From an uncultured Ignavibacteria bacterium (GTDB lineage: Bacteria; Bacteroidota; Ignavibacteria; Kapaibacteriales; UBA2268), in NCBI GenBank assembly GCA_903862655.1, contig CAIOZA010000119.1:1-54716 (forward strand): 54,716 bases of DNA. Reading direction: 5' to 3'. Within the stretch, counting starts at the first letter, position 1, and each line of letters begins with the position of its first letter. Below are positions 1-54,716 of the stretch, one piece after another. The position numbers and the translations under genes were made by a program. Under the pieces are notes generated by a model. That model was not told the origin of the DNA. It ran no database searches and saw nothing but the letters and a program-made list of their open reading frames with translations.

Positions 1-335
1 AAGATTTTTTCTTGAATGGTGCTCCACAGTAATAACCCGCTTCCTCCGCCTGTACAGAGGTAATTACCTTCATCAGATATCTCTAATGACAATATCTTGG
101 CTTGATATGGTGGTGTTGTATTAGCAAATGTTGAAACAAATTCTCCGTTCTTAGCATCCATCTTTTGGATAGTATTCCCGATTGCGCAATAGATAAAGTT
201 CCCATCCCCTGAGAATTTTGCAAAGTTTATTTCAGTAGGAAAAACGTTTTTCTTCCAGACAGTCTCTAAATCAACCTGAGAAAATAGTAAGTTAGAAGAA
301 CCAAGAATAACCAATAAAACTAAAATCCTTTTCAT
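1..335 (-). CDS. Secreted beta-propeller (WD40-like) protein, N-terminal part only
   Basis: The gene runs off the left edge, so only the first 111 residues are visible. It starts with an ATG at 333-335 on the minus strand and a signal peptide (MKRILVLLVILGSSNLLFSQ), which predicts export across the inner membrane. The following part has the rhythm of WD40 or similar propeller blades: FSGDGNFIYCAIGNTIQKMD is followed about 45 residues later by ISDEGNYLCTGGGSGLLLWS. The rest of the protein, including any T9SS sorting tail, is outside the window. No function can be assigned beyond a secreted propeller. I am confident that it is a real gene and less so about the fold. Confidence 0.7.
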   Translation of the reverse strand, partial: MKRILVLLVILGSSNLLFSQVDLETVWKKNVFPTEINFAKFSGDGNFIYCAIGNTIQKMDAKNGEFVSTFANTTPPYQAKILSLEISDEGNYLCTGGGSGLLLWSTIQEKI

Positions 336-746
336 ATCCGACTTTACAATCATATAAAAAAGGAATTTATGCTATTTTCACCAAATTTACTAGTGGATTT
401 AAATGCGAATTGAAATTGAATGTAGGGACACGGCGTGCCGTGTCCACTAGCTGGCTTTAACACACCCTCTCCAAGAATGGAGAGGGTAAGGGTGAGGACA
501 ATTCTGTATTTATCTATTCTCCCAAAGCTTCAAGTGAGGCTGACGGCTGTTCTTACAACTGTTTCCCTGTATTTGCCACTTTTTTCAAAGGGGGTTTGGG
601 GGTTTCTCAGCATTAATATATAATTTAAAATATTTAAAAAATAAAAACCATTTATAAAATATATAAAAGCCATTTCCTTTCCATATCACACTCCATCCTG
701 TATTTTGCATCAGCTTCTTTTATAAACTTTTTCAAAGGAAAACAAA
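336..746. other. Gene-free region with intergenic repeat debris
   Basis: I see no credible gene here. A short open frame at 435-623 lies entirely in repeat-like DNA and is rejected. At 422-446 there is a near-palindrome (GGACACGG / CCGTGTCC arms). At 465-513 there is a hairpin-forming repeat (CCCTCTCC / GGAGAGGG) that has a second copy near 38.5 kb. From about 623 onward the AT-rich sequence resembles the left flank of the repeat copy at 29.09 kb. The last bases carry an AAGGA Shine-Dalgarno sequence for the next gene. Confidence 0.6.
465..513. repeat. Dispersed intergenic hairpin repeat, copy 1
   Basis: The sequence starts CCCTCTCCAA, folds back with GGAGAGGG, and ends GACAATTCTGTATTTAT. 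A diverged copy at 38542-38591 shares about 40 of 49 positions with one single-base gap. Both lie in gene-free DNA. Repeats of this look are common between genes in many bacteria. I cannot tell from two copies whether it moves or has a function. Confidence 0.6.
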
Positions 747-1508
747 ATGCAAAACTCAAATCCAAACTATCCATGGGAGCCACATCCGGAAGAAAAGGAT
801 TTTGATTACGATCTCTTCAGCACTTACCTTGGTCTGGGTAAGCACCGTAGTTATAAGCTTGTTGCTCGTATCAAAAATTATTCGCTACGTACCATTGCTT
901 ATAGAGCTGCTCTTTTCGATTGGTACAAGCGTGCTAAAGCCTATGATGCATACTGCTTGGAGGATCAGGCTGATGTAGAAATCGATCTCTACAAATCAAA
1001 CAAAGATCATTTCTTTAGCGCTCGAAATAATCTCAATATCAAGTTGACTGAATTTATAAAGGACTTCACCGAAGAATTTCTGAGTTCAAATAATACTTAT
1101 GATCCTTCACCTATTATTATAAAAAGAATCAAATTTTTTCATCAGGTTTTTAGAACTCTTCAATTAGTCAATAACAATATAGAATTCGATAAATTTCCAA
1201 AAGCCAACCTTCCCGAAATGGTTGGATGGAAATCAAAGTCTGATAAAGGTACTTTCTACATTGATCCTGATACAAATACTGAAGAGTTCCTCGAAAAAAT
1301 TGCTATTGATAATACTCTCAATGATGCCCAATTCACTACAGAAATAGGGGTTCATCTTGAGGAAATTAATTCGGCTACTGATAACATTACAAATAAAGAA
1401 GAGAAGTCAAACTTTGATTTAGAATTAGAATACATGACACCGGAGGAGCGATCCAAAAAAACAAAGGAATTGTTAAAGAATTTATTAACCTGTGTGAAGA
1501 AAAAATAA
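747..1508 (+). CDS. Phage small-terminase-like helix-turn-helix protein (orphan)
   Basis: The 253-residue protein begins with a PWE motif near residue 10. A roughly 60-residue block follows that resembles the N-terminus of a phage and plasmid family annotated as terminase small subunit-like: an acidic stretch, then YLGLGKHRSYKLVARIKNYS, then FDWYKRAKAYDAY near residues 57-69. In those proteins this block is a helix-turn-helix that ends with a W..RA.AYD signature. The remaining 180 residues are charged and mostly helical and I do not recognise them. It starts at an ATG with AAGGA eight bases upstream. No other phage gene is nearby, and both flanks resemble the gene-less repeat copy at 29.1-29.6 kb, which suggests transfer. 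The family match is from memory of sequence style, so the functional name is tentative. Confidence 0.55.
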   Translation: MQNSNPNYPWEPHPEEKDFDYDLFSTYLGLGKHRSYKLVARIKNYSLRTIAYRAALFDWYKRAKAYDAYCLEDQADVEIDLYKSNKDHFFSARNNLNIKLTEFIKDFTEEFLSSNNTYDPSPIIIKRIKFFHQVFRTLQLVNNNIEFDKFPKANLPEMVGWKSKSDKGTFYIDPDTNTEEFLEKIAIDNTLNDAQFTTEIGVHLEEINSATDNITNKEEKSNFDLELEYMTPEERSKKTKELLKNLLTCVKKK

Positions 1509-2005
1509 TTATAAAACTCGATACAATTGATTTTCTCTGTGGTTCTCTAAACGATATTTAAAGACATCACACAGAGTTGCACAGAGGAATACCAGAGTTA
1601 CCCAGAGAATTCAAAATACTCTGTTGTACTCTGTGTAAATGTATTCTTTTTGATGCAAAAACCTAAAAAAACGAAAAACCGGTGTGCAATTAATGGAAAA
1701 GATTAAAAAAAACTACGTAGTAGCGAAATATTAATAGAAAGAGAGTCGAAAAACAACTCAAAGCCCCGTAGGGCCGATATATCATAATTTTCCACGGGCT
1801 TCACCCGCAGTTAATCAAATTCAGCGTCTTCGATGCAAAAATCAAGATTTAAAAAAATGCGGTGCAATCAATGCAAAAGTGCAATACAAAAAATAAAAGG
1901 ATTGATAAATAATGAGGTTAAGGGAATTTTAAATAACTAAACGGGCATTAAAAAAGTGCAAAAAATACAAAAAATGATGCAATGAATGCAATACACAATT
2001 AAGCA
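1509..2005. repeat. Right flank of dispersed element, copy A
   Basis: No gene is visible in this roughly 500-base stretch. Bases 1520-1640 match 29345-29461 closely, beginning GATACAATTGATTTTCTCTG in both and continuing with repeated CACAGAG words that can pair with CTCTGTG words. Further right, both copies have the same run of ATGCAA words (for example around 1876-1900 and 29510-29522) followed by a GATT...AATAA stretch. Copy A also contains an inserted-looking segment at about 1760-1815 (CCCCGTAGGG ... CCACGGGCTTCACCCGC) that copy B lacks. Both copies lie between convergent genes. Confidence 0.65.
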
Positions 2006-2043
2006 AGGCTCAGTTATGGCACCCTGGGTGAAAATCCTGATTT

Positions 2044-2091
2044 ATAAAAAAAGAAAGGACTGTATAGCAACTTTCAGCTCATACAGTCCTT
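2044..2091 (-). terminator. Intrinsic terminator of glgP
   Basis: A perfect 11-bp stem (AAGGACTGTAT at 2055-2065 with ATACAGTCCTT at 2081-2091) lies downstream of the glgP stop. Read on the minus strand it is followed by a T-rich tract (A-run at 2046-2056 on plus). Confidence 0.8.
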
Positions 2092-2128
2092 AGATTCTTT
2101 CTTCATTTCAATTATTTCAACTCTAAAC

Positions 2129-4687
2129 TTATATTTTTGCCCAGGCACATGAATATAAATCAGAGTTATTAACCATCATCGGATGTTTTGGTAATATTCT
2201 GATTGTGAATCCCTGCTCTCCGGTATCCGGACAAATGTAAGAACCTTCATAGTGATGATTCTGTCCATCTGAATTTTTCAAGGATAAAGGTGTATATTGA
2301 GTATTGATTAACTCACCATCGGGGTGTACAGAACCATAATATACTTGAACTACGACGTCAGACGGGGTGAGGTTGCCAAGTTTTACCGTTGCCGATACAT
2401 TGATCGGCTTTCCGATAAACGCCTCACCTGAGTCATTTATGCCTATGTCAGTGACTTCCACATTATTCCATTCCGATCTGACCTTTTCTTTCCAGAATTT
2501 TAGCTCTGTGGCTTTCGCTGCATTCGAATCCGTCATAATTTTATAAGCGGACAAAGCAGGTAAATAGAATTTATTGGTATATTCTTTTAACATTCGAGTT
2601 GTAGAAAATCTTCCTGCAATAGTTTTGATGCTGTTCTTCATAAAACCAACCCACTTTTCAGGAATTTTACCTTTTGTTGATCTGTTGTAGAACATAGGCA
2701 CGATAACCTGCTCTAGTAATTCATAAAGAGAACCGGCTTCAATGATGTCCTGCTCTTCGTGGTTTGCATATTCTTCACCCTGACCAATAGCAAATCCATT
2801 AGAACCATCGAATGATTCATCCCACCAACCATCGAGAATACTTAAGTTCAGTGTCCCGTTAACAGCCGCTTTCATTCCGCTGGTTCCGCTTGCCTCAAGT
2901 GGTCTGATTGGATTGTTAAGCCATACATCGCATCCTTTAACCATAAGTCTTGCAATCACCATATCATAATCTTCCAGGAAAACAACATGATTCTCCAAAC
3001 CATACTGTTTTACCCTTTGTATAATTGTTTGTATAACTTCTTTTCCCTGAGTATCATGGGGATGAGCTTTCCCGGCGATAATCATCTGAACAGGTCTTTC
3101 CGCATTTTTAAAGATCTTACTTAACCGTTCCATATCGCTGAAAACCAGAGTAGCTCTTTTATAAGAGGCAAATCTACGGGCAAAACCAATAGTCAATGCA
3201 TCAGGATCAAGATATTCGTTAATTTTGTTGTATTGATCAGGAGCCAGAAAACTCTTTTGTTTCTTTTGCAAATATTGACGAGCAAAGAGAACAACTCTTA
3301 CTCTTCGTCTTTGTTTTTCTCTCCAGATTTCTTCAGTCGGTATCAGGTCAACCTTATCCCATAGCTCTTGATTGTCTGTATCGGTTTTCCATCTTGGAGT
3401 CAAATATCTGTCCAATATTTCAGAAAATTCTCTTGCCATCCACGTTGGAGTGTGTATACCATTAGTAACGTGCCCAATAGGGACTTCATTTTCAGGGAAA
3501 CACTTCCAGATCTCATGCCACATTTTACGGGCAACTACACCATGAAGTGCGCTGACTCCGTTATAATAGCCAGTCATTTTCAAACCCAGAATTGTCATTG
3601 AGAATCCTGTGTTCGAATCAAAAGTTCCTACCTGACCAAGCGAAATAAAATCTTCTCTGCTGATGCCGAAAGGCTTAATATAATTAGTGAAATAACTATT
3701 CATCCTGTCAAGCTCAAACATTTCATTACCTGCAGGAACGGGTGTGTGAGTTGTGAAAATACTTGTAGATTTAGAAATCTGCTTTGCCGAAATGAAATCG
3801 ATATGATAATCATCCATAAAATACTTGCTTCTTTCGAATAAAGCGAAAGCTGCATGACCTTCATTAATATGAATTACAGCAGGATTAATCCCAAGAGCTC
3901 TCAAAGCTCTCATACCACCAATACCCAAAAACATTTCCTGCTGAATTCTTGTGTCTCTGGTGCCTCCATAAAGTTGGTCGGTTATATCGCGGTATTCATC
4001 TAGTTTGTTCAGGTGAACATTTGTGTCGAGAAGATAAAGAGGAATTCTGCCAATTTGTAACTTCCAAATTTGAGCATAAGCCGTACCTTTGGGGAGATCT
4101 ATAGAAATAATGATTGGCTCTCCATTCTGGTTCTTTTGAAGAATAAGTGGCATTGAATAAAAATCATTAAACAAATACATTTCATTCTGCCATCCATTTT
4201 GTGTCAGATGCTGACGGAAGTAACCCTGTTGGTATAATAAACCTACTCCTACAAGAGGTAGCCCTAAATCGCTTGATGATTTCATGTGATCACCAGACAA
4301 AACACCCAAACCACCGGAGTAATTTGGGAAACTCTCATTTATACCGTATTCAGTACTAAAATAAGCTACAACATCATCTTTGGGTATATTTAGAGAATCA
4401 AACCATGATTGGCTCTCCATATATTGGATGAATTTATTATATACATAATCGAGAAAGCTTGTAAAATCAGCTTGTTCTGCCAGTTCTTCCAGTTTTTCCT
4501 GTGATAAACTATTAAGCATTGCAACAGGATTATGGTTGACCTTCTCCCATAAAGCAGCATCAATACGCATAAAAATTTCTTTTCCATGGTAATTCCAGCA
4601 CCACCAATAGTTAAATGCTAATTCTTTTAGCTTTACTATGCGTGCAGGCAGGTTAGCTGAAACAATAAAACTATGAGCCGGTTTCAT
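2129..4687 (-). CDS. glgP: Alpha-glucan (glycogen/maltodextrin) phosphorylase
   Basis: This is a GT35 family enzyme that releases glucose 1-phosphate from alpha-1,4-glucan using pyridoxal phosphate. The N-terminus (LAFNYWWCWNYHGKEIF) is the DUF3417 extension found in the bacterial and archaeal subfamily related to Thermotoga phosphorylase. The cofactor site is clear near residue 600: EASGTSGMKAAVNG, whose Lys binds PLP. Other family landmarks are INEGHAAFALFE and FARRFASYKRA. I start it at the ATG at 4687, preceded by GGAG five bases upstream, giving 852 residues. The in-frame TTG at 4729 has no comparable ribosome site. It is divergent from tsaC, with about 94 bases between the starts, and has its own terminator. 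No glycogen synthase or branching gene is adjacent. Confidence 0.93.
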   Translation of the reverse strand: MKPAHSFIVSANLPARIVKLKELAFNYWWCWNYHGKEIFMRIDAALWEKVNHNPVAMLNSLSQEKLEELAEQADFTSFLDYVYNKFIQYMESQSWFDSLNIPKDDVVAYFSTEYGINESFPNYSGGLGVLSGDHMKSSSDLGLPLVGVGLLYQQGYFRQHLTQNGWQNEMYLFNDFYSMPLILQKNQNGEPIIISIDLPKGTAYAQIWKLQIGRIPLYLLDTNVHLNKLDEYRDITDQLYGGTRDTRIQQEMFLGIGGMRALRALGINPAVIHINEGHAAFALFERSKYFMDDYHIDFISAKQISKSTSIFTTHTPVPAGNEMFELDRMNSYFTNYIKPFGISREDFISLGQVGTFDSNTGFSMTILGLKMTGYYNGVSALHGVVARKMWHEIWKCFPENEVPIGHVTNGIHTPTWMAREFSEILDRYLTPRWKTDTDNQELWDKVDLIPTEEIWREKQRRRVRVVLFARQYLQKKQKSFLAPDQYNKINEYLDPDALTIGFARRFASYKRATLVFSDMERLSKIFKNAERPVQMIIAGKAHPHDTQGKEVIQTIIQRVKQYGLENHVVFLEDYDMVIARLMVKGCDVWLNNPIRPLEASGTSGMKAAVNGTLNLSILDGWWDESFDGSNGFAIGQGEEYANHEEQDIIEAGSLYELLEQVIVPMFYNRSTKGKIPEKWVGFMKNSIKTIAGRFSTTRMLKEYTNKFYLPALSAYKIMTDSNAAKATELKFWKEKVRSEWNNVEVTDIGINDSGEAFIGKPINVSATVKLGNLTPSDVVVQVYYGSVHPDGELINTQYTPLSLKNSDGQNHHYEGSYICPDTGEQGFTIRILPKHPMMVNNSDLYSCAWAKI

Positions 4688-4781
4688 AAAATCTCCAATA
4701 TTTAATAAATTCTTTGTATTTTTCGTCAAAATTGAAAAAATATTGAATAATAAACAAAAAAAATTGGATAATTTCTATTCT

Positions 4782-5438
4782 ATGATAACCGAAATTATAA
4801 AAATTGACCCGAATAACCCTGATTTAAAACTACTATCTGAATCAGTTAAGAGACTAGCAAATTCAGAGCCATTCATCTTTCCAACTGAAACAGTTTATGG
4901 AATTGGTTGCAGATTCAGCGATATTAAATCCATTCAAAGAATTTTTGAGCTGAAGCATAGAGATTATTCAAAACCTATGGCAGCGCATATATCATCTATT
5001 AGTCAGGTTTATGAATTATGCGAAGAAATACCAAATGATTTTGAAAAATTACTTGGAGTTTTTTTTCCTGGACCTCTTTCGATTGTTATGAAAAAAAATA
5101 AAAACATTCCCGATCTGATAACTGCTGGTTTCAGCTCAATTGCCTTGCGATTTCCTGATGATGTGGTCTTTCAGAATATTTGTAAAACCCTTGGGGAACC
5201 AATCATTGCTACCTCGGCAAATATTTCCGGGAGCAAATCACAGATAGATACTTTCGGGATCATTCATGAATTTAAGGGAAAAGTAAGACTAATTATCGAT
5301 TCAGGTGTAACAAAATATAAAGGTGATTCATCGGTATTAAGTCTTGCTCAAAAAGAGCCGATATTATTACGTGAAGGTGTCCTCAGTATAAATGAGATTG
5401 AGAATGCTTTAAACAAAAAAGTAAAAAGAATCAGCTGA
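4782..5438 (+). CDS. tsaC: Threonylcarbamoyl-AMP synthase (YrdC/Sua5 family)
   Basis: The enzyme makes threonylcarbamoyl-AMP from threonine, bicarbonate and ATP, the first step toward the t6A37 modification of ANN-decoding tRNAs. Family motifs are clear: FPTETVYGIGC near the start, KHRDYSKPMAAHI, FFPGPLSIVMKK, IALRFPDD and IATSANISGS. About 218 residues from the ATG at 4782 fits the single-domain TsaC/YwlC form. An in-frame TTG at 4743 would add 13 residues; the choice is uncertain because neither start has a strong Shine-Dalgarno. It is divergent from glgP and upstream of ptsH, from which it is separated by about 90 bases that hold a promoter-like box. Confidence 0.9.
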   Translation: MITEIIKIDPNNPDLKLLSESVKRLANSEPFIFPTETVYGIGCRFSDIKSIQRIFELKHRDYSKPMAAHISSISQVYELCEEIPNDFEKLLGVFFPGPLSIVMKKNKNIPDLITAGFSSIALRFPDDVVFQNICKTLGEPIIATSANISGSKSQIDTFGIIHEFKGKVRLIIDSGVTKYKGDSSVLSLAQKEPILLREGVLSINEIENALNKKVKRIS

Positions 5439-5495
5439 TTACGAATGTTCATTTTATAAATAATGAACTGTGAATATTTATTAGAAAATAATTAG

Positions 5496-5503
5496 TAATT
5501 TTG
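5496..5503 (+). promoter_or_regulatory. Bacteroidota-type -7 promoter box for ptsHI
   Basis: TAATTTTG fits the TAnnTTTG element of Bacteroidota promoters and lies 28 bases before the ptsH start. I see no convincing TTG element at -33. Confidence 0.4.
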
Positions 5504-5531
5504 TGTTTATATAAAATTATAAAATTAGATA

Positions 5532-5795
5532 ATGATCGAACAGTTAGTGGAAGTGGTAAACAGAGCCGGCATTCATACCAGACCTGCGGCAATGATAGTA
5601 AAGCTTGCAGCTAAGTTTAAATCGGATATATATCTTGTAAGGGATGGATTTTCAATTAATGCAAAGAGCATCATTGGTGTTATGACTTTAGCCGCAGAAC
5701 AGGGAGCTAAAATTTTTGTTAAAATTGATGGGCAAGACGAACAGTCGGCTGCTGATGAATTAACTCAGCTCTTTGCCAGTGGATTTGGGGAATAA
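5532..5795 (+). CDS. ptsH: PTS phosphocarrier protein HPr
   Basis: HPr carries phosphate from enzyme I to PTS permeases or regulatory targets in the cytoplasm. The 87-residue length is typical. The phosphorylated histidine is His15 in NRAGIHTRPAA, and the regulatory-site context NAKSIIGVM places a serine exactly at position 46, the residue phosphorylated by HPr kinase in organisms that have one. It is followed after 34 bases by ptsI, which is surely co-transcribed. No EIIA, EIIB or EIIC gene is in the window, so it may serve in regulation rather than sugar import. A TAnnTTTG box precedes it. Confidence 0.95.
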   Translation: MIEQLVEVVNRAGIHTRPAAMIVKLAAKFKSDIYLVRDGFSINAKSIIGVMTLAAEQGAKIFVKIDGQDEQSAADELTQLFASGFGE

Positions 5796-5829
5796 TTTAT
5801 TAATTTATCCAAATTACAGGAACAAACTA

Positions 5830-7584
5830 TTGAACTTGATTAATGGTATTGGAACTACACTATCGAATAAAGAAACCAAACAAGAACTACTTGTTAAGGG
5901 TATCCCTTCTTCACCGGGTCTTGTTTTAGGGCGGGCGGTTGTTGTCATTCCTCAACCAATTTTTGTGATTTCAGAATTAATATCATCCGATGAAATTCCT
6001 TCAGAAATTGAAAGATACAAAAATGCCACTAAAATCTTTTCTGATGAAATTAGATCCTTAATGACAAAATCTAAATCCGGAAAAAATAGGAATATTCTTA
6101 ACCTTCTTGAAACAAATCTGTTCATTCTCGAAGATCAATTTTTATCTGATTCAATTGAAAACCTGATTAGTGATGGACTTTCTGCCGAAATGGCTTTGGT
6201 TCAGGAATTTGACACCCAGAAACAATTCTTGCTTAATTCTCATGACTCTCTGATCAAAGAAAGAGCTATTGAATTTGATCAAATAAAACATCGTTTGATA
6301 GCAATAATTAGAAATCAAAAAACGCCGCTAAAAGCTGGCAAAGGCAGTATAATTGTATGCCAAAGTATAACCCCTGCAGAAGTCATTAAAATGCATGAAT
6401 TCGGTGTTGTGGGTATTATTACTGAAATTGGCGGAATATCTTCTCATAGCGCTATTCTGGCCAGATCCTTCGATATAACCCAGGTTATCGGAGTCAAAGA
6501 TATCACTTCACTTGTTAATAATGGGGATTTCCTGATAATTGATGGAAATACCGGTATTATTCAGATTAATCCTGTCGAGGAATCACTCGAAGCTTTTACT
6601 GTTAAAAAGAAAAAAGAGAAAGAGAATAAAAAGACACTTGGTAGGCTGATAAGGCTTCCTGCAACTACTTTAGATGGCAAGGAAATCATTCTACGGGCAA
6701 ATATAAATTTCCCTGAAGATATGGAATCTATGCAAACCGTAGGGGCTTATGGTACCGGATTAGTCAGAACAGAGCACTTTGTTGTTCAAAAGGGAAAATT
6801 TCCAAGTATTGAAGAACAACTTGAATGGTATGATGAAATAGCACATCAGTGCTATCCCAATCCGGTTACTCTCAGGTTATTTGATATTGGAAGCGATAAA
6901 ACCGCAGAAGGATTACCAGTTCATGAGAATAATCCTGCATTGGGCTTAAGGGGTATCAGGTTTCTACTGCAAAGGACAGATATTTTAAAAATACAGATTA
7001 ATGCAATTTTACGCTCATCAAAATTAAAAAATATTCGAATTCTTTTGCCAATGATCTCTTCAATCGAAGAACTTGACCAAACAATCCAGGTTATTGATGA
7101 CTGCAAATCGACTCTTAAAGTACAAAATATTCCATTTGATGATATGATACCGATTGGTGTTATGATTGAAACGCCCGGAGCTGCATTAATTGCTGATGAG
7201 CTAGCCTCTAAATGTGATTTCTTCAGCATTGGAACTAATGATTTGACTCAATACACCTTGGCAGCGGATAGAACCAATGAGTTGATTGCCCATAATTTCG
7301 ATTCATTTCATCCTGCAGTATTAAAATTAATCAAAATGACTATTAAAGCTGCAAAAAATCATAACATTAAAGTCAGCCTTTGTGGCGAAATGGCAGGGCA
7401 TGCAGCTGCTACCAGCTTGCTGATCGGTATGGGAATTGATGAACTTTCAATCGTACCTTCTATTTTACTAGAAATTAAGAAGAGGATTCGAGAAGTCTCT
7501 GACGAAGAATCCATAGCCTTTGCCAACGCAATTTTTGAGTGTCGTTCGGTTTTTGATATTCACAAAAAACTTGGTCTGATATAA
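5830..7584 (+). CDS. ptsI: Phosphoenolpyruvate-protein phosphotransferase (PTS enzyme I)
   Basis: Enzyme I takes phosphate from phosphoenolpyruvate and passes it to HPr. The phospho-histidine lies at about residue 206 in GGISSHSAILARS. The C-terminal PEP-binding barrel shows GLRGIRFLL, IGVMIETPGAA, FFSIGTNDLTQYTLAADR and SLCGEMAG. I start it at the TTG at 5830, which has AGGA eight bases upstream and gives 584 residues, close to the 575 of the E. coli enzyme. A TTG at 5773 would overlap ptsH and lacks a better ribosome site. No ATG is available in the first 90 codons, so a non-ATG start is required. The gene ends at a bidirectional terminator. Confidence 0.94.
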   Translation: MNLINGIGTTLSNKETKQELLVKGIPSSPGLVLGRAVVVIPQPIFVISELISSDEIPSEIERYKNATKIFSDEIRSLMTKSKSGKNRNILNLLETNLFILEDQFLSDSIENLISDGLSAEMALVQEFDTQKQFLLNSHDSLIKERAIEFDQIKHRLIAIIRNQKTPLKAGKGSIIVCQSITPAEVIKMHEFGVVGIITEIGGISSHSAILARSFDITQVIGVKDITSLVNNGDFLIIDGNTGIIQINPVEESLEAFTVKKKKEKENKKTLGRLIRLPATTLDGKEIILRANINFPEDMESMQTVGAYGTGLVRTEHFVVQKGKFPSIEEQLEWYDEIAHQCYPNPVTLRLFDIGSDKTAEGLPVHENNPALGLRGIRFLLQRTDILKIQINAILRSSKLKNIRILLPMISSIEELDQTIQVIDDCKSTLKVQNIPFDDMIPIGVMIETPGAALIADELASKCDFFSIGTNDLTQYTLAADRTNELIAHNFDSFHPAVLKLIKMTIKAAKNHNIKVSLCGEMAGHAAATSLLIGMGIDELSIVPSILLEIKKRIREVSDEESIAFANAIFECRSVFDIHKKLGLI

Positions 7585-7619
7585 AAATAAATCGCCGGAA
7601 ATACTCTGGCGATTTATTT
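7585..7619. terminator. Bidirectional terminator between ptsI and gatD
   Basis: A 12-bp stem (7585-7596 with 7608-7619; core AAATCGCC / GGCGATTT) has A-rich and T-rich sides, which suits termination in both directions between two convergent genes. Confidence 0.75.
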
Positions 7620-7639
7620 ATTTATTTTTACCCTAATTG

Positions 7640-9025
7640 CTATTTTTGATATCTTGAAATAAAATCTTCAACTTCTGGAATTCCACCCTGAAAAATAAGA
7701 TAACCATTACTTGGCTCCCTATCAGTTATTTCATTTGCTATTGGGGTTAACATTATTTCTTTTACCTTTTCTAAATCCTGGCTTTGTCCCAATGCCCAGC
7801 CTAATTTTACATAAGCAACTTCTGGAAGCATATTTCCGGCAGGTACAATCCCAAGATCCATCAAATCACGTCCTGTATCGTAAACATACATTTGCACATA
7901 GCCCCATAATGTTTGGACAGTCATGTAAACAGCAATTCCTTTATCCTGGGCACGTTTGAGAGCAGGATATAGTGGTTTGTTCACATGGCCAAGTCCAGTT
8001 CCGGCGATCACGATACCTTTATATCCATTGTCGATTAGCGAATCGATAATATCCGCCTTCATGTTGGGATAATAATAAACGATTGCTACTCTATCGTCAA
8101 AAGCGGTATTAATAATCACATTTCTATCGTCACGACGTTTTCTGTAATCATTTCTGAGTGGAGTAATCTTTTGCCTGTCAACCATAGCAATCGGTATTTC
8201 ACCAATAGTCCTAAATGTCGATCTATAAGATGAATGCATTTTTCTAACCCGAGTTCCCTGATGTAACAGTCCATAAATGTCGGATGTCGGACCAAACATA
8301 CAAACCATTACTTCAGCAATGTCACTGTCTGCTGCTGTCTTAACGCTATGCATTAAGTTTAATGCGGCATCTGAAGATGGTCTGTCACTTGAACGTTGTG
8401 AACCGACCATTACAATTGGAACAGGAGAATTCTGTACCATAAATGAGAGAATAGCTGAAGTATGATGCATTGTGTCAGTACCATGACCAATCACTATTCC
8501 TTGTGCTCCATTCTGAATTTCGCGTCCGATTGCCTCTGCTGTACCTCTCCATTGATCAGGTCCCATATTCTCACTAAAAACTCCATACAACTTTTCAGTT
8601 TGAAGATTGCAAATGTCTGCAAGTTCAGGAACTGAACCATAAAGCTCACCTGGTGAAAATGCAGGAATTACTGCTCCTGTCCTATAGTCAAGACGGCTTG
8701 CGATTGTTCCGCCTGTGCCTAATAGCTTGACATTAGGTTTTTTGGGGTCAAAGGGAAAAGCTTTTTCCGGTATTTGATAATGTGCTTCTTTTCTTCCGTT
8801 TATATGAATATCTTCAACTTTCTCGCAAGCTATACCGACATTATAACCCGATCTTAGTTTGATTACTATATGCTTATCATCGCCGTTCTCAGAACGTGGT
8901 AGAATTATTCCGATGTGTTGCCCTGTTGCTGTTTTAATTTCAACATCGCTCCAAACCAGAGCTTCGAAATTCTTCAAAGTACTTAAAGCCTGACCTCTAT
9001 AACCTTTATATGATTCATCTGTCAT
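7640..9025 (-). CDS. gatD: Glu-tRNA(Gln) amidotransferase subunit D (archaeal type)
   Basis: GatD is the asparaginase-like half of the archaeal GatDE enzyme. It frees ammonia from an amide donor for GatE, which converts Glu-tRNA(Gln) to Gln-tRNA(Gln). The 461-residue protein has a small N-terminal domain (about residues 20-90), as in archaeal GatD and absent from simple asparaginases. The catalytic domain then shows GTGGTIAS (nucleophile Thr107), GHGTDTMHHTS (Thr183, Asp184) and RVRKMHSSYRSTF (Lys at about 262). These match the Thr-Thr-Asp-Lys set of the Methanothermobacter enzyme. It follows gatE with a one-base gap, and its GGAGG ribosome site lies inside the end of gatE. Taken alone it could be called an asparaginase, but the coupling to gatE settles it. 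Confidence 0.93.
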   Translation of the reverse strand: MTDESYKGYRGQALSTLKNFEALVWSDVEIKTATGQHIGIILPRSENGDDKHIVIKLRSGYNVGIACEKVEDIHINGRKEAHYQIPEKAFPFDPKKPNVKLLGTGGTIASRLDYRTGAVIPAFSPGELYGSVPELADICNLQTEKLYGVFSENMGPDQWRGTAEAIGREIQNGAQGIVIGHGTDTMHHTSAILSFMVQNSPVPIVMVGSQRSSDRPSSDAALNLMHSVKTAADSDIAEVMVCMFGPTSDIYGLLHQGTRVRKMHSSYRSTFRTIGEIPIAMVDRQKITPLRNDYRKRRDDRNVIINTAFDDRVAIVYYYPNMKADIIDSLIDNGYKGIVIAGTGLGHVNKPLYPALKRAQDKGIAVYMTVQTLWGYVQMYVYDTGRDLMDLGIVPAGNMLPEVAYVKLGWALGQSQDLEKVKEIMLTPIANEITDREPSNGYLIFQGGIPEVEDFISRYQK

Positions 9026-9026
9026 C

Positions 9027-10949
9027 TTATGCCTCCATCCTGAAATTATTTGATACGTACTTCCTCACATCTTGTCCGTTGCATCTTCCAATAAGATCGG
9101 CCATGATTAACCCAATTAAGATTTCTGGTCTTTTATCATAATTATATAATTTTTGTTCATTCATGATTTTTATACACTTGTCAAAAGATTGTTTTATATC
9201 TACTTCATTAGCTGGTATTGTCAGCTTTGGATCATATTTACCATCATGTTTAATGATCATTTCCATTGCAAATAATATCCCATCTTTCGCCAGTGAACCA
9301 TCTGCGACTGAAATGAATAATTGTTCCAGATTTGAATTATTCAATAAATCTATGTTAAATTTTTTCTTTTTTAATCTCTTAGAGAATTGAATTAAAGCAT
9401 GAGCAACTAAAATTGGATTGAGTTTTAATTTAATAACAGCATAATCAAAAACTGTTGCAAATTTAGATATTGACAATGGTTCTGCTATATCATCAGAAAT
9501 ATTGAAATCCTTGAACTCTTTCAATCTTATCCAAAATGGAGCAGGAATTTCAGCTCTTAATCTGACTAAACGTTCGTTGGTTATCATAATTGGAGGAAGA
9601 TCAGTATCTGGATACATTCTCTCTGCCCCTGGCAGTATGCGTTCAAAGCCGTTTGTACCATCACGTAAAGCCTGACGGGTTTCAGGAGGAATACCGACTG
9701 TTGCTTCTTTTGCTCTTATAATGATTTCTCTTGAGGCTGTGTCTGTATCTGTTTCATCGCCCCAAACTAAAACTAAGGTATCTTCTTCTTTTGCTCCTAC
9801 ACTTTTGCGTATCTTCTGCCCATCTGCCGACGAGATTGTATTTTCTGCACTATCAGAATGAATAATATTCGGAGTCTTCGACAAGCATGCAATAACACGT
9901 ACTCTGTCTGAGATTTCTTTACCAAAGAATGTATCTGTCTGAGTTTTCCAACTTAGTAACCCTTTGTATCCCGATAGAGTCACACACTTCACAAGAAGAC
10001 CTTTTGAAATAGCATTGGCTATTGGTTCATACTGTGTTTTCTTTAATAATTTCGTTACATCATCAGTTTTTGATTGGAATGTATCGGAAGTTATTCCGCG
10101 TTTGCTAAGCTCATCTCTTAACCTAAGAAGATTCCACTGACGCATTGCTTCGTTGTATGTTAAAAGCGGGATAGATTTGATATGGGCCACACCCTTTATT
10201 TCAATTCTTGTGCCACCGGTTACGCTAACATTAACATCTTCTCTGCCTGCACCAATTCCAGTTCTCGCTTTTCCGGTGCTTCTGGCCACCTTACGAATGA
10301 TCTGGTTCACCTCAGCTACTTCCTGAGGATTAAGCATTTCCGGTGCGGTTACTGTTTCAATTAAGGGCATGCCAAGACGGTCAGCTTTATAAACTCTTAA
10401 ATGCCCAAAATCACTTACTTCTCTGCACGAATCTTCTTCGATAGACATTTGAATAATATTTATCTCACGATCCTTATATGGGATTTTGCCGTTAACACTT
10501 ACTATAGCTGTTCGCTGAAATCCAGTAGGGATACTCCCATCAAGATACTGCTTTCTGGCAATGTGTAATTCGTCAACTATATTGCAATCCATTAACTGTC
10601 CTACCTGAATTGCGATATCCAGAGCCTGGTCGTTCATTATGAATGGAGGAGTGTCGTCCATTTCGTAAGTGCAAACCGTAGCTCTGTTAATCCGATAGAC
10701 AATATCCTTTTTGGTTTTAAATTCCATCAGTGCCGTGCCATCATATTCACCTAGCTCTGAAAGAGTTGGCCTCATGTGTCTTAATATCTCGGCGTGGTAT
10801 TCCTCGCTATATTGGCCTGCTGGGCATCTACAGAAAAGTTTACGTTCTGTGTAAAGTTGTTGGTGAACTTCCAAACCTGATTTGAAGCCTATTCGCGAGT
10901 AGTCTTCCTGTGTCATTTCTTCGAATGGCTTAAAAACAAAATCTTCCAT
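9027..10949 (-). CDS. gatE: Glu-tRNA(Gln) amidotransferase subunit E (archaeal type)
   Basis: GatE binds Glu-tRNA(Gln), activates the glutamyl group by ATP-dependent phosphorylation and amidates it with ammonia from GatD. At 640 residues it has the length of archaeal GatE rather than bacterial GatB (about 480). The N-terminal cradle domain has GLEVHQQL and KLFCRCP, the GatB/GatE signature. A middle insert (about residues 290-440) corresponds to the AspRS-like GAD domain unique to GatE, and GAERMYPDTDLPPI lies just after it. The C-terminal helical tail domain follows. The ATG at 10949 opens the operon with gatD. Base composition looks like that of neighbours, so if the pair was transferred from archaea it was not recent. 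Whether this genome also has GatCAB or GlnRS is not visible. Confidence 0.93.
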   Translation of the reverse strand: MEDFVFKPFEEMTQEDYSRIGFKSGLEVHQQLYTERKLFCRCPAGQYSEEYHAEILRHMRPTLSELGEYDGTALMEFKTKKDIVYRINRATVCTYEMDDTPPFIMNDQALDIAIQVGQLMDCNIVDELHIARKQYLDGSIPTGFQRTAIVSVNGKIPYKDREINIIQMSIEEDSCREVSDFGHLRVYKADRLGMPLIETVTAPEMLNPQEVAEVNQIIRKVARSTGKARTGIGAGREDVNVSVTGGTRIEIKGVAHIKSIPLLTYNEAMRQWNLLRLRDELSKRGITSDTFQSKTDDVTKLLKKTQYEPIANAISKGLLVKCVTLSGYKGLLSWKTQTDTFFGKEISDRVRVIACLSKTPNIIHSDSAENTISSADGQKIRKSVGAKEEDTLVLVWGDETDTDTASREIIIRAKEATVGIPPETRQALRDGTNGFERILPGAERMYPDTDLPPIMITNERLVRLRAEIPAPFWIRLKEFKDFNISDDIAEPLSISKFATVFDYAVIKLKLNPILVAHALIQFSKRLKKKKFNIDLLNNSNLEQLFISVADGSLAKDGILFAMEMIIKHDGKYDPKLTIPANEVDIKQSFDKCIKIMNEQKLYNYDKRPEILIGLIMADLIGRCNGQDVRKYVSNNFRMEA

Positions 10950-11075
10950 TAGTACCTTATCAAAGTATCTTTATAATTTTATTTCTGTACATTATACAGA
11001 TTTCAAATTTACGAAAAATATTTAATTTTAAGGGTGTAAGACTCAATATTTATTAAGTAAACCAAAATAAAAAAA

Positions 11076-11083
11076 TATTTTTG
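11076..11083 (+). promoter_or_regulatory. TAnnTTTG promoter box
   Basis: TATTTTTG lies 59 bases before the start of the small secreted protein gene and fits the Bacteroidota -7 element. It stands in the divergent gap with gatE. Confidence 0.35.
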
Positions 11084-11142
11084 TGATAGAAAGCGTTAAT
11101 ATCTCAAAAATCTTTCTATCAATTTAAATGCAAAGGAAACAA

Positions 11143-11616
11143 ATGAAAAAAACAATGATACTATTAATATTTGCATTCTCGATGCTCTTTATTAATAATG
11201 AAGCAAAAGCCCAAATTGACGATTCAAAACTAGCTAAAATGGATCTTAGTGAATACTTAGGCTCAAGATTATATAAGCTTTTCCAAACATTCGGTACCCC
11301 TGATGATATAGCCTGCTCAAATGACGAACGTGGAGAGCCAATACTCGATTTCGGAAAATTCGCATTTCAGATTGGAGCCAAGACTGTAAATATTATTTAC
11401 TTCTGGGAGAATTACCCCGGTAAAGTTATGGGATTTAAGGTAGGGGATAGCCGAGCAGACTTAGAAAAAAAATATGGTAAACCAAATGTAGAAAAAGATG
11501 GTAAGGACGGCAGTCTTATATGGATTTATAATTTTAAAGAAATTGATAGGTATTTTGTTGTATTTTTTGATGACGATGCAAAAATCAAAAAGATGCAGCT
11601 TGAATTGATGATATAA
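11143..11616 (+). CDS. Small secreted protein of unknown function, possibly BamE/SmpA-like fold
   Basis: I do not recognise the family. The ATG at 11143 follows AAAGGAAAC and opens directly on a signal peptide (MKKTMILLIFAFSMLFINNE...AKAQ); a start five codons earlier is possible but has no ribosome site. The mature part of about 134 residues has two similar halves, each with a turn like LYKLFQTFGTPDDI or RADLEKKYGKPNVE followed by strands (IWIYNF, YFVVFFDD). That helix-then-strand pattern with G.P turns is reminiscent of BamE/SmpA or beta-lactamase-inhibitor-like domains. This is inference from pattern only. It is monocistronic, with a strong terminator downstream. Confidence 0.75.
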   Translation: MKKTMILLIFAFSMLFINNEAKAQIDDSKLAKMDLSEYLGSRLYKLFQTFGTPDDIACSNDERGEPILDFGKFAFQIGAKTVNIIYFWENYPGKVMGFKVGDSRADLEKKYGKPNVEKDGKDGSLIWIYNFKEIDRYFVVFFDDDAKIKKMQLELMI

Positions 11617-11626
11617 AGAAATAAAA

Positions 11627-11660
11627 AAAGAGGTCTTCTAAATCAAAAGAAGACCTCTTT
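11627..11660. terminator. Bidirectional terminator
   Basis: A perfect 13-bp stem (AAAGAGGTCTTCT at 11627-11639 with AGAAGACCTCTTT at 11648-11660) lies between the secreted protein gene and the convergent rpsP, with A and T tracts on the two sides. Confidence 0.85.
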
Positions 11661-11676
11661 AAAAGTATAATCTTAA

Positions 11677-12129
11677 TTATGCTTCTGCAGGCGCAGGAGC
11701 TTCTACTGGTTTAGCAGCTTCGGCAGCGGCGGCAGCTTCAGCGTCTGCTTTTGCTTTAATCTTTGCTTCTTCTCTCTTCTTGCGAAGCTCTAAACGGCGG
11801 AAATATCTATCATGAGCAACTACTTTATGCTTTTCAATTTCGTTCTCAATTTCCTCGGCTGTTTTTCCTTTAAACTCTAAGGTTCTACGAAGAAGAACTC
11901 CTTCATAGCTTAATAGTTCACGAACCAGATCTGTTGGTTGAGCACCGACGTTGAGCCAATAAATTGCTCTTGCTGGATCAACTGAAATTGTTGAAGGCTG
12001 TGCATGTGGATCATAATATCCTAGTCTTTCTAAGAAATCTCCGTCGCGTTTTTTTCTTGAATCAACGGCTATGATATCATAGACTGGATAATGTGTTCTG
12101 CCTTTTCTGCGTAAACGAAGTTTAACCAT
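11677..12129 (-). CDS. rpsP: 30S ribosomal protein S16
   Basis: This small-subunit protein helps assemble the 16S rRNA 5' domain. The first 80 residues are a clear S16 (MVKLRLRRKGRTHYPVY, SRKKRDGDFLERLGYYDP). The protein is 150 residues instead of the usual 80-90, with a basic and then Ala/Glu/Pro-rich tail from about residue 105 on (EAAAAAEAAKPVEAPAPAEA). Such tails are typical of Bacteroidota S16 and support the taxonomic guess. It lies 52 bases downstream of ffh in the conserved SRP-S16 arrangement. Confidence 0.97.
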   Translation of the reverse strand: MVKLRLRRKGRTHYPVYDIIAVDSRKKRDGDFLERLGYYDPHAQPSTISVDPARAIYWLNVGAQPTDLVRELLSYEGVLLRRTLEFKGKTAEEIENEIEKHKVVAHDRYFRRLELRKKREEAKIKAKADAEAAAAAEAAKPVEAPAPAEA

Positions 12130-12181
12130 TTTTAAAATTCCTAAAATAAATATATAAAATTAATTGAATATTCAATATTTG

Positions 12182-13519
12182 TTACATCCCTAGATTCTGC
12201 GGTAATCCAAATGATTTAAGAAATCTGGATTTACCGCCTCGGGATACATTCTTCATCATTTTTGTCATATCATCAAACTGCTTAATCAATCTGTTAACGT
12301 CCTGAACGGTTGTTCCGCTGCCATCTGCTATCCGTTTTCTTCTTGAGCCATTAAGCAATTTTGGATTTTCCCGTTCAAATTTCGTCATTGAAAGAATAAC
12401 AGCTTCTACCTTATTAAAAGCATTATCATCAATACTAACATTTCTCATTGCTTTATCCATGCCGGGAATAAGACCGAGAAGATCTTTTAATGATCCCATT
12501 TTTCGGATAGTCCTAAGCTGTTCGAGAAAATCTTCGAATGAAAATTCATTCTTTTTAATTTTTTGTTCGAGTTTCTTAGCCTGATCTTCATCAAGCTGTT
12601 GTTCAGCTTTTTCAACCAGAGTAAGAATGTCACCCATACCAAGAATTCTTGAAGCAATTCTTTCTGGATGGAAAGGCTCTAGAGCATCTACCTTCTCACC
12701 GGTACCAACAAATTTAACAGGCTTGCCGACTACATTCATTACTGATAAAGCCGCACCACCTCTTGTGTCGCCATCCAATTTAGTTAGAACAACTCCAGTA
12801 AGACTTAGTATTTCATGAAAAGCCTTTGCTGTTGTAACCGCGTCTTGGCCAATCATAGCATCACACACAAAAAGAGTCTCATTTGGATTAACAGCATTGC
12901 TAATGTCCTGAACCTCTTTCATCATCTCCTGATCGATTGTCAATCGACCGGCTGTATCAATTATAACGACATCACGTGCAAATTTCTTAGCGTAAATGAT
13001 AGCGTCACTTGCAATCTTGACAGGGTTCTTCTCCTCAGTTGCAAAAACTGGAAGATTAATAGTCTGCCCAAGTTGCTTTAACTGTTCAATAGCTGCAGGA
13101 CGGTGAACATCACATGCAACGAGAAGAGGTTGACGACCTTTTTTTCGAAGATTTTTAGCTAGTTTAGCGCAAAAAGTAGTTTTACCCGATCCTTGCAAAC
13201 CAGCAACCATGATTACTGTAGGAGGATGGGAAGAAAATTGAATATCACTTTGCTTACTTCCAAGCAGTTCAACTAGCTCTTCATGAACAATTTTTACGAT
13301 TAATTGCTCAGGAAGTAGTTTCCCCTTCACTTCTGTTCCTATAGCCTTAGCTTTAACATCCTCAACAAACTTATTTGTAACATTGAGATTAACATCAGCT
13401 TCGATCAATGCACGGCGAATCTCTCGCAATGCTTCATCGATATTCTCTTCGCTAATAGTTGCCTGACCGCGGAAACGCTTTAACGCGTGTTCTAATTTGT
13501 CTTGTAAATTCTCAAACAT
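12182..13519 (-). CDS. ffh: Signal recognition particle GTPase Ffh
   Basis: Ffh binds signal sequences and 4.5S RNA and delivers ribosomes to FtsY at the membrane. The order of domains is N (helical, residues 1-90), G and M. The GTPase motifs are GLQGSGKTTFCAKLA, DTAGRL and TKLDGDTRGGAAL. The Met-rich M domain ends with GTTVQDVNRLIKQF and a short GLPQNLGM tail. The 445-residue length is standard. It is the first gene of an operon with rpsP. The ATG start at 13519 has no obvious Shine-Dalgarno. Confidence 0.97.
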   Translation of the reverse strand: MFENLQDKLEHALKRFRGQATISEENIDEALREIRRALIEADVNLNVTNKFVEDVKAKAIGTEVKGKLLPEQLIVKIVHEELVELLGSKQSDIQFSSHPPTVIMVAGLQGSGKTTFCAKLAKNLRKKGRQPLLVACDVHRPAAIEQLKQLGQTINLPVFATEEKNPVKIASDAIIYAKKFARDVVIIDTAGRLTIDQEMMKEVQDISNAVNPNETLFVCDAMIGQDAVTTAKAFHEILSLTGVVLTKLDGDTRGGAALSVMNVVGKPVKFVGTGEKVDALEPFHPERIASRILGMGDILTLVEKAEQQLDEDQAKKLEQKIKKNEFSFEDFLEQLRTIRKMGSLKDLLGLIPGMDKAMRNVSIDDNAFNKVEAVILSMTKFERENPKLLNGSRRKRIADGSGTTVQDVNRLIKQFDDMTKMMKNVSRGGKSRFLKSFGLPQNLGM

Positions 13520-13652
13520 ATTGTCATAATGAAATTATCCGAACAACAAAATTAAAGCTTTTATTCTTTATGTCCAAAATAATAAAGGAATTTATCAAAA
13601 AAAAATATTGAGGCAAATTTAAATACATTAAAGCTATAAGTTTTTTTTTCCT

Positions 13653-13660
13653 TATATTTG
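13653..13660 (+). promoter_or_regulatory. TAnnTTTG promoter box
   Basis: TATATTTG lies 42 bases before the next start codon and fits the Bacteroidota -7 element. A T-run precedes it, and no clear -33 element is seen. Confidence 0.4.
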
Positions 13661-13702
13661 ATTTTAAAAAAATTGAAATTTAATAAAATTTAGGATTGAT
13701 TT

Positions 13703-14176
13703 ATGCCCAAAATCGTAAAAGAAGAAGAGACGAAGCACGTAGTTTTGGCGATTAATAAGTTAATGAATCTGTATAAAGATGCATTACTTTCATTAGCACC
13801 TGAACTCGAAAAGGCACAGGTTAAATATCAAAACTATGAAGAATATGAAGAAGTTGAATCTATTTGTGAATCTCTTTATAATCTCATTATTACCATTAAA
13901 CTTGAGCAATACGTACAGGATAAATACTCAATTCAACCAAATCTTCCCAAATATGGCTTTTTCTATCGCGACTACAAAGCTCACGATCAGATCGAAGTTC
14001 ATCCGGTTGATTCCGATGTAAAGTTTATTTTTGTCATGCTTAAATCAAAAGATGCTCCTTTTGACACTGTGCTTTGCAACCAGATTGATTCTGTCGGAAA
14101 TATTCTCGAAAGAGACATTGAATTCAAATGGGAAAATGTCAATTTCGTTTTCAAATTCAAAACCGAAGCAAATTAA
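13703..14176 (+). CDS. Conserved-looking cytoplasmic protein of unknown function
   Basis: I do not recognise this 157-residue protein. It has no signal peptide or membrane segment. The first 80 residues are helical and acidic (NYEEYEEVESICESLYNLI). The second half looks like alternating strands ending in FKWENVNFVFKFKT. It has its own promoter-like box and a strong terminator, so it is a real single-gene unit. It lies between ffh (divergent) and the ferredoxin oxidoreductase operon without an obvious functional link to either. Confidence 0.75.
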   Translation: MPKIVKEEETKHVVLAINKLMNLYKDALLSLAPELEKAQVKYQNYEEYEEVESICESLYNLIITIKLEQYVQDKYSIQPNLPKYGFFYRDYKAHDQIEVHPVDSDVKFIFVMLKSKDAPFDTVLCNQIDSVGNILERDIEFKWENVNFVFKFKTEAN

Positions 14177-14204
14177 TTTTTTAAAAAATTAATAATTTTA
14201 TTAA

Positions 14205-14241
14205 AAGCATATTAGCAAATCAAGCTAATATGCTTTTTTGG
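14205..14241 (+). terminator. Intrinsic terminator
   Basis: A perfect 12-bp stem (AAGCATATTAGC at 14205-14216 with GCTAATATGCTT at 14224-14235) is followed by TTTTT. Confidence 0.85.
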
Positions 14242-14358
14242 TGCTTATAAATTACCGAATCTTAAACACTTAGAAAATCTATTCTGGTTGGCAACACAAC
14301 AATTACAATAAGTATATTCATAATTTATTATTTAAAAAAAATTCTTAATTTAGTTTTC

Positions 14359-14403
14359 TGCTGTTTGACAAATATTCAAAAGGAATAACAGCAATAGTAA
14401 AAA
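14359..14403. promoter_or_regulatory. Inverted repeat in front of the oxidoreductase operon
   Basis: TGCTGTT (14359-14365) and AACAGCA (14397-14403) form perfect 7-base arms 31 bases apart, starting about 75 bases before the ferredoxin start. The arrangement could be an operator or a leader hairpin. No regulator is known for it. Confidence 0.25.
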
Positions 14404-14432
14404 TAGAATTATAAAATTAATCGAGGTTATCG

Positions 14433-14675
14433 ATGGCTAAAGTACAAGGCGAAGTAATAATCGATTTAGAGAAATGCAAAGGCTGTGAGCTTTGCATTAT
14501 TGCATGCCCGGAGGAAACTCTAGCAATTGCAAATATCATCAACAAAAAAGGTTACCGTTATGCTATTAAAGCACAGGATAACTGTACCGGTTGCGCTAAT
14601 TGTGCGCTGGTTTGTCCTGATGCAGTAATTACTGTTTACAGAAAAGTGGAAAAAGCCCCAAAACAGGCTGTATAA
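14433..14675 (+). CDS. 2-oxoacid:ferredoxin oxidoreductase, ferredoxin-like delta subunit
   Basis: This 80-residue protein is a 2[4Fe-4S] ferredoxin. It carries two complete cysteine clusters, CKGCELCIIACPEE and CTGCANCALVCPDA. As the first gene of a four-gene operon with the alpha, beta and gamma subunits, it would be the electron-transfer subunit of the complex, passing electrons from the thiamine-bound intermediate toward external ferredoxin. It starts at an ATG with GAGG about nine bases upstream. Confidence 0.93.
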   Translation: MAKVQGEVIIDLEKCKGCELCIIACPEETLAIANIINKKGYRYAIKAQDNCTGCANCALVCPDAVITVYRKVEKAPKQAV

Positions 14676-14710
14676 TTTGAAATTCACAAAAGGAAAATTT
14701 GGGAGACAAA

Positions 14711-15778
14711 ATGGGTGATGTAAAATTCATGAAGGGTAATGAAGCACTCTCCGAAGCTATGATTAGAGCCGGATGTGATGCTTATTTTGGCTATCCTATT
14801 ACCCCTCAGTCAGAGGTTCTGGAATATCTGGCTAGAGAAGCTACAAAAAGAACTGGTATGGTAGTATTACAAGCTGAAAGCGAAGTATCTGCTATTAATA
14901 TGATTTATGGTGCTGCAGGTTGCGGCAAAAGAGTTATGACAACATCTTCCAGCCCTGGCATAAGCCTTATGCAGGAAGGTCTTTCTTATATTGCTAGTGC
15001 TGAACTACCTTGTCTGGTTGCTAATATCAACAGAGGTGGTCCAGGGTTGGGTACAATTCAGCCCGCTCAAGGCGACTATTTTCAATCTGTTAAAGGTGGA
15101 GGTCACGGAGATTATCATTTGGTAGTTCTCGCACCATGTAGTGTACAGGAAATGGTTGATTACGTTAAGCTTGGATTTGAATTGGCTGACAAGTATCGTA
15201 CTCCAGTTATGATTCTTGCTGATGGAGCCATTGGCCAGATGATGGAGAAAGTCGAACTTTTCCCGCAAATGGAAAGAGTTGTAACTGATTATCCTTGGGC
15301 AACCACAGGCAGACCGGCAGGAAAAGATAGGAGATATATTACTTCTCTTCACATCCAGCCCGAAAAGATGGAGGAAATAAATCATACTCTTCAAGCTAAA
15401 TATAAAGTAATGCAGGAAACCGAAGTCAGATATCAGGCTTTGCACCTTGATGATGCTGAATACCTGATGACTGGGTTTGGTTTAGCTGCTAGGATTTGCA
15501 TCAAAGCTATGGAATTAGGCAGGGCTAAGGGATATAAAATTGGTATGATCAGACCCCAGACTTTATTTCCATTTCCTACTAAGATTTATGCTGAAGTTGC
15601 ACCAAGAATTAAGGGTATTCTTGATGTTGAAATGAATGCCGGTCAAATGATCGAAGACGTCAGACTTTCCGTTGAAGGTAAAACCAGAGTCGAGTTTTTC
15701 GGCAGAATGGGTGGAATGATTCCATCACCTGACGAGATTCTTGAGAATTTTGAAAAATATTTTATCAAGGGGAGCTAA
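14711..15778 (+). CDS. vorB: 2-oxoacid:ferredoxin oxidoreductase alpha subunit (VorB/KorA type)
   Basis: The alpha subunit forms the pyrimidine-binding half of the enzyme that oxidatively decarboxylates a 2-oxoacid with CoA and ferredoxin. The family hallmark is GCDAYFGYPITPQSEVLEYL near the N-terminus, and the 355-residue length is typical of the VorB/KorA group rather than of one-chain pyruvate enzymes. I start it at the ATG at 14711, preceded by GGGAG, and not at an in-frame TTG four codons earlier. The substrate could be 2-oxoisovalerate, 2-oxoglutarate or another 2-oxoacid; sequence alone does not decide, so the symbol is provisional. A 2-oxoglutarate enzyme would suit a reductive or ferredoxin-linked TCA cycle. 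Confidence 0.88.
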   Translation: MGDVKFMKGNEALSEAMIRAGCDAYFGYPITPQSEVLEYLAREATKRTGMVVLQAESEVSAINMIYGAAGCGKRVMTTSSSPGISLMQEGLSYIASAELPCLVANINRGGPGLGTIQPAQGDYFQSVKGGGHGDYHLVVLAPCSVQEMVDYVKLGFELADKYRTPVMILADGAIGQMMEKVELFPQMERVVTDYPWATTGRPAGKDRRYITSLHIQPEKMEEINHTLQAKYKVMQETEVRYQALHLDDAEYLMTGFGLAARICIKAMELGRAKGYKIGMIRPQTLFPFPTKIYAEVAPRIKGILDVEMNAGQMIEDVRLSVEGKTRVEFFGRMGGMIPSPDEILENFEKYFIKGS

Positions 15779-15780
15779 AA

Positions 15781-16578
15781 ATGTCTGAATTAAATGAAAT
15801 TATGAATCCTATAAAAGAAAATATATGCTTGCCGGAATTTTTGGTTTATGAAAGACCGGATACTTTAACCGAGCAAGAGTTCCACTATTGCCCGGGTTGC
15901 GGTCATTCCACTGTACATAAGTTGCTGATGGAAGTTGTAAGCGAAATGGGTATTGTTGGCGATACAATCGGTGTTGCTCCTGTTGGTTGTTCAGTTTTTG
16001 CTTATCATTATCTGGGTGTGGACATGCAGCAGGCTGCACACGGAAGAGCTTGCGCAGTTGCTACCGGAATTAAAAGAGTAATGCCTGAGAAAATTGTATT
16101 TACATATCAGGGTGATGGAGATTTAGCCGCCATCGGAACAGCAGAAACAGTGCATGCAGCGAATCGCGGAGAAAATCTACTCGTTATTTTTATTAATAAC
16201 GGTATTTATGGAATGACCAGTGGTCAGATGGCTCCCACCAGTCTTGAAGGAATGGTTACAACAACATCTCCTTATGGTCGTGATGTTCTTACTCAGGGTT
16301 ATCCTCTCAAAATAAGTGAATTACTCGCGCATCTGCCAGGTGTTTATTATGTAACTCGCCAGGCAGTTAATACTGCAGGTAATGTTAGAAAAACAAAAAA
16401 AGCTCTTCAAAGAGGTCTGGAATATCAAAAGAAAAATTTAGGTTTCTGCTTAGTTGAAGTCGTATCAAATTGTCCTTCGAACTTGAAGATGACACCTCTC
16501 GAGTCGAATGAGTTTGTTGCTAATCAGATGATTCCATTCTATCCATTAGGTGACATTAAAGTTCCGGAGGTAAAATAA
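15781..16578 (+). CDS. 2-oxoacid:ferredoxin oxidoreductase beta subunit (thiamine-binding)
   Basis: This subunit binds thiamine pyrophosphate. It has CPGCGHSTVHK near residue 39 and the diphosphate-magnesium motif GDGDLAAIG followed by NNGIYGMTSGQMAPT. The 265-residue length fits the VorA/KorB group. The start is two bases after the alpha-subunit stop, with GGGGAG as ribosome site inside the end of that gene. The N-terminal 35 residues before the first motif are longer than in many relatives. Confidence 0.92.
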   Translation: MSELNEIMNPIKENICLPEFLVYERPDTLTEQEFHYCPGCGHSTVHKLLMEVVSEMGIVGDTIGVAPVGCSVFAYHYLGVDMQQAAHGRACAVATGIKRVMPEKIVFTYQGDGDLAAIGTAETVHAANRGENLLVIFINNGIYGMTSGQMAPTSLEGMVTTTSPYGRDVLTQGYPLKISELLAHLPGVYYVTRQAVNTAGNVRKTKKALQRGLEYQKKNLGFCLVEVVSNCPSNLKMTPLESNEFVANQMIPFYPLGDIKVPEVK

Positions 16579-16579
16579 T

Positions 16580-17119
16580 ATGTTACAAGAAGCAATTTTT
16601 TCTGGATTTGGCGGACAGGGCGTGCTCACAATGGGTATGCTTCTGGGTTATGCCGGCGTTATTGAAGATAAGGAAGTTACCTGGATGCCGTCTTATGGTC
16701 CCGAAATGCGCGGTGGTACTGCTAACTGTATAGCTATCGTTTCCGACAGTTTAATCAGTTCACCAATCATTTCTACATTTGATAGTGCTGTAACTTTGAA
16801 CCAGCCTTCAATCGAAAAATTTGAATATAAAGTCAAAGTTGGCGGAAATATTTTCTATGATAGTTCTAATACAATCAATCCTCCCACACGTGAGGATATA
16901 AATATTTATGCTTGTCCCGTCAGTGAAGAAGCGATTAAATTAAGAAATTCAAAAGTTTTGAATATGATAATGCTAGGTGCATTCATTGAAGTTACTAAAG
17001 TAGTAAAGATGGAAACATTATTAAAAGCATTAGAGCAGGTTCTTCCCGAACGCTATCACAAACTAATTCCTCTGAACAAGCAAGCAATTGAAATTGGAAT
17101 GGGATTGGTCAGGAAGTAA
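16580..17119 (+). CDS. 2-oxoacid:ferredoxin oxidoreductase gamma subunit
   Basis: The 179-residue protein has the gamma-domain signature GFGGQGVLTMGMLL at its N-terminus, then YGPEMRGGTANC, which contribute to the CoA-binding side of the complex. It starts one base after the beta-subunit stop with GGAGG upstream, which indicates translational coupling. The operon (delta, alpha, beta, gamma) is complete and ends with a strong terminator. Confidence 0.92.
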   Translation: MLQEAIFSGFGGQGVLTMGMLLGYAGVIEDKEVTWMPSYGPEMRGGTANCIAIVSDSLISSPIISTFDSAVTLNQPSIEKFEYKVKVGGNIFYDSSNTINPPTREDINIYACPVSEEAIKLRNSKVLNMIMLGAFIEVTKVVKMETLLKALEQVLPERYHKLIPLNKQAIEIGMGLVRK

Positions 17120-17141
17120 ATAATAGATTTATTTTGAAGTT

Positions 17142-17178
17142 AAAAGAGGGTTGCATCTGATGCAACCCTCTTTTGTTA
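17142..17178 (+). terminator. Intrinsic terminator of the oxidoreductase operon
   Basis: A perfect 14-bp stem (AAAAGAGGGTTGCA at 17142-17155 with TGCAACCCTCTTTT at 17161-17174) has a five-base loop. It lies between convergent genes and may work in both directions. Confidence 0.85.
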
Positions 17179-17224
17179 TTTATTCTGAAAGCAGTGAAGT
17201 ATCCTTTTGTTGTTCCCAATTGAA

Positions 17225-20200
17225 CTATTTATTAAGAATCAACTTCTGAACAAATTGATTAATACCGTTATTAACAATCAGCTGATATGTTCCGCTTGGA
17301 TAACTAGATAAATCAACTGTCTCAATTTTTTGATTCTCCGATTGAATATTATCTATAATTGTTCTGCCAAGATTATCAATAACACGATAAGTTATCAAAG
17401 AATTACTTGATTCATTGAATACCAGATTGAAAATCCCTGTCGATGGATTAGGATAAATACTGACAAATTGAGTTCTAATCACAGTTGGTTCTTCAACTGG
17501 ACTAGCAAAATCAAACCCATCCGAAAGCGGAGAAATGCACCATGGAGCAGTTATTACTTTTAAAGTGTAAGTTCCTGCAATTTTAGAAGTATAGTATTTA
17601 TTGTCATTCGCACCATTGATGTACTGATCTTCCCAAAGCCATTGGTTACCTGTTGGAGAACTCGAGTAAAGGGTATCATTTTTTTCTGTAATCCTTGGTT
17701 TTTCAGGGAATACATGTATTATTACATCAAAATCAACAGTATCCCTGTATGGTGCGCCTGTAACCCACTGAACTAACCTAATGTGGCCGGTTGCCGCAGT
17801 ACCCCATTTGACCGGAATAACACGCTGATTATTGGCACCCTGAATGACGCCTCCAGTTACAGTCCATAAGTTGTTTGCACCCAAATTAGAAGCGGCAGAA
17901 TAGTATTCTATTCGTTCTTCACAAACATCTCTATAACCTTCAGCATTTATACTCTGAAAGATTTTAACCATATAAGTATTTGAATCCTTACAACCAGTTG
18001 GCGATGTCTGTACCTGTATCACATACCCAAATCCATAGTTCTTCCACTTTATCTGGACATTTGACGAAGTGTCTGATCCAATGATTTCGCCATTAATTGA
18101 GTGCCATTTTTTTAGGATATTCGGTGGAGTGAGTGGTGTTGTATATGTGCTTGTAATATTTTGCTCACCATATAAAGAGCCATTAATTTTGGCAGTCGGA
18201 GCTGACAGAATATTAATTGTAATAGTAGTTGAATCAATACAGCCATCTGCTGTTACAGCTATTAGCTTCAAGCTTCCAACTCCTGGATTACCCCATTTTA
18301 CCCAAGCTTTGTTGTGATCAGACAAGCTATAAATATTTCCTCCGGTTGCAAACCAGGTATATCTGATTGTTGGGTCGGACTTAGCTTCATATAGATACGA
18401 GTTGTCAGCACAGACACCAAGTTTCCCGGCTATTGATGTATTTGGATGATTTGAGATTTTAACATTATAATCTGTCGTATCCTTACATCCATTCCCATTT
18501 GTAAGTATCAGTCTTACTATTCCTGTTGTTTGGCTATTACTCCAATTCACAGTTATTGAATTCCCAACACTATCGACGTAGAAACTACCATTAATTAATC
18601 TCCAATCGTACTGCATCGATTCATCATCAGGAACTGAATAAGAAGTAATTGAATTAAAGCAGACTGAAGCCCGCCCCGAAACTGAAAGCTTAGGTAAACT
18701 ATTGATCATAATAAAATCACTTGGGTTACTTGTGAATACAGGATTTGAAGATTTTATTCTGATTCTGTAAGTATTACTTTCAACTAAATTTTTGGGCAAA
18801 AATGCAATTATCGTAGAATTATTTCCTGAGCCAACATTAGATCCGATAGCCATTGGATTAGTACCAAATCCTCCCATTGTATCAGACAATTCAACTGTAA
18901 ATCTGTTGTCGGTTGCAAACTTATATAAGGTTTGGATAGTTACGGGCATGTTTTTACCAGCGCAAATGTTTGTTGAGTATCCTGTGATGTATGTGCTAGG
19001 AAGAACATCAGGTTGCTGATGAACCAAAAGACCACAATTAGTAGAAATCCAGATATTATTTGCTAAGTCTGTTTTCAAACTATTAATATGATTATCAGAT
19101 AAAGCCGAATTATCAACATTTAAGTTTGAGAATGTATTATCCGTATTTAAAACTGATATTCCATTTGTATATGTCCCAACCCAAATCTTTCCTGATAAAT
19201 CAACCGCTATGCTCGTTACACGGTTCTGAGCTATAGCAGAATTTGAAATATTAAAAGTTGACCACTGAACTTCGTCGAAACGAGCCAAACCATCTCTGGT
19301 TCCAATCCATTTAATATCATTTGGATCAATGGCTATTGATGTAATGAAATTATCTGGTATTTCAGAATTATTCTGGTTGTAAGTTGTCCAACTGGATAAA
19401 CCATCGAATAATCTTAATCCATTATTTGTACCAATCCAGATTTTGCTAGCTCCTTCAATAGCTAATGAGCTGATTGGTAGATCGGGAATTAGTGCATATG
19501 CAGGCTTCATAAAATCCCATTGAAAACCATTATAGCGAATCAATCCTGCTGCCGAACCAACCCATAAATTACCATTTCTATCGAAAGCCAGAGCCCGAAT
19601 ATCGTCTGTTGGTAAAACTTCAGATTCTGAATTATAAACAGTAACAGTAAAACCTGAGATTTTCACCACGCCTTTATCAGTAGCAAGCCAGGCATTGTTA
19701 TCTTTGTCGAATATTGTTTGACGAACATCATAGTCCTTTGTCGCTATTATATAGAACCAGGTATTGCCATTGAATGTTGGCGCTCCATTTGCAGTAGAAA
19801 TCCATGCAGTTCCAGTATTGGATATATTGACTGAATTTATCTCATTAGTTCTTAACTGTGTGATATTCACATTTCTTTTTGCCAATGTTGTTCCGAATTG
19901 TATATTCAGACTATCAGGAGTAGCTAGCCACTTACTATCATCCTTGTCGATCAGTAAATACTTGATGAAATTTGTAGATAGCGGGGCATTTGATTGATCT
20001 GTAACATCGAACTTGGATCCTCTTTGCTTGGCAAAACCATTCTCAGTTGATACCCAAAGAAAATTGTCTTTATCATATGCAAGAGATGTAACATTATCAC
20101 CTGGAATCCCAGAATTAGAGGTATTAAAATTTCCCCAATTAAGACCAAAAAGAATGGACAGACCGCTTCTGGTACCTATTAATTTTGCACCAGAATTATT

Positions 20201-20842
20201 AAAAGTAATAAAATTAATATAATTACCGGCTATTCCTGAGTTTTCAGTATTGAAATTCTCCCACGTTACGCCATTGAATTTAACCAGACCATTGTCTGTA
20301 CCAATCCATTTAGCCCCGGTATTTTCAACTCGGATATAGGTGATCTTATTAGAAGGTAATCCGGAATTAGCTGTTGTATAAACTGTCCATGTTCTACCTT
20401 GAAGAACGGCTAAACCACTGTCAGTTCCAATCCAACGACCACCAAAAACATCAACATCGATCGTATTGATCTTATTGTTTGGCAATCCTGAATTATAGGT
20501 TTTGTATGTTTTGAAATTTACTTTGTCATAGATAGTAAATCCATTATTAGTGCCTATGAAAAGAGTGTCTCCAACGACTCTAATGGCATTGATAAACATA
20601 TCTGGCAATCCGTTTACTGATTTTGCAATATTACCCAGATACTGCTTAGACAGTTTTGAATAATAGAATAATCCTCCGCCATTTGTCCCAAGCCATACAT
20701 TATCATTCTGCTCAGCCAATACATTGATGTTGTTGCCTGTGAAGTAGCTACGCCAGTCATTAGACTGACTTGAAGCCGTTGAAATGATTAAAAAGGACAC
20801 AAGAACAATTATAATCGCTCTGGTTATTAGTTTTACTTTCAT
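17225..20842 (-). CDS. Giant secreted propeller protein with T9SS sorting domain
   Basis: The 1205-residue protein begins with a signal peptide (about residues 1-26, ending STASSQ). Residues about 30-620 are a long array of two-component-regulator-propeller-like blades with repeated words such as NGLPDMF, KWIGTDNGL and LWVGSAAGLIRYNG, probably two seven-blade propellers. Residues about 620-1100 look like consecutive Ig/PKD-like domains with single conserved cysteines (NGCKDTTDYNVKI). The final 80 residues are a type A T9SS sorting domain (SIYPNPSTGIFNLVF ... LGRTIIDN ... SGTYQLIV). It is therefore expected at the cell surface or released. Unlike hybrid sensor kinases that use the same propellers, it has no kinase. 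No partner gene is adjacent. The role is unknown; an extracellular binding protein is likely. Confidence 0.88.
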   Translation of the reverse strand: MKVKLITRAIIIVLVSFLIISTASSQSNDWRSYFTGNNINVLAEQNDNVWLGTNGGGLFYYSKLSKQYLGNIAKSVNGLPDMFINAIRVVGDTLFIGTNNGFTIYDKVNFKTYKTYNSGLPNNKINTIDVDVFGGRWIGTDSGLAVLQGRTWTVYTTANSGLPSNKITYIRVENTGAKWIGTDNGLVKFNGVTWENFNTENSGIAGNYINFITFNNSGAKLIGTRSGLSILFGLNWGNFNTSNSGIPGDNVTSLAYDKDNFLWVSTENGFAKQRGSKFDVTDQSNAPLSTNFIKYLLIDKDDSKWLATPDSLNIQFGTTLAKRNVNITQLRTNEINSVNISNTGTAWISTANGAPTFNGNTWFYIIATKDYDVRQTIFDKDNNAWLATDKGVVKISGFTVTVYNSESEVLPTDDIRALAFDRNGNLWVGSAAGLIRYNGFQWDFMKPAYALIPDLPISSLAIEGASKIWIGTNNGLRLFDGLSSWTTYNQNNSEIPDNFITSIAIDPNDIKWIGTRDGLARFDEVQWSTFNISNSAIAQNRVTSIAVDLSGKIWVGTYTNGISVLNTDNTFSNLNVDNSALSDNHINSLKTDLANNIWISTNCGLLVHQQPDVLPSTYITGYSTNICAGKNMPVTIQTLYKFATDNRFTVELSDTMGGFGTNPMAIGSNVGSGNNSTIIAFLPKNLVESNTYRIRIKSSNPVFTSNPSDFIMINSLPKLSVSGRASVCFNSITSYSVPDDESMQYDWRLINGSFYVDSVGNSITVNWSNSQTTGIVRLILTNGNGCKDTTDYNVKISNHPNTSIAGKLGVCADNSYLYEAKSDPTIRYTWFATGGNIYSLSDHNKAWVKWGNPGVGSLKLIAVTADGCIDSTTITINILSAPTAKINGSLYGEQNITSTYTTPLTPPNILKKWHSINGEIIGSDTSSNVQIKWKNYGFGYVIQVQTSPTGCKDSNTYMVKIFQSINAEGYRDVCEERIEYYSAASNLGANNLWTVTGGVIQGANNQRVIPVKWGTAATGHIRLVQWVTGAPYRDTVDFDVIIHVFPEKPRITEKNDTLYSSSPTGNQWLWEDQYINGANDNKYYTSKIAGTYTLKVITAPWCISPLSDGFDFASPVEEPTVIRTQFVSIYPNPSTGIFNLVFNESSNSLITYRVIDNLGRTIIDNIQSENQKIETVDLSSYPSGTYQLIVNNGINQFVQKLILNK

Positions 20843-21120
20843 GTAGCACCATTCTTATATTAAGAAATTTCAATTTTGTGTTATTTTTTATTATAAAAAT
20901 AATTAAAAATTCTTAATTAAATAAAGAAATAAAGCTATTCATGATTCTTTTGATTCTGCTCAATAAAGAATATTCAAATCAATGAACAACTTCTATTTCT
21001 GAAATCATTTTGATAAATGTTAAAAATCAATTAATATCTAGTTTTCAAATGGAAAAGTGTGACTATTGATTTGCATTTATGAGAAAAATTATTTAATTTT
21101 AACCCCAAAATAAATGACGA

Positions 21121-21561
21121 TTGAAACCATTGCAAAAATCATTAAATCTTATAATATCTAATTCATTAAAAGAACTTGTCCCAATGTACAATCTGATCAA
21201 AGATTTTTGCTTTGAGAATCTATTGACTGATAATACAAGATATGATGTGAACTTGGTAATTGAAGAATTAGTTACCAATACCATTTCGTATGGTTACATT
21301 GACAACAATGTTCATGAGATAAAGATTGATTTAATCCTAAAAGGGGATGCTCTTTATGTTGATATTACTAATGATGCCGATGCCTTCAATCCACTTGATT
21401 ATCCTGATCCCAATATAACAGCACCTGCCAATGAGAGACAACCTGGTGGACTTGGTATATTCTTTGCAAAAGTTTTAACTGATGAAATCAGTTATTATCG
21501 GAGAGATAATAGGAACTACATGTCATTTAAAAAAATAATAAGCCGAAATAATTCTATTTAG
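21121..21561 (+). CDS. RsbW-like ATP-binding protein (anti-sigma factor / serine kinase fold)
   Basis: The 146-residue protein is a stand-alone HATPase_c_2 (GHKL) domain as in RsbW and SpoIIAB, which hold anti-anti-sigma proteins or sigma factors in partner-switching systems. The N box is VIEELVTNTISYGY, the G1 region is VDITNDADAFNP and the glycine loop is PGGLGIFF. The start is the TTG at 21121, the first possible in-frame codon after an upstream stop; no strong ribosome site is visible. No STAS antagonist, PP2C phosphatase or sigma factor is adjacent, so its partner lies elsewhere. Its end overlaps the convergent gene by eight bases. Confidence 0.82.
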   Translation: MKPLQKSLNLIISNSLKELVPMYNLIKDFCFENLLTDNTRYDVNLVIEELVTNTISYGYIDNNVHEIKIDLILKGDALYVDITNDADAFNPLDYPDPNITAPANERQPGGLGIFFAKVLTDEISYYRRDNRNYMSFKKIISRNNSI

Positions 21562-22003
21562 TTTGATTCAAATTATTATCGGGTTTTAATCGTGGAATCA
21601 TATATGCAATCCATTTTGTCGAATTCATGTTTTTAGTATATCTAAACGGCTTCCAAATTGGTACATATCTATTTTTTCTTGCTGAAATAATAAACAGATC
21701 GCCTTCATTTAAATTGCTCAAGTCTATTTTGACCAAACCATTTTTATCACTTTCGTACTTTATCTCGAAATAATCAGTGCCTCTTTCATCAGGATTGAAC
21801 CTGTTATATCCACGAATAATCTTTACCTCAACACTATCAAGAGGTGATACCTCAAAATTAACCTTAATTGTGTCTGGCCGTATATCAGGATGAGTCCAAG
21901 GCGGAGCAGTATTGCAACTAACAACATCTACTGTAAGTGTTTGAGTATTTATAGGCTTAAAACATACTATAAGTAAAAAAACAAAGAATATAAATCTTTT
22001 CAT
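21554..22003 (-). CDS. Small exported protein of unknown function
   Basis: I do not recognise this 149-residue protein. It has a clear signal peptide (MKRFIFFVFLLIVCFKPINT). The mature part starts with TLTVDVVSCNTAPPW and has an alternating strand pattern (VNFEVSPLDSVEVKIIRGY). This resembles a carboxypeptidase-regulatory-like or Ig-like domain that would lie in the periplasm. Its 3' end overlaps that of the RsbW-like gene. There are no nearby partners. Confidence 0.7.
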   Translation of the reverse strand: MKRFIFFVFLLIVCFKPINTQTLTVDVVSCNTAPPWTHPDIRPDTIKVNFEVSPLDSVEVKIIRGYNRFNPDERGTDYFEIKYESDKNGLVKIDLSNLNEGDLFIISARKNRYVPIWKPFRYTKNMNSTKWIAYMIPRLKPDNNLNQTK

Positions 22004-22196
22004 TTTTGTTTATATGGAAACTGAATAAATCTTATTATGTGACTATAAAACGAATAAAATATTATAAATAGAATGAGAGATAATTCTTATGATCAAACCA
22101 TATTTCCAATTTTTAATGAAACTTGAAGACTAATTCGTCGTATTGAATAATAGCCAAGAATCGTTATTGTTTCATTAATTCATGGAGAATATAAAA

Positions 22197-23135
22197 ATGA
22201 AAAAATTTCTTATTGTTTTGTTAATGCTGAGTACTGTTCACACTCTACAATTAGTTGCTCAAAAAGAAAAATCAAACAACGTGAGCGACTCTACTAAATC
22301 TTCGATTGAGAAAGATGACTTTGAAGAATGGAAAGATTTCAAGAATACTTTCATGGAAAAACCTACTTTACAGTTGATTTATTCTTGGAATCAGGGCGAC
22401 TATAACAAAGATATTTTCACATCCGATTTTGCAAATATTAATGCGGCTGAAATCCGCCTTGGGTGGACAAAACAGAAATCTCTGTTTTCAACAAACAATG
22501 TTACAAAATTCAAGTATCCATATTTCTTCTTCAATTTTATGGAGAAAACTCTGAATTCTAAAGAAATCAGTGTAAATGATTTAAGAAATTATGTTACAAA
22601 AAATGTCCAATTCGGTTTTGCAGAAATGAAGGGATATGGCTATCAATTTACTCCTAACTCTGGTCTTTATCTTTATCACGGTACCGGAATATCGTGGAAT
22701 TCTATCAATTTTGAAAGTAAAATTCCATTAGTTAGACCTACTGAACAAATGATAAAAAATGAACAAATGCTCGAAACATATACCGGTATTATGAGATTCG
22801 GACAGAATTTTGAATCCGGGTTGAAACTTCAGGTTTATGATCCTGTCTCCATAACTGCCTCATATAGTCGATCAATAATTTTCCCTAGACATTTATTTCT
22901 TCAGTGGGCAGTTAGCAATATGATCGAAGGAATAGGGCAGGGTATTGTCGATGAATTTAGTAAAGCTGTTATAAAATCATCGCCTTCATTTGGTCCGATT
23001 GTCAATTTTGTCCTGAAAACCGGTGTATCTTATGGCTTCTATGAACTCAGAAAAACAAAAATGAACTGGCCCTTCAATTCAGTCAGTCCTCTCATGTACG
23101 ATAGCTGGAAGGTTGGTATGTCTTTTGAATTCTAA
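22197..23135 (+). CDS. Putative outer-membrane protein of unknown function
   Basis: The ATG at 22197 has GGAG nine bases upstream and opens on a signal peptide (MKKFLIVLLMLSTVHTLQLVAQ), so I prefer it to an ATG five codons earlier. After a charged linker (about residues 25-50) the 312-residue protein has many aromatic-rich alternating strands and ends YDSWKVGMSFEF. A terminal Phe with that pattern is typical of outer-membrane beta-barrels. No known family is recognised. It is followed by an intrinsic terminator and so is a single-gene unit. Confidence 0.72.
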   Translation: MKKFLIVLLMLSTVHTLQLVAQKEKSNNVSDSTKSSIEKDDFEEWKDFKNTFMEKPTLQLIYSWNQGDYNKDIFTSDFANINAAEIRLGWTKQKSLFSTNNVTKFKYPYFFFNFMEKTLNSKEISVNDLRNYVTKNVQFGFAEMKGYGYQFTPNSGLYLYHGTGISWNSINFESKIPLVRPTEQMIKNEQMLETYTGIMRFGQNFESGLKLQVYDPVSITASYSRSIIFPRHLFLQWAVSNMIEGIGQGIVDEFSKAVIKSSPSFGPIVNFVLKTGVSYGFYELRKTKMNWPFNSVSPLMYDSWKVGMSFEF

Positions 23136-23152
23136 ATAAATATTTCTTAAAT

Positions 23153-23181
23153 GGGGCCATTCAAAAAGCCCCTTTTTTTTT
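23153..23181 (+). terminator. Intrinsic terminator
   Basis: A GGGGC / GCCCC stem (23153-23157 and 23168-23172) is followed by nine T residues. Confidence 0.7.
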
Positions 23182-23219
23182 GCCATAAAAGTTTATTATA
23201 TTGTTAATCTTAATTTTTA

Positions 23220-23945
23220 ATGTTGGTGGAAAAAGTGCACAATCCTAATTTGGCAGTACAAGCAATTGATTTATCAAAATCGTATTATGCTAGGAAAGAA
23301 GTCCAGACACAAGTACTGAAAAATTTAAATGTTAATATTCACAAAGGTAAGATCACAGCATTAATGGGACCTTCAGGTGTAGGTAAAAGCACATTACTTC
23401 ATCTACTTGGTTCTCTTGATACTCCTGATTCCGGTGAGATTAAAATGTTTGACGGAACTGATGAAATCAATTATTCATCCATCAAATCCGACGATCTTGC
23501 TAAAGTCCGCAATCAGAAAATTGGCTTTATTTTCCAGTTTTCTCACTTGTTACCAGAGTTCACTGCAATCGAAAACGTAATGATGCCAGCACTTATAGCA
23601 GGAATATCAAACGCAGAAGCCAAGCAAAAGGCGAATGAACTACTTGAACTTGTAGATGTGATTCACAGAAAAGACCACAAACCTATGGAACTATCCGGTG
23701 GGGAACAGCAGAGAGTCGCTATCGCCAGAGCCATTATCAATAATCCAATTATTGTTTTTGCTGACGAACCGACCGGCAATCTTGATTCAAAGAATGCAGA
23801 ATCAATTCTGAACTTGATCAAGGAATTAAAAGAGAAGTATGGTAATACATTCTTGATTGCTACTCACAGCAAGGATGTATCCGATATGGCTGATAGAATT
23901 TTATTGATGGGTGATGGGGTAATAAAAGAAGAAATTGTGAAGTAG
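23220..23945 (+). CDS. lolD: ABC transporter ATPase, LolD/MacB family
   Basis: This is an ATP-binding subunit of the type that powers lipoprotein release (LolCDE) or MacB/FtsE-like export. Motifs are Walker A GPSGVGKST, a Q-loop in FIFQFSHLLPEFTAIENVMMP (the LLPEFTA context is characteristic of LolD), signature LSGGEQQRVAIARA, and Walker B IIVFADEPTGNLDS. The 241-residue length is typical. No permease (LolC/E) is adjacent. It is convergent with fmt with one base between stop codons. The LolD name is likely but rests on family resemblance. Confidence 0.85.
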   Translation: MLVEKVHNPNLAVQAIDLSKSYYARKEVQTQVLKNLNVNIHKGKITALMGPSGVGKSTLLHLLGSLDTPDSGEIKMFDGTDEINYSSIKSDDLAKVRNQKIGFIFQFSHLLPEFTAIENVMMPALIAGISNAEAKQKANELLELVDVIHRKDHKPMELSGGEQQRVAIARAIINNPIIVFADEPTGNLDSKNAESILNLIKELKEKYGNTFLIATHSKDVSDMADRILLMGDGVIKEEIVK

Positions 23946-23946
23946 A

Positions 23947-24876
23947 TTACTCAAACATTCCGCTAGCAGCTCCTCTGTAGCCATTTATGAATTCTTTGAA
24001 CGAAATTGCTTTCTTTCCTTCAGGTTGGAATTCCATTATCTGAATTGCTCCGTCGCTACATCCGGCAAAAAATCCACTTTTATTTATTAAAAAATGTCCT
24101 GACTCTACTAAGATTTCTTCATTTAATCTGACCCGATAAATCTTCAGTAATTGATTATTGAATCTCGTCCTAGCACCGGGAATTGGCGAGAAGCCATGGA
24201 TCATCTGTATTACTTCCTGGGCAGGAAGCGTCCAATTAATTATACCATTCTCCGGAAAGATTTTTGGTGCAGGAGTAGCAATGCTGTCATCTTGCTTTAA
24301 TGGAGTATAATCTCCTGATTTCAATAATTCAATGGTATTCATTCCAATCTCAACAGCTCTGGGCATCATGAAATCATGAAGATCACCAGCCGTAAATCCT
24401 TCAGGTATTTCGAACTCATCTCTAAGAAGGACATTTCCTGTATCAACCTTATCATCTATCAAAAAAGTAGTCAAGCCTGTTGTTTTCTCTCCTTTGATGA
24501 TCGCCCAATTGATTGGTGCTGCACCTCTAAATTTTGGTAAGATACTTGAATGAATATTGAATGTTCCAATTTTTGCTGAAGTAAAAACCTCTCTGGGTAA
24601 GATTCGAAATGCCACAACAACAATTATATCTGGGTTCAAATCCTTTATAGTTTGAACGAAATCTTCATCCTTAAGTTTCTCCGGTTGTAATACCGGCAAT
24701 CCCAGCTCTACAGCTTTTATCTTGACAGGAGATGGAATCTCATGTCTGCCTCTGCCTTGTGGCTTGTCAGGTACTGTAACAACTGCCAGAACATTGTAAT
24801 TCGAATTTATGGACTCAAGAATGGGCACAGAGAACTCTGGTGTTCCCATGAATACTATGTTAAGTGGATCTTTCAT
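23947..24876 (-). CDS. fmt: Methionyl-tRNA formyltransferase
   Basis: Fmt formylates Met-tRNA(fMet) using 10-formyl-tetrahydrofolate for translation initiation. The N-terminal domain shows IVFMGTPEFSVPIL and the catalytic stretch FNIHSSILPKFRGAAPI, with Asn and His of the active site and the later Asp in DDKVDTGNVL. The C-terminal tRNA-binding domain includes HGFSPIPGART. I start it at the ATG at 24876, giving 309 residues as usual for Fmt and a 10-base gap after dut. An in-frame GTG at 24930 would overlap the conserved C-terminus of dut and adds residues that do not belong to the family. Confidence 0.94.
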   Translation of the reverse strand: MKDPLNIVFMGTPEFSVPILESINSNYNVLAVVTVPDKPQGRGRHEIPSPVKIKAVELGLPVLQPEKLKDEDFVQTIKDLNPDIIVVVAFRILPREVFTSAKIGTFNIHSSILPKFRGAAPINWAIIKGEKTTGLTTFLIDDKVDTGNVLLRDEFEIPEGFTAGDLHDFMMPRAVEIGMNTIELLKSGDYTPLKQDDSIATPAPKIFPENGIINWTLPAQEVIQMIHGFSPIPGARTRFNNQLLKIYRVRLNEEILVESGHFLINKSGFFAGCSDGAIQIMEFQPEGKKAISFKEFINGYRGAASGMFE

Positions 24877-24886
24877 AAGCAGATTA

Positions 24887-25348
24887 TTATTTTGATATAG
24901 GGTTTTGATATCCTGTACTTCCAAAGCCACCCGAGCCTCTTGAAGATTCGGGTAAAGTATTGACTGATTCCCAACTTATATATTCATATTTGGCTATAAC
25001 CAGCTGAGCTATCCTGCTACCACGATTAATCTCAAAAGGTTCTTTTCCAAAATTTGCAAGTATGATTTTTATCTCCCCGCGATAATCGCTGTCAACTGTT
25101 CCAGGAGCGTTTAGTGCAAATATTCCATTCTTTATTGCCAATCCGCTTCTCGAACGAACCTGACATTCATATCCTTGCTCAAGTGCTATAGACAAGTTTG
25201 TTGGTATCAGTGCTATTGCTCCGGGCTGAATATAAATAGGTTCTTCTACCGCTGCATATACATCCATTCCGGCTGAGCCTTCCGATGCATACTCCGGCAA
25301 TGGTAAATCGTTAAATTTATCCTCTATACGGGAAATCTGAATAATCAT
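24887..25348 (-). CDS. dut: Deoxyuridine 5'-triphosphate nucleotidohydrolase (dUTPase)
   Basis: Dut hydrolyses dUTP to dUMP and pyrophosphate, keeping uracil out of DNA and feeding thymidylate synthesis. All five motifs of the trimeric family are present in 153 residues: EGSAGMDVYA, RSRSGLAIKNG, GTVDSDYRGEIKI, RGSRIAQLVI and the mobile C-terminal arm RGSGGFGSTG. It is the first gene of a dut-fmt operon. Confidence 0.96.
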   Translation of the reverse strand: MIIQISRIEDKFNDLPLPEYASEGSAGMDVYAAVEEPIYIQPGAIALIPTNLSIALEQGYECQVRSRSGLAIKNGIFALNAPGTVDSDYRGEIKIILANFGKEPFEINRGSRIAQLVIAKYEYISWESVNTLPESSRGSGGFGSTGYQNPISK

Positions 25349-25524
25349 ATATTTATTTCATTTTTGAATTTAAACAAAGCTCTGTAGCGTAAACGTATTT
25401 AAGCTTCTAATTATTATTCAAACTAACAAATTGATTTAATTCAAATCCAAACCCCTGATATTTTTATCTAAGAAAAACTTTTAGTAAATTACTTGTTCTT
25501 TTTTTAATCCATTTGAGGTTAATT

Positions 25525-26523
25525 ATGAAATATCTGAAAATACTACTTATTGCATTAGCTTCGTTGATTATAATTTTTGTTGCTGTTAACTTCTTTTTAC
25601 CAGCTAAATATCATTTCTCAAAATCCATAGAAATTAGGACGGAGGCAGTTGAAGCTTTCAATCTTGTAAATACTATGAAGAATTGGGAAAAGTGGTCTCC
25701 ATGGCAGGAGAAAGATCCTAAATCCGTAATTTCCTATGTAGGTTCTGAATCCGGAAAAGGTGCTTCATTCTCGTGGAAAAGCAATAACGATAAGGTTGGT
25801 AACGGAAAAATGACTATTACAGACAGCAAACCACTAAAATCAGTTACTCTTGATCTTGAATTTGAGCAAATGAAAGGTAGTATTATCGAAATTACTTTTG
25901 CTGAACAAAAAGGTAAGACCTCTGTAACATGGAATCTAAAAAATGATTTAAATTTCTTTATGCGCTGGGCTGGCTTCATTATGGATAAAATGCTTGCTCC
26001 GGATTTTGAAAAAGGCTTGAGCAACATAAAAAAAATTTGTGAATCTATTCCCGCATTAGATCTCAAAATCGTCGAAACTTTTGTTCCTGCTACGAATCTG
26101 ATCTGTATTTCAGATTCGGTTACTTCTATGAATCACGATGAAATCAGAAATAAATTCGACCGAGCTTATCGTGAACTGGCAGATTTTGTAGGACAGAAGA
26201 AAATATCCATAATTGGTCCGCCAATAGCAATTAACATTGAATACAAAACTAAATATATATTTGATGCATGTTTTCCGGTGCAGGAGGATAGAATAAAGGA
26301 TGAAGGCAGAGTAAAATTTGTGATTATGCCCGAAACAAAAGCTGTTATGGGATTTTATAGAGGCAGCTATGAATCAATAGAGAAAGCTTATGTTAAGTTA
26401 ATGGAATATATTCAGCGGAAAAATCTTACAATTAATGGTTATTCTTGGGAAAAATATCTTAATGATCCCAAAAGTGTTCCTAAGGATAAGCTTGAAACCA
26501 TCATATATTTTCCAATTAAATAA
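25525..26523 (+). CDS. Membrane-anchored SRPBCC domain fused to GyrI-like domain
   Basis: The start is the ATG at 25525 with GAGG upstream. One N-terminal membrane segment (about residues 4-24) is followed by a SRPBCC/polyketide-cyclase-like domain (about 30-170; WEKWSPWQEKDP is typical). A GyrI-like effector-binding domain follows (about 180-330), ending YIQRKNLTINGYSWEKYL. Both domains bind small hydrophobic or planar ligands in other proteins. This fusion recurs in Bacteroidota, and no reaction is known to me. The ligand-binding part would face the periplasm if the segment is uncleaved. The gene is 10 bases upstream of a PAP2 phosphatase and forms an operon with it. Confidence 0.8.
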   Translation: MKYLKILLIALASLIIIFVAVNFFLPAKYHFSKSIEIRTEAVEAFNLVNTMKNWEKWSPWQEKDPKSVISYVGSESGKGASFSWKSNNDKVGNGKMTITDSKPLKSVTLDLEFEQMKGSIIEITFAEQKGKTSVTWNLKNDLNFFMRWAGFIMDKMLAPDFEKGLSNIKKICESIPALDLKIVETFVPATNLICISDSVTSMNHDEIRNKFDRAYRELADFVGQKKISIIGPPIAINIEYKTKYIFDACFPVQEDRIKDEGRVKFVIMPETKAVMGFYRGSYESIEKAYVKLMEYIQRKNLTINGYSWEKYLNDPKSVPKDKLETIIYFPIK

Positions 26524-26533
26524 ACTTTAATCA

Positions 26534-27112
26534 ATGCCAGTTTTTCTCCAAAATATTGATCTTTTACTTTTTCAGTTGTTCAACTTGACACTGGCTAATC
26601 CTCTGTTCGATAAGCTTATGCCGTTTGTAACCCAGCAACAAAACTGGAACTTGGTCTATATCATTCTTTTGGTATGGCTGTTGTGGAAGGGTGGCCGGAA
26701 TGGTAGAGTTGCATTTGTTCTGTTGATCGTTACGATTATTTGCGCCGATCAGCTTAGCAGTAATTTCATTAAATCATTGGTCGCCAGACCAAGACCATGT
26801 CACAATCTTACTATGATAAGGTTACTGGTGGATTGTGGCTCAGGGTTTTCGTTCCCATCATCTCATGCAGTTAATAATTTTGCCGCTGCTGCGATTCTAT
26901 CATATTTTTATAAAGAATTTAAAGTTGTACTCTTTTCTATAGCATCTGTTGTCGCATTTTCAAGGGTTTATGTCGGAGTTCATTATCCCGTCGATATAAT
27001 TGCAGGTGCCATTATTGGTTTCTTCGTTGCAAATGTATTATTATTCGCTTATGAAAAGTTAGCAATCAAATACAGCTCTAATGCTCCTAATGAAAAGATT
27101 GGATCAAAATGA
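26534..27112 (+). CDS. PAP2-family membrane phosphatase
   Basis: The 192-residue integral membrane protein has the three phosphatase motifs of the type 2 phosphatidic acid phosphatase family: KSLVARPRP, FPSSHAVN and SRVYVGVHYPVDII, with the two catalytic histidines and the supporting Asp. About six hydrophobic segments are visible. Likely substrates are undecaprenyl diphosphate, phosphatidylglycerol phosphate or lipid A phosphate; the sequence does not decide. It lies between the SRPBCC protein and an exported protein whose start overlaps its stop by four bases (ATGA). Confidence 0.9.
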   Translation: MPVFLQNIDLLLFQLFNLTLANPLFDKLMPFVTQQQNWNLVYIILLVWLLWKGGRNGRVAFVLLIVTIICADQLSSNFIKSLVARPRPCHNLTMIRLLVDCGSGFSFPSSHAVNNFAAAAILSYFYKEFKVVLFSIASVVAFSRVYVGVHYPVDIIAGAIIGFFVANVLLFAYEKLAIKYSSNAPNEKIGSK

Positions 27113-27690
27113 GATATTCGGTAATAATTATATTCATTCTTTTTTCGGTCTTTTCAGCTAGTGCTCAGGTATTAGAAGGTAATCTTGTCGATAATGATCT
27201 TCCTTGTGATCTGGCACGAAATTTTGATATTTTGGATTTGGATAGTATCAAAAACTCTACACTGACCTGGATTAACGGTAATTCTGAATGTGTCTATAGT
27301 TTATTGGATAAAATGACAGATTTATACATAAGAAATAATAGTTTTGATTCTTTTTCCACTCTTAATGCCGTTTGTAACAATGCAACAGGCAAAGTCTATG
27401 ACTATATGATCGATATTAATGGTTCTATATTCTATTCAAATTTCAGCTCTTATTTTAAGTATTTATTTTATTATAAATCTAATTACGGGGAAGAATATTG
27501 TTTGGTGAAGCACCTTATCTTAGCCTTGAGTCTTCAGGTTGCATCTTCCAAAGATTCAGAAAAAGAAAGAAAAATCATCACCGATTATATCAAATCAGAA
27601 TCAAAAAAATCTAAATTCACAGTTGATGAGATCAATTACGTAATGTCGGTTTATAATAGAATAGACACAGAGCTTTGGAACAAAAAATAA
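27109..27690 (+). CDS. Exported protein of unknown function
   Basis: I do not recognise this 193-residue protein. It has a signal peptide (MRYSVIIIFILFSVFSASAQ) and a mostly helical mature part with four Cys (CDLARNFD, NSECVYSL, NAVCNN, EEYCLVKHL), which may form disulfides. It overlaps the PAP2 phosphatase gene by ATGA, so the two are translated together, and pfkA follows after 34 bases. It may act in the periplasm with the phosphatase, but that is inference. Confidence 0.72.
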   Translation: MRYSVIIIFILFSVFSASAQVLEGNLVDNDLPCDLARNFDILDLDSIKNSTLTWINGNSECVYSLLDKMTDLYIRNNSFDSFSTLNAVCNNATGKVYDYMIDINGSIFYSNFSSYFKYLFYYKSNYGEEYCLVKHLILALSLQVASSKDSEKERKIITDYIKSESKKSKFTVDEINYVMSVYNRIDTELWNKK

Positions 27691-27724
27691 AAAAAATATT
27701 TTATCAATAAATAAATAATCAAAT

Positions 27725-28684
27725 ATGAAAAAAATTGGAGTATTTACAAGTGGGGGAGATTCCCCCGGCATGAATGCCAACGTAAGGGCTGTTGCCAGAT
27801 ATTGTATCGAGATGGGCATTGAAGTTGTCGGTATTGAAGATGGCTTTACAGGAATGATTGAAGGTAGAATCATTCCTATCAACCGTGCTTGGACTGCTCA
27901 GATTATTTCGCAGGGCGGAACAGTTCTTAAAACCAGCAGATGCAAGGAATTTATGCATATTGGTGGGCGGTCGGCTGCCGCTGCAAAACTAAAAGAGGCT
28001 GGTGTACAGGGACTTGTGGCTTGCGGAGGCGATGGTACATTCCATGGTGCCCATGCTTTGTGGGTTGAGCATCAAATTCCTGTCGTCGGCACTCCTGGTA
28101 CAATAGACAATGACCTCTACGGAACTGATTATACAATTGGGTACGACACTGCAATCAATACGGCTGCTGAAGCCATCGATAAGATTCGTGATACAGCGGC
28201 TTCCCATGGTAGAATTTTCATCATCGAAGTTATGGGCAGACACGCCGGTTTTATAGCAATGGACGTCGGGATAGCAAGCGGTGCCGAATACGTTGCAGTC
28301 CCCGAAACTATTACAAATCTTGATATATTATATCAAAAAATTCTGGAGCAGGGTAAAAATAAAAGAACAATCGTAATTGTTGGTGAAGGTGATGAAGTCG
28401 GCGGTGCTACTATTTTCAAACAACTTTTGAAAGAACAATATGATGTTGATGCACACATAGCCATTCTTGGGCATATTCAGCGGGGTGGCAGCCCAACCGT
28501 GCGAGATAGAGTCTTGGCTACCCGTCTGGGCGTTGCCGCCGTTGATGCCCTTCTGGAAGGCAAAACGGATGTAATGGTAGGCGAAATCAACGGCGATATT
28601 TCTTATACTTCGTTTGAAGATACTTGGACCAAACGTAAACCACTGCATGATTATCTGATTCGATTATCAGACATTTTGGCATAA
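27725..28684 (+). CDS. pfkA: ATP-dependent 6-phosphofructokinase
   Basis: PfkA phosphorylates fructose 6-phosphate to the 1,6-bisphosphate in glycolysis. The N-terminal phosphate loop is TSGGDSPGMNANVRA. The residue after GGD at position 104 is Gly (ACGGDGTFHG), and the catalytic loop is GTPGTIDND with Gly before Thr. Both are the ATP-type states; PPi-dependent enzymes carry Asp and Lys at these sites. MGRHAGFIA and HIQRGGSPT are standard. The 319-residue length matches the allosteric bacterial type. It is the last gene before a 0.9-kb gap. The 7-kb neighbourhood of glycogen breakdown and the PTS is not linked to it by operon. Confidence 0.95.
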   Translation: MKKIGVFTSGGDSPGMNANVRAVARYCIEMGIEVVGIEDGFTGMIEGRIIPINRAWTAQIISQGGTVLKTSRCKEFMHIGGRSAAAAKLKEAGVQGLVACGGDGTFHGAHALWVEHQIPVVGTPGTIDNDLYGTDYTIGYDTAINTAAEAIDKIRDTAASHGRIFIIEVMGRHAGFIAMDVGIASGAEYVAVPETITNLDILYQKILEQGKNKRTIVIVGEGDEVGGATIFKQLLKEQYDVDAHIAILGHIQRGGSPTVRDRVLATRLGVAAVDALLEGKTDVMVGEINGDISYTSFEDTWTKRKPLHDYLIRLSDILA

Positions 28685-29092
28685 ATACTATGCTAAGAGT
28701 ATCCAAGTAGCTTGTCATTTTTTGCACATAAAGAAATCTTTTAAGCCTGTCATTCCGAACGCAGTGAGGAATCGACATATTTGGGGCGGGGTTCTAAACC
28801 TGCCCTTCTCATTTCACCAGTCAGGACAAGGCTTGCTGTGACCGATATGGTCAGATTATATTATCCGTAGGGGGAATTTATGAATAGCCCTACAAATCGA
28901 TGTGTCTATTCTGTCTATTAGAAAGTATTTAGTAAGAGTGGGAGATAAAGTAAGTAAATATGTGAAGATATAAATTAGAAAGTATTTTCTAAACTATGAT
29001 TTATATGATCCACTTGATTAAATGTATGATTTCAAGTGTATTCGTCATGGTTTTCATCCTAAAAATCCCAAAAATCCCAGTTCAGACTATTG
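28685..29092. other. Gene-free region with assorted intergenic repeats
   Basis: I see no gene here. There is a TCATTCCGAACGCAGTGAGG word (about 28750), a CCGTAGGGGG ... CCCTAC half-palindrome (about 28865-28895) and a direct repeat of ATTAGAAAGTATTT at 28917-28930 and 28974-28987. An AAAATCCCAAAAATCCCAG tract lies near 29061-29080. All look like decayed mobile or repeat material. The region merges into repeat copy B. Confidence 0.55.
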
Positions 29093-29618
29093 ATTTAAAA
29101 TATATATAATAAAAACCGTTTTCTTGAAATCTCACCATCTATTTCACAAATTGCACCCGGCTTTTTTCTATTTTTGAAAACCTTATTTTTTGCTGTTAAC
29201 CTTAGTAACCGGTATTACACCACAAATAATTTACCTTATTACCTTATTCGAATAAGGTCAAAACTCAACGTGGAATGGATTGCTACTAAGGTTAACAATC
29301 AAATACAAATAAGGTGTATGAAAATCAAAAAACACAATCCAATTGATACAATTGATTTTCTCTGTGGTTCTATCAACGATATTTAAAAAATTACACAGAG
29401 TTGCACAGAGGAATACAAGAGTTACACAGAGAAATGCAAAACTCCGTGGGAACAGTGTAATTACATTTTTTAGTTAAAAAATTTAAAAATGAAAAAACCA
29501 GATGCATTAATGCAAAAGATGCAATCAGATAGGTGAGATTATTGAAAAATAAGGAGATTAGTCGAATTATACATAAATAAACATAATGCAAAAGATGCAA
29601 ATCGATGCAAAATGAAAA
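29093..29618. repeat. Dispersed element, copy B (lacks the terminase-like gene)
   Basis: The left part (ATTTAAAATAT then AATAAAAACC, 29093-29117) resembles 623-650 before the terminase-like gene. The right part (29345-29461) matches 1520-1640 after that gene, and the ATGCAA-rich end (29490-29612) matches about 1860-2000. Between the arms copy B has only about 160 bases with an inverted repeat, where copy A has a 762-base gene. I see no credible gene in copy B; a 70-codon open frame at 29174-29386 crosses the repeat. It also lies between convergent genes. Confidence 0.6.
29195..29296. repeat. Nested inverted repeat inside copy B
   Basis: Perfect 13-base arms GTTAACCTTAGTA (29195-29207) and TACTAAGGTTAAC (29284-29296) enclose an 18-base perfect palindrome ACCTTATTCGAATAAGGT at 29241-29258. 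The result is a two-level fold-back structure of 102 bases. It resembles a small non-autonomous element or a protein-binding site. There are no open frames worth calling. Confidence 0.7.
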
Positions 29619-29623
29619 TTATG

Positions 29624-30664
29624 TTAGAATTGTAAAAATAGCGAAAAATGATGAGACATTCTGTCATTTGAAGCGAATTCATAAGCTATGCTATAATCAA
29701 AATGCATAGCAAATGGAAGTCCCTGTATTGTCGGTCTTAACGATATTCCTGCACCCCAGATATTGAATGGAAGAAATTCTAATTTACCCATATTATCACC
29801 AACGATATTCGTTCCTGCTCGGATAGCAAAGAATTCATGAGGTACTATCTCAGCACCTAATATCAAATTCGGTTGTTCCTGGAGTTGATTATATCCGACA
29901 TCCAAACTGAGCAGCATATATCTTGTACTGGGTTCATAAATTGTATCTAATTCAGCCAGAGATGTTGTTCTGGTCGTTATTGTCGGGGTATTGAAAGGAA
30001 ATTCCATTCCAAATCCGGCACGTATTGTATATGGTATATTCGCTTTGTCATTAGTCGTTGTGTTCCAGTTGATATTTCCGGCTATGTTCTGCATGGCAAG
30101 TCCAAATGTAAACAGTCCTGCTATATCGAACTTTGCTCCCAAATCAATACCATATCCCGATCCTAAAGTGTTTTCATAATTTAATGAATTATTTAAATAT
30201 TTAAAAGAAGCACCAAAACTCGCAAATTCCATAGTATAAGCCAATCCTGCGGTCAGAGAATATTGGACGTCATTAAGTGTGCCAAGTGGGTTTCCACGAA
30301 CATCACGAGCGGTAAATGAGCTTGTATTAAAGTTATTGAATGAGATACCGACTCCCAATTTATCGAATCTTTGTCCCCAGCTGGCATAGTTTTGTAATCT
30401 GCCGTTTCCTATAGGTGACACATAAGTAAGTATCATAGCTCGATCACTCAATGAAGATAATCCTGCCGGATTAAAAAACAGGGTAGAGGGGTCATTCGCT
30501 ACTGCTGTATAAGCTCCAGCCATTCCGATAGCTCTGCAGCCTACATTGCGGAACAAATATGATTCAGCATATCCACCGCCGCTCACCTGAGCAAGAATAC
30601 TTAGGTTTGATACAATTGTGATCACAACAGCGATCGCTGCCAATTTGAATTTTTGAGTCATCAT
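29624..30664 (-). CDS. PorV/PorQ-like outer-membrane protein
   Basis: The 346-residue protein belongs to the PorV/PorQ or UPF0164 group of FadL-like outer-membrane barrels. After a signal peptide comes the family signature: FRNVGCRAIGMAGAYTAVAN followed by DPSTLFFNPAGLSSL. PorV is the T9SS shuttle that hands cargo to the surface attachment complex, and several paralogues per genome are common. It lies 17 bases downstream of a T9SS cargo-like protein on the same strand. The start is one of two adjacent ATG codons; an upstream TTG is less likely. That it is truly part of T9SS is inference. Confidence 0.82.
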   Translation of the reverse strand: MMTQKFKLAAIAVVITIVSNLSILAQVSGGGYAESYLFRNVGCRAIGMAGAYTAVANDPSTLFFNPAGLSSLSDRAMILTYVSPIGNGRLQNYASWGQRFDKLGVGISFNNFNTSSFTARDVRGNPLGTLNDVQYSLTAGLAYTMEFASFGASFKYLNNSLNYENTLGSGYGIDLGAKFDIAGLFTFGLAMQNIAGNINWNTTTNDKANIPYTIRAGFGMEFPFNTPTITTRTTSLAELDTIYEPSTRYMLLSLDVGYNQLQEQPNLILGAEIVPHEFFAIRAGTNIVGDNMGKLEFLPFNIWGAGISLRPTIQGLPFAMHFDYSIAYEFASNDRMSHHFSLFLQF

Positions 30665-30681
30665 TATCAAAACACGATTAA

Positions 30682-31242
30682 TTAACGTTTAGATATGACG
30701 AATTTTTCCCGGAGTTTAAAATTGGATCCTACTACCATGCAAAGATATACACCATTTGGAAGAAGAGATACATCCATCTCATAGTAGTCTCCTGCTTCCT
30801 TTGCCTTGCCGTCATAAGTATCAAGAACCTTTTTGCCCAACATATTGAATACCTGAACCGAAACTCTCTGTTTATAATCGAGTAGCTCAATGTATAGATA
30901 GAATTTAGTCTGATCTAGATTCTCTCTAAGGCTTTCAATACGGTTATCCTTTCTGTTGGTATCCTGCTCAATTCGAGTTCTGTAACTCTTTTCCTGAGCT
31001 GATTCGTCCCTATTCTTTTGAGCAAATTTTGTGCCATAACTGCTATCATTGATATTGAAGATCATTTCAATAAATGATTTTGGCTGTTCTGCCTGAGGAA
31101 TTGATATATAGCGGTTATAATTAGACTGTGCATTGAGAATAGCATTAGAGGCTGTTAAGAATATGAATATACCTAACAGAATAAGCAAATATCCTGAAGA
31201 AATTTTAGTTTTGTAATTTTGTATTAAGTATTTATTTATCAT
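30682..31242 (-). CDS. Short protein with T9SS-type C-terminal domain
   Basis: The 186-residue protein has a hydrophobic N-terminal export segment (YLLILLGIFIFLTASNAIL), a charged linker rich in Arg, Glu and Asp (about residues 60-110) and a C-terminal domain with VQVFNMLGKKVLDTYDGKA ... LPNGVYLCMVVG. That is the pattern of type A T9SS sorting domains. It lacks any cargo domain, so nearly the whole protein is linker plus tag. It precedes the PorV-like gene in the same operon, which suggests a role in the secretion system or cell surface rather than a simple enzyme. Confidence 0.78.
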   Translation of the reverse strand: MINKYLIQNYKTKISSGYLLILLGIFIFLTASNAILNAQSNYNRYISIPQAEQPKSFIEMIFNINDSSYGTKFAQKNRDESAQEKSYRTRIEQDTNRKDNRIESLRENLDQTKFYLYIELLDYKQRVSVQVFNMLGKKVLDTYDGKAKEAGDYYEMDVSLLPNGVYLCMVVGSNFKLREKFVISKR

Positions 31243-31326
31243 CAAGTGCTTCTAATATATCTTTGCAAATACCTTGATTAATGAGTATTGACAAGTATTA
31301 CGTAATTTTATTTTTTTTGTTTCAGA

Positions 31327-31355
31327 TAAAAAAAAACCGGAATTGCATCCGGTTT
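31327..31355 (-). terminator. Intrinsic terminator of the TPR protein gene
   Basis: An 8-bp stem (AAACCGGA at 31334-31341 with TCCGGTTT at 31348-31355), read on the minus strand, is followed by a T-run (A-run 31328-31336 on plus). It separates the flagellar-linked cluster from the PorV pair. Confidence 0.8.
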
Positions 31356-31378
31356 ATATTTCATTTTGTTTAGCCACG

Positions 31379-33088
31379 CTATTTATAGCTAAACTTTTCT
31401 GATAATTTGGCTAATTTTTCCTTGTCATTTTCGATTATGAATAAATTTGCCTTCACTTCAATTCCTGCTTTTTCAATACCATGAGTCCTTGCTTTCTCGA
31501 GAATTACTTTTTTGTCTGAGAATTTTGTGCTCAAATTGATTTTGTCCAACTCTCTTAATTTACGATTAGTCTCGTGATCTTTAAGTTTTAAAGCTAAATC
31601 ATATTTTCCGTCATTGATTTTATTCAATTTATCTTCGTTTATGCTCTTTTGCTTTGATAATGCTTTCTCTAGATCATAATTGTCTGTCAAATAAGTAATA
31701 TTTTCAATTATGTCTTTGATCTTGTCTTCCTTGTTCTCATTTATTGAACCGCTAACAGTCTCAAAATCAGGAGTCTGGATTTTTGTAGGCATTATCATTA
31801 TCTCATTAGCTGTTACTTCATCCTGTTTATTCTTTAAAATTTCCTGAGCAAGATCAATAATGTTCTGATGATTCAATTCCTGTTTGGTTTTAGGTATACT
31901 TAATTTCGATAAATTATATGTATCATTGGTCGGTACGCTTTTGTTTTCATCTTCAGAATCACTAACTACTTTATCTATCAGCTTTCCCACTTCAGGTTTG
32001 GGTTCATATTTGTTCGTTGCTGATTTAAGATCTGCTGTGAACTTCTTAGCTTTCTCACGTCTTTCCATTTCCGATTTCTTATTGTTTTTCCATTTGAAGT
32101 AAGCAATGATCACAATCACTAAGCTTATGCAAATAAATATAAAGCCATACATCAGATATTTAATAAAATCAATTTGACTTTGTTCCTGAGTATTTATGAA
32201 TTTTTTATTGAATTCTTCGTTCTGTTTTGCTAATTCCGGATCTGGTGGAGTTATTGATCTTGACGCTGTATCGTTAACAGTTGAATTAACTGGTGCAATA
32301 ACAGGTACAGCTAATGAATCGCCGAAAATATTTAAGATGGAATCATTATCAAGTGCAAGTGAATCGCCACCAAAGACTTTTAGTTCACTTAAAATCGAAA
32401 TTTCCTTTATATCTGTCTTTGTTGTGAATAATTTTTTATAATAGTTTTCCTTGCTGGTGTTGTTCAATTTCTTGTATGCTTGAGCAAAAGCAGCATAGAG
32501 ATCGTTAATTGTTATCTCCTTTTTTTCAGCAATCTGGAAATTCTTAATAGCTTTATCGTAATCTCCATTTCGAAGATACAGAATCCCAAGTTGATACGAA
32601 GAATAAGGATTACCAAGTTTTATTGAATTTTCAAAGAATTTACCAGCCAATTTGTAATTTTGTGATTCAAGTGCGAGTAGTCCCATTCGATAATCTTCAT
32701 CTGCTCTTGATAAGCCATTCCAATCAAATACATCAATTAAAATTGCTTTTGTAAAGGGGAGAGGAATAATGCTGTATCCTCGTTTGTCAGTCAGATCTAG
32801 CGTAACTATCAGCTCTTTCTTTGCAATCGATAAAGTAATATTTTTAATAATACCGGAACCGTTGATCTGATTTATTTTTTCAGGGAAATTTACGCCGCCT
32901 AATCTTAAAGTAATGGACTTCTTGTCAGTTGAAATTGTTGATTTAATGTCTTTAGGTAATTCCGATAAGTACATTATTCCTCTGTTGAGAGGGTTAATCT
33001 CGATTTTATTGAGAATTACTGCACCATATAGATTTGTTGCTGCTAAAAGTACTATTACCGGGAGAAGAATCTTTATCGTATATCTCAT
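31379..33088 (-). CDS. Membrane protein with N-terminal periplasmic TPR domain
   Basis: The 569-residue protein has a signal sequence (about residues 1-22) and a strand-rich domain resembling AMIN (about 25-120). Two or three TPR repeats follow (about 130-220; YSSYQLGILYLRNGDYDKAIKNF is clear), then a Ser/Thr/Pro-rich linker and a single membrane span (about 311-331). The C-terminal part is a long highly charged cytoplasmic segment. It lies downstream of fliA on the same strand with a 222-base gap, and it ends at a terminator. Peptidoglycan binding by the AMIN-like part and a role at the flagellar base are possible but inferred from position only. Confidence 0.75.
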   Translation of the reverse strand: MRYTIKILLPVIVLLAATNLYGAVILNKIEINPLNRGIMYLSELPKDIKSTISTDKKSITLRLGGVNFPEKINQINGSGIIKNITLSIAKKELIVTLDLTDKRGYSIIPLPFTKAILIDVFDWNGLSRADEDYRMGLLALESQNYKLAGKFFENSIKLGNPYSSYQLGILYLRNGDYDKAIKNFQIAEKKEITINDLYAAFAQAYKKLNNTSKENYYKKLFTTKTDIKEISILSELKVFGGDSLALDNDSILNIFGDSLAVPVIAPVNSTVNDTASRSITPPDPELAKQNEEFNKKFINTQEQSQIDFIKYLMYGFIFICISLVIVIIAYFKWKNNKKSEMERREKAKKFTADLKSATNKYEPKPEVGKLIDKVVSDSEDENKSVPTNDTYNLSKLSIPKTKQELNHQNIIDLAQEILKNKQDEVTANEIMIMPTKIQTPDFETVSGSINENKEDKIKDIIENITYLTDNYDLEKALSKQKSINEDKLNKINDGKYDLALKLKDHETNRKLRELDKINLSTKFSDKKVILEKARTHGIEKAGIEVKANLFIIENDKEKLAKLSEKFSYK

Positions 33089-33310
33089 TAAAATCTCTTG
33101 AATTATTAATATTCAAAAATCTATAATGAAATTTAAATGCCAAAAAAATTAAATCGTGAATCTATTTGTAAGTACATTAAAATAAACAAGATAAATAATT
33201 CAATAGATTGGCTGTGACTGTGGATTTTTAAAAATAAAATAAAAATGGTTAAAATAAGGCGCAAAATATATGTCTGGTTAATATTGAGCAGTGAATTGAG
33301 AATTGATTAT

Positions 33311-34102
33311 CTATTGATCATCGTAGTGTTTCAATTTGACTTTGAGGTCTTCAATAACTTGACTATGGATCTGACAAACGCGACTTTCGGAAACATTTAT
33401 AACTTTTCCAATGTCCTTGAATGTTAGGTTTTCATAATAATAAAGAGTCATTACTAAGCGTTTTCTTTCAGAAAGTTTTTTTAGAAATGTAGTCAGAAAT
33501 GTAATTCTCTCGGTATTTTCGAGTTGCGAAAGAATATTTATATCTTCAGTATCTGGGATTTCTTCTATGCTGTCCTTATCTTCATCATCTAGCACCATTG
33601 TCTTTGAAGTTTCGTTAATCGATAATGAAGCTCTTGCTGCTGCTGCAGCTTGAAGATAAGAACTGTATATTTCTGGTGTGACGTCAAGTTTCTGCCTGAT
33701 CTCTTCCGATGTCACTTCTCTTCCTTCTTGCCTTCTCAGTTCATCACCAGCCTGCATAAAATCATGAGCTTTTTTGCGGGTTGTTCTCGATAGCCAGTCA
33801 AGACGGCGTAATTCGTCCTGAATAATACCACGGATTCTTGGAATCGCATAAGACTCAAATTTTACTCCTCTGTCCAGCTGAAATCTTTCTATAGCTTCGT
33901 GGAGCCCCAAAATTCCTATACTAAGAAAATCATCTTCATTCAGTATTGATCCTGATGGCAGGTTCATGGACTGAAGTACATAACGCACCAGCCAGATATA
34001 ATGCATGACAAGTTTGTTCTTAATCTCGAGAGTCTGCAGGTCTCGAAAATTAATCCAAACTTCTGTTATGTCTATGTCCAGTGTTTGTGCTGTACGTTTC
34101 AT
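33311..34102 (-). CDS. fliA: RNA polymerase sigma factor for flagellar genes (FliA/sigma-28)
   Basis: This sigma-70-family factor of 263 residues has the FliA layout. Region 2 includes NEDDFLSIGILGLHEAIERF, FESYAIPRIRGIIQDELRR and DWLSRTTRKK, the last being the FliA/WhiG signature. Region 3 (REVTSEEIRQKLDV) and region 4 with a helix-turn-helix (LTFKDIGKVINVSESRVCQI) follow. There is no FlgM-like anti-sigma gene nearby. It belongs to a cluster with flhF and flhG, which is the usual flagellar neighbourhood. It would direct late flagellar and chemotaxis genes. Confidence 0.93.
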   Translation of the reverse strand: MKRTAQTLDIDITEVWINFRDLQTLEIKNKLVMHYIWLVRYVLQSMNLPSGSILNEDDFLSIGILGLHEAIERFQLDRGVKFESYAIPRIRGIIQDELRRLDWLSRTTRKKAHDFMQAGDELRRQEGREVTSEEIRQKLDVTPEIYSSYLQAAAAARASLSINETSKTMVLDDEDKDSIEEIPDTEDINILSQLENTERITFLTTFLKKLSERKRLVMTLYYYENLTFKDIGKVINVSESRVCQIHSQVIEDLKVKLKHYDDQ

Positions 34103-34184
34103 GAAATAACAAAAAAAAATAATTACATTAATAGTTATAGCGAATATACAATATTATTTTTTATTATCAAACTAAAGGTAGTAA

Positions 34185-34793
34185 CTACCTAGCCTGAAGG
34201 GGTGAACTTTCAAAGTTTGAACTCGATCCAAAGTTATTTGGAAGATTAATTGAATTAAAATCATTATTAGGATTATTGTTTAGATTAAAAAAATCGTCTG
34301 ATTTATTCTCATTTCCTGATCGATCTTGCCTCCTTCTAATTTCAGCTGATCTCAGTTCATCATCAATTCTCTGTCTTTCACCAGATTTCTTAACCTCATC
34401 TTCATGTTTCTTTTCCAATTTAGCTTGCTTTTGTTTAATAATCTGGTTCTTTTTGTGCTCAGCAGCTAATACTACTCCAGTAAACATGATTACTGTTGCA
34501 ATTGCAGTAATTGCAGCGTACACGATAAATGAACTATAAACACTAAAAATCAGTGATGTCTGCTCACCAATGTAATAAAACAAAAAAGCTACAAAAAAAA
34601 CGATCAAAGTAGCTCTGAATAATGTTTTAGATGGATAAGAGGTTACCCTTTTGACTCTTTTCTTCTCAGCTTTTAGTCTGCTCTGATGTTGCTTATCCCT
34701 GATTTTTTTTAGTTTTTCCCTATCGTCAATTTCTTTTTTAAGTGCTTTTTTGGATTCTGAACCTTCATCAGATTTATTTGTGTCTTTTGCCAT
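34185..34793 (-). CDS. Small membrane protein of unknown function in flagellar cluster
   Basis: I do not recognise this 202-residue protein. It has highly charged Lys/Glu-rich ends and two central membrane spans (about residues 58-78 and 85-110; LIVFFVAFLFYYIGEQ and AITAIATVIMFTGVVLAAE). A long probable coiled coil follows (KQKQAKLEKKHEDEVKKS), then an Asn-rich C-terminal tail (FFNLNNNPNNDFNSINL). It starts at an ATG with AGGA six bases upstream. Its place between flhG and fliA suggests a part in flagellar placement or regulation. I infer this only from position. Confidence 0.72.
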   Translation of the reverse strand: MAKDTNKSDEGSESKKALKKEIDDREKLKKIRDKQHQSRLKAEKKRVKRVTSYPSKTLFRATLIVFFVAFLFYYIGEQTSLIFSVYSSFIVYAAITAIATVIMFTGVVLAAEHKKNQIIKQKQAKLEKKHEDEVKKSGERQRIDDELRSAEIRRRQDRSGNENKSDDFFNLNNNPNNDFNSINLPNNFGSSSNFESSPLQAR

Positions 34794-34869
34794 GGTTGAT
34801 CCTGAATAAGTTGTTTAACATCCTGTTAATAAAATAATAAAACTTACAATACAAAAATAATAAAAATAA

Positions 34870-35622
34870 TTAATTTAACTTAAAACCGCCAAGTATTTTT
34901 TCAGAAAGGCTAAGTAATGCTTTGGCTGCCTCTGTATGAGGATATATTTTCACAAAAGGTTCTTGTTTCATGATCGAATATCTGATGTTTCTATCGTAAT
35001 TTATATAATCAAGAACATTTATCTGTTGCTTAAGAAATTTCTGTGTAGCTAAATTGAATTTCTTAGAAATTTCTTTCACATCGTCAAAGTCAACCATGTT
35101 ATTTGCCACTAAAAATATCTTCTTAAGATCCATCTTATTACTAAGCACTTTTATTAATGCAAAAGCATCAAGCAACGATGTGGGTTCATCTGACACTACA
35201 ATATTTACTAAGTCAGCAATAAGGCAACTTTGAATATTTTCTGCCGATAACCCGGATCCTGTATCAATCAATATGATTTCATATAAATTTTCTTTAATAA
35301 TCGCTTCTAAAGTTGAGAATATTATCATATCACCCTCTCGCTTTTCATAGCCAATTGCAGGTTGTCCTGCCGCTAGTGATAGATTGTCATTTAATCTATA
35401 GAAATACTTTTTTAAATCTCTCTTTTTTGAATAATAATCATTCATTCTAAACGGTGGCTCTACACCAAACATTATATGCTGATTAGGGAAGTCAATATCA
35501 GCATCCCATATCAAAGTTTTAAATTTTGATGATATTATGTATCCAATATTCGCTGTGATAAAACTCTTGCCGACTCCGCCTTTCCCGCTTGAAAATGTTA
35601 CAACTATTGGTTTCTTGGTCAT
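34870..35622 (-). CDS. flhG: MinD-like ATPase FlhG (flagellar number regulator)
   Basis: FlhG (FleN, YlxH) is a ParA/MinD-type ATPase that limits flagellar number, in part by acting on FlhF. The deviant Walker A is SSGKGGVGKSF near residue 11, followed by WDADIDFPN and LIDTGSGLS. VSDEPTSLLDAFALIK is characteristic of this subgroup. The 250-residue length is slightly short, and I see no obvious C-terminal amphipathic membrane helix as in MinD. Its ATG overlaps the flhF stop (ATGA), as in many flagellar operons. Confidence 0.9.
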   Translation of the reverse strand: MTKKPIVVTFSSGKGGVGKSFITANIGYIISSKFKTLIWDADIDFPNQHIMFGVEPPFRMNDYYSKKRDLKKYFYRLNDNLSLAAGQPAIGYEKREGDMIIFSTLEAIIKENLYEIILIDTGSGLSAENIQSCLIADLVNIVVSDEPTSLLDAFALIKVLSNKMDLKKIFLVANNMVDFDDVKEISKKFNLATQKFLKQQINVLDYINYDRNIRYSIMKQEPFVKIYPHTEAAKALLSLSEKILGGFKLN

Positions 35623-36743
35623 ATTGACATATCCGTTAATATTAAATTTCCGAGTAATTCAGCTGTTGCCGGTTCAATGTCGTCTGGTATTTCCTGGCCT
35701 ACCGAGAAATAGGAAACAGGAAAGAAATATTTTCTCAGTACCTCAAGCAATTCTCCGCTTATTGATAATTCATCAATCTTTGTTACTATTATTGATCCTG
35801 GATTCAATTTTGAAAACTGTTTGATTGTCTCATTCAAATTATTCTTAGAAGCTGTGGCACTCAGTACCAAATAAAGATGACTGCAATTCGAAGCTCTTAT
35901 ATAGTCTGATAACTCTGAAATATGGTCAGCATTTTTGTGACTTCTTCCTGTTGTATCAATAAATATAAAATCTCTTTCTTGCTCTTCGGATACAATTTTT
36001 GCAATATCATTTGCATTATATGCCGACCTGAATGGTATGCCGGCTATTGAAGCAAATGTCTGTAATTGATCCGAACCTCCTACTTTATGTGTATCTGCTG
36101 ATATCAGCAAAGTGTTAGCAGAATATATCAGTTTTGATAGTATTGCAAGTTTCGCGAGTGTCGTCGTCTTTCCAGAACCGGTTGGACCAACAAATACAAA
36201 GACATTCCTTTGCTCTGCTTTCTGAAACGGTTGACTAAACTTTATCTCCTTGAGTAGCAAATCTTTTGCAAATGTTTTTAATTCACTTAATGTATTATTA
36301 AAATACAATGAGGAAAGTTTCCCGGTTATTTCCAGTGAGTATTCTTCACTGAATCCTGCCTTAATGATTGATTTATATAATTCGCCAAATTTGTCTCCCA
36401 ATGAGCCACTATATTTGTATTTTAGTAAATCATATATCTCATCAATCTTTGTTGACATTGACCCTGCATATCCTGATGTCATATTCTCAGGATGATACGA
36501 ATTATTCTCATCTTTATCAGAATAATCCTGAATTTTAGATTTGAATTTCTTTTCGGGAATATCAACAGAAACATCATCTATGGTATGATCCGCAGAAGCA
36601 GTAATCTCTATTGATTCTTTACCGCCAAGTGTTGGATTACTAAAAGATCTGGTTGAGATTATCACTGCATCTTCACCCATTTCTCTGGATATGATTCTCT
36701 TTCCTTCGCTTAGACTCGAAACGATAAATTTTCTAACATTCAT
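35619..36743 (-). CDS. flhF: SRP-type GTPase FlhF (flagellar placement)
   Basis: FlhF is a third SRP GTPase beside Ffh and FtsY that marks where flagella assemble. The N-terminal B domain begins MNVRKFIVSSLSEGKRI and GEDAVIISTR. A variable linker and N domain follow, then the GTPase motifs FVGPTGSGKTTTLAKLA, SADTHKVGGSDQLQTFA, IDTTGRSH and VTKIDE. The G3 motif reads DTTGR rather than the usual DTAGR, which is unusual. The length of 374 residues is within the family range. It is the first gene of the operon flhF-flhG-unknown-fliA. flhA, often upstream, is not present: the next 340 bases are intergenic. Confidence 0.9.
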   Translation of the reverse strand: MNVRKFIVSSLSEGKRIISREMGEDAVIISTRSFSNPTLGGKESIEITASADHTIDDVSVDIPEKKFKSKIQDYSDKDENNSYHPENMTSGYAGSMSTKIDEIYDLLKYKYSGSLGDKFGELYKSIIKAGFSEEYSLEITGKLSSLYFNNTLSELKTFAKDLLLKEIKFSQPFQKAEQRNVFVFVGPTGSGKTTTLAKLAILSKLIYSANTLLISADTHKVGGSDQLQTFASIAGIPFRSAYNANDIAKIVSEEQERDFIFIDTTGRSHKNADHISELSDYIRASNCSHLYLVLSATASKNNLNETIKQFSKLNPGSIIVTKIDELSISGELLEVLRKYFFPVSYFSVGQEIPDDIEPATAELLGNLILTDMSI

Positions 36744-37082
36744 CTTGCTTTAATACCTAATTGATAAAATTCAAAATCAATATATCAAATATCATACCCT
36801 ATTTTTAAACTTTTTTTTAAGTATTAGATCAAAGAGTTTTTAATGACAACAAAAATGTCGTATTTTTGAATTATGCGGAGTTTAACATTAATAGCAAATA
36901 CTTGTCAGGTCATAAAAGGAACAATCCGTGGAGGTTCCTTTCTGTCGTGCATTGCTTGCAAATCATCTCTTATTAAATCTCTGCATAATTCCACCTATCA
37001 ATCCTTCTAGCTTATTCTTAAGCCATTATTGTTTCCAGTTGTTCAATCGTAATTTAAATAAAACAAAATATAGGATATTAAA
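36744..37082. promoter_or_regulatory. Divergent regulatory region between flhF and lat
   Basis: No gene is visible. A TAnnTTTG box (TATTTTTG, 36861-36868) points toward lat but lies 214 bases before its start, which would leave a long leader. In that leader AAAGGAAC (36915-36922) and GTTCCTTT (36934-36941) form a perfect 8-bp hairpin. I see no match to a known riboswitch. The leader could be regulatory or could contain a small RNA. Confidence 0.35.
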
Positions 37083-38447
37083 ATGTCACTCGTAAACAGT
37101 TTGATGGTTGATTATCAACCAAAGTATAATGTTGAGGCTAAAGATGTTCATGGAGAACTTTCTAAACGCATGTTAGCCGATGGATTTGATTTTGTTCTCG
37201 ATCTGAACCAAAGTAATGGTTCTCATTTTATTGACAAAGTTAGTGGTAAAAACTATCTCGATTTTTTCTCATTTTTTGCGGCAATGCCTATTGGCATCAA
37301 CCATCCTAAGATGAATAATGAATCATTTATCAATTATCTTGGTAAAATTGCTCTGAACAAACCATCCAATTCTGATGTTTATACAGAACAGATGGCTGCT
37401 TTTGTTAAAACTTTTTTCAAAGTTGCAGTTCCTGATTACTTCAAATACATATTCATGATTGATGGTGGTGCACTAGCCGTTGAGAATGCACTCAAAACTG
37501 CATTCGACTGGAAAGTAAGAAAGAATTTCAAAAAAGGATATACTTCTGAGCGTGGGCACCAAATTATTCATTTTCATCAGGCATTCCATGGCAGAAGCGG
37601 CTATACTATGTCTATGACTAACACCGATCCTGCTAAGATCCAGCTTTATCCTAAATTTGACTGGCCCAGAATTACCAATCCAAAACTCGAGTTCCCATTG
37701 AATGAAGAGAGAATCAATAATACAATTGCTCTCGAGAAACAAGCCATAGAGGAGATTAAATCTGCATTCATGAATAACAAAGATGACATTGCCGCTATTA
37801 TCATTGAACCAATTCAATGCGAAGGCGGAGACAGTCATTTCAGAACTGAGTTTCTACAGGAACTGAGAAATTTTGCAGATAATAATGAAGCTCTTCTAAT
37901 ATTCGATGAAGTTCAAACAGGCTTGGGAATGACCGGTAAAATGTGGTGCCATCAGCACCATGATGTCAAACCCGATATTCTTGTTTTTGGTAAGAAAGTA
38001 CAGACTTGTGGTATTCTTGTCTCCGATCGTATTGATGACATTCCAGAAAATGTTTTCCATACTTCCAGCAGAATTAATTCTACCTGGGGCAGCAATCTTG
38101 TCGATATGGTTAGGTCAACAAAATATCTTGAGATAATCGAAGAAGATGATTTGGTAGGAAATGCTGAAAGAATGGGGGATTATCTAAAAGACAAAATAAA
38201 TAGTCTTTTTGAGAAATATCCTAATCTCGTTGGTAATCCAAGAGGACGTGGATTATTAAGAGCATTTTCTATGCCTACTGCCGAACTAAGAAATCAATTC
38301 AGAAATGAATGTTATTCTCGTGGATTCATCATTCTGGGTTGCGGAGACAGAAGTATCAGGTTCAGACCTGCATTGGATGTAACTCCAGACACAATTGATT
38401 TAGGTATCAATTTAATTGAAGATATTTTTCAGGACATGAAGCAATAA
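37083..38447 (+). CDS. lat: L-lysine 6-aminotransferase
   Basis: This class III PLP aminotransferase moves the epsilon-amino group of lysine to 2-oxoglutarate, giving 2-aminoadipate semialdehyde, which cyclises to piperideine-6-carboxylate. The protein resembles the mycobacterial and actinobacterial Lat family throughout 454 residues: MIDGGALAVENALKTAFDWK, HFHQAFHGRSGYTMSMTNT, IIEPIQCEGGDSHFR and IFDEVQTGLGMTGK. The cofactor lysine lies in FGKKVQTCG (Lys304 or 305). The GGALAVENA and EGGDSHFR words separate Lat from ornithine and acetylornithine enzymes. No partner dehydrogenase is adjacent. It has a single terminator and no neighbours in the same direction. Confidence 0.92.
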   Translation: MSLVNSLMVDYQPKYNVEAKDVHGELSKRMLADGFDFVLDLNQSNGSHFIDKVSGKNYLDFFSFFAAMPIGINHPKMNNESFINYLGKIALNKPSNSDVYTEQMAAFVKTFFKVAVPDYFKYIFMIDGGALAVENALKTAFDWKVRKNFKKGYTSERGHQIIHFHQAFHGRSGYTMSMTNTDPAKIQLYPKFDWPRITNPKLEFPLNEERINNTIALEKQAIEEIKSAFMNNKDDIAAIIIEPIQCEGGDSHFRTEFLQELRNFADNNEALLIFDEVQTGLGMTGKMWCHQHHDVKPDILVFGKKVQTCGILVSDRIDDIPENVFHTSSRINSTWGSNLVDMVRSTKYLEIIEEDDLVGNAERMGDYLKDKINSLFEKYPNLVGNPRGRGLLRAFSMPTAELRNQFRNECYSRGFIILGCGDRSIRFRPALDVTPDTIDLGINLIEDIFQDMKQ

Positions 38448-38471
38448 TACTATTTAATTAATTCAAATTTT

Positions 38472-38497
38472 AGAAACGGAATAAATACCGTTTCTTT
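38472..38497 (+). terminator. Intrinsic terminator of lat
   Basis: An 8-bp stem (AGAAACGG at 38472-38479 with CCGTTTCT at 38488-38495) is followed by TT and further T/A-rich DNA. The flanks extend the pairing weakly. Confidence 0.65.
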
Positions 38498-38541
38498 GAA
38501 ATTATTAAAATTATTTAGCAAATTACATTGCCTTTAGCTCT

Positions 38542-38591
38542 CCCTCTCCAATTGTTGGATAGGGTTGGGGTGATGACAATTATGTATTTAT
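38542..38591. repeat. Dispersed intergenic hairpin repeat, copy 2
   Basis: This is a diverged copy of 465-513, starting CCCTCTCCAA and ending ATGTATTTAT. The right arm of the hairpin is degraded (GGATAGGG instead of GGAGAGGG). The rest of the gap up to 38747 shows no gene and no further clear signal. Confidence 0.6.
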
Positions 38592-38747
38592 AACGATCTG
38601 ATACATAAGAAATAGATTTAAGAACAAAGATTAACGATTGATGATTTTTGAGACGAAGCATGGTAATCCTGTGCTTACTACAGCAAAGCATTGCATTATA
38701 TCAATTTTCAGATTCAATCAATTCTTATTCTCAACATAACACACTAA

Positions 38748-40253
38748 TTATTGAATCTGTTTAATTTCTACTCTGCGGTTTTTAGCTGGATCTTTCGATA
38801 TTTGTTCTGATTTTCCTTTACCAATTACAATTAGTTTGGTCTTGTCAAATCCGAGATTTGCTAATGTATTTGCTACTTCTTCAGCTCTTAGTCGTGACAA
38901 ATTCAAATTGTATACTTCGCTACCCTGTTCATCCGTATAACCAATAATCTCCAGTTTTGATATTTTGGGAATGGGAATTGAATCTATAAATTTTATAATT
39001 TCGTGAACTGTGGTTTGTTTTACTTTAAATTTGTCGTAGTCAAAATAGATTGTTGCTAGCACGCTGGTTGTAGCTTTTTCTTTGCTAAGTGTTATGTCAT
39101 GCTTCACAAGCTTAGGATATCTTTGATTCTTTGTACTGACCGATAGTCCAAATTCCTTAAAACCTACCCGTGTGACCAAAATCGATGAAAATGAATCATT
39201 GGGGACAACTATGCAGTATTCTCCTGTTTCAGGATCGCTCTCATAGTAATCAGCTTTGCTTCCATTATCAGTTGTTACTTTTATATCAACTGATCCGTAA
39301 GACTGATTTTCTCCATATACGTCTGCAAGTATAATTCTTCCAAATACTAAAGAATATCCTAATGGTAATAGTGAATCCGGAATACACACTTCATATATGC
39401 CTTCCCTTTTTGCAGTAGAGTCCCATGAAACAATAAATGCGGTGTCGGCAACTGATGTCATGCAAATGGAGCTTTCATCTTCAGTTGTGTTAATGTTCTT
39501 ACCTAAATTAATCGGATCTGACCAGTTGGTCCATGAATCATCAAGTCTTCGTGTCATATATAAATCTTTTTTCCCAAACCCATTTCTTCCGTTAGAGGAA
39601 AAATAAATTGTTTTGTTGTCATAAGCTAAATAAGGCGAACCATCTATTCCAGTAGTATTCAACATGCCTAAATTTTTGGGTTGAGAAAAAGTACTAGTAT
39701 TACTTTCCCTGAAACTAACATATAAATCCAGACCGCCTTTGCTATCGTTGCCTTCAAGTGCTAGAATTATGATTTGTCTATCTGCTGACATGCAAGCAAA
39801 GTAATTATCTGATTTATTAGAAAAATTACTAATTTTTATTTGCTGAGGTTCTGACCAGCCATTGAGAGCTTTGCGTGCAATGCAGAAACCTGGGATTTTA
39901 CCAAAGCCAAAGAATAAGCCATAACCATCTGGAGTTATAGAGAATAAAACATTAGAAGACTTTGAATTTATTGACGAACCAAGATTTATTGGCTCTGTCC
40001 AAGCACCATTGATATCCTTTTCGGATTTCCAGATATCATCAATATCCTTGGTCCCATCCATATTGTCTGGGTGAAGTTTCCTGTCAAAGAATAGAGAATT
40101 ACCTCTGAAGTTAATCACCGGTAGCAATGATGGCTGATAACTATTGATGGTCTCTGGCAGTCTGGTTTTACAACTCTTTTCGGTCTGAGCCTCCAAAGAA
40201 TAAGTTAGTAATAAAATTAAGATTGATAACAAATTTAAACTGAATCTGAACAT
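38748..40253 (-). CDS. OmpA-family protein with PD40 propeller (PorE-like)
   Basis: The 501-residue protein has a signal peptide (about 1-23) and a beta-propeller of PD40/WD40-like blades (about 45-300). Words such as SITPDGYGLFFGFG and TIYFSSNGRNGFGKKDLY mark the blades. A carboxypeptidase-regulatory-like domain follows (about 305-385). The C-terminal OmpA domain (about 395-500) has IYFDYDKFKVKQ, GYTDEQGS.. YNLNLSRLRAEEV and KNRRVEI and binds peptidoglycan. This order is that of PorE of the T9SS and of related Bacteroidota proteins. No other por gene is nearby, so function in T9SS is likely but not certain. No terminator is seen before the neighbour. Confidence 0.82.
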   Translation of the reverse strand: MFRFSLNLLSILILLLTYSLEAQTEKSCKTRLPETINSYQPSLLPVINFRGNSLFFDRKLHPDNMDGTKDIDDIWKSEKDINGAWTEPINLGSSINSKSSNVLFSITPDGYGLFFGFGKIPGFCIARKALNGWSEPQQIKISNFSNKSDNYFACMSADRQIIILALEGNDSKGGLDLYVSFRESNTSTFSQPKNLGMLNTTGIDGSPYLAYDNKTIYFSSNGRNGFGKKDLYMTRRLDDSWTNWSDPINLGKNINTTEDESSICMTSVADTAFIVSWDSTAKREGIYEVCIPDSLLPLGYSLVFGRIILADVYGENQSYGSVDIKVTTDNGSKADYYESDPETGEYCIVVPNDSFSSILVTRVGFKEFGLSVSTKNQRYPKLVKHDITLSKEKATTSVLATIYFDYDKFKVKQTTVHEIIKFIDSIPIPKISKLEIIGYTDEQGSEVYNLNLSRLRAEEVANTLANLGFDKTKLIVIGKGKSEQISKDPAKNRRVEIKQIQ

Positions 40254-40316
40254 AGGGATTTACGTTTATAATATAAAATATTCCATTGCTTTAAACGGAA
40301 AAAAATAAGAAAGCTT

Positions 40317-40943
40317 TTAATTATCTCGAAAAAAGTGTGTTAAGGTTTGCTTGATAACGTGCCAATCGAATCCCTGACGCTGAAGAAAAGATGCTAATGT
40401 AGATTTTTGTTTGTCGATCGGCTTACGGCTAACCGACCTCATTTTTTTTTCTGCAGCTTGCAACGCTATCGTTAGATTGTCCTCTTCTGGAAAATACTCT
40501 TCGATCGATTCATGTATTATATCCTTAGGAACGCCACGTTTATACAACTCCAGAATAATTCTCTGCTTTCCAGATGGTTTTTTTTTGATATACATCGGAA
40601 TAAAATCTCGAGCAAATCTGACATCGTCCAAAAGATTAAAATCTTTGAGAAAAGCAATAGCTAAATCAATTTCTTCAGGATTGAATTCTTTCAGCTTTAA
40701 TTTTTCAATTGTCTGCTTTATAGTCCTTGGCTTATAGGATGCATAATTGTAGGCAGTCTGTTTAGCATCAATAATTCGCTGTTCAGCATTCAGCAGATTA
40801 AAAACTTTATCAGTAAAAGGTTGATTCTTTAATATGCTGTATTTCAGAATCAGATCAGTGGAGAAATCATAAAAATCCCCGGTGTCAAGTATTACTCTGC
40901 ACCGGGGTTTATATTTAAGCTTTATTATTGAAACAACTATCAA
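40317..40943 (-). CDS. recX: Recombination regulator RecX
   Basis: RecX binds RecA filaments and modulates their activity. The 208-residue protein shows the three-helix repeats of the family (TIEKLKLKEFNPEEIDLAIA, LKDFNLLDDVRFARDFIP, KPSGKQRIILELYKRGVPKD). It lies 12 bases downstream of recA, the usual arrangement. The start is a TTG at 40943 with GAGA just upstream; no ATG is available for about 100 codons, so a non-ATG start is needed. A terminator-like hairpin lies inside its first 25 codons (separate entry), which would lower its expression relative to RecA. Confidence 0.88.
   Translation of the reverse strand: MIVVSIIKLKYKPRCRVILDTGDFYDFSTDLILKYSILKNQPFTDKVFNLLNAEQRIIDAKQTAYNYASYKPRTIKQTIEKLKLKEFNPEEIDLAIAFLKDFNLLDDVRFARDFIPMYIKKKPSGKQRIILELYKRGVPKDIIHESIEEYFPEEDNLTIALQAAEKKMRSVSRKPIDKQKSTLASFLQRQGFDWHVIKQTLTHFFRDN
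40872..40907 (-). terminator. Hairpin plus T-tract inside the 5' end of recX
   Basis: On the minus strand, CCCCGGTG (40907-40900) and CACCGGGG (40884-40877) form a perfect 8-bp GC-rich stem followed by ATTTTT. It lies 49 bases after the recA stop, within recX coding sequence. It fits an intrinsic terminator or attenuator that lets only part of recA transcription reach recX. Confidence 0.6.
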
Positions 40944-40955
40944 TTTATCTCAACT

Positions 40956-42011
40956 TTAAAGAACAACTTCTGCTTCTGGTTTTTTTAGATTTGATTTGAG
41001 TGTTTCTATAACCTTTTCTTCCAATTGTTTAAGAAGAGCGGGTGAATCCACAAGAATTTTACGCAATCCTTCTCTGCCCTGAACGCGTTCCCCATTGAAT
41101 GAATACCATGATCCACTCTTGACAACAATACCAAATTCTGATCCAACATCAATCAAATCACCAATTTTGGAAATACCCTCGTTATACATGATATCGAATT
41201 CAACTTCCTTAAATGGTGGTGCAACCTTATTCTTTACAACTTTTATTCTTACGCGGTTACCAATTATTTCCTGCCCTTCCTTAATTACTTCTTTGCGGCG
41301 AATGTCTAAACGAACGGAAGCATAGAATTTAAGAGCATTACCACCTGTGGTTGTTTCAGGATTGCCATAAACCACTCCAATTTTGGAACGTAACTGATTA
41401 GTGAATACAACACAAGTATTTGATTTACCTATTGCAGCGTTAAGTTTACGCATTGCTTGCGACATTAATCGTGCATGTGATCCCATCTGAGCATCACCCA
41501 TATCTCCTTCGATTTCAACACGAGGAGTTAGAGCTGCTACAGAGTCAATGACGATTACATCAATTGCACTGCTTCTTACAAGTGATTCTACAATTTCGAG
41601 AGCCTGCTCGCCGAATTCAGGTTGGGACAGAAGGAGGTTGTTCAGATCTACTCCAAGCCTTTGAGCATAGTTAATATCCAGAGCATGTTCGGTATCAATA
41701 AATGCGGCAAGACCGCCATTTTTCTGAGCTTCAGCCATAACATGAAGACAAACTGTTGTTTTACCGGATGATTCCGGACCAAATATTTCAGTAATTCTTC
41801 CACAAGGTAACCCTCCAACTCCAATCGCTGCATCTAGTGAAATACAACCGGTTGATATAGCATCAATAGCCACCACACTCGAATCGTTGAGTCTCATAAT
41901 CGAACCTTTGCCATGCTGTTTTTCGATCTGGTCAATTGCTATTTTTAGTGCTTTGAGTTTTTCTTCTGATACAGTGTTTTTTACCTGTTCGATTTTCTGT
42001 TCTTTTGCCAT
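40956..42011 (-). CDS. recA: Recombinase RecA
   Basis: RecA forms filaments on single-stranded DNA and drives strand exchange and SOS induction. Walker A is GPESSGKT at residues 78-85. Loop and core motifs [20 protein letters not shown] and [14 protein letters not shown] are standard. Length is 351 residues. It starts at an ATG with recX downstream. In the 92-base gap upstream, a short palindrome (42064-42077) might be an SOS operator. Confidence 0.98.
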
Positions 42012-42063
42012 GTTTTTATTTTTAATTAATTCAACAAATCTTATTTATCTTTTTAAAATATTA

Positions 42064-42077
42064 AGTAACAAATTACT
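42064..42077. promoter_or_regulatory. Palindrome upstream of recA, possible operator
   Basis: AGTAA (42064-42068) and TTACT (42073-42077) form a 5-base inverted repeat with a 4-base spacer, 53 bases before the recA start. It does not match the Gram-negative or Gram-positive LexA consensus. LexA control is a guess from position. Confidence 0.25.
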
Positions 42078-42103
42078 AATTTCATATCTTTATTTTTCAA
42101 CAA

Positions 42104-45100
42104 TTATCTTAAAATATTAACCTTAGTTGTCATTATCTTATCGTTAAATTTTAGGACAAGCAAATACATTCCGTTTGATATTGATTCCGGAGACCATTGT
42201 ATGCCAATTGCATCTGATGTCATTGAACCATTGAAGATTTCGGCAACTTTATTACCTAATAAATCAATCATTATCAGTTCTGCCTTCATTCCGGTTTGCA
42301 GATTAATCCTGATGCGGGCTGATTCCGTAACAACACTTGGATCAACGATCAGAATGTCTGATAAATTACCCTTATCCTCATAAACACCATTTGCTGGATT
42401 TGGATGGTTCGGACAGAAACTCCAGCTTAGTATCTGATGATTCTCTACTGCACAGCCTGTTGCCGAAGTAAAGCCAACAAATGCACGATAGCCCCGGTCA
42501 AGGTTCAGTAGCTTTTTAAAATCGATATGTTCTTCGATCTTTAGCACAAGTTTTGTTGGGTTTGGTACAGTATCGAGATAAACCAAAAATGTTCCATCCT
42601 CTAAAAATTCAATTTTTGAGTAGTAAATTGTACCATCAGATTTGATTGGAATGATATCTTTATTAATACCTCTCATCACTCCGGGTAAGTGCTTGGATGT
42701 ATTCTCTAAAGTGCCATTGCTATTGACAGCAACATGATTACCGTTTGGATCAAAATAGTTCTCGATTTGTGTTGAATCATTTGAAAATGTATCGAACTCA
42801 ACAGCCAGACTATTTCTTATTCCTTCGTAACCTATCCCGCCTCCGATATAACCTATTGCATTTGGTGATGCATTTTGAACTACGAATGCTATCCCATCAG
42901 CTCCGGGAAGAGATCCGTCAACGCATTGGAAGTTTTCGCCATTTGAAAATCTGAAAGCAAATTCTGTTGTGAATCCATCGAGTACCGGAACTGTTGTGTT
43001 ATACCATACAGACCCAATCTGGTTCCTAACATTTTCTGTCATTCTCAAGTATTTTTGAACCTTTCGTGCTTGTCCATTGAAAATCAGTTTTGAGGCATCA
43101 CTGAAATCTGCAAATGTGAATTCAGTTTCGTCGCAAGCAGATGAATTGATTTCAATAATTGCAATTTCGACAAGTCCGCAAGGAGTGTCGAGATACAGAG
43201 TATCTCTCTTTACTTTATTATTTTTATGAATGTATGTTATCGATAATTGTTTCTCCTGTCCGGGATTTATACCAAATGGGGTATTGCTGATTGTTCCTGC
43301 TGACTGATTCTTTAACCTCGCAATTACGGCACTCTTAGTAAATTTCCCGTAATTATGAATATCAACATTTATAGTTTGATCACTGAATATGTTATATTTT
43401 AATACCGGGACTGAATCTGATCCGCTTAAACCTTTCAATGCCAAGGTCAATCCAGGAATTTCAACTAATTTTGTTATGATTTTATTACTGCTGTCAGTCA
43501 CTTCAATCTGAGACTTACCATCAAATCTGTTAGAAATCAGATTGATATAAATTATGGTTGAGTCCCCATCAAAATAGATATCCCACAATGTTTTGCAATT
43601 AATTAAAGAATCTTTATTGGAAACTACTAATTTGATATTACTGGTTGATAGATAAGCTGTAACTTTAAAGCAGGAATCAACTGTTGTGATCCTAGGTGGA
43701 TCCTTGGTAATCTGCTTAAATCCCATTCCGCCAATATATCCGTATGAGTTTGCCCTTCCATAACCATAAATATAAACACCAATCTGATCTTCACATTCAA
43801 TGTCGTGCACTCCATCTGTCACTTTCAAATGAGCATAAAAATATCCACTATTCTGTATCTGATAGAAACTGGAAACAGGGACATAAGCCCCATCAAGCTT
43901 TACTGTGTGTCTTGATCCTTCCGGTGCTATAATAGTTATATACTGCTCAATATATACTTTGCTGTAAGAGAAATTAAATTCATCATACTCCCAAGCCTGT
44001 ATGTTAATCACCTTGCACTTCTTGATAAATTGTTCTTTTGGAGGAATCAGCATCATAAACGGATCACCCAATGCATATTGTCCTGAAGAATCCGAAGCAG
44101 TATATTTGAATATCGCAGCTAGTATTGGTTTGTCCGCAGAAATTTCCTTTGGAGAGTTCAAAGGTGCTTCGTAGAATCCTCCCTTATTTAAAGTGGTTAC
44201 TAGAATTCCATTTACTGTTAAGGCTGTATTATCGTTAGCGGCTAAAATTCTGTAGAGTGAACCCTTCTTTGAATTAAAATCATTGCTTTCTTGAGGTGCG
44301 ACCAGGAATGCGTTGAGACCCCATGTAGATACAGGTGGTAGTTGTTCTATCAGGCAATCTCGTGATGAGTTGCTACCTGTTCTTGTAACAGGAATTTTTG
44401 ATCTCTGCTGCCCGCTGAAAACTGCAATAGGTTTATCAGACCGTATATAGCTACCTGTCATGTCAGGTGTCATTGGTGATGAATTTAGGAAAGATTGAAC
44501 CAGATAAACTTCACCCTTGTTAAGCACTAATTTACGAGTGCCCACAGGATAAGAATAAGATATTGCTGTTGTTGTTATATCAATAGATGTATATTCTTGA
44601 GTTGCAACGATTGCGAATTGTGATGGAGTCCATGACTGATTGAGAGCGGATGTTGCATCGGCATTATAAGCCATTACATAATAAGATTGCCCAAGAACAT
44701 CTGCAGGCAACACAAGAAACGCATCACTTGTTGTCACTGCCTGGCTGTGTGCATAAACAGTAACCTCCTGATCTGACGTTACGTGAAAAGATTGAAATGA
44801 CTTTTTATCTGATTGAAATTGTGAAAAAATGCCACTATCATTGAATCCCGCTAACTCAAAATCAAAAAAGCTAACTTTGAAGACATACATTTGAGCCGGA
44901 TCGGCGATATTAAAATTCTGATTATGTTCAACGCCAAACTTATCAAAATAGACTATCTTGCCAGAGGTTTTCTGTTCACTATTAATAAAAATATAGAGTG
45001 AATCTCCCAATTGTAGCTCAGGAACATCGGAATATCTGTTGTTATGATAATTGGGCAGGTAAGTAATCCAAAAATCTTTGCCTTTGCTGTCCAATTCATC

Positions 45101-45175
45101 AGCAAAGAGATTCTGCCCACAAAGTAGAAGAACAATTATTAGTGAAAATATCTGGATCAATAGTTTTGCTCTCAT
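42104..45175 (-). CDS. Large surface protein: IgGFc-binding-like domain, lectin-like domain, T9SS tail
   Basis: The 1023-residue protein has a signal peptide (about 1-25). Residues about 30-480 match the style of the IgGFc-binding N-terminal domain: FWITYLPNYHNNRYSD, SYYVMAYNADATSAL and IEQLPPVSTWGLNAFLVAPQ are typical. A linker of Ig-like character follows, then about residues 680-920 form a legume-lectin-like domain (GADGIAFVVQNASPNAIG, LAVEFDTFSND, HVAVNSNG, HQILSWSFCP). The last 80 residues are a type A T9SS sorting domain. This combination predicts a secreted or surface-anchored adhesin. There is no obvious partner, and a remnant of another T9SS tail lies just upstream. Confidence 0.85.
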   Translation of the reverse strand: MRAKLLIQIFSLIIVLLLCGQNLFADELDSKGKDFWITYLPNYHNNRYSDVPELQLGDSLYIFINSEQKTSGKIVYFDKFGVEHNQNFNIADPAQMYVFKVSFFDFELAGFNDSGIFSQFQSDKKSFQSFHVTSDQEVTVYAHSQAVTTSDAFLVLPADVLGQSYYVMAYNADATSALNQSWTPSQFAIVATQEYTSIDITTTAISYSYPVGTRKLVLNKGEVYLVQSFLNSSPMTPDMTGSYIRSDKPIAVFSGQQRSKIPVTRTGSNSSRDCLIEQLPPVSTWGLNAFLVAPQESNDFNSKKGSLYRILAANDNTALTVNGILVTTLNKGGFYEAPLNSPKEISADKPILAAIFKYTASDSSGQYALGDPFMMLIPPKEQFIKKCKVINIQAWEYDEFNFSYSKVYIEQYITIIAPEGSRHTVKLDGAYVPVSSFYQIQNSGYFYAHLKVTDGVHDIECEDQIGVYIYGYGRANSYGYIGGMGFKQITKDPPRITTVDSCFKVTAYLSTSNIKLVVSNKDSLINCKTLWDIYFDGDSTIIYINLISNRFDGKSQIEVTDSSNKIITKLVEIPGLTLALKGLSGSDSVPVLKYNIFSDQTINVDIHNYGKFTKSAVIARLKNQSAGTISNTPFGINPGQEKQLSITYIHKNNKVKRDTLYLDTPCGLVEIAIIEINSSACDETEFTFADFSDASKLIFNGQARKVQKYLRMTENVRNQIGSVWYNTTVPVLDGFTTEFAFRFSNGENFQCVDGSLPGADGIAFVVQNASPNAIGYIGGGIGYEGIRNSLAVEFDTFSNDSTQIENYFDPNGNHVAVNSNGTLENTSKHLPGVMRGINKDIIPIKSDGTIYYSKIEFLEDGTFLVYLDTVPNPTKLVLKIEEHIDFKKLLNLDRGYRAFVGFTSATGCAVENHQILSWSFCPNHPNPANGVYEDKGNLSDILIVDPSVVTESARIRINLQTGMKAELIMIDLLGNKVAEIFNGSMTSDAIGIQWSPESISNGMYLLVLKFNDKIMTTKVNILR

Positions 45176-45222
45176 GACTTTGCTTTCAGAATTTTTATAA
45201 ATTGAGTGAGATCTAATCCAAA

Positions 45223-45402
45223 TTACTTCAAAATTTTTAATTTATCCAGTTTGATTTTCTCGCCGGTATCAATTGCGACTAAATAAAAACCGTTAAACAA
45301 ATTACTAATATCAAATTTATAACTTAAGACTGATTCCAAATTAAATGATTTTATGACATTTGATGACACACAATAATAAATACTGATTGGCTTTGATTTT
45401 TA
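45223..45402 (-). pseudogene. Remnant of a T9SS sorting domain (decayed gene tail)
   Basis: On the minus strand, the 58 codons from just after an in-frame TAA (45400-45402) to the TAA at 45223-45225 translate to a typical T9SS C-terminus: SFNLESVLSYKFDISNLFNG, then FYLVAIDTGEKIKLDKLKIL and a final K. There is no start codon or upstream cargo domain. The in-frame stop lies where the preceding strand of the domain should be, and upstream words in another frame (GLLKNQSQ) hint at a frameshift. It is most likely the left-over 3' end of a deleted secreted-protein gene. The rest of the 45176-45639 gap shows no gene. Confidence 0.65.
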
Positions 45403-45639
45403 AGCAGTCCTAATGTTTTGAATTTAATCAAATATTGAAATTTATAGTATGATTTAAATGAACGTAATGATGAAAATTAATCTATCAAATGTCCTCTTCA
45501 TAAGTGCTTTCGTATATATCTTATAAGAATATTCGATCATTTTCGTAATACATTTTTATTCGATGCGTCAAAATAATAATTATGTAACACAAATTATAAT
45601 AAAAATGTTACAATTTCTGAAAAAATGGTTGGAGAAATA

Positions 45640-45951
45640 ATGATAACTGGCATAGATGTAGCTGAAATTATTTATGAAGCGATTGATGAATTGAATGAAG
45701 AAATATCTGGTAGCAAAAAAATTTCAAAAGAACCCGATACAGTTTTATTTGGTCACGATAGTTTGTTAGATTCTTTGGGATTAGTCAACCTGATCATAAC
45801 TGTTGAAGGATTGATCACTGATAAATTTGATCTGAACATTACAATTGTTAATGAAAAGGCAATGTCACAGAAGAATAGTCCATTCAAATCAGTTCAAACC
45901 TTAAGTGATTTCATCTTAACCTTGATCGAAAGCGAATCCAATGGAGAATAA
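45640..45951 (+). CDS. Acyl/peptidyl carrier protein
   Basis: This is a 103-residue carrier protein. The phosphopantetheine attachment serine is Ser45 in LLDSLGLVNLI, the DSL motif, preceded by FGHDSL. It is slightly longer than fatty-acid ACP (about 78) because of an N-terminal helix and an insert after the DSL helix (NITIVNEKAMSQKNSPF). That fits specialised carriers of biosynthetic operons rather than AcpP. The start is the ATG at 45640 with GGAG five bases upstream. It is the first gene of a five-gene operon and overlaps the next gene by 11 bases. It is expected to hold an acyl group loaded by the AMP-ligase two genes downstream. Confidence 0.86.
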   Translation: MITGIDVAEIIYEAIDELNEEISGSKKISKEPDTVLFGHDSLLDSLGLVNLIITVEGLITDKFDLNITIVNEKAMSQKNSPFKSVQTLSDFILTLIESESNGE

Positions 45952-46642
45952 TGTAATGATAATTACTGGTTCTCGCAAGGGTATCGGTAAGTACTTGGTT
46001 GAATATTATATTCAGCAGGGATATTTTGTTTATGGATGTAGCCGTCAGGATGTTGATTTTTCGTTTCCAAATTATCATCATACAATTATGGATGTTTTTG
46101 ATGAGAGTGCGATTAAAAAGCTAATGTCAACTATCAGAGCTTCTCATGGGAGACTAGATGTACTAATCAATAATGCAGGTATAGCATCAATGAATCATGC
46201 TCTTTTGACCCCAATCGAAACCATGCAGAAAGCTTTTAATACAAATGTATTTGGAGCCTTTTTATTTATGCGCGAATCTGCTAAATTGATGAAAAAAAAT
46301 CATTATGGTCGTATTGTAAATTTTGTTACAATCGCCACTCCACTGAATCTTGAGGGTGAAGCCTCTTATGCCTCTTCAAAAGGTGCATTGGAGTCTTTGA
46401 CTAAAGTAATGGCAAAAGATTTCGCCGATTTTGGAATAACTATCAATGCACTTGGTCCTACACCTGTTGATACTGACTTACTTCGAAATGTTCCTCAGGA
46501 CAAGATCGATAAATTAGTTTCATTTCAGGCAATAAAAAGATATGCTAAAATGGAAGATATTTCAAATGCCATTAATTTCTTCATTCAACCTGAGAGTGAG
46601 TTTATAACCGGGCAGATCATTTATCTTGGTGGAATCAGTTGA
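45941..46642 (+). CDS. Short-chain dehydrogenase/reductase (FabG-like)
   Basis: This is a 233-residue Rossmann-fold SDR. The cofactor motif is TGSRKGIGK (residues 9-17) and the structural motif is NNAG (77-80). The catalytic Tyr143 and Lys147 are in SYASSKGALES. The usual catalytic serine, 13 residues before the tyrosine, is replaced by Thr130 (VNFVTIAT). Basic residues after the glycine loop favour NADP(H). It resembles 3-oxoacyl-ACP reductases, and its overlap with the carrier protein gene suggests that its substrate is bound to that carrier. Overlapping stop and start codons couple it to the ligase gene. Confidence 0.88.
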   Translation: MENNVMIITGSRKGIGKYLVEYYIQQGYFVYGCSRQDVDFSFPNYHHTIMDVFDESAIKKLMSTIRASHGRLDVLINNAGIASMNHALLTPIETMQKAFNTNVFGAFLFMRESAKLMKKNHYGRIVNFVTIATPLNLEGEASYASSKGALESLTKVMAKDFADFGITINALGPTPVDTDLLRNVPQDKIDKLVSFQAIKRYAKMEDISNAINFFIQPESEFITGQIIYLGGIS

Positions 46643-48015
46643 TGATTAACATGTCCAATATTCAGTTTTTGTTTGATGTTTTTGAAAAGAATCGCAGTGA
46701 AACCTCTGTCATCTGGAAAGATATCAGCTATACCTACGATTGGCTGCTCGGCTCTATTTCTGCGTGGAAACAGTTCCTTTCTGACCATAAAGTAACTTCT
46801 GGTGATGTAGTTTCGCTCAAAGGAGACTTTTCACCTCAAAGCATCGCTTGTATGCTGGCTCTTATGGATAATTCAAATATCATCGTTCCTTTCACTCATT
46901 CTGTTGAACTATCATCAAATAGGAAATATGAAATCGCAGGGGTTGAGAAACAGATTCTTATCGACGAGAATGATAATTCAACTTTCGAAGTATTTGAACG
47001 TAAAGCTGATCATGAATATTATAAATATTTGAGGGACTCCAAAGCTCCCGGACTTGTTTTATTCACTTCCGGCACTTCCGGTGAACCAAAAGCCGCTGTT
47101 CACAACTTCAATCTGTTACTTGAGAAGTTTAAAACACATAGGAAGGCTCTCCGCACAGTCAACTTCCTGCTTTTTGATCATTGGGGCGGTCTCAATACTC
47201 TGTTGCATACTCTGTCCAATGCCGGCACCGTATTAGCCCTAAAAGACAGATCTCCTGATTCTGTTTGTGCTTTCATCGAAAAGCATAAGATTGAACTGCT
47301 TCCTGCTTCGCCAACTTTCTTAAATCTTCTCCTGATCAGCGAAGCATATAAAAGACATGATTTGTCTTCGCTTACTCTTATTACTTACGGCACCGAACCA
47401 ATGCCTTTAAGTCTGCTCGAGAGACTTCAAAAGCACTTCCCAGACATTAAACTCCAGCAGACTTACGGTTTGATTGAATTGGGTGTTTTACGCTCCAAAT
47501 CACGTGAGGATGGTTCATTATGGGTGAAAATCGGCGGTGAAGGTTTCAACTGGCGTGTAATTGAGAATATGCTTCAAATCAAGGCTGATTCAGCTATGTT
47601 GGGCTATATCAATGCTCCAAGTCCATTCACAGATGATGGCTGGTTCATGACCGGAGATCAGGTTGAAGTCGATGGCGAATGGCTGAAAATTCTCGGCAGA
47701 AAGTCCGAAATAATTAATGTAGGTGGTGATAAAGTCTATCCGGCAGAAGTCGAGGGCATTATTCTAGAAGTTGAGAATGTATCGGATGTTACAGTCTATG
47801 GTGAAAAAAATCCTATAATGGGGAACATCGTTTGCGCAAAAGTAACTCCAATCCACATCCCCGAGAATGAAAAAGAATTTATAGCTAGTATAAAAAAATT
47901 CTGCAAATCGAAACTGCAGTCTTTCAAGGTTCCCGTTAGGATTAAAATTATCGATACCAATCAATATAATGAACGTTTCAAAAAAGATAGAACAAATGTT
48001 GCACAGAATGATTAA
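46642..48015 (+). CDS. AMP-forming acyl ligase (ANL superfamily)
   Basis: The 457-residue enzyme activates a carboxylic acid with ATP and would transfer it to the carrier protein. The core motifs are LFTSGTSGEPKAAVH (P-loop), QTYGLIELG, GWFMTGDQ and GRKSEIINVGGDKVYPAEVE. The last lysine motif is recognisable as ERFKKDR but is less standard. It is shorter than most acyl-CoA synthetases (about 520-550), which fits stand-alone ligases of carrier-protein systems. The ATG at 46642 overlaps the SDR stop (TGATG). The acid is unknown. Confidence 0.88.
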   Translation: MINMSNIQFLFDVFEKNRSETSVIWKDISYTYDWLLGSISAWKQFLSDHKVTSGDVVSLKGDFSPQSIACMLALMDNSNIIVPFTHSVELSSNRKYEIAGVEKQILIDENDNSTFEVFERKADHEYYKYLRDSKAPGLVLFTSGTSGEPKAAVHNFNLLLEKFKTHRKALRTVNFLLFDHWGGLNTLLHTLSNAGTVLALKDRSPDSVCAFIEKHKIELLPASPTFLNLLLISEAYKRHDLSSLTLITYGTEPMPLSLLERLQKHFPDIKLQQTYGLIELGVLRSKSREDGSLWVKIGGEGFNWRVIENMLQIKADSAMLGYINAPSPFTDDGWFMTGDQVEVDGEWLKILGRKSEIINVGGDKVYPAEVEGIILEVENVSDVTVYGEKNPIMGNIVCAKVTPIHIPENEKEFIASIKKFCKSKLQSFKVPVRIKIIDTNQYNERFKKDRTNVAQND

Positions 48016-48038
48016 TAAACAAATTCGGAGTATATACA

Positions 48039-48926
48039 TTGCAGGAATTTCTAAAAAGAATAACTCCTGATTATCTCAAAAAGTATATCAGAACTTACAG
48101 AGCAAATCAAAAAAAAAAATATACAGAATCTCTTCCTAAGTTAACGCAGGATGAGGTCTATTCTATTCTGAAGGATAAAGCTGAATTGAAGAAAGGCGAC
48201 GTTGCCTTCATTCACAGTTCTGTTGACCATCTGAATATTGATTTCCCATTTTATAATATCATTCCGATGTTGATTGATATCGTCGGAGAAGAAGGAACCA
48301 TCCTATTTCCGACTTATCCCAAGCTTACATCTTACAAATTTCTCAAAAGCGGACAAATATTCGATGTCCGCCGTACACCTACATTTACCGGTTTAATAAA
48401 TGAATTTGCACGCAGATACAAAGGGGCTGTCAGAAGTTTACACCCAACCAAATCATGTGTGGCAATTGGTAAATATGCTGAAGATCTTACTAACACTCAT
48501 CAGAACTCTCCCTATCCTTATAGCGATCAGAGTCCTTATTTCAAGATCACACATTATAATGGCAAAATTATTGGTATAGGTGTTGATCGTACTTTTATTT
48601 CATTTGTTCATTGCATTGATGATGCTCTCAAAGAGAAATTCCCTGTCAAAGTTTATCATGATGAACTGTTCACAGCTAATTGCAAGGATTACTCCGGTAA
48701 TATTGTCGAAGTTCAAACTTTTGCTCACAATATGGAAATGATGTATTTCGATTTACCTGCATTCATCAACAAGTATATTTCTAACGAGATAGTAAAAGAT
48801 ATTAATATTAATGGGAATAAATTCTATCGTGCCTTTTCAAAGCCCTTATTCGATGAAATGTTCAGACTCGCCAGTGAAGAGAACATAACCTTTTACCCAA
48901 AGAAATTCTACAGGAAGAACCAATGA
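48039..48926 (+). CDS. AAC(3)-family N-acyltransferase
   Basis: The 295-residue protein belongs to the aminoglycoside 3-N-acetyltransferase fold: AFIHSSVDHLNIDFPF, LIDIVGEEGTILFPTYP, RSLHPTKSCVAIGKYAEDL and GKIIGIGVDRTFISF are family landmarks, with the catalytic His in the LHPTKS turn. The start is a TTG with GGAG eight bases upstream. In this operon the acyl donor is more likely the carrier protein than acetyl-CoA, and the acceptor is probably an amino sugar rather than an antibiotic; this is inference from context. It overlaps the next gene by four bases. Confidence 0.85.
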   Translation: MQEFLKRITPDYLKKYIRTYRANQKKKYTESLPKLTQDEVYSILKDKAELKKGDVAFIHSSVDHLNIDFPFYNIIPMLIDIVGEEGTILFPTYPKLTSYKFLKSGQIFDVRRTPTFTGLINEFARRYKGAVRSLHPTKSCVAIGKYAEDLTNTHQNSPYPYSDQSPYFKITHYNGKIIGIGVDRTFISFVHCIDDALKEKFPVKVYHDELFTANCKDYSGNIVEVQTFAHNMEMMYFDLPAFINKYISNEIVKDININGNKFYRAFSKPLFDEMFRLASEENITFYPKKFYRKNQ

Positions 48927-50074
48927 AACTAGGCCTGGTACTAACAAATGATTGGGAACTCTTTGGCGATGGTTCAGGTGATTACTTCGAATGTCAGCAT
49001 AACCCTTTGAACGATCTTCTGGATCTGATATCTGCACATAATGCTAAAATCACAATCATGGCTGAACTCGGTCAACAGTTTGCTCATAAGGAGAATATAA
49101 ATAATTATCCGGAATTTGAGAAAATATGCAAATCTTGGGATGAAATATTGCAAAAAGCTATTAAGACAGGTAATGATGTACAGCTTCATTATCATTCTCA
49201 GTGGCTGGGTGCTGAATATCAGAATGGAGAATGGCTGCTCAATATGGACAGATGGTCTTTGCCGTCACTTTCCCCCGAAGAAATTGAACTGAATCTCTCA
49301 AAAGGAAAAAAATATCTCGATGATTTATTAAAACCAATAAATTTTAATTATTCTTGTGATATCTTCAGGGCAGGTGCTTTGTGTATTCAACCCTCAGAAA
49401 AGCCTATCGAAATACTAACCAAAATCGGATTAAAATCTGACTCATCAGTAACTAAGGGAGAGTTTAGTCCGGGATTTTATGATTTCCGTAACGCTTATTC
49501 CAACATTATGCCCTGGTACACGAGCAAGGATATAACTCAGCTTGGGGAAAGGGGAGAGGGAATTCTGGAGATTCCGATTTACACTTTCTCTGGTTTAGAT
49601 TCCTCGGCAATGAAAAAGTATTTTCCAGGTATTTATTATTCAATAAAATTTGGGAAATCAGTCAGTGCAGAATCCCTTCAATGGCAGGATGAACGTGAAC
49701 GTGTCAAAGAAGCCAGGTACCCAAGAAGCAAACGATTTTACAAGAAGAATCAGAAAAAGAATTTAAATTTCTACATGAAAGCAATGTTGAGTAAATCACA
49801 TTTTCATCTGGATTATGATTTTCTCCCTCCTGAGGTTTTTGTGAAAATCTTAAAAAACATTCTAAATGAAAATTCAAAAAGATTCAACTATGACATAATT
49901 CTGCCTGTTGTTGCACTCGGACATATTAAAGATATACACAACACAAAGAATATTGAAATGATTCTGAAATTAATCAAAAATGAACTTGCCGACCAAGTCA
50001 TCTTCTGGACAATGAGTGATGCCGTAAATTATTGGCAGGAAAAAGCACATACAAAAGAAAGGAAATTATCTTGA
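48923..50074 (+). CDS. Polysaccharide-deacetylase-like protein (NodB fold)
   Basis: The 383-residue protein has the layout of a divergent NodB-type carbohydrate deacetylase. The first strand ends in an acidic motif (LVLTNDWELFGDGSGD), the metal-histidine motif is LHYHSQWLG near residue 92, and FRAGALCIQPS follows near residue 148. It has no signal peptide, so it would act in the cytoplasm. A basic segment (about residues 265-290) and a C-terminal helical region are extra. Its start overlaps the acyltransferase stop (ATGA), and its stop overlaps the purD start. It might remove an acetyl group and so expose the amine that the AAC(3)-like enzyme acylates. That pairing is a hypothesis. Confidence 0.78.
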   Translation: MKLGLVLTNDWELFGDGSGDYFECQHNPLNDLLDLISAHNAKITIMAELGQQFAHKENINNYPEFEKICKSWDEILQKAIKTGNDVQLHYHSQWLGAEYQNGEWLLNMDRWSLPSLSPEEIELNLSKGKKYLDDLLKPINFNYSCDIFRAGALCIQPSEKPIEILTKIGLKSDSSVTKGEFSPGFYDFRNAYSNIMPWYTSKDITQLGERGEGILEIPIYTFSGLDSSAMKKYFPGIYYSIKFGKSVSAESLQWQDERERVKEARYPRSKRFYKKNQKKNLNFYMKAMLSKSHFHLDYDFLPPEVFVKILKNILNENSKRFNYDIILPVVALGHIKDIHNTKNIEMILKLIKNELADQVIFWTMSDAVNYWQEKAHTKERKLS

Positions 50075-51339
50075 TAGTATTATTAATCGGAAGCGGTGGT
50101 CGGGAACATGCTTTGGCTTTATCATTAACAAAATCCCCGGACTTAACAAAAATGTATTGCTCCCCAGGTAATCCCGGAATAAATAAAATTGCTGAAAAAG
50201 TAAGTTTGACATTAAATGATCATCAATCTGTTATTGAATTTTGTAAAAATAAAGCTGTTGATTTAGTAGTGATTGGTCCTGAACAACCTCTGGCAGACGG
50301 ACTGTCTGATTCATTGAGATTAGCGGGAATTCATGCTTTTGGTCCATCCAAAGCGGCAGCACAGCTTGAATCATCAAAGGGATTCGCAAAAGAGTTTATG
50401 TTGAGATATAATATTCCGACTGCTGCTTTCCATACATTCATTTCCGGGGATGAGCACAATGCTTTAAATTATGCTGATTCAATGGGATATCCTGTTGTAA
50501 TTAAAGCCGATGGGTTGGCAGCTGGCAAAGGTGTCGTCATTGCTCTTAATCATGAAGAAGCTGAAAATGCAATAAACAGTATGATGGGTGGGCTGTACGA
50601 TAGTGCAGGTAAAAGTCTCGTGATTGAGGAATTCATGCAGGGAGAAGAGGCATCAATTTTTGCTATAACCGATGGAACAGATTTTATAACATTAGCTCCT
50701 GCACAGGATCATAAAAGAATTTACGATGGTGATAAGGGACCAAATACCGGAGGTATGGGTGCTTATGCACCTGCACCAATTGTAACCGAAGATGTAATGA
50801 CCAAAGTAAAGGAATCTATAATAATCCCAGTCCTCAGGGAAATGGCTAGTGAAGGTAATCCTTTTATTGGTTGCCTTTACGTTGGCGTAATGATAAAGGA
50901 TGGTGAACCCAAAGTAGTAGAGTTCAATTGCCGTTTTGGTGATCCTGAAACTCAGGTTGTTATGCCTCTGGTTGATGGGGATGTTCTGAAATTATTCTAC
51001 AGTGCGGCAATCGGTAAGTTAGATCAATCATCTATCAAAACATCAGTATCCGGTCATGCATGTTGTGTTGTCTTGGCTTCAAAAGGATATCCCGGCGATT
51101 ACGAGAAAAATTTCCCGATCAACGGAATAGAAATTGCTGAAGAAAATGGAGCATTTGTATATCATGCCGGAACTTCTGAAACTGATGGAGTCTTATGTTC
51201 TTCAGGTGGACGAGTCCTTGGCGTTACAGCAGTTGCAGATAATCTGAAAGATGCAGTCAGTAAAACCTACGAATCAGTAAACATGATATATTTCAATAAT
51301 GCCTTTTTCAGAAAAGACATAGCTTACAAAGCCTTATGA
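50071..51339 (+). CDS. purD: Phosphoribosylamine-glycine ligase
   Basis: PurD joins phosphoribosylamine and glycine with ATP in the second step of purine synthesis. It is an ATP-grasp enzyme of 422 residues. Motifs are VLLIGSGGREHALA at the start, GPEQPLADGLSD, VIKADGLAAGKGVVIA, HKRIYDGDKGPNTGGMGAYAP and EFNCRFGDPETQ. The start is the TTG at 50071, which has AGGA seven bases upstream and overlaps the stop of the deacetylase-like gene. A longer frame from 50032 would add residues that do not belong to the family. It is probably co-transcribed with the preceding operon but is functionally unrelated. No other purine gene is in the window. Confidence 0.96.
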   Translation: MIVLLIGSGGREHALALSLTKSPDLTKMYCSPGNPGINKIAEKVSLTLNDHQSVIEFCKNKAVDLVVIGPEQPLADGLSDSLRLAGIHAFGPSKAAAQLESSKGFAKEFMLRYNIPTAAFHTFISGDEHNALNYADSMGYPVVIKADGLAAGKGVVIALNHEEAENAINSMMGGLYDSAGKSLVIEEFMQGEEASIFAITDGTDFITLAPAQDHKRIYDGDKGPNTGGMGAYAPAPIVTEDVMTKVKESIIIPVLREMASEGNPFIGCLYVGVMIKDGEPKVVEFNCRFGDPETQVVMPLVDGDVLKLFYSAAIGKLDQSSIKTSVSGHACCVVLASKGYPGDYEKNFPINGIEIAEENGAFVYHAGTSETDGVLCSSGGRVLGVTAVADNLKDAVSKTYESVNMIYFNNAFFRKDIAYKAL

Positions 51340-51431
51340 AAAAAAACTATTAATATAGACAATAGGCAGTAGAAACATAGACAAAAAAAGCTGTAAAGTA
51401 AGTATACGAGCCGGAAATATGATATTCTTTG

Positions 51432-51503
51432 TAGCGCATACGGGAATCGAACCCGTGTTACCGACGTGAGAGGCCAGCGTCCTAACCGCTAGACGAATGC
51501 GCC
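51432..51503 (-). tRNA. tRNA-Glu (anticodon CTC)
   Basis: The minus strand folds into a full cloverleaf. The acceptor is GGCGCAT with ATGCGCT, whose first pair is G-U, as in other Bacteroidota tRNA-Glu genes. The T arm is ACGGG-TTCGATT-CCCGT. The anticodon arm is CTGGC-CTCTCAC-GTCGG with anticodon CTC, reading GAG. CCA is not encoded. The gene stands alone between purD and an envelope-protein gene. Confidence 0.93.
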
Positions 51504-51551
51504 ATGTTCCGTTGCAAAAATAAGAAATTTTTCCCTTTAAAAAAATTTTGC

Positions 51552-51559
51552 TAAATTTG
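51552..51559 (+). promoter_or_regulatory. TAnnTTTG promoter box
   Basis: TAAATTTG lies 63 bases before the start of the next gene and fits the Bacteroidota -7 element. It is placed just upstream of the divergent tRNA-Glu. Confidence 0.4.
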
Positions 51560-51622
51560 TTTCTCGAATTCTCCGTATTGTTCTTGATAAAATTTTATCA
51601 ATTAACCTAGAGTGCCTTGAAT

Positions 51623-52717
51623 ATGAAACAATTACTTTATATAGGACTTTGGATATTCTTTCAGTTTTCTGTCTCGTCTCAGGCAGAAGACAAAATCACT
51701 CTGAGCAGAGAGTTCAATCTCTTTACTTCGAAGAATCTTGAGGGATATCTAAAACCCTTGTTCACTTCCATTGGAGAGAGTATTAATTCAAATGTCTTTA
51801 CCACTGGTAATTACAAAGATGACTGGTCAATCGGAATTGATATCTCTGTTAGTGGAATGTTCATTCCTAACGGACAGACAACCTACGATGCAGAAAGACC
51901 GGATGCATTTGGTGATACAACTATTGTCAAGACAGCTGAATTAAGAAATGGTAAAATTTATCGAAATGTTGTCGGCAACAATTCGCAACCTACAATTTTT
52001 GGCGGGCAGTCTAATGGAATCTATGCTGCTCCTCAAAACCATAGGTATCCTGATACATCCTATAAATCAGTTGCTTATGTTGAAGGAAACGACATCAGTT
52101 TTATGTCTGGAATTCCAACAATTCAATTTATTTTTGGGTTTCCAACCAGAACACAAATTCGTTTCAGAATCATTGCTGTGCCGATGGGGGATAATTCAGT
52201 TACATATTGGGGCTTAACCGCCTCACAAAATGTCGACAGGTTCTTCAATTTGTTTAAACCTGAAGAAAAAATGGGTCTCTCAGCTCATTTTGCTTATTCT
52301 GCAATTAATGGTGGCCCCAGTATCAGTCTGAGTACTTGGAATTTTGGAGTTCATTTCAGTAAATCATGGAATAACAGCCTGTCTCTTTATGCCGGATTTC
52401 AGTTTGAAGGGTTGAAAGGAAAATTTGAAGCCGTCAGAGATACAATGAATATGGATAACTACGTTGATAATCCATTCAAAGAAATTCGTGATGGTGCTCC
52501 GCTTACAGTTAACTTGGCCTCATTCACAGCCTTCAGAATATTAGGAGGTGTCTCTTATAAAATTGGCCCAATGGAAATCCATGGCGATGCGGCCTGGGCA
52601 AGCCAACCAATCCTTACATTCGGAATTACATTCACTTTCGGTCATTTCGGCAGAAGCAAGGATGATGAATGGGATGAGCAATGGGAAAAGGATAGATTGA
52701 GATTAAAAGAAAATTGA
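51623..52717 (+). CDS. Putative outer-membrane protein (DUF6588-like)
   Basis: The ATG at 51623 opens on a signal peptide (MKQLLYIGLWIFFQFSVSSQ), and the mature part resembles a Bacteroidota family of unknown function seen as DUF6588. The region after the signal (NLEGYLKPLFTSIGESINSN, then WSIGIDISVSGMFIP) is the typical start. Later parts are alternating strands that look like a barrel (LSLYAGFQFEGLKGKF, ILTFGITFTFG). The last 20 residues are an acidic-basic tail. At 364 residues it is likely an outer-membrane protein. It is followed after 24 bases by a lipoprotein gene on the same strand. The family name is from memory and moderately sure. Confidence 0.75.
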   Translation: MKQLLYIGLWIFFQFSVSSQAEDKITLSREFNLFTSKNLEGYLKPLFTSIGESINSNVFTTGNYKDDWSIGIDISVSGMFIPNGQTTYDAERPDAFGDTTIVKTAELRNGKIYRNVVGNNSQPTIFGGQSNGIYAAPQNHRYPDTSYKSVAYVEGNDISFMSGIPTIQFIFGFPTRTQIRFRIIAVPMGDNSVTYWGLTASQNVDRFFNLFKPEEKMGLSAHFAYSAINGGPSISLSTWNFGVHFSKSWNNSLSLYAGFQFEGLKGKFEAVRDTMNMDNYVDNPFKEIRDGAPLTVNLASFTAFRILGGVSYKIGPMEIHGDAAWASQPILTFGITFTFGHFGRSKDDEWDEQWEKDRLRLKEN

Positions 52718-52741
52718 TTTAATAATTAACTAGAGCTCAAA

Positions 52742-53395
52742 ATGAAAAAGTCCATTATATATATTTTATTAATAGCCACAATGCTTTTTGTTGATGGATG
52801 TTACACCAGTACTGTTGATTCACTGTCATCGTTCAGGTTTCAACTGCCATTAATTTTTTATTCAAATTATAAAAATAAATCAGTTCCTGATACAGCTATA
52901 GATTTTGTGAATTTATCAAAATATGAAGAATATAATAAAAATAAAGATAAAATCGGAAAAGCTGAAATTTTGTCCTTCAATTATTGGATAGACTCATTGG
53001 TGATAGATAACAATAAACCATTCGACCCAAAAGTTGATGATGTTGAATTCGAGTTTGTAAGCTTTGCACTTCATTTTGCCAAGTTAAAAGCTAATCCACC
53101 TAATCCTGCAGACATTAACAGTGTGATCAATTGGGAAGATGATCCATTAACACCTGATTACATCCTCGGTCAGTTCTCCAATGTCAGTGTAAAGGAATAT
53201 TATAGAAACCCTGATCATATCCTAGATGTAAATGATGAAATTGCTCAGGTTTTGTCTTCTGCTGTTAAATATAAGCCACAATTTTTTATCAAATCGCTTT
53301 ACAGCAAATCTAAAGGCCAGATAACTCCTCGTAGAGTTTTTCCATTAGTTAATGCACGATTTGATATGATAATCCGGTTCCAAGTGGATCTTTAG
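52742..53395 (+). CDS. Lipoprotein of unknown function
   Basis: The 217-residue protein has a type II signal peptide with lipobox VDGC (the lipidated Cys at about residue 20), so it is anchored to a membrane leaflet facing the periplasm or the cell surface. The mature part is acidic with several Tyr/Asn-rich strands. I do not recognise the family. It follows the outer-membrane-protein gene closely and probably shares its transcript; it ends at a clear terminator. It may help that protein, but only position suggests this. Confidence 0.78.
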   Translation: MKKSIIYILLIATMLFVDGCYTSTVDSLSSFRFQLPLIFYSNYKNKSVPDTAIDFVNLSKYEEYNKNKDKIGKAEILSFNYWIDSLVIDNNKPFDPKVDDVEFEFVSFALHFAKLKANPPNPADINSVINWEDDPLTPDYILGQFSNVSVKEYYRNPDHILDVNDEIAQVLSSAVKYKPQFFIKSLYSKSKGQITPRRVFPLVNARFDMIIRFQVDL

Positions 53396-53422
53396 TGAAA
53401 AAAATTAAAAGAAAAATATCCA

Positions 53423-53458
53423 AAAGCAGTCTAACACTAATTAGACTGCTTTATTTTT
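53423..53458 (+). terminator. Intrinsic terminator after the lipoprotein gene
   Basis: A perfect 11-bp stem (AAAGCAGTCTA at 53423-53433 with TAGACTGCTTT at 53442-53452) is followed by ATTTTT. Confidence 0.85.
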
Positions 53459-53615
53459 GGAAATATGTAATGATTTATACCCAAAAAACATCCTTTTATC
53501 AATCCGAAATAATTATAGAATCCAGAGTTTTTTCGAATTTGAGATTTCTTGATATAATTTGTAGAACAAAAAATGTCAGTTTTGTAACAATCAGTTTATT
53601 ACTTGGAACTTCAAA

Positions 53616-54557
53616 ATGATAAATTTAAAAAAAATTCCTATTGTTCTATTCATTTCAGCTGTTGCTTTTTCATTTACTAATGCCCAACTTTTAGCACCGT
53701 CTGATTCAACCAACCTGCTAAGAATAAAGGATACAGTCTGTATTAAATATAAATTTGATAAAGGGGACACTCTGATTTATAATGTAACATCTTTCGATAG
53801 TGTCGTAATAAATTTTGATAAACCTCTTCTAAAAAACCGCCAGGAAAGACTAATGGTTGTTTGCGAAGATATTAATAAATACGGAAGTTTTCAGCTATCA
53901 CTAACTTTAATATCTTATAAATCAAAAGAAAGCTACAAAGAAGATAAAAATCTTGAAGTCTTTGACTCGCCTTGGCTTAACCGTAAAATAAGAATTACAA
54001 TAGATAGTGTAGGGCAGAGAATGGCGCAACTGTCTGATGATACAAATACTTATGCGCTTTCTCCCGGTGGAGCCTTTCAGCCTTACTTATTCTTTCCTTT
54101 TGTAAGATCATGCAAAGCAATTAATGAAACTTGGGTTGTAAATTCAGGTGAAGATCTTGTTGAAAATGGAGTACCAATACCTAAGATCAAACAGTTCTCA
54201 TTGTTTAGAATTAATCCCCGAATTGATACTCTGAATGAACATTGTGCTAATATCGAATTCGTAAAATCTGCTCAGGGTAGTGTTTTGGGAACAACAGCCG
54301 GAATCAACCTAAATGTAACTAGTGTAATCAATGGTTTCGGAAATATGTACCTAAGCTTGGATAAGTATATTCCTATTTATTTCTATGCAACTGTTGAACA
54401 GAAATTGAGTATTTACATCCCTAACGAAGAGCCAAAACCAGGTTGGCATTATATTGCAAGCACTTTCATACTCGAAAAATATTCAAAAGCTAAAATAGTG
54501 CCAATGAAAGAAAATAGGAAAAAAGCCAAAACCTGGAATATAAAAAAGAGGAAATAA
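53616..54557 (+). CDS. Exported protein of unknown function
   Basis: I do not recognise this 313-residue protein. It has a signal peptide (about 1-23, ending SFTNAQ) and a mature part with many strands, such as YKFDKGDTLIYNVTSFDSV and NVTSVINGFGNMYLSLD. The pattern resembles periplasmic beta-rich domains that cap outer-membrane systems. Two cysteines (VVCED, VRSCKA) lie apart. The C-terminus is strongly basic (KKAKTWNIKKRK). It follows the terminator of the lipoprotein gene, so it is a separate unit; the gap between them holds no gene. Confidence 0.72.
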   Translation: MINLKKIPIVLFISAVAFSFTNAQLLAPSDSTNLLRIKDTVCIKYKFDKGDTLIYNVTSFDSVVINFDKPLLKNRQERLMVVCEDINKYGSFQLSLTLISYKSKESYKEDKNLEVFDSPWLNRKIRITIDSVGQRMAQLSDDTNTYALSPGGAFQPYLFFPFVRSCKAINETWVVNSGEDLVENGVPIPKIKQFSLFRINPRIDTLNEHCANIEFVKSAQGSVLGTTAGINLNVTSVINGFGNMYLSLDKYIPIYFYATVEQKLSIYIPNEEPKPGWHYIASTFILEKYSKAKIVPMKENRKKAKTWNIKKRK

Positions 54558-54716
54558 AATTAAATTAGCAATAATTATTACCCGTAAAATTATCTTCATA
54601 TACTAATCAAATACCTGGGTGTAACCAATGTGTTGTGCCAAGAAAAAATATTTGTAACCCAGATGTTGCCTTATTTATTATATTAAATATTAAAAAATTC
54701 ATATATTTGTAACATG
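54558..54716. other. Gene-free end with repeated TTGTAAC words
   Basis: TGTAACCAATGTGTTGTGCC (54620-54639) and TGTAACCCAGATGTTGCC (54653-54670) are an imperfect direct repeat, and TTGTAAC occurs again at 54707-54713. TATATTTG at 54702-54709 fits a -7 promoter box, and the window ends on ATG. A gene may begin right at or after the edge. Confidence 0.35.

Follow-up and report, generated by a model that had tools for sequence, protein, structure and literature searches.

The stretch of DNA analysed here (the window, 54,716 nucleotides) comes from a Kapabacteria-type bacterium. ORF reading places in it five tightly packed genes, all on the plus strand, together with the flanking genes given in Table 1. 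ACP and SDR overlap by 11 bp, SDR and ligase by 4 bp or 1 bp depending on the ligase start, and the AAC(3)-like and NodB-like genes by 4 bp, with a 23-bp gap between ligase and AAC(3)-like gene. The initial annotation had described five overlapping or nearly touching genes, and the ORFs confirm this. It omitted purD, which overlaps the NodB-like gene by 4 bp and is the sixth gene of the same run. Alternative starts are an in-frame ATG at 45625 for the ACP, where GGAG lies just upstream of 45640, and a second in-frame TTG at 50032 for purD. The latter gene neighbours the cassette in 7 other loci as well and is the housekeeping anchor of the cassette locus. Gene identities marked "by eye" in what follows were obtained by reading translations, with no profile search.

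Table 1 Features of the cassette locus. Positions are those of the window.
Feature	Position	Strand	Basis and remarks
Acyl carrier protein (ACP)	45640..45951	+	103 aa; predicted attachment Ser45 (D44-S45-L46); ORF reading, weak DltC matches, alignment
SDR oxidoreductase	45941..46642	+	233 aa, FabG-like; Pfam PF13561/PF00106
AMP-forming acid ligase	46642 (ATG) or 46639 (TTG)..48015	+	Pfam PF00501 and PF13193 over cut-off
AAC(3)-fold N-acyltransferase (predicted)	48039..48926	+	295 aa; Pfam Antibiotic_NAT, AlphaFold fold match
CE4-like (NodB-fold) deacetylase (predicted)	48923..50074	+	383 aa; AlphaFold fold match
purD (phosphoribosylamine-glycine ligase)	50071 (TTG)..51339	+	TIGR00877 496.2 bits vs cut-off 288
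IgGFc-binding and L-type lectin protein	42104..45175	-	1023 aa, divergent neighbour; Pfam PF17517 and PF00139 over cut-off

The ACP is of the long-loop type with an EKAMS...SPF insert. It has no match in Pfam, PP-binding included, up to E 0.1, and its DltC matches are weak (E 1e-4, below cut-off); the carrier of a KASIII-type relative (L031) is over the Pfam PP-binding cut-off (22.3 vs 20.8). Ser45, numbered from the 45640 start, is the serine of the DSL motif. It is kept in related loci, which agrees with the initial annotation naming it as the loading site, and is the predicted phosphopantetheine attachment site judging from the alignment. The D/E-S pair is directly kept in 15 of the 16 aligned carriers, L058 having an inserted residue there. 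One PPTase match was found in the genome itself. The SDR scores 143.7 bits in Pfam, and its best NCBIfam model is 3-oxoacyl-ACP reductase (142.6 bits vs a cut-off of 297.75). The YxxxK motif is kept and Thr stands in place of the usual catalytic Ser (by eye, from the alignment). The ligase matches AMP-binding in Pfam with 95.1 bits, and the lysines of its C-terminal RFKKxR are kept in all six aligned sequences.

The AAC(3)-like protein matches Pfam Antibiotic_NAT (PF02522) with 105.7 bits against a cut-off of 25, a match that spans roughly the N-terminal two thirds of the protein and no more. Its AlphaFold model (pLDDT 96.1) was used for a fold search and gave Z values of 23-25 to AAC(3)-type structures, among them 6mn1 (Z 25.4, rmsd 2.7, 240 residues aligned); FrbF matched at Z 24.5. 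In alignments, H191 corresponds to H183, the catalytic His of BA2930. We aligned the AACs of all 30 loci having an AAC match with that of the window; the catalytic His is present in 25 of the 31, that of the window included, and Tyr in 6. Fold, RSxHP motif and catalytic His are thus common to the window protein and the AAC(3)/Antibiotic_NAT superfamily (BA2930, YokD, FrbF, AAC(3)-III). It differs from these in having carrier and ligase genes as neighbours and in staying far under the cut-off of the AAC(3) model (NCBIfam equivalog NF033082 for the resistance enzyme, 62.5 bits vs 270). Campylobacter Cj1296/7 is also an AAC(3)-family protein.

The NodB-like protein has no Pfam match up to E 0.1, Polysacc_deac_1 included, and a distant fused relative reaches Polysacc_deac_1 at E 0.1 only, which is below cut-off. 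A PDB sequence search with the deacetylase profile returned one chain at E 0.27, which is not credible, and the CE4 assignment is therefore taken from the fold search. The AlphaFold model (pLDDT 93.9) resembles a divergent CE4 barrel, with Z values of 22.3 (3lm3), 21.3 (HP0310; 3qbu) and 20.3 (3rxz). PuuE allantoinase (Z 19.7), ArnD (Z 17.2) and GH57 barrels of the wider superfamily (Z about 18) match it too. The predicted structures hence support the AAC(3) and NodB-like identities initially assigned to both proteins. No signal peptide was seen in the NodB-like protein. According to the available text of PMC11713874, the canonical CE4 metal motifs are TFDD and H(S/T)xxH. By eye, neither is in the NodB-like protein, which has TNDWE and QLHxHPQW instead, besides FRAGA, DSSV and GHxK. 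In an alignment prepared for folding from 37 of the 80 loci described below and the window, D10, E12, H89, H91, R149, D173 and H334 are invariant (38 of 38 deacetylases). BoPDA, a CE4 enzyme encoded in a surface-polysaccharide (capsule) locus of Bacteroides ovatus, is likewise divergent with a noncanonical metal site, as far as described in the part of PMC11713874 available; it differs in its predicted signal peptide and its carbohydrate-binding module, the window protein beginning at the first barrel strand.

An AAC-like gene occurs in 15 of the 123 genomes of the window's order, and all 15 have a NodB-like gene, more than expected by chance (hypergeometric test at genus level, 6e-10, without correction for kinship). 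In 11 of 15 related loci the two genes stand side by side. All five gene families are found together again in one Acidobacteria genome. These results uphold the proposal that the genes belong together. With the single window deacetylase as query, 78 pattern matches were obtained over named genomes and none was confirmed. An alignment query gave 153 relatives, and among the best 80 of these an AAC lies within 200 bp of the deacetylase in 29 loci from several phyla, the query having contained the deacetylase only. Among cultured strains, Butyricimonas synergistica DSM 23225 (L108) carries the pair.

The AAC and the deacetylase form a constant core and the acyl-supply genes a changing module. The latter has the types ACP-SDR-ligase (window), KASIII-ACP-SDR, and ACP-SDR-ligase-LuxE-LuxC (relative L022/L037), all three found beside AAC-deacetylase and purD. 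On the other side, recA, recX and an OmpA-like gene are common to the window with its ligase module and to L031 with its KASIII module. In the acidobacterial loci L051 and L053, KASIII stands at the place of SDR-ligase; the two are sisters in both trees (supports 96/95 and 99/98). Because the acyl-supply genes are replaceable and the AAC and NodB-like genes stay, the five do not make up the single invariable pathway that had been proposed. In an empty-site comparison with three cassette-free genomes of the same genus (G080, G066, G068), one flank gene was kept, but neither a cassette gene nor the other flank was found in the stretches, so that no clean empty site emerged.

In Bacteroidales, AAC-deacetylase pairs lie among glycosyltransferase genes in clusters of the exopolysaccharide type. 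As raw counts and not enrichment, the 117 neighbours of the pair at 14 loci include 12 matches to glycosyltransferase group 1, 8 to family 2 and 7 to WecG; this tally covers 14 of 30 loci, with 10 Kapabacterial and 6 acidobacterial loci left out. Deacetylases without an AAC likewise have glycan genes among their neighbours, of which 138 were tallied at 18 of 50 loci (again raw counts and not enrichment). Here 19 loci with 147 proteins were listed, and L085 (7 proteins) and 2 proteins of L106 were left out. Both tallies use ORFs of at least 150 aa, the longest being dropped (>1100 aa; >1000 aa). At L022, a locus from the window's order, the genes on the far side of purD include glycosyltransferases, a UDP-sugar dehydrogenase and PIG-L. 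The genome of the window itself has 25 GT2 matches (23 over cut-off) and 13 DegT-type aminotransferase matches (4 strong). The link to surface polysaccharides suggested initially is therefore supported by the Bacteroidales pairs, although among the listed window ORFs no sugar-nucleotide or polysaccharide gene was seen by eye beside the operon.

We consider it fairly probable that the cassette is a cytoplasmic N-acyl exchange unit for an amino sugar of a surface glycan. In favour of this are the co-occurrence and adjacency of AAC and deacetylase, the three modules found next to them and purD, both predicted folds, the kept carrier serine and catalytic His, the glycan genes around related pairs, the similar genes of Aeromonas flagellin islands, and the PPTase, GT2 and aminotransferase matches of the genome itself. 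The CE4-like enzyme would strip N-acetyl from an amino sugar that is cytoplasmic and probably linked to a nucleotide or a lipid. In the window version, a short acid would be loaded by the AMP-ligase on the dedicated carrier at Ser45; bound there, it would be reduced or oxidised by the SDR. The simplest such step would be from 3-oxo to 3-hydroxyacyl, because a KASIII-ACP-SDR version replaces the window module in relatives. The carrier-bound acyl group would then be passed to the newly exposed amine by the AAC(3)-fold enzyme, and modules differing between relatives at comparable places would put another acyl group on the surface sugar.

Several observations count against such an exchange. With TFDD and HxxxH missing, the metal site and activity of the deacetylase are putative. 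In all six AACs from Acidobacteria, Tyr replaces the catalytic His. In the window and in most of the Kapabacterial loci read, no glycan genes were seen beside the cassette, and at 50 of the best 80 deacetylase loci the fetched stretch, in some cases a short contig, holds no AAC. The expected product of LuxE-LuxC is an aldehyde, not an acyl donor. Unlinked genes in relatives, which the initial annotation had named as an argument against its own proposal, occur in part: AAC and NodB-like genes are apart in G059 and G071 among the 15 genomes.

The carrier could instead serve to build a small N-acyl amine or amide, a signal or metabolite, the CE4-like enzyme hydrolysing the amide of this product and not that of a glycan. 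The gene run is self-contained, with no glycosyltransferase or exporter within it, the CE4 fold includes non-sugar amidohydrolases such as PuuE, and FrbF, which acts in phosphonate biosynthesis, has the AAC(3) fold. The glycan genes near homologous pairs, and near deacetylases with no AAC partner, speak against this pathway, and we regard it as unlikely.

Decoration of a flagellin sugar with the acyl group, as suspected for Aeromonas and enterobacterial islands, appears quite unlikely to us. It would explain why the ACP-reductase-AMP-ligase triad is shared with flagellin islands and why a LuxE-LuxC version exists within the same order. The genome has 3 flagellin matches. In the window, 9-12 kb from the cassette, lie a sigma factor of FliA/WhiG type, which is over its cut-off, and a gene that is FlhF-like (167.2 bits vs a cut-off of 174.15). 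However, flagellin occurs in 78 of the 123 genomes of the order and the cassette core in 15, G072 (84% complete) has the core with no flagellin match, and the homologous pairs of Bacteroidales sit in exopolysaccharide-type clusters. A flagellin-specific role was not supported by the co-occurrence test, flagellin presence not tracking the cassette. That the AAC is a detoxifying aminoglycoside acetyltransferase using acetyl-CoA is very improbable. Its similarity to Pfam Antibiotic_NAT and to the NCBIfam AAC(3) model speaks for this role; against it are the score far below the cut-off of the AAC(3) model and the gene's neighbours in Kapabacteria and Acidobacteria, namely the deacetylase together with genes for a carrier, a ligase or KASIII.

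HfsH of Caulobacter is a deacetylase and HfsK has the GNAT fold; the acyltransferase partner in the window has the AAC(3) fold, not the GNAT fold of this pair. The pair resembles the cassette in that a deacetylase and a putative N-acyltransferase act on a surface polysaccharide, the holdfast, and a dedicated carrier or acyl module goes unmentioned in the available text (PMC6372794). The Aeromonas group II polar-flagellin glycosylation island carries orf1-orf2-orf3 with luxE and luxC, namely ACP, 3-oxoacyl-ACP reductase and AMP-dependent synthetase in the order of the window. As far as described in PMC7874193, the triad lies there among pse genes and glycosyltransferases, and in the window it is beside purD. 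That paper names deacetylases in connection with group I islands, gives acetyltransferases of no stated kind for group II, and does not contain the word aminoglycoside. The L022/L037 version resembles this set as given there, whereas the window operon is without LuxE and LuxC. Sugar-biosynthesis and glycosyltransferase genes of the Aeromonas type were not seen by eye in the window cluster and are present near L022. Enterobacterial flagellin glycosylation islands carry Acp, FabG, CaiC, LuxE and LuxC, which are fatty-acid-type supply genes as here, and their authors propose a liposugar component; N-acetyltransferases of unknown specificity are among the genes given there, and the main text mentions neither aminoglycoside nor deacetylase (PMC4875605). 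As the triad appears in the Aeromonas island and similar genes in the enterobacterial ones, part of the gene set does match a described system, and the initial annotation, which could name none, is half right. No description of the AAC(3)-CE4-carrier set was found among the literature matches listed (titles and abstract openings).

A wider proposal, tentative and rather doubtful as a whole, is that the AAC(3) fold includes widespread carrier-dependent amino-sugar N-acyltransferases, working with a cytoplasmic CE4 enzyme and plug-in acyl modules exchanged at a fixed locus so as to change surface chemistry, and that the resistance acetyltransferases are offshoots of these. If true, AAC(3)-fold proteins would have a native role beyond drug resistance, a dedicated enzyme pair would replace the acyl group that a surface amino sugar carries, and bacteria would change that group by swapping the supply module and keeping the core. 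Flagellin glycosylation islands contain fatty-acid-type genes that are still unexplained, and these could then be approached via the smaller cassette.

The divergent IgGFc-binding/lectin protein may be a glycan-binding partner of the cassette. Lectin-domain genes adjoin the cassette also in G042, G079 and G081, those of G081 being below the model cut-off. Beside the cassettes of some relatives lies a gene of about 145 aa that is weakly GNAT-like (E 0.018, below cut-off).

The cassette combines a constant pair of genes, an AAC(3)-fold acyltransferase (AAC) and a NodB-like protein (NOD), with an exchangeable module for acyl supply. All five open reading frames proposed for it in the initial annotation were found at the positions listed in the table, with successive genes overlapping or separated by at most 23 bp, and purD overlaps the last of them, the NOD gene, by 4 bp. 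Pfam backed the SDR, ligase and AAC(3)-type assignments and gave no match for the window's carrier and NodB-like protein. The attachment residue of the carrier is Ser45, numbered from the 45640 start. The D/E-S dipeptide is retained in 15 of the 16 carriers aligned, the window's included, the exception being the carrier of L058, an acidobacterial locus, with an extra residue inserted at this site; an extra loop, EKAMS...SPF, is a feature of the window-group carriers in the same alignment. The C-terminal RFKKxR of the ligase is retained in 6/6 aligned proteins. The SDR retains YxxxK, with Thr replacing the usual Ser (alignment read by eye), and there is one PPTase match in the window's genome.

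Location of features in the window and in two other contigs of its genome
Feature	Location	Strand	Remarks
GatD, GatE (archaeal-type tRNA-dependent Gln amidotransferase)	window 7640-10949	-	bacterial genome
L-lysine 6-transaminase	window 37083-38447	+	TIGR03251, 642 bits, over cut-off; ~7 kb from cassette
IgGFc-binding and legume-lectin (L-type) protein	window 42104-45175		divergent from cassette
ACP, SDR, AMP-ligase, AAC, NOD	window 45640-50074	+	five-gene cassette
purD	window 50071-51339		next to cassette
3664-aa protein	L126:4723-15717 (contig C50)		three GT1 and two GT2 stretches, methyltransferase and TPR matches
rmlC-, rmlA-, rmlD-like dTDP-rhamnose genes	L128:7787-13636 (contig C93)		by eye; ~3-5 kb from flagellin gene

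Among the 123 genomes of the window's order, 19 have NOD matches, 15 of them in the window's own family (G070 being a distant match); the AAC matches fall in exactly these 15 genomes. The remaining four NOD matches are distant and belong to another family, and the one that was read (L034) is a 754-aa fusion with a methyltransferase. Flagellin is present in 78/123 genomes, so the cassette is not tracked by flagellin, and one genome (G072) has the core without any flagellin match.

We read the arrangement at 15 loci plus the window, and AAC adjoins NOD in 11 of the 15. At L028 and L032 the contig starts shortly before NOD; in the genome of L028 (G071) AAC stands by itself on a different contig, from which we conclude that the two genes are truly separate there. 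NOD also stands alone at L033, whose genome (G059) carries AAC on another contig, preceded by an SDR that shares 45% identity with the type B enzyme. Three types of supply module were distinguished beside the one core. Type A, ACP-SDR-ligase, is found in the window, L023 (ligase alone before the contig end) and L029, and in another gene order in L024, L025, L026 and L030; type B, KASIII-ACP-SDR, in L027, L031, L032 and L035; and type C, ACP-SDR-ligase-LuxE-LuxC, in L022 and, up to its contig end, L021. Immediately downstream lies purD in the window and in seven loci that include all three types (L021, L022, L023, L027, L029, L031 and L032). On the opposite flank, recA, recX and an OmpA-like gene are common to the window (type A) and L031 (type B), which indicates that different modules occupy one locus. 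An unassigned protein of ~144-164 aa is encoded directly before the AAC gene in L024, L025, L027, L030, L031 and L118; in L035, by an assignment made by eye, it follows the AAC gene. It is absent from the window operon. One test gave it a weak GNAT-like match (E 0.018), another gave none.

A search of named genomes with the NOD alignment gave 153 relatives. Among the best 80 of these, 29 loci have AAC no more than 200 bp from NOD and one more has it at ~1.2 kb, the loci spanning Kapabacteria/Ignavibacteria, Acidobacteria, a Bathyarchaeota bin, Cloacimonadota, Elusimicrobia and Bacteroidales. The five-gene set, for which the initial annotation had proposed a search in other genomes, recurs with all five families at L053 in Acidobacteria, laid out as ACP-SDR-ligase-AAC with NOD convergent. 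Its sister in both trees, L051 (support 96/95 for AAC and 99/98 for NOD), has KASIII in place of the SDR and ligase. Together with the Kapabacterial types, this swap shows that the supply module varies while the core stays constant in two phyla.

The predicted structure of AAC (pLDDT 96.1) gave Z scores of 23-25 against enzymes of the AAC(3) type. H191 aligns to H183 of BA2930, which is mutated in several of the matched structure entries. This position is His in 25 of 31 aligned AAC proteins and Tyr in six, namely all six acidobacterial ones aligned (L051, L053, L055, L058, L060 and L065), which argues against a uniform mechanism. NOD is predicted to form a CE4 barrel (pLDDT 93.9), with the best match to a putative glycoside hydrolase/deacetylase (Z 22.3) and further ones to HP0310 (21.3) and ArnD (17.2). 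D10, E12, H89, H91, R149, D173 and H334 are invariant in 38/38 aligned proteins; at the places of the TFDD and H(S/T)xxH motifs NOD has variants. An unusual His-Asp metal site has been described in one CE4 enzyme from a capsule locus, for which tests on common carbohydrates found no activity (PMC11713874); by this precedent, the variant site of NOD neither rules out nor proves activity. We take NOD to be probably cytoplasmic, since the protein begins at the first barrel strand.

Most likely, NOD would expose the amine of an amino sugar. A short acyl group bound to the carrier would come from the ligase and SDR acting with that carrier, or from KASIII and SDR in the same way, and AAC would transfer this group to the freed amine. 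The observations are the gene set, its co-occurrence, the varied modules beside one core, the predicted folds and the conserved residues; each chemical step, the sugar and the acyl group are inferred. The simplest guess for the acyl group is a 3-hydroxyacyl group, because KASIII-ACP-SDR would produce one. This guess may fail for some loci, since L051 and other acidobacterial loci carry KASIII but gave no SDR match.

Parts of this scheme have known counterparts. Aeromonas group II flagellin glycosylation islands carry ACP, 3-oxoacyl-ACP reductase, AMP-dependent synthetase, LuxE and LuxC (PMC7874193), and enterobacterial islands carry similar genes, for which a liposugar was proposed (PMC4875605). 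HfsH and HfsK offer a parallel for a deacetylase paired with a putative N-acyltransferase on a surface polysaccharide (PMC6372794). The combination of AAC(3), CE4 and carrier was not seen among the papers listed by the literature searches, whose coverage was limited.

The link to polysaccharide genes that the initial annotation had suggested looking for held at the Bacteroidales pairs and, within the window's own order, at L022, where GT2, GT4-like, UDP-sugar dehydrogenase and PIG-L genes lie past purD, but no such gene was seen near the cassette in the window. By eye, none adjoins the cassette in L051 and L053 either. At Butyricimonas L108 the AAC-NOD pair lies amid flippase-, polymerase- and glycosyltransferase-like genes (by eye); in the Bathyarchaeota bin (L089) its neighbour is FkbH-like, and the 8.8-kb stretch showed no glycosyltransferase. 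For 14 AAC-NOD loci outside Kapabacteria and Acidobacteria, ten of which are from Bacteroidales, the 117 proteins encoded nearby include, as raw counts, 12 matches to glycosyl transferase group 1, 8 to family 2, 7 to WecG, 4 to EpsG and 4 to Polysacc_synt. At 18 loci of various phyla that have NOD but no AAC, the corresponding raw counts for 138 neighbours are 17 group 1, 7 family 2, 7 WecG and 4 polysaccharide export proteins. Across the window's whole genome, 23 of the 25 GT2 matches exceed the cut-off and 4 of the 13 DegT matches are strong; the L126 region is a multi-glycosyltransferase island of this genome; near its 3664-aa protein lies a DegT aminotransferase, and a WbqC-like gene adjoins.

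Nine genomes with the cassette were tested for lectin-domain genes beside it, and four have them (the window's, G042:C39, G079:C82 and G081:C37), although the lectin matches in each of these four number only 3 to 7 (control, 2 of 14 named genomes). In G081 such genes stand on both sides of the cassette, both at 71 bits and below the 78.3 cut-off, and the neighbour in G079 reads as two ORFs. The copies of the window and G042 may represent one ancestral arrangement. Elsewhere in the window, GatD and GatE exceed their NCBIfam cut-offs (519.7 vs 310 and 532.9 vs 456, respectively); GatDE is considered archaeal.
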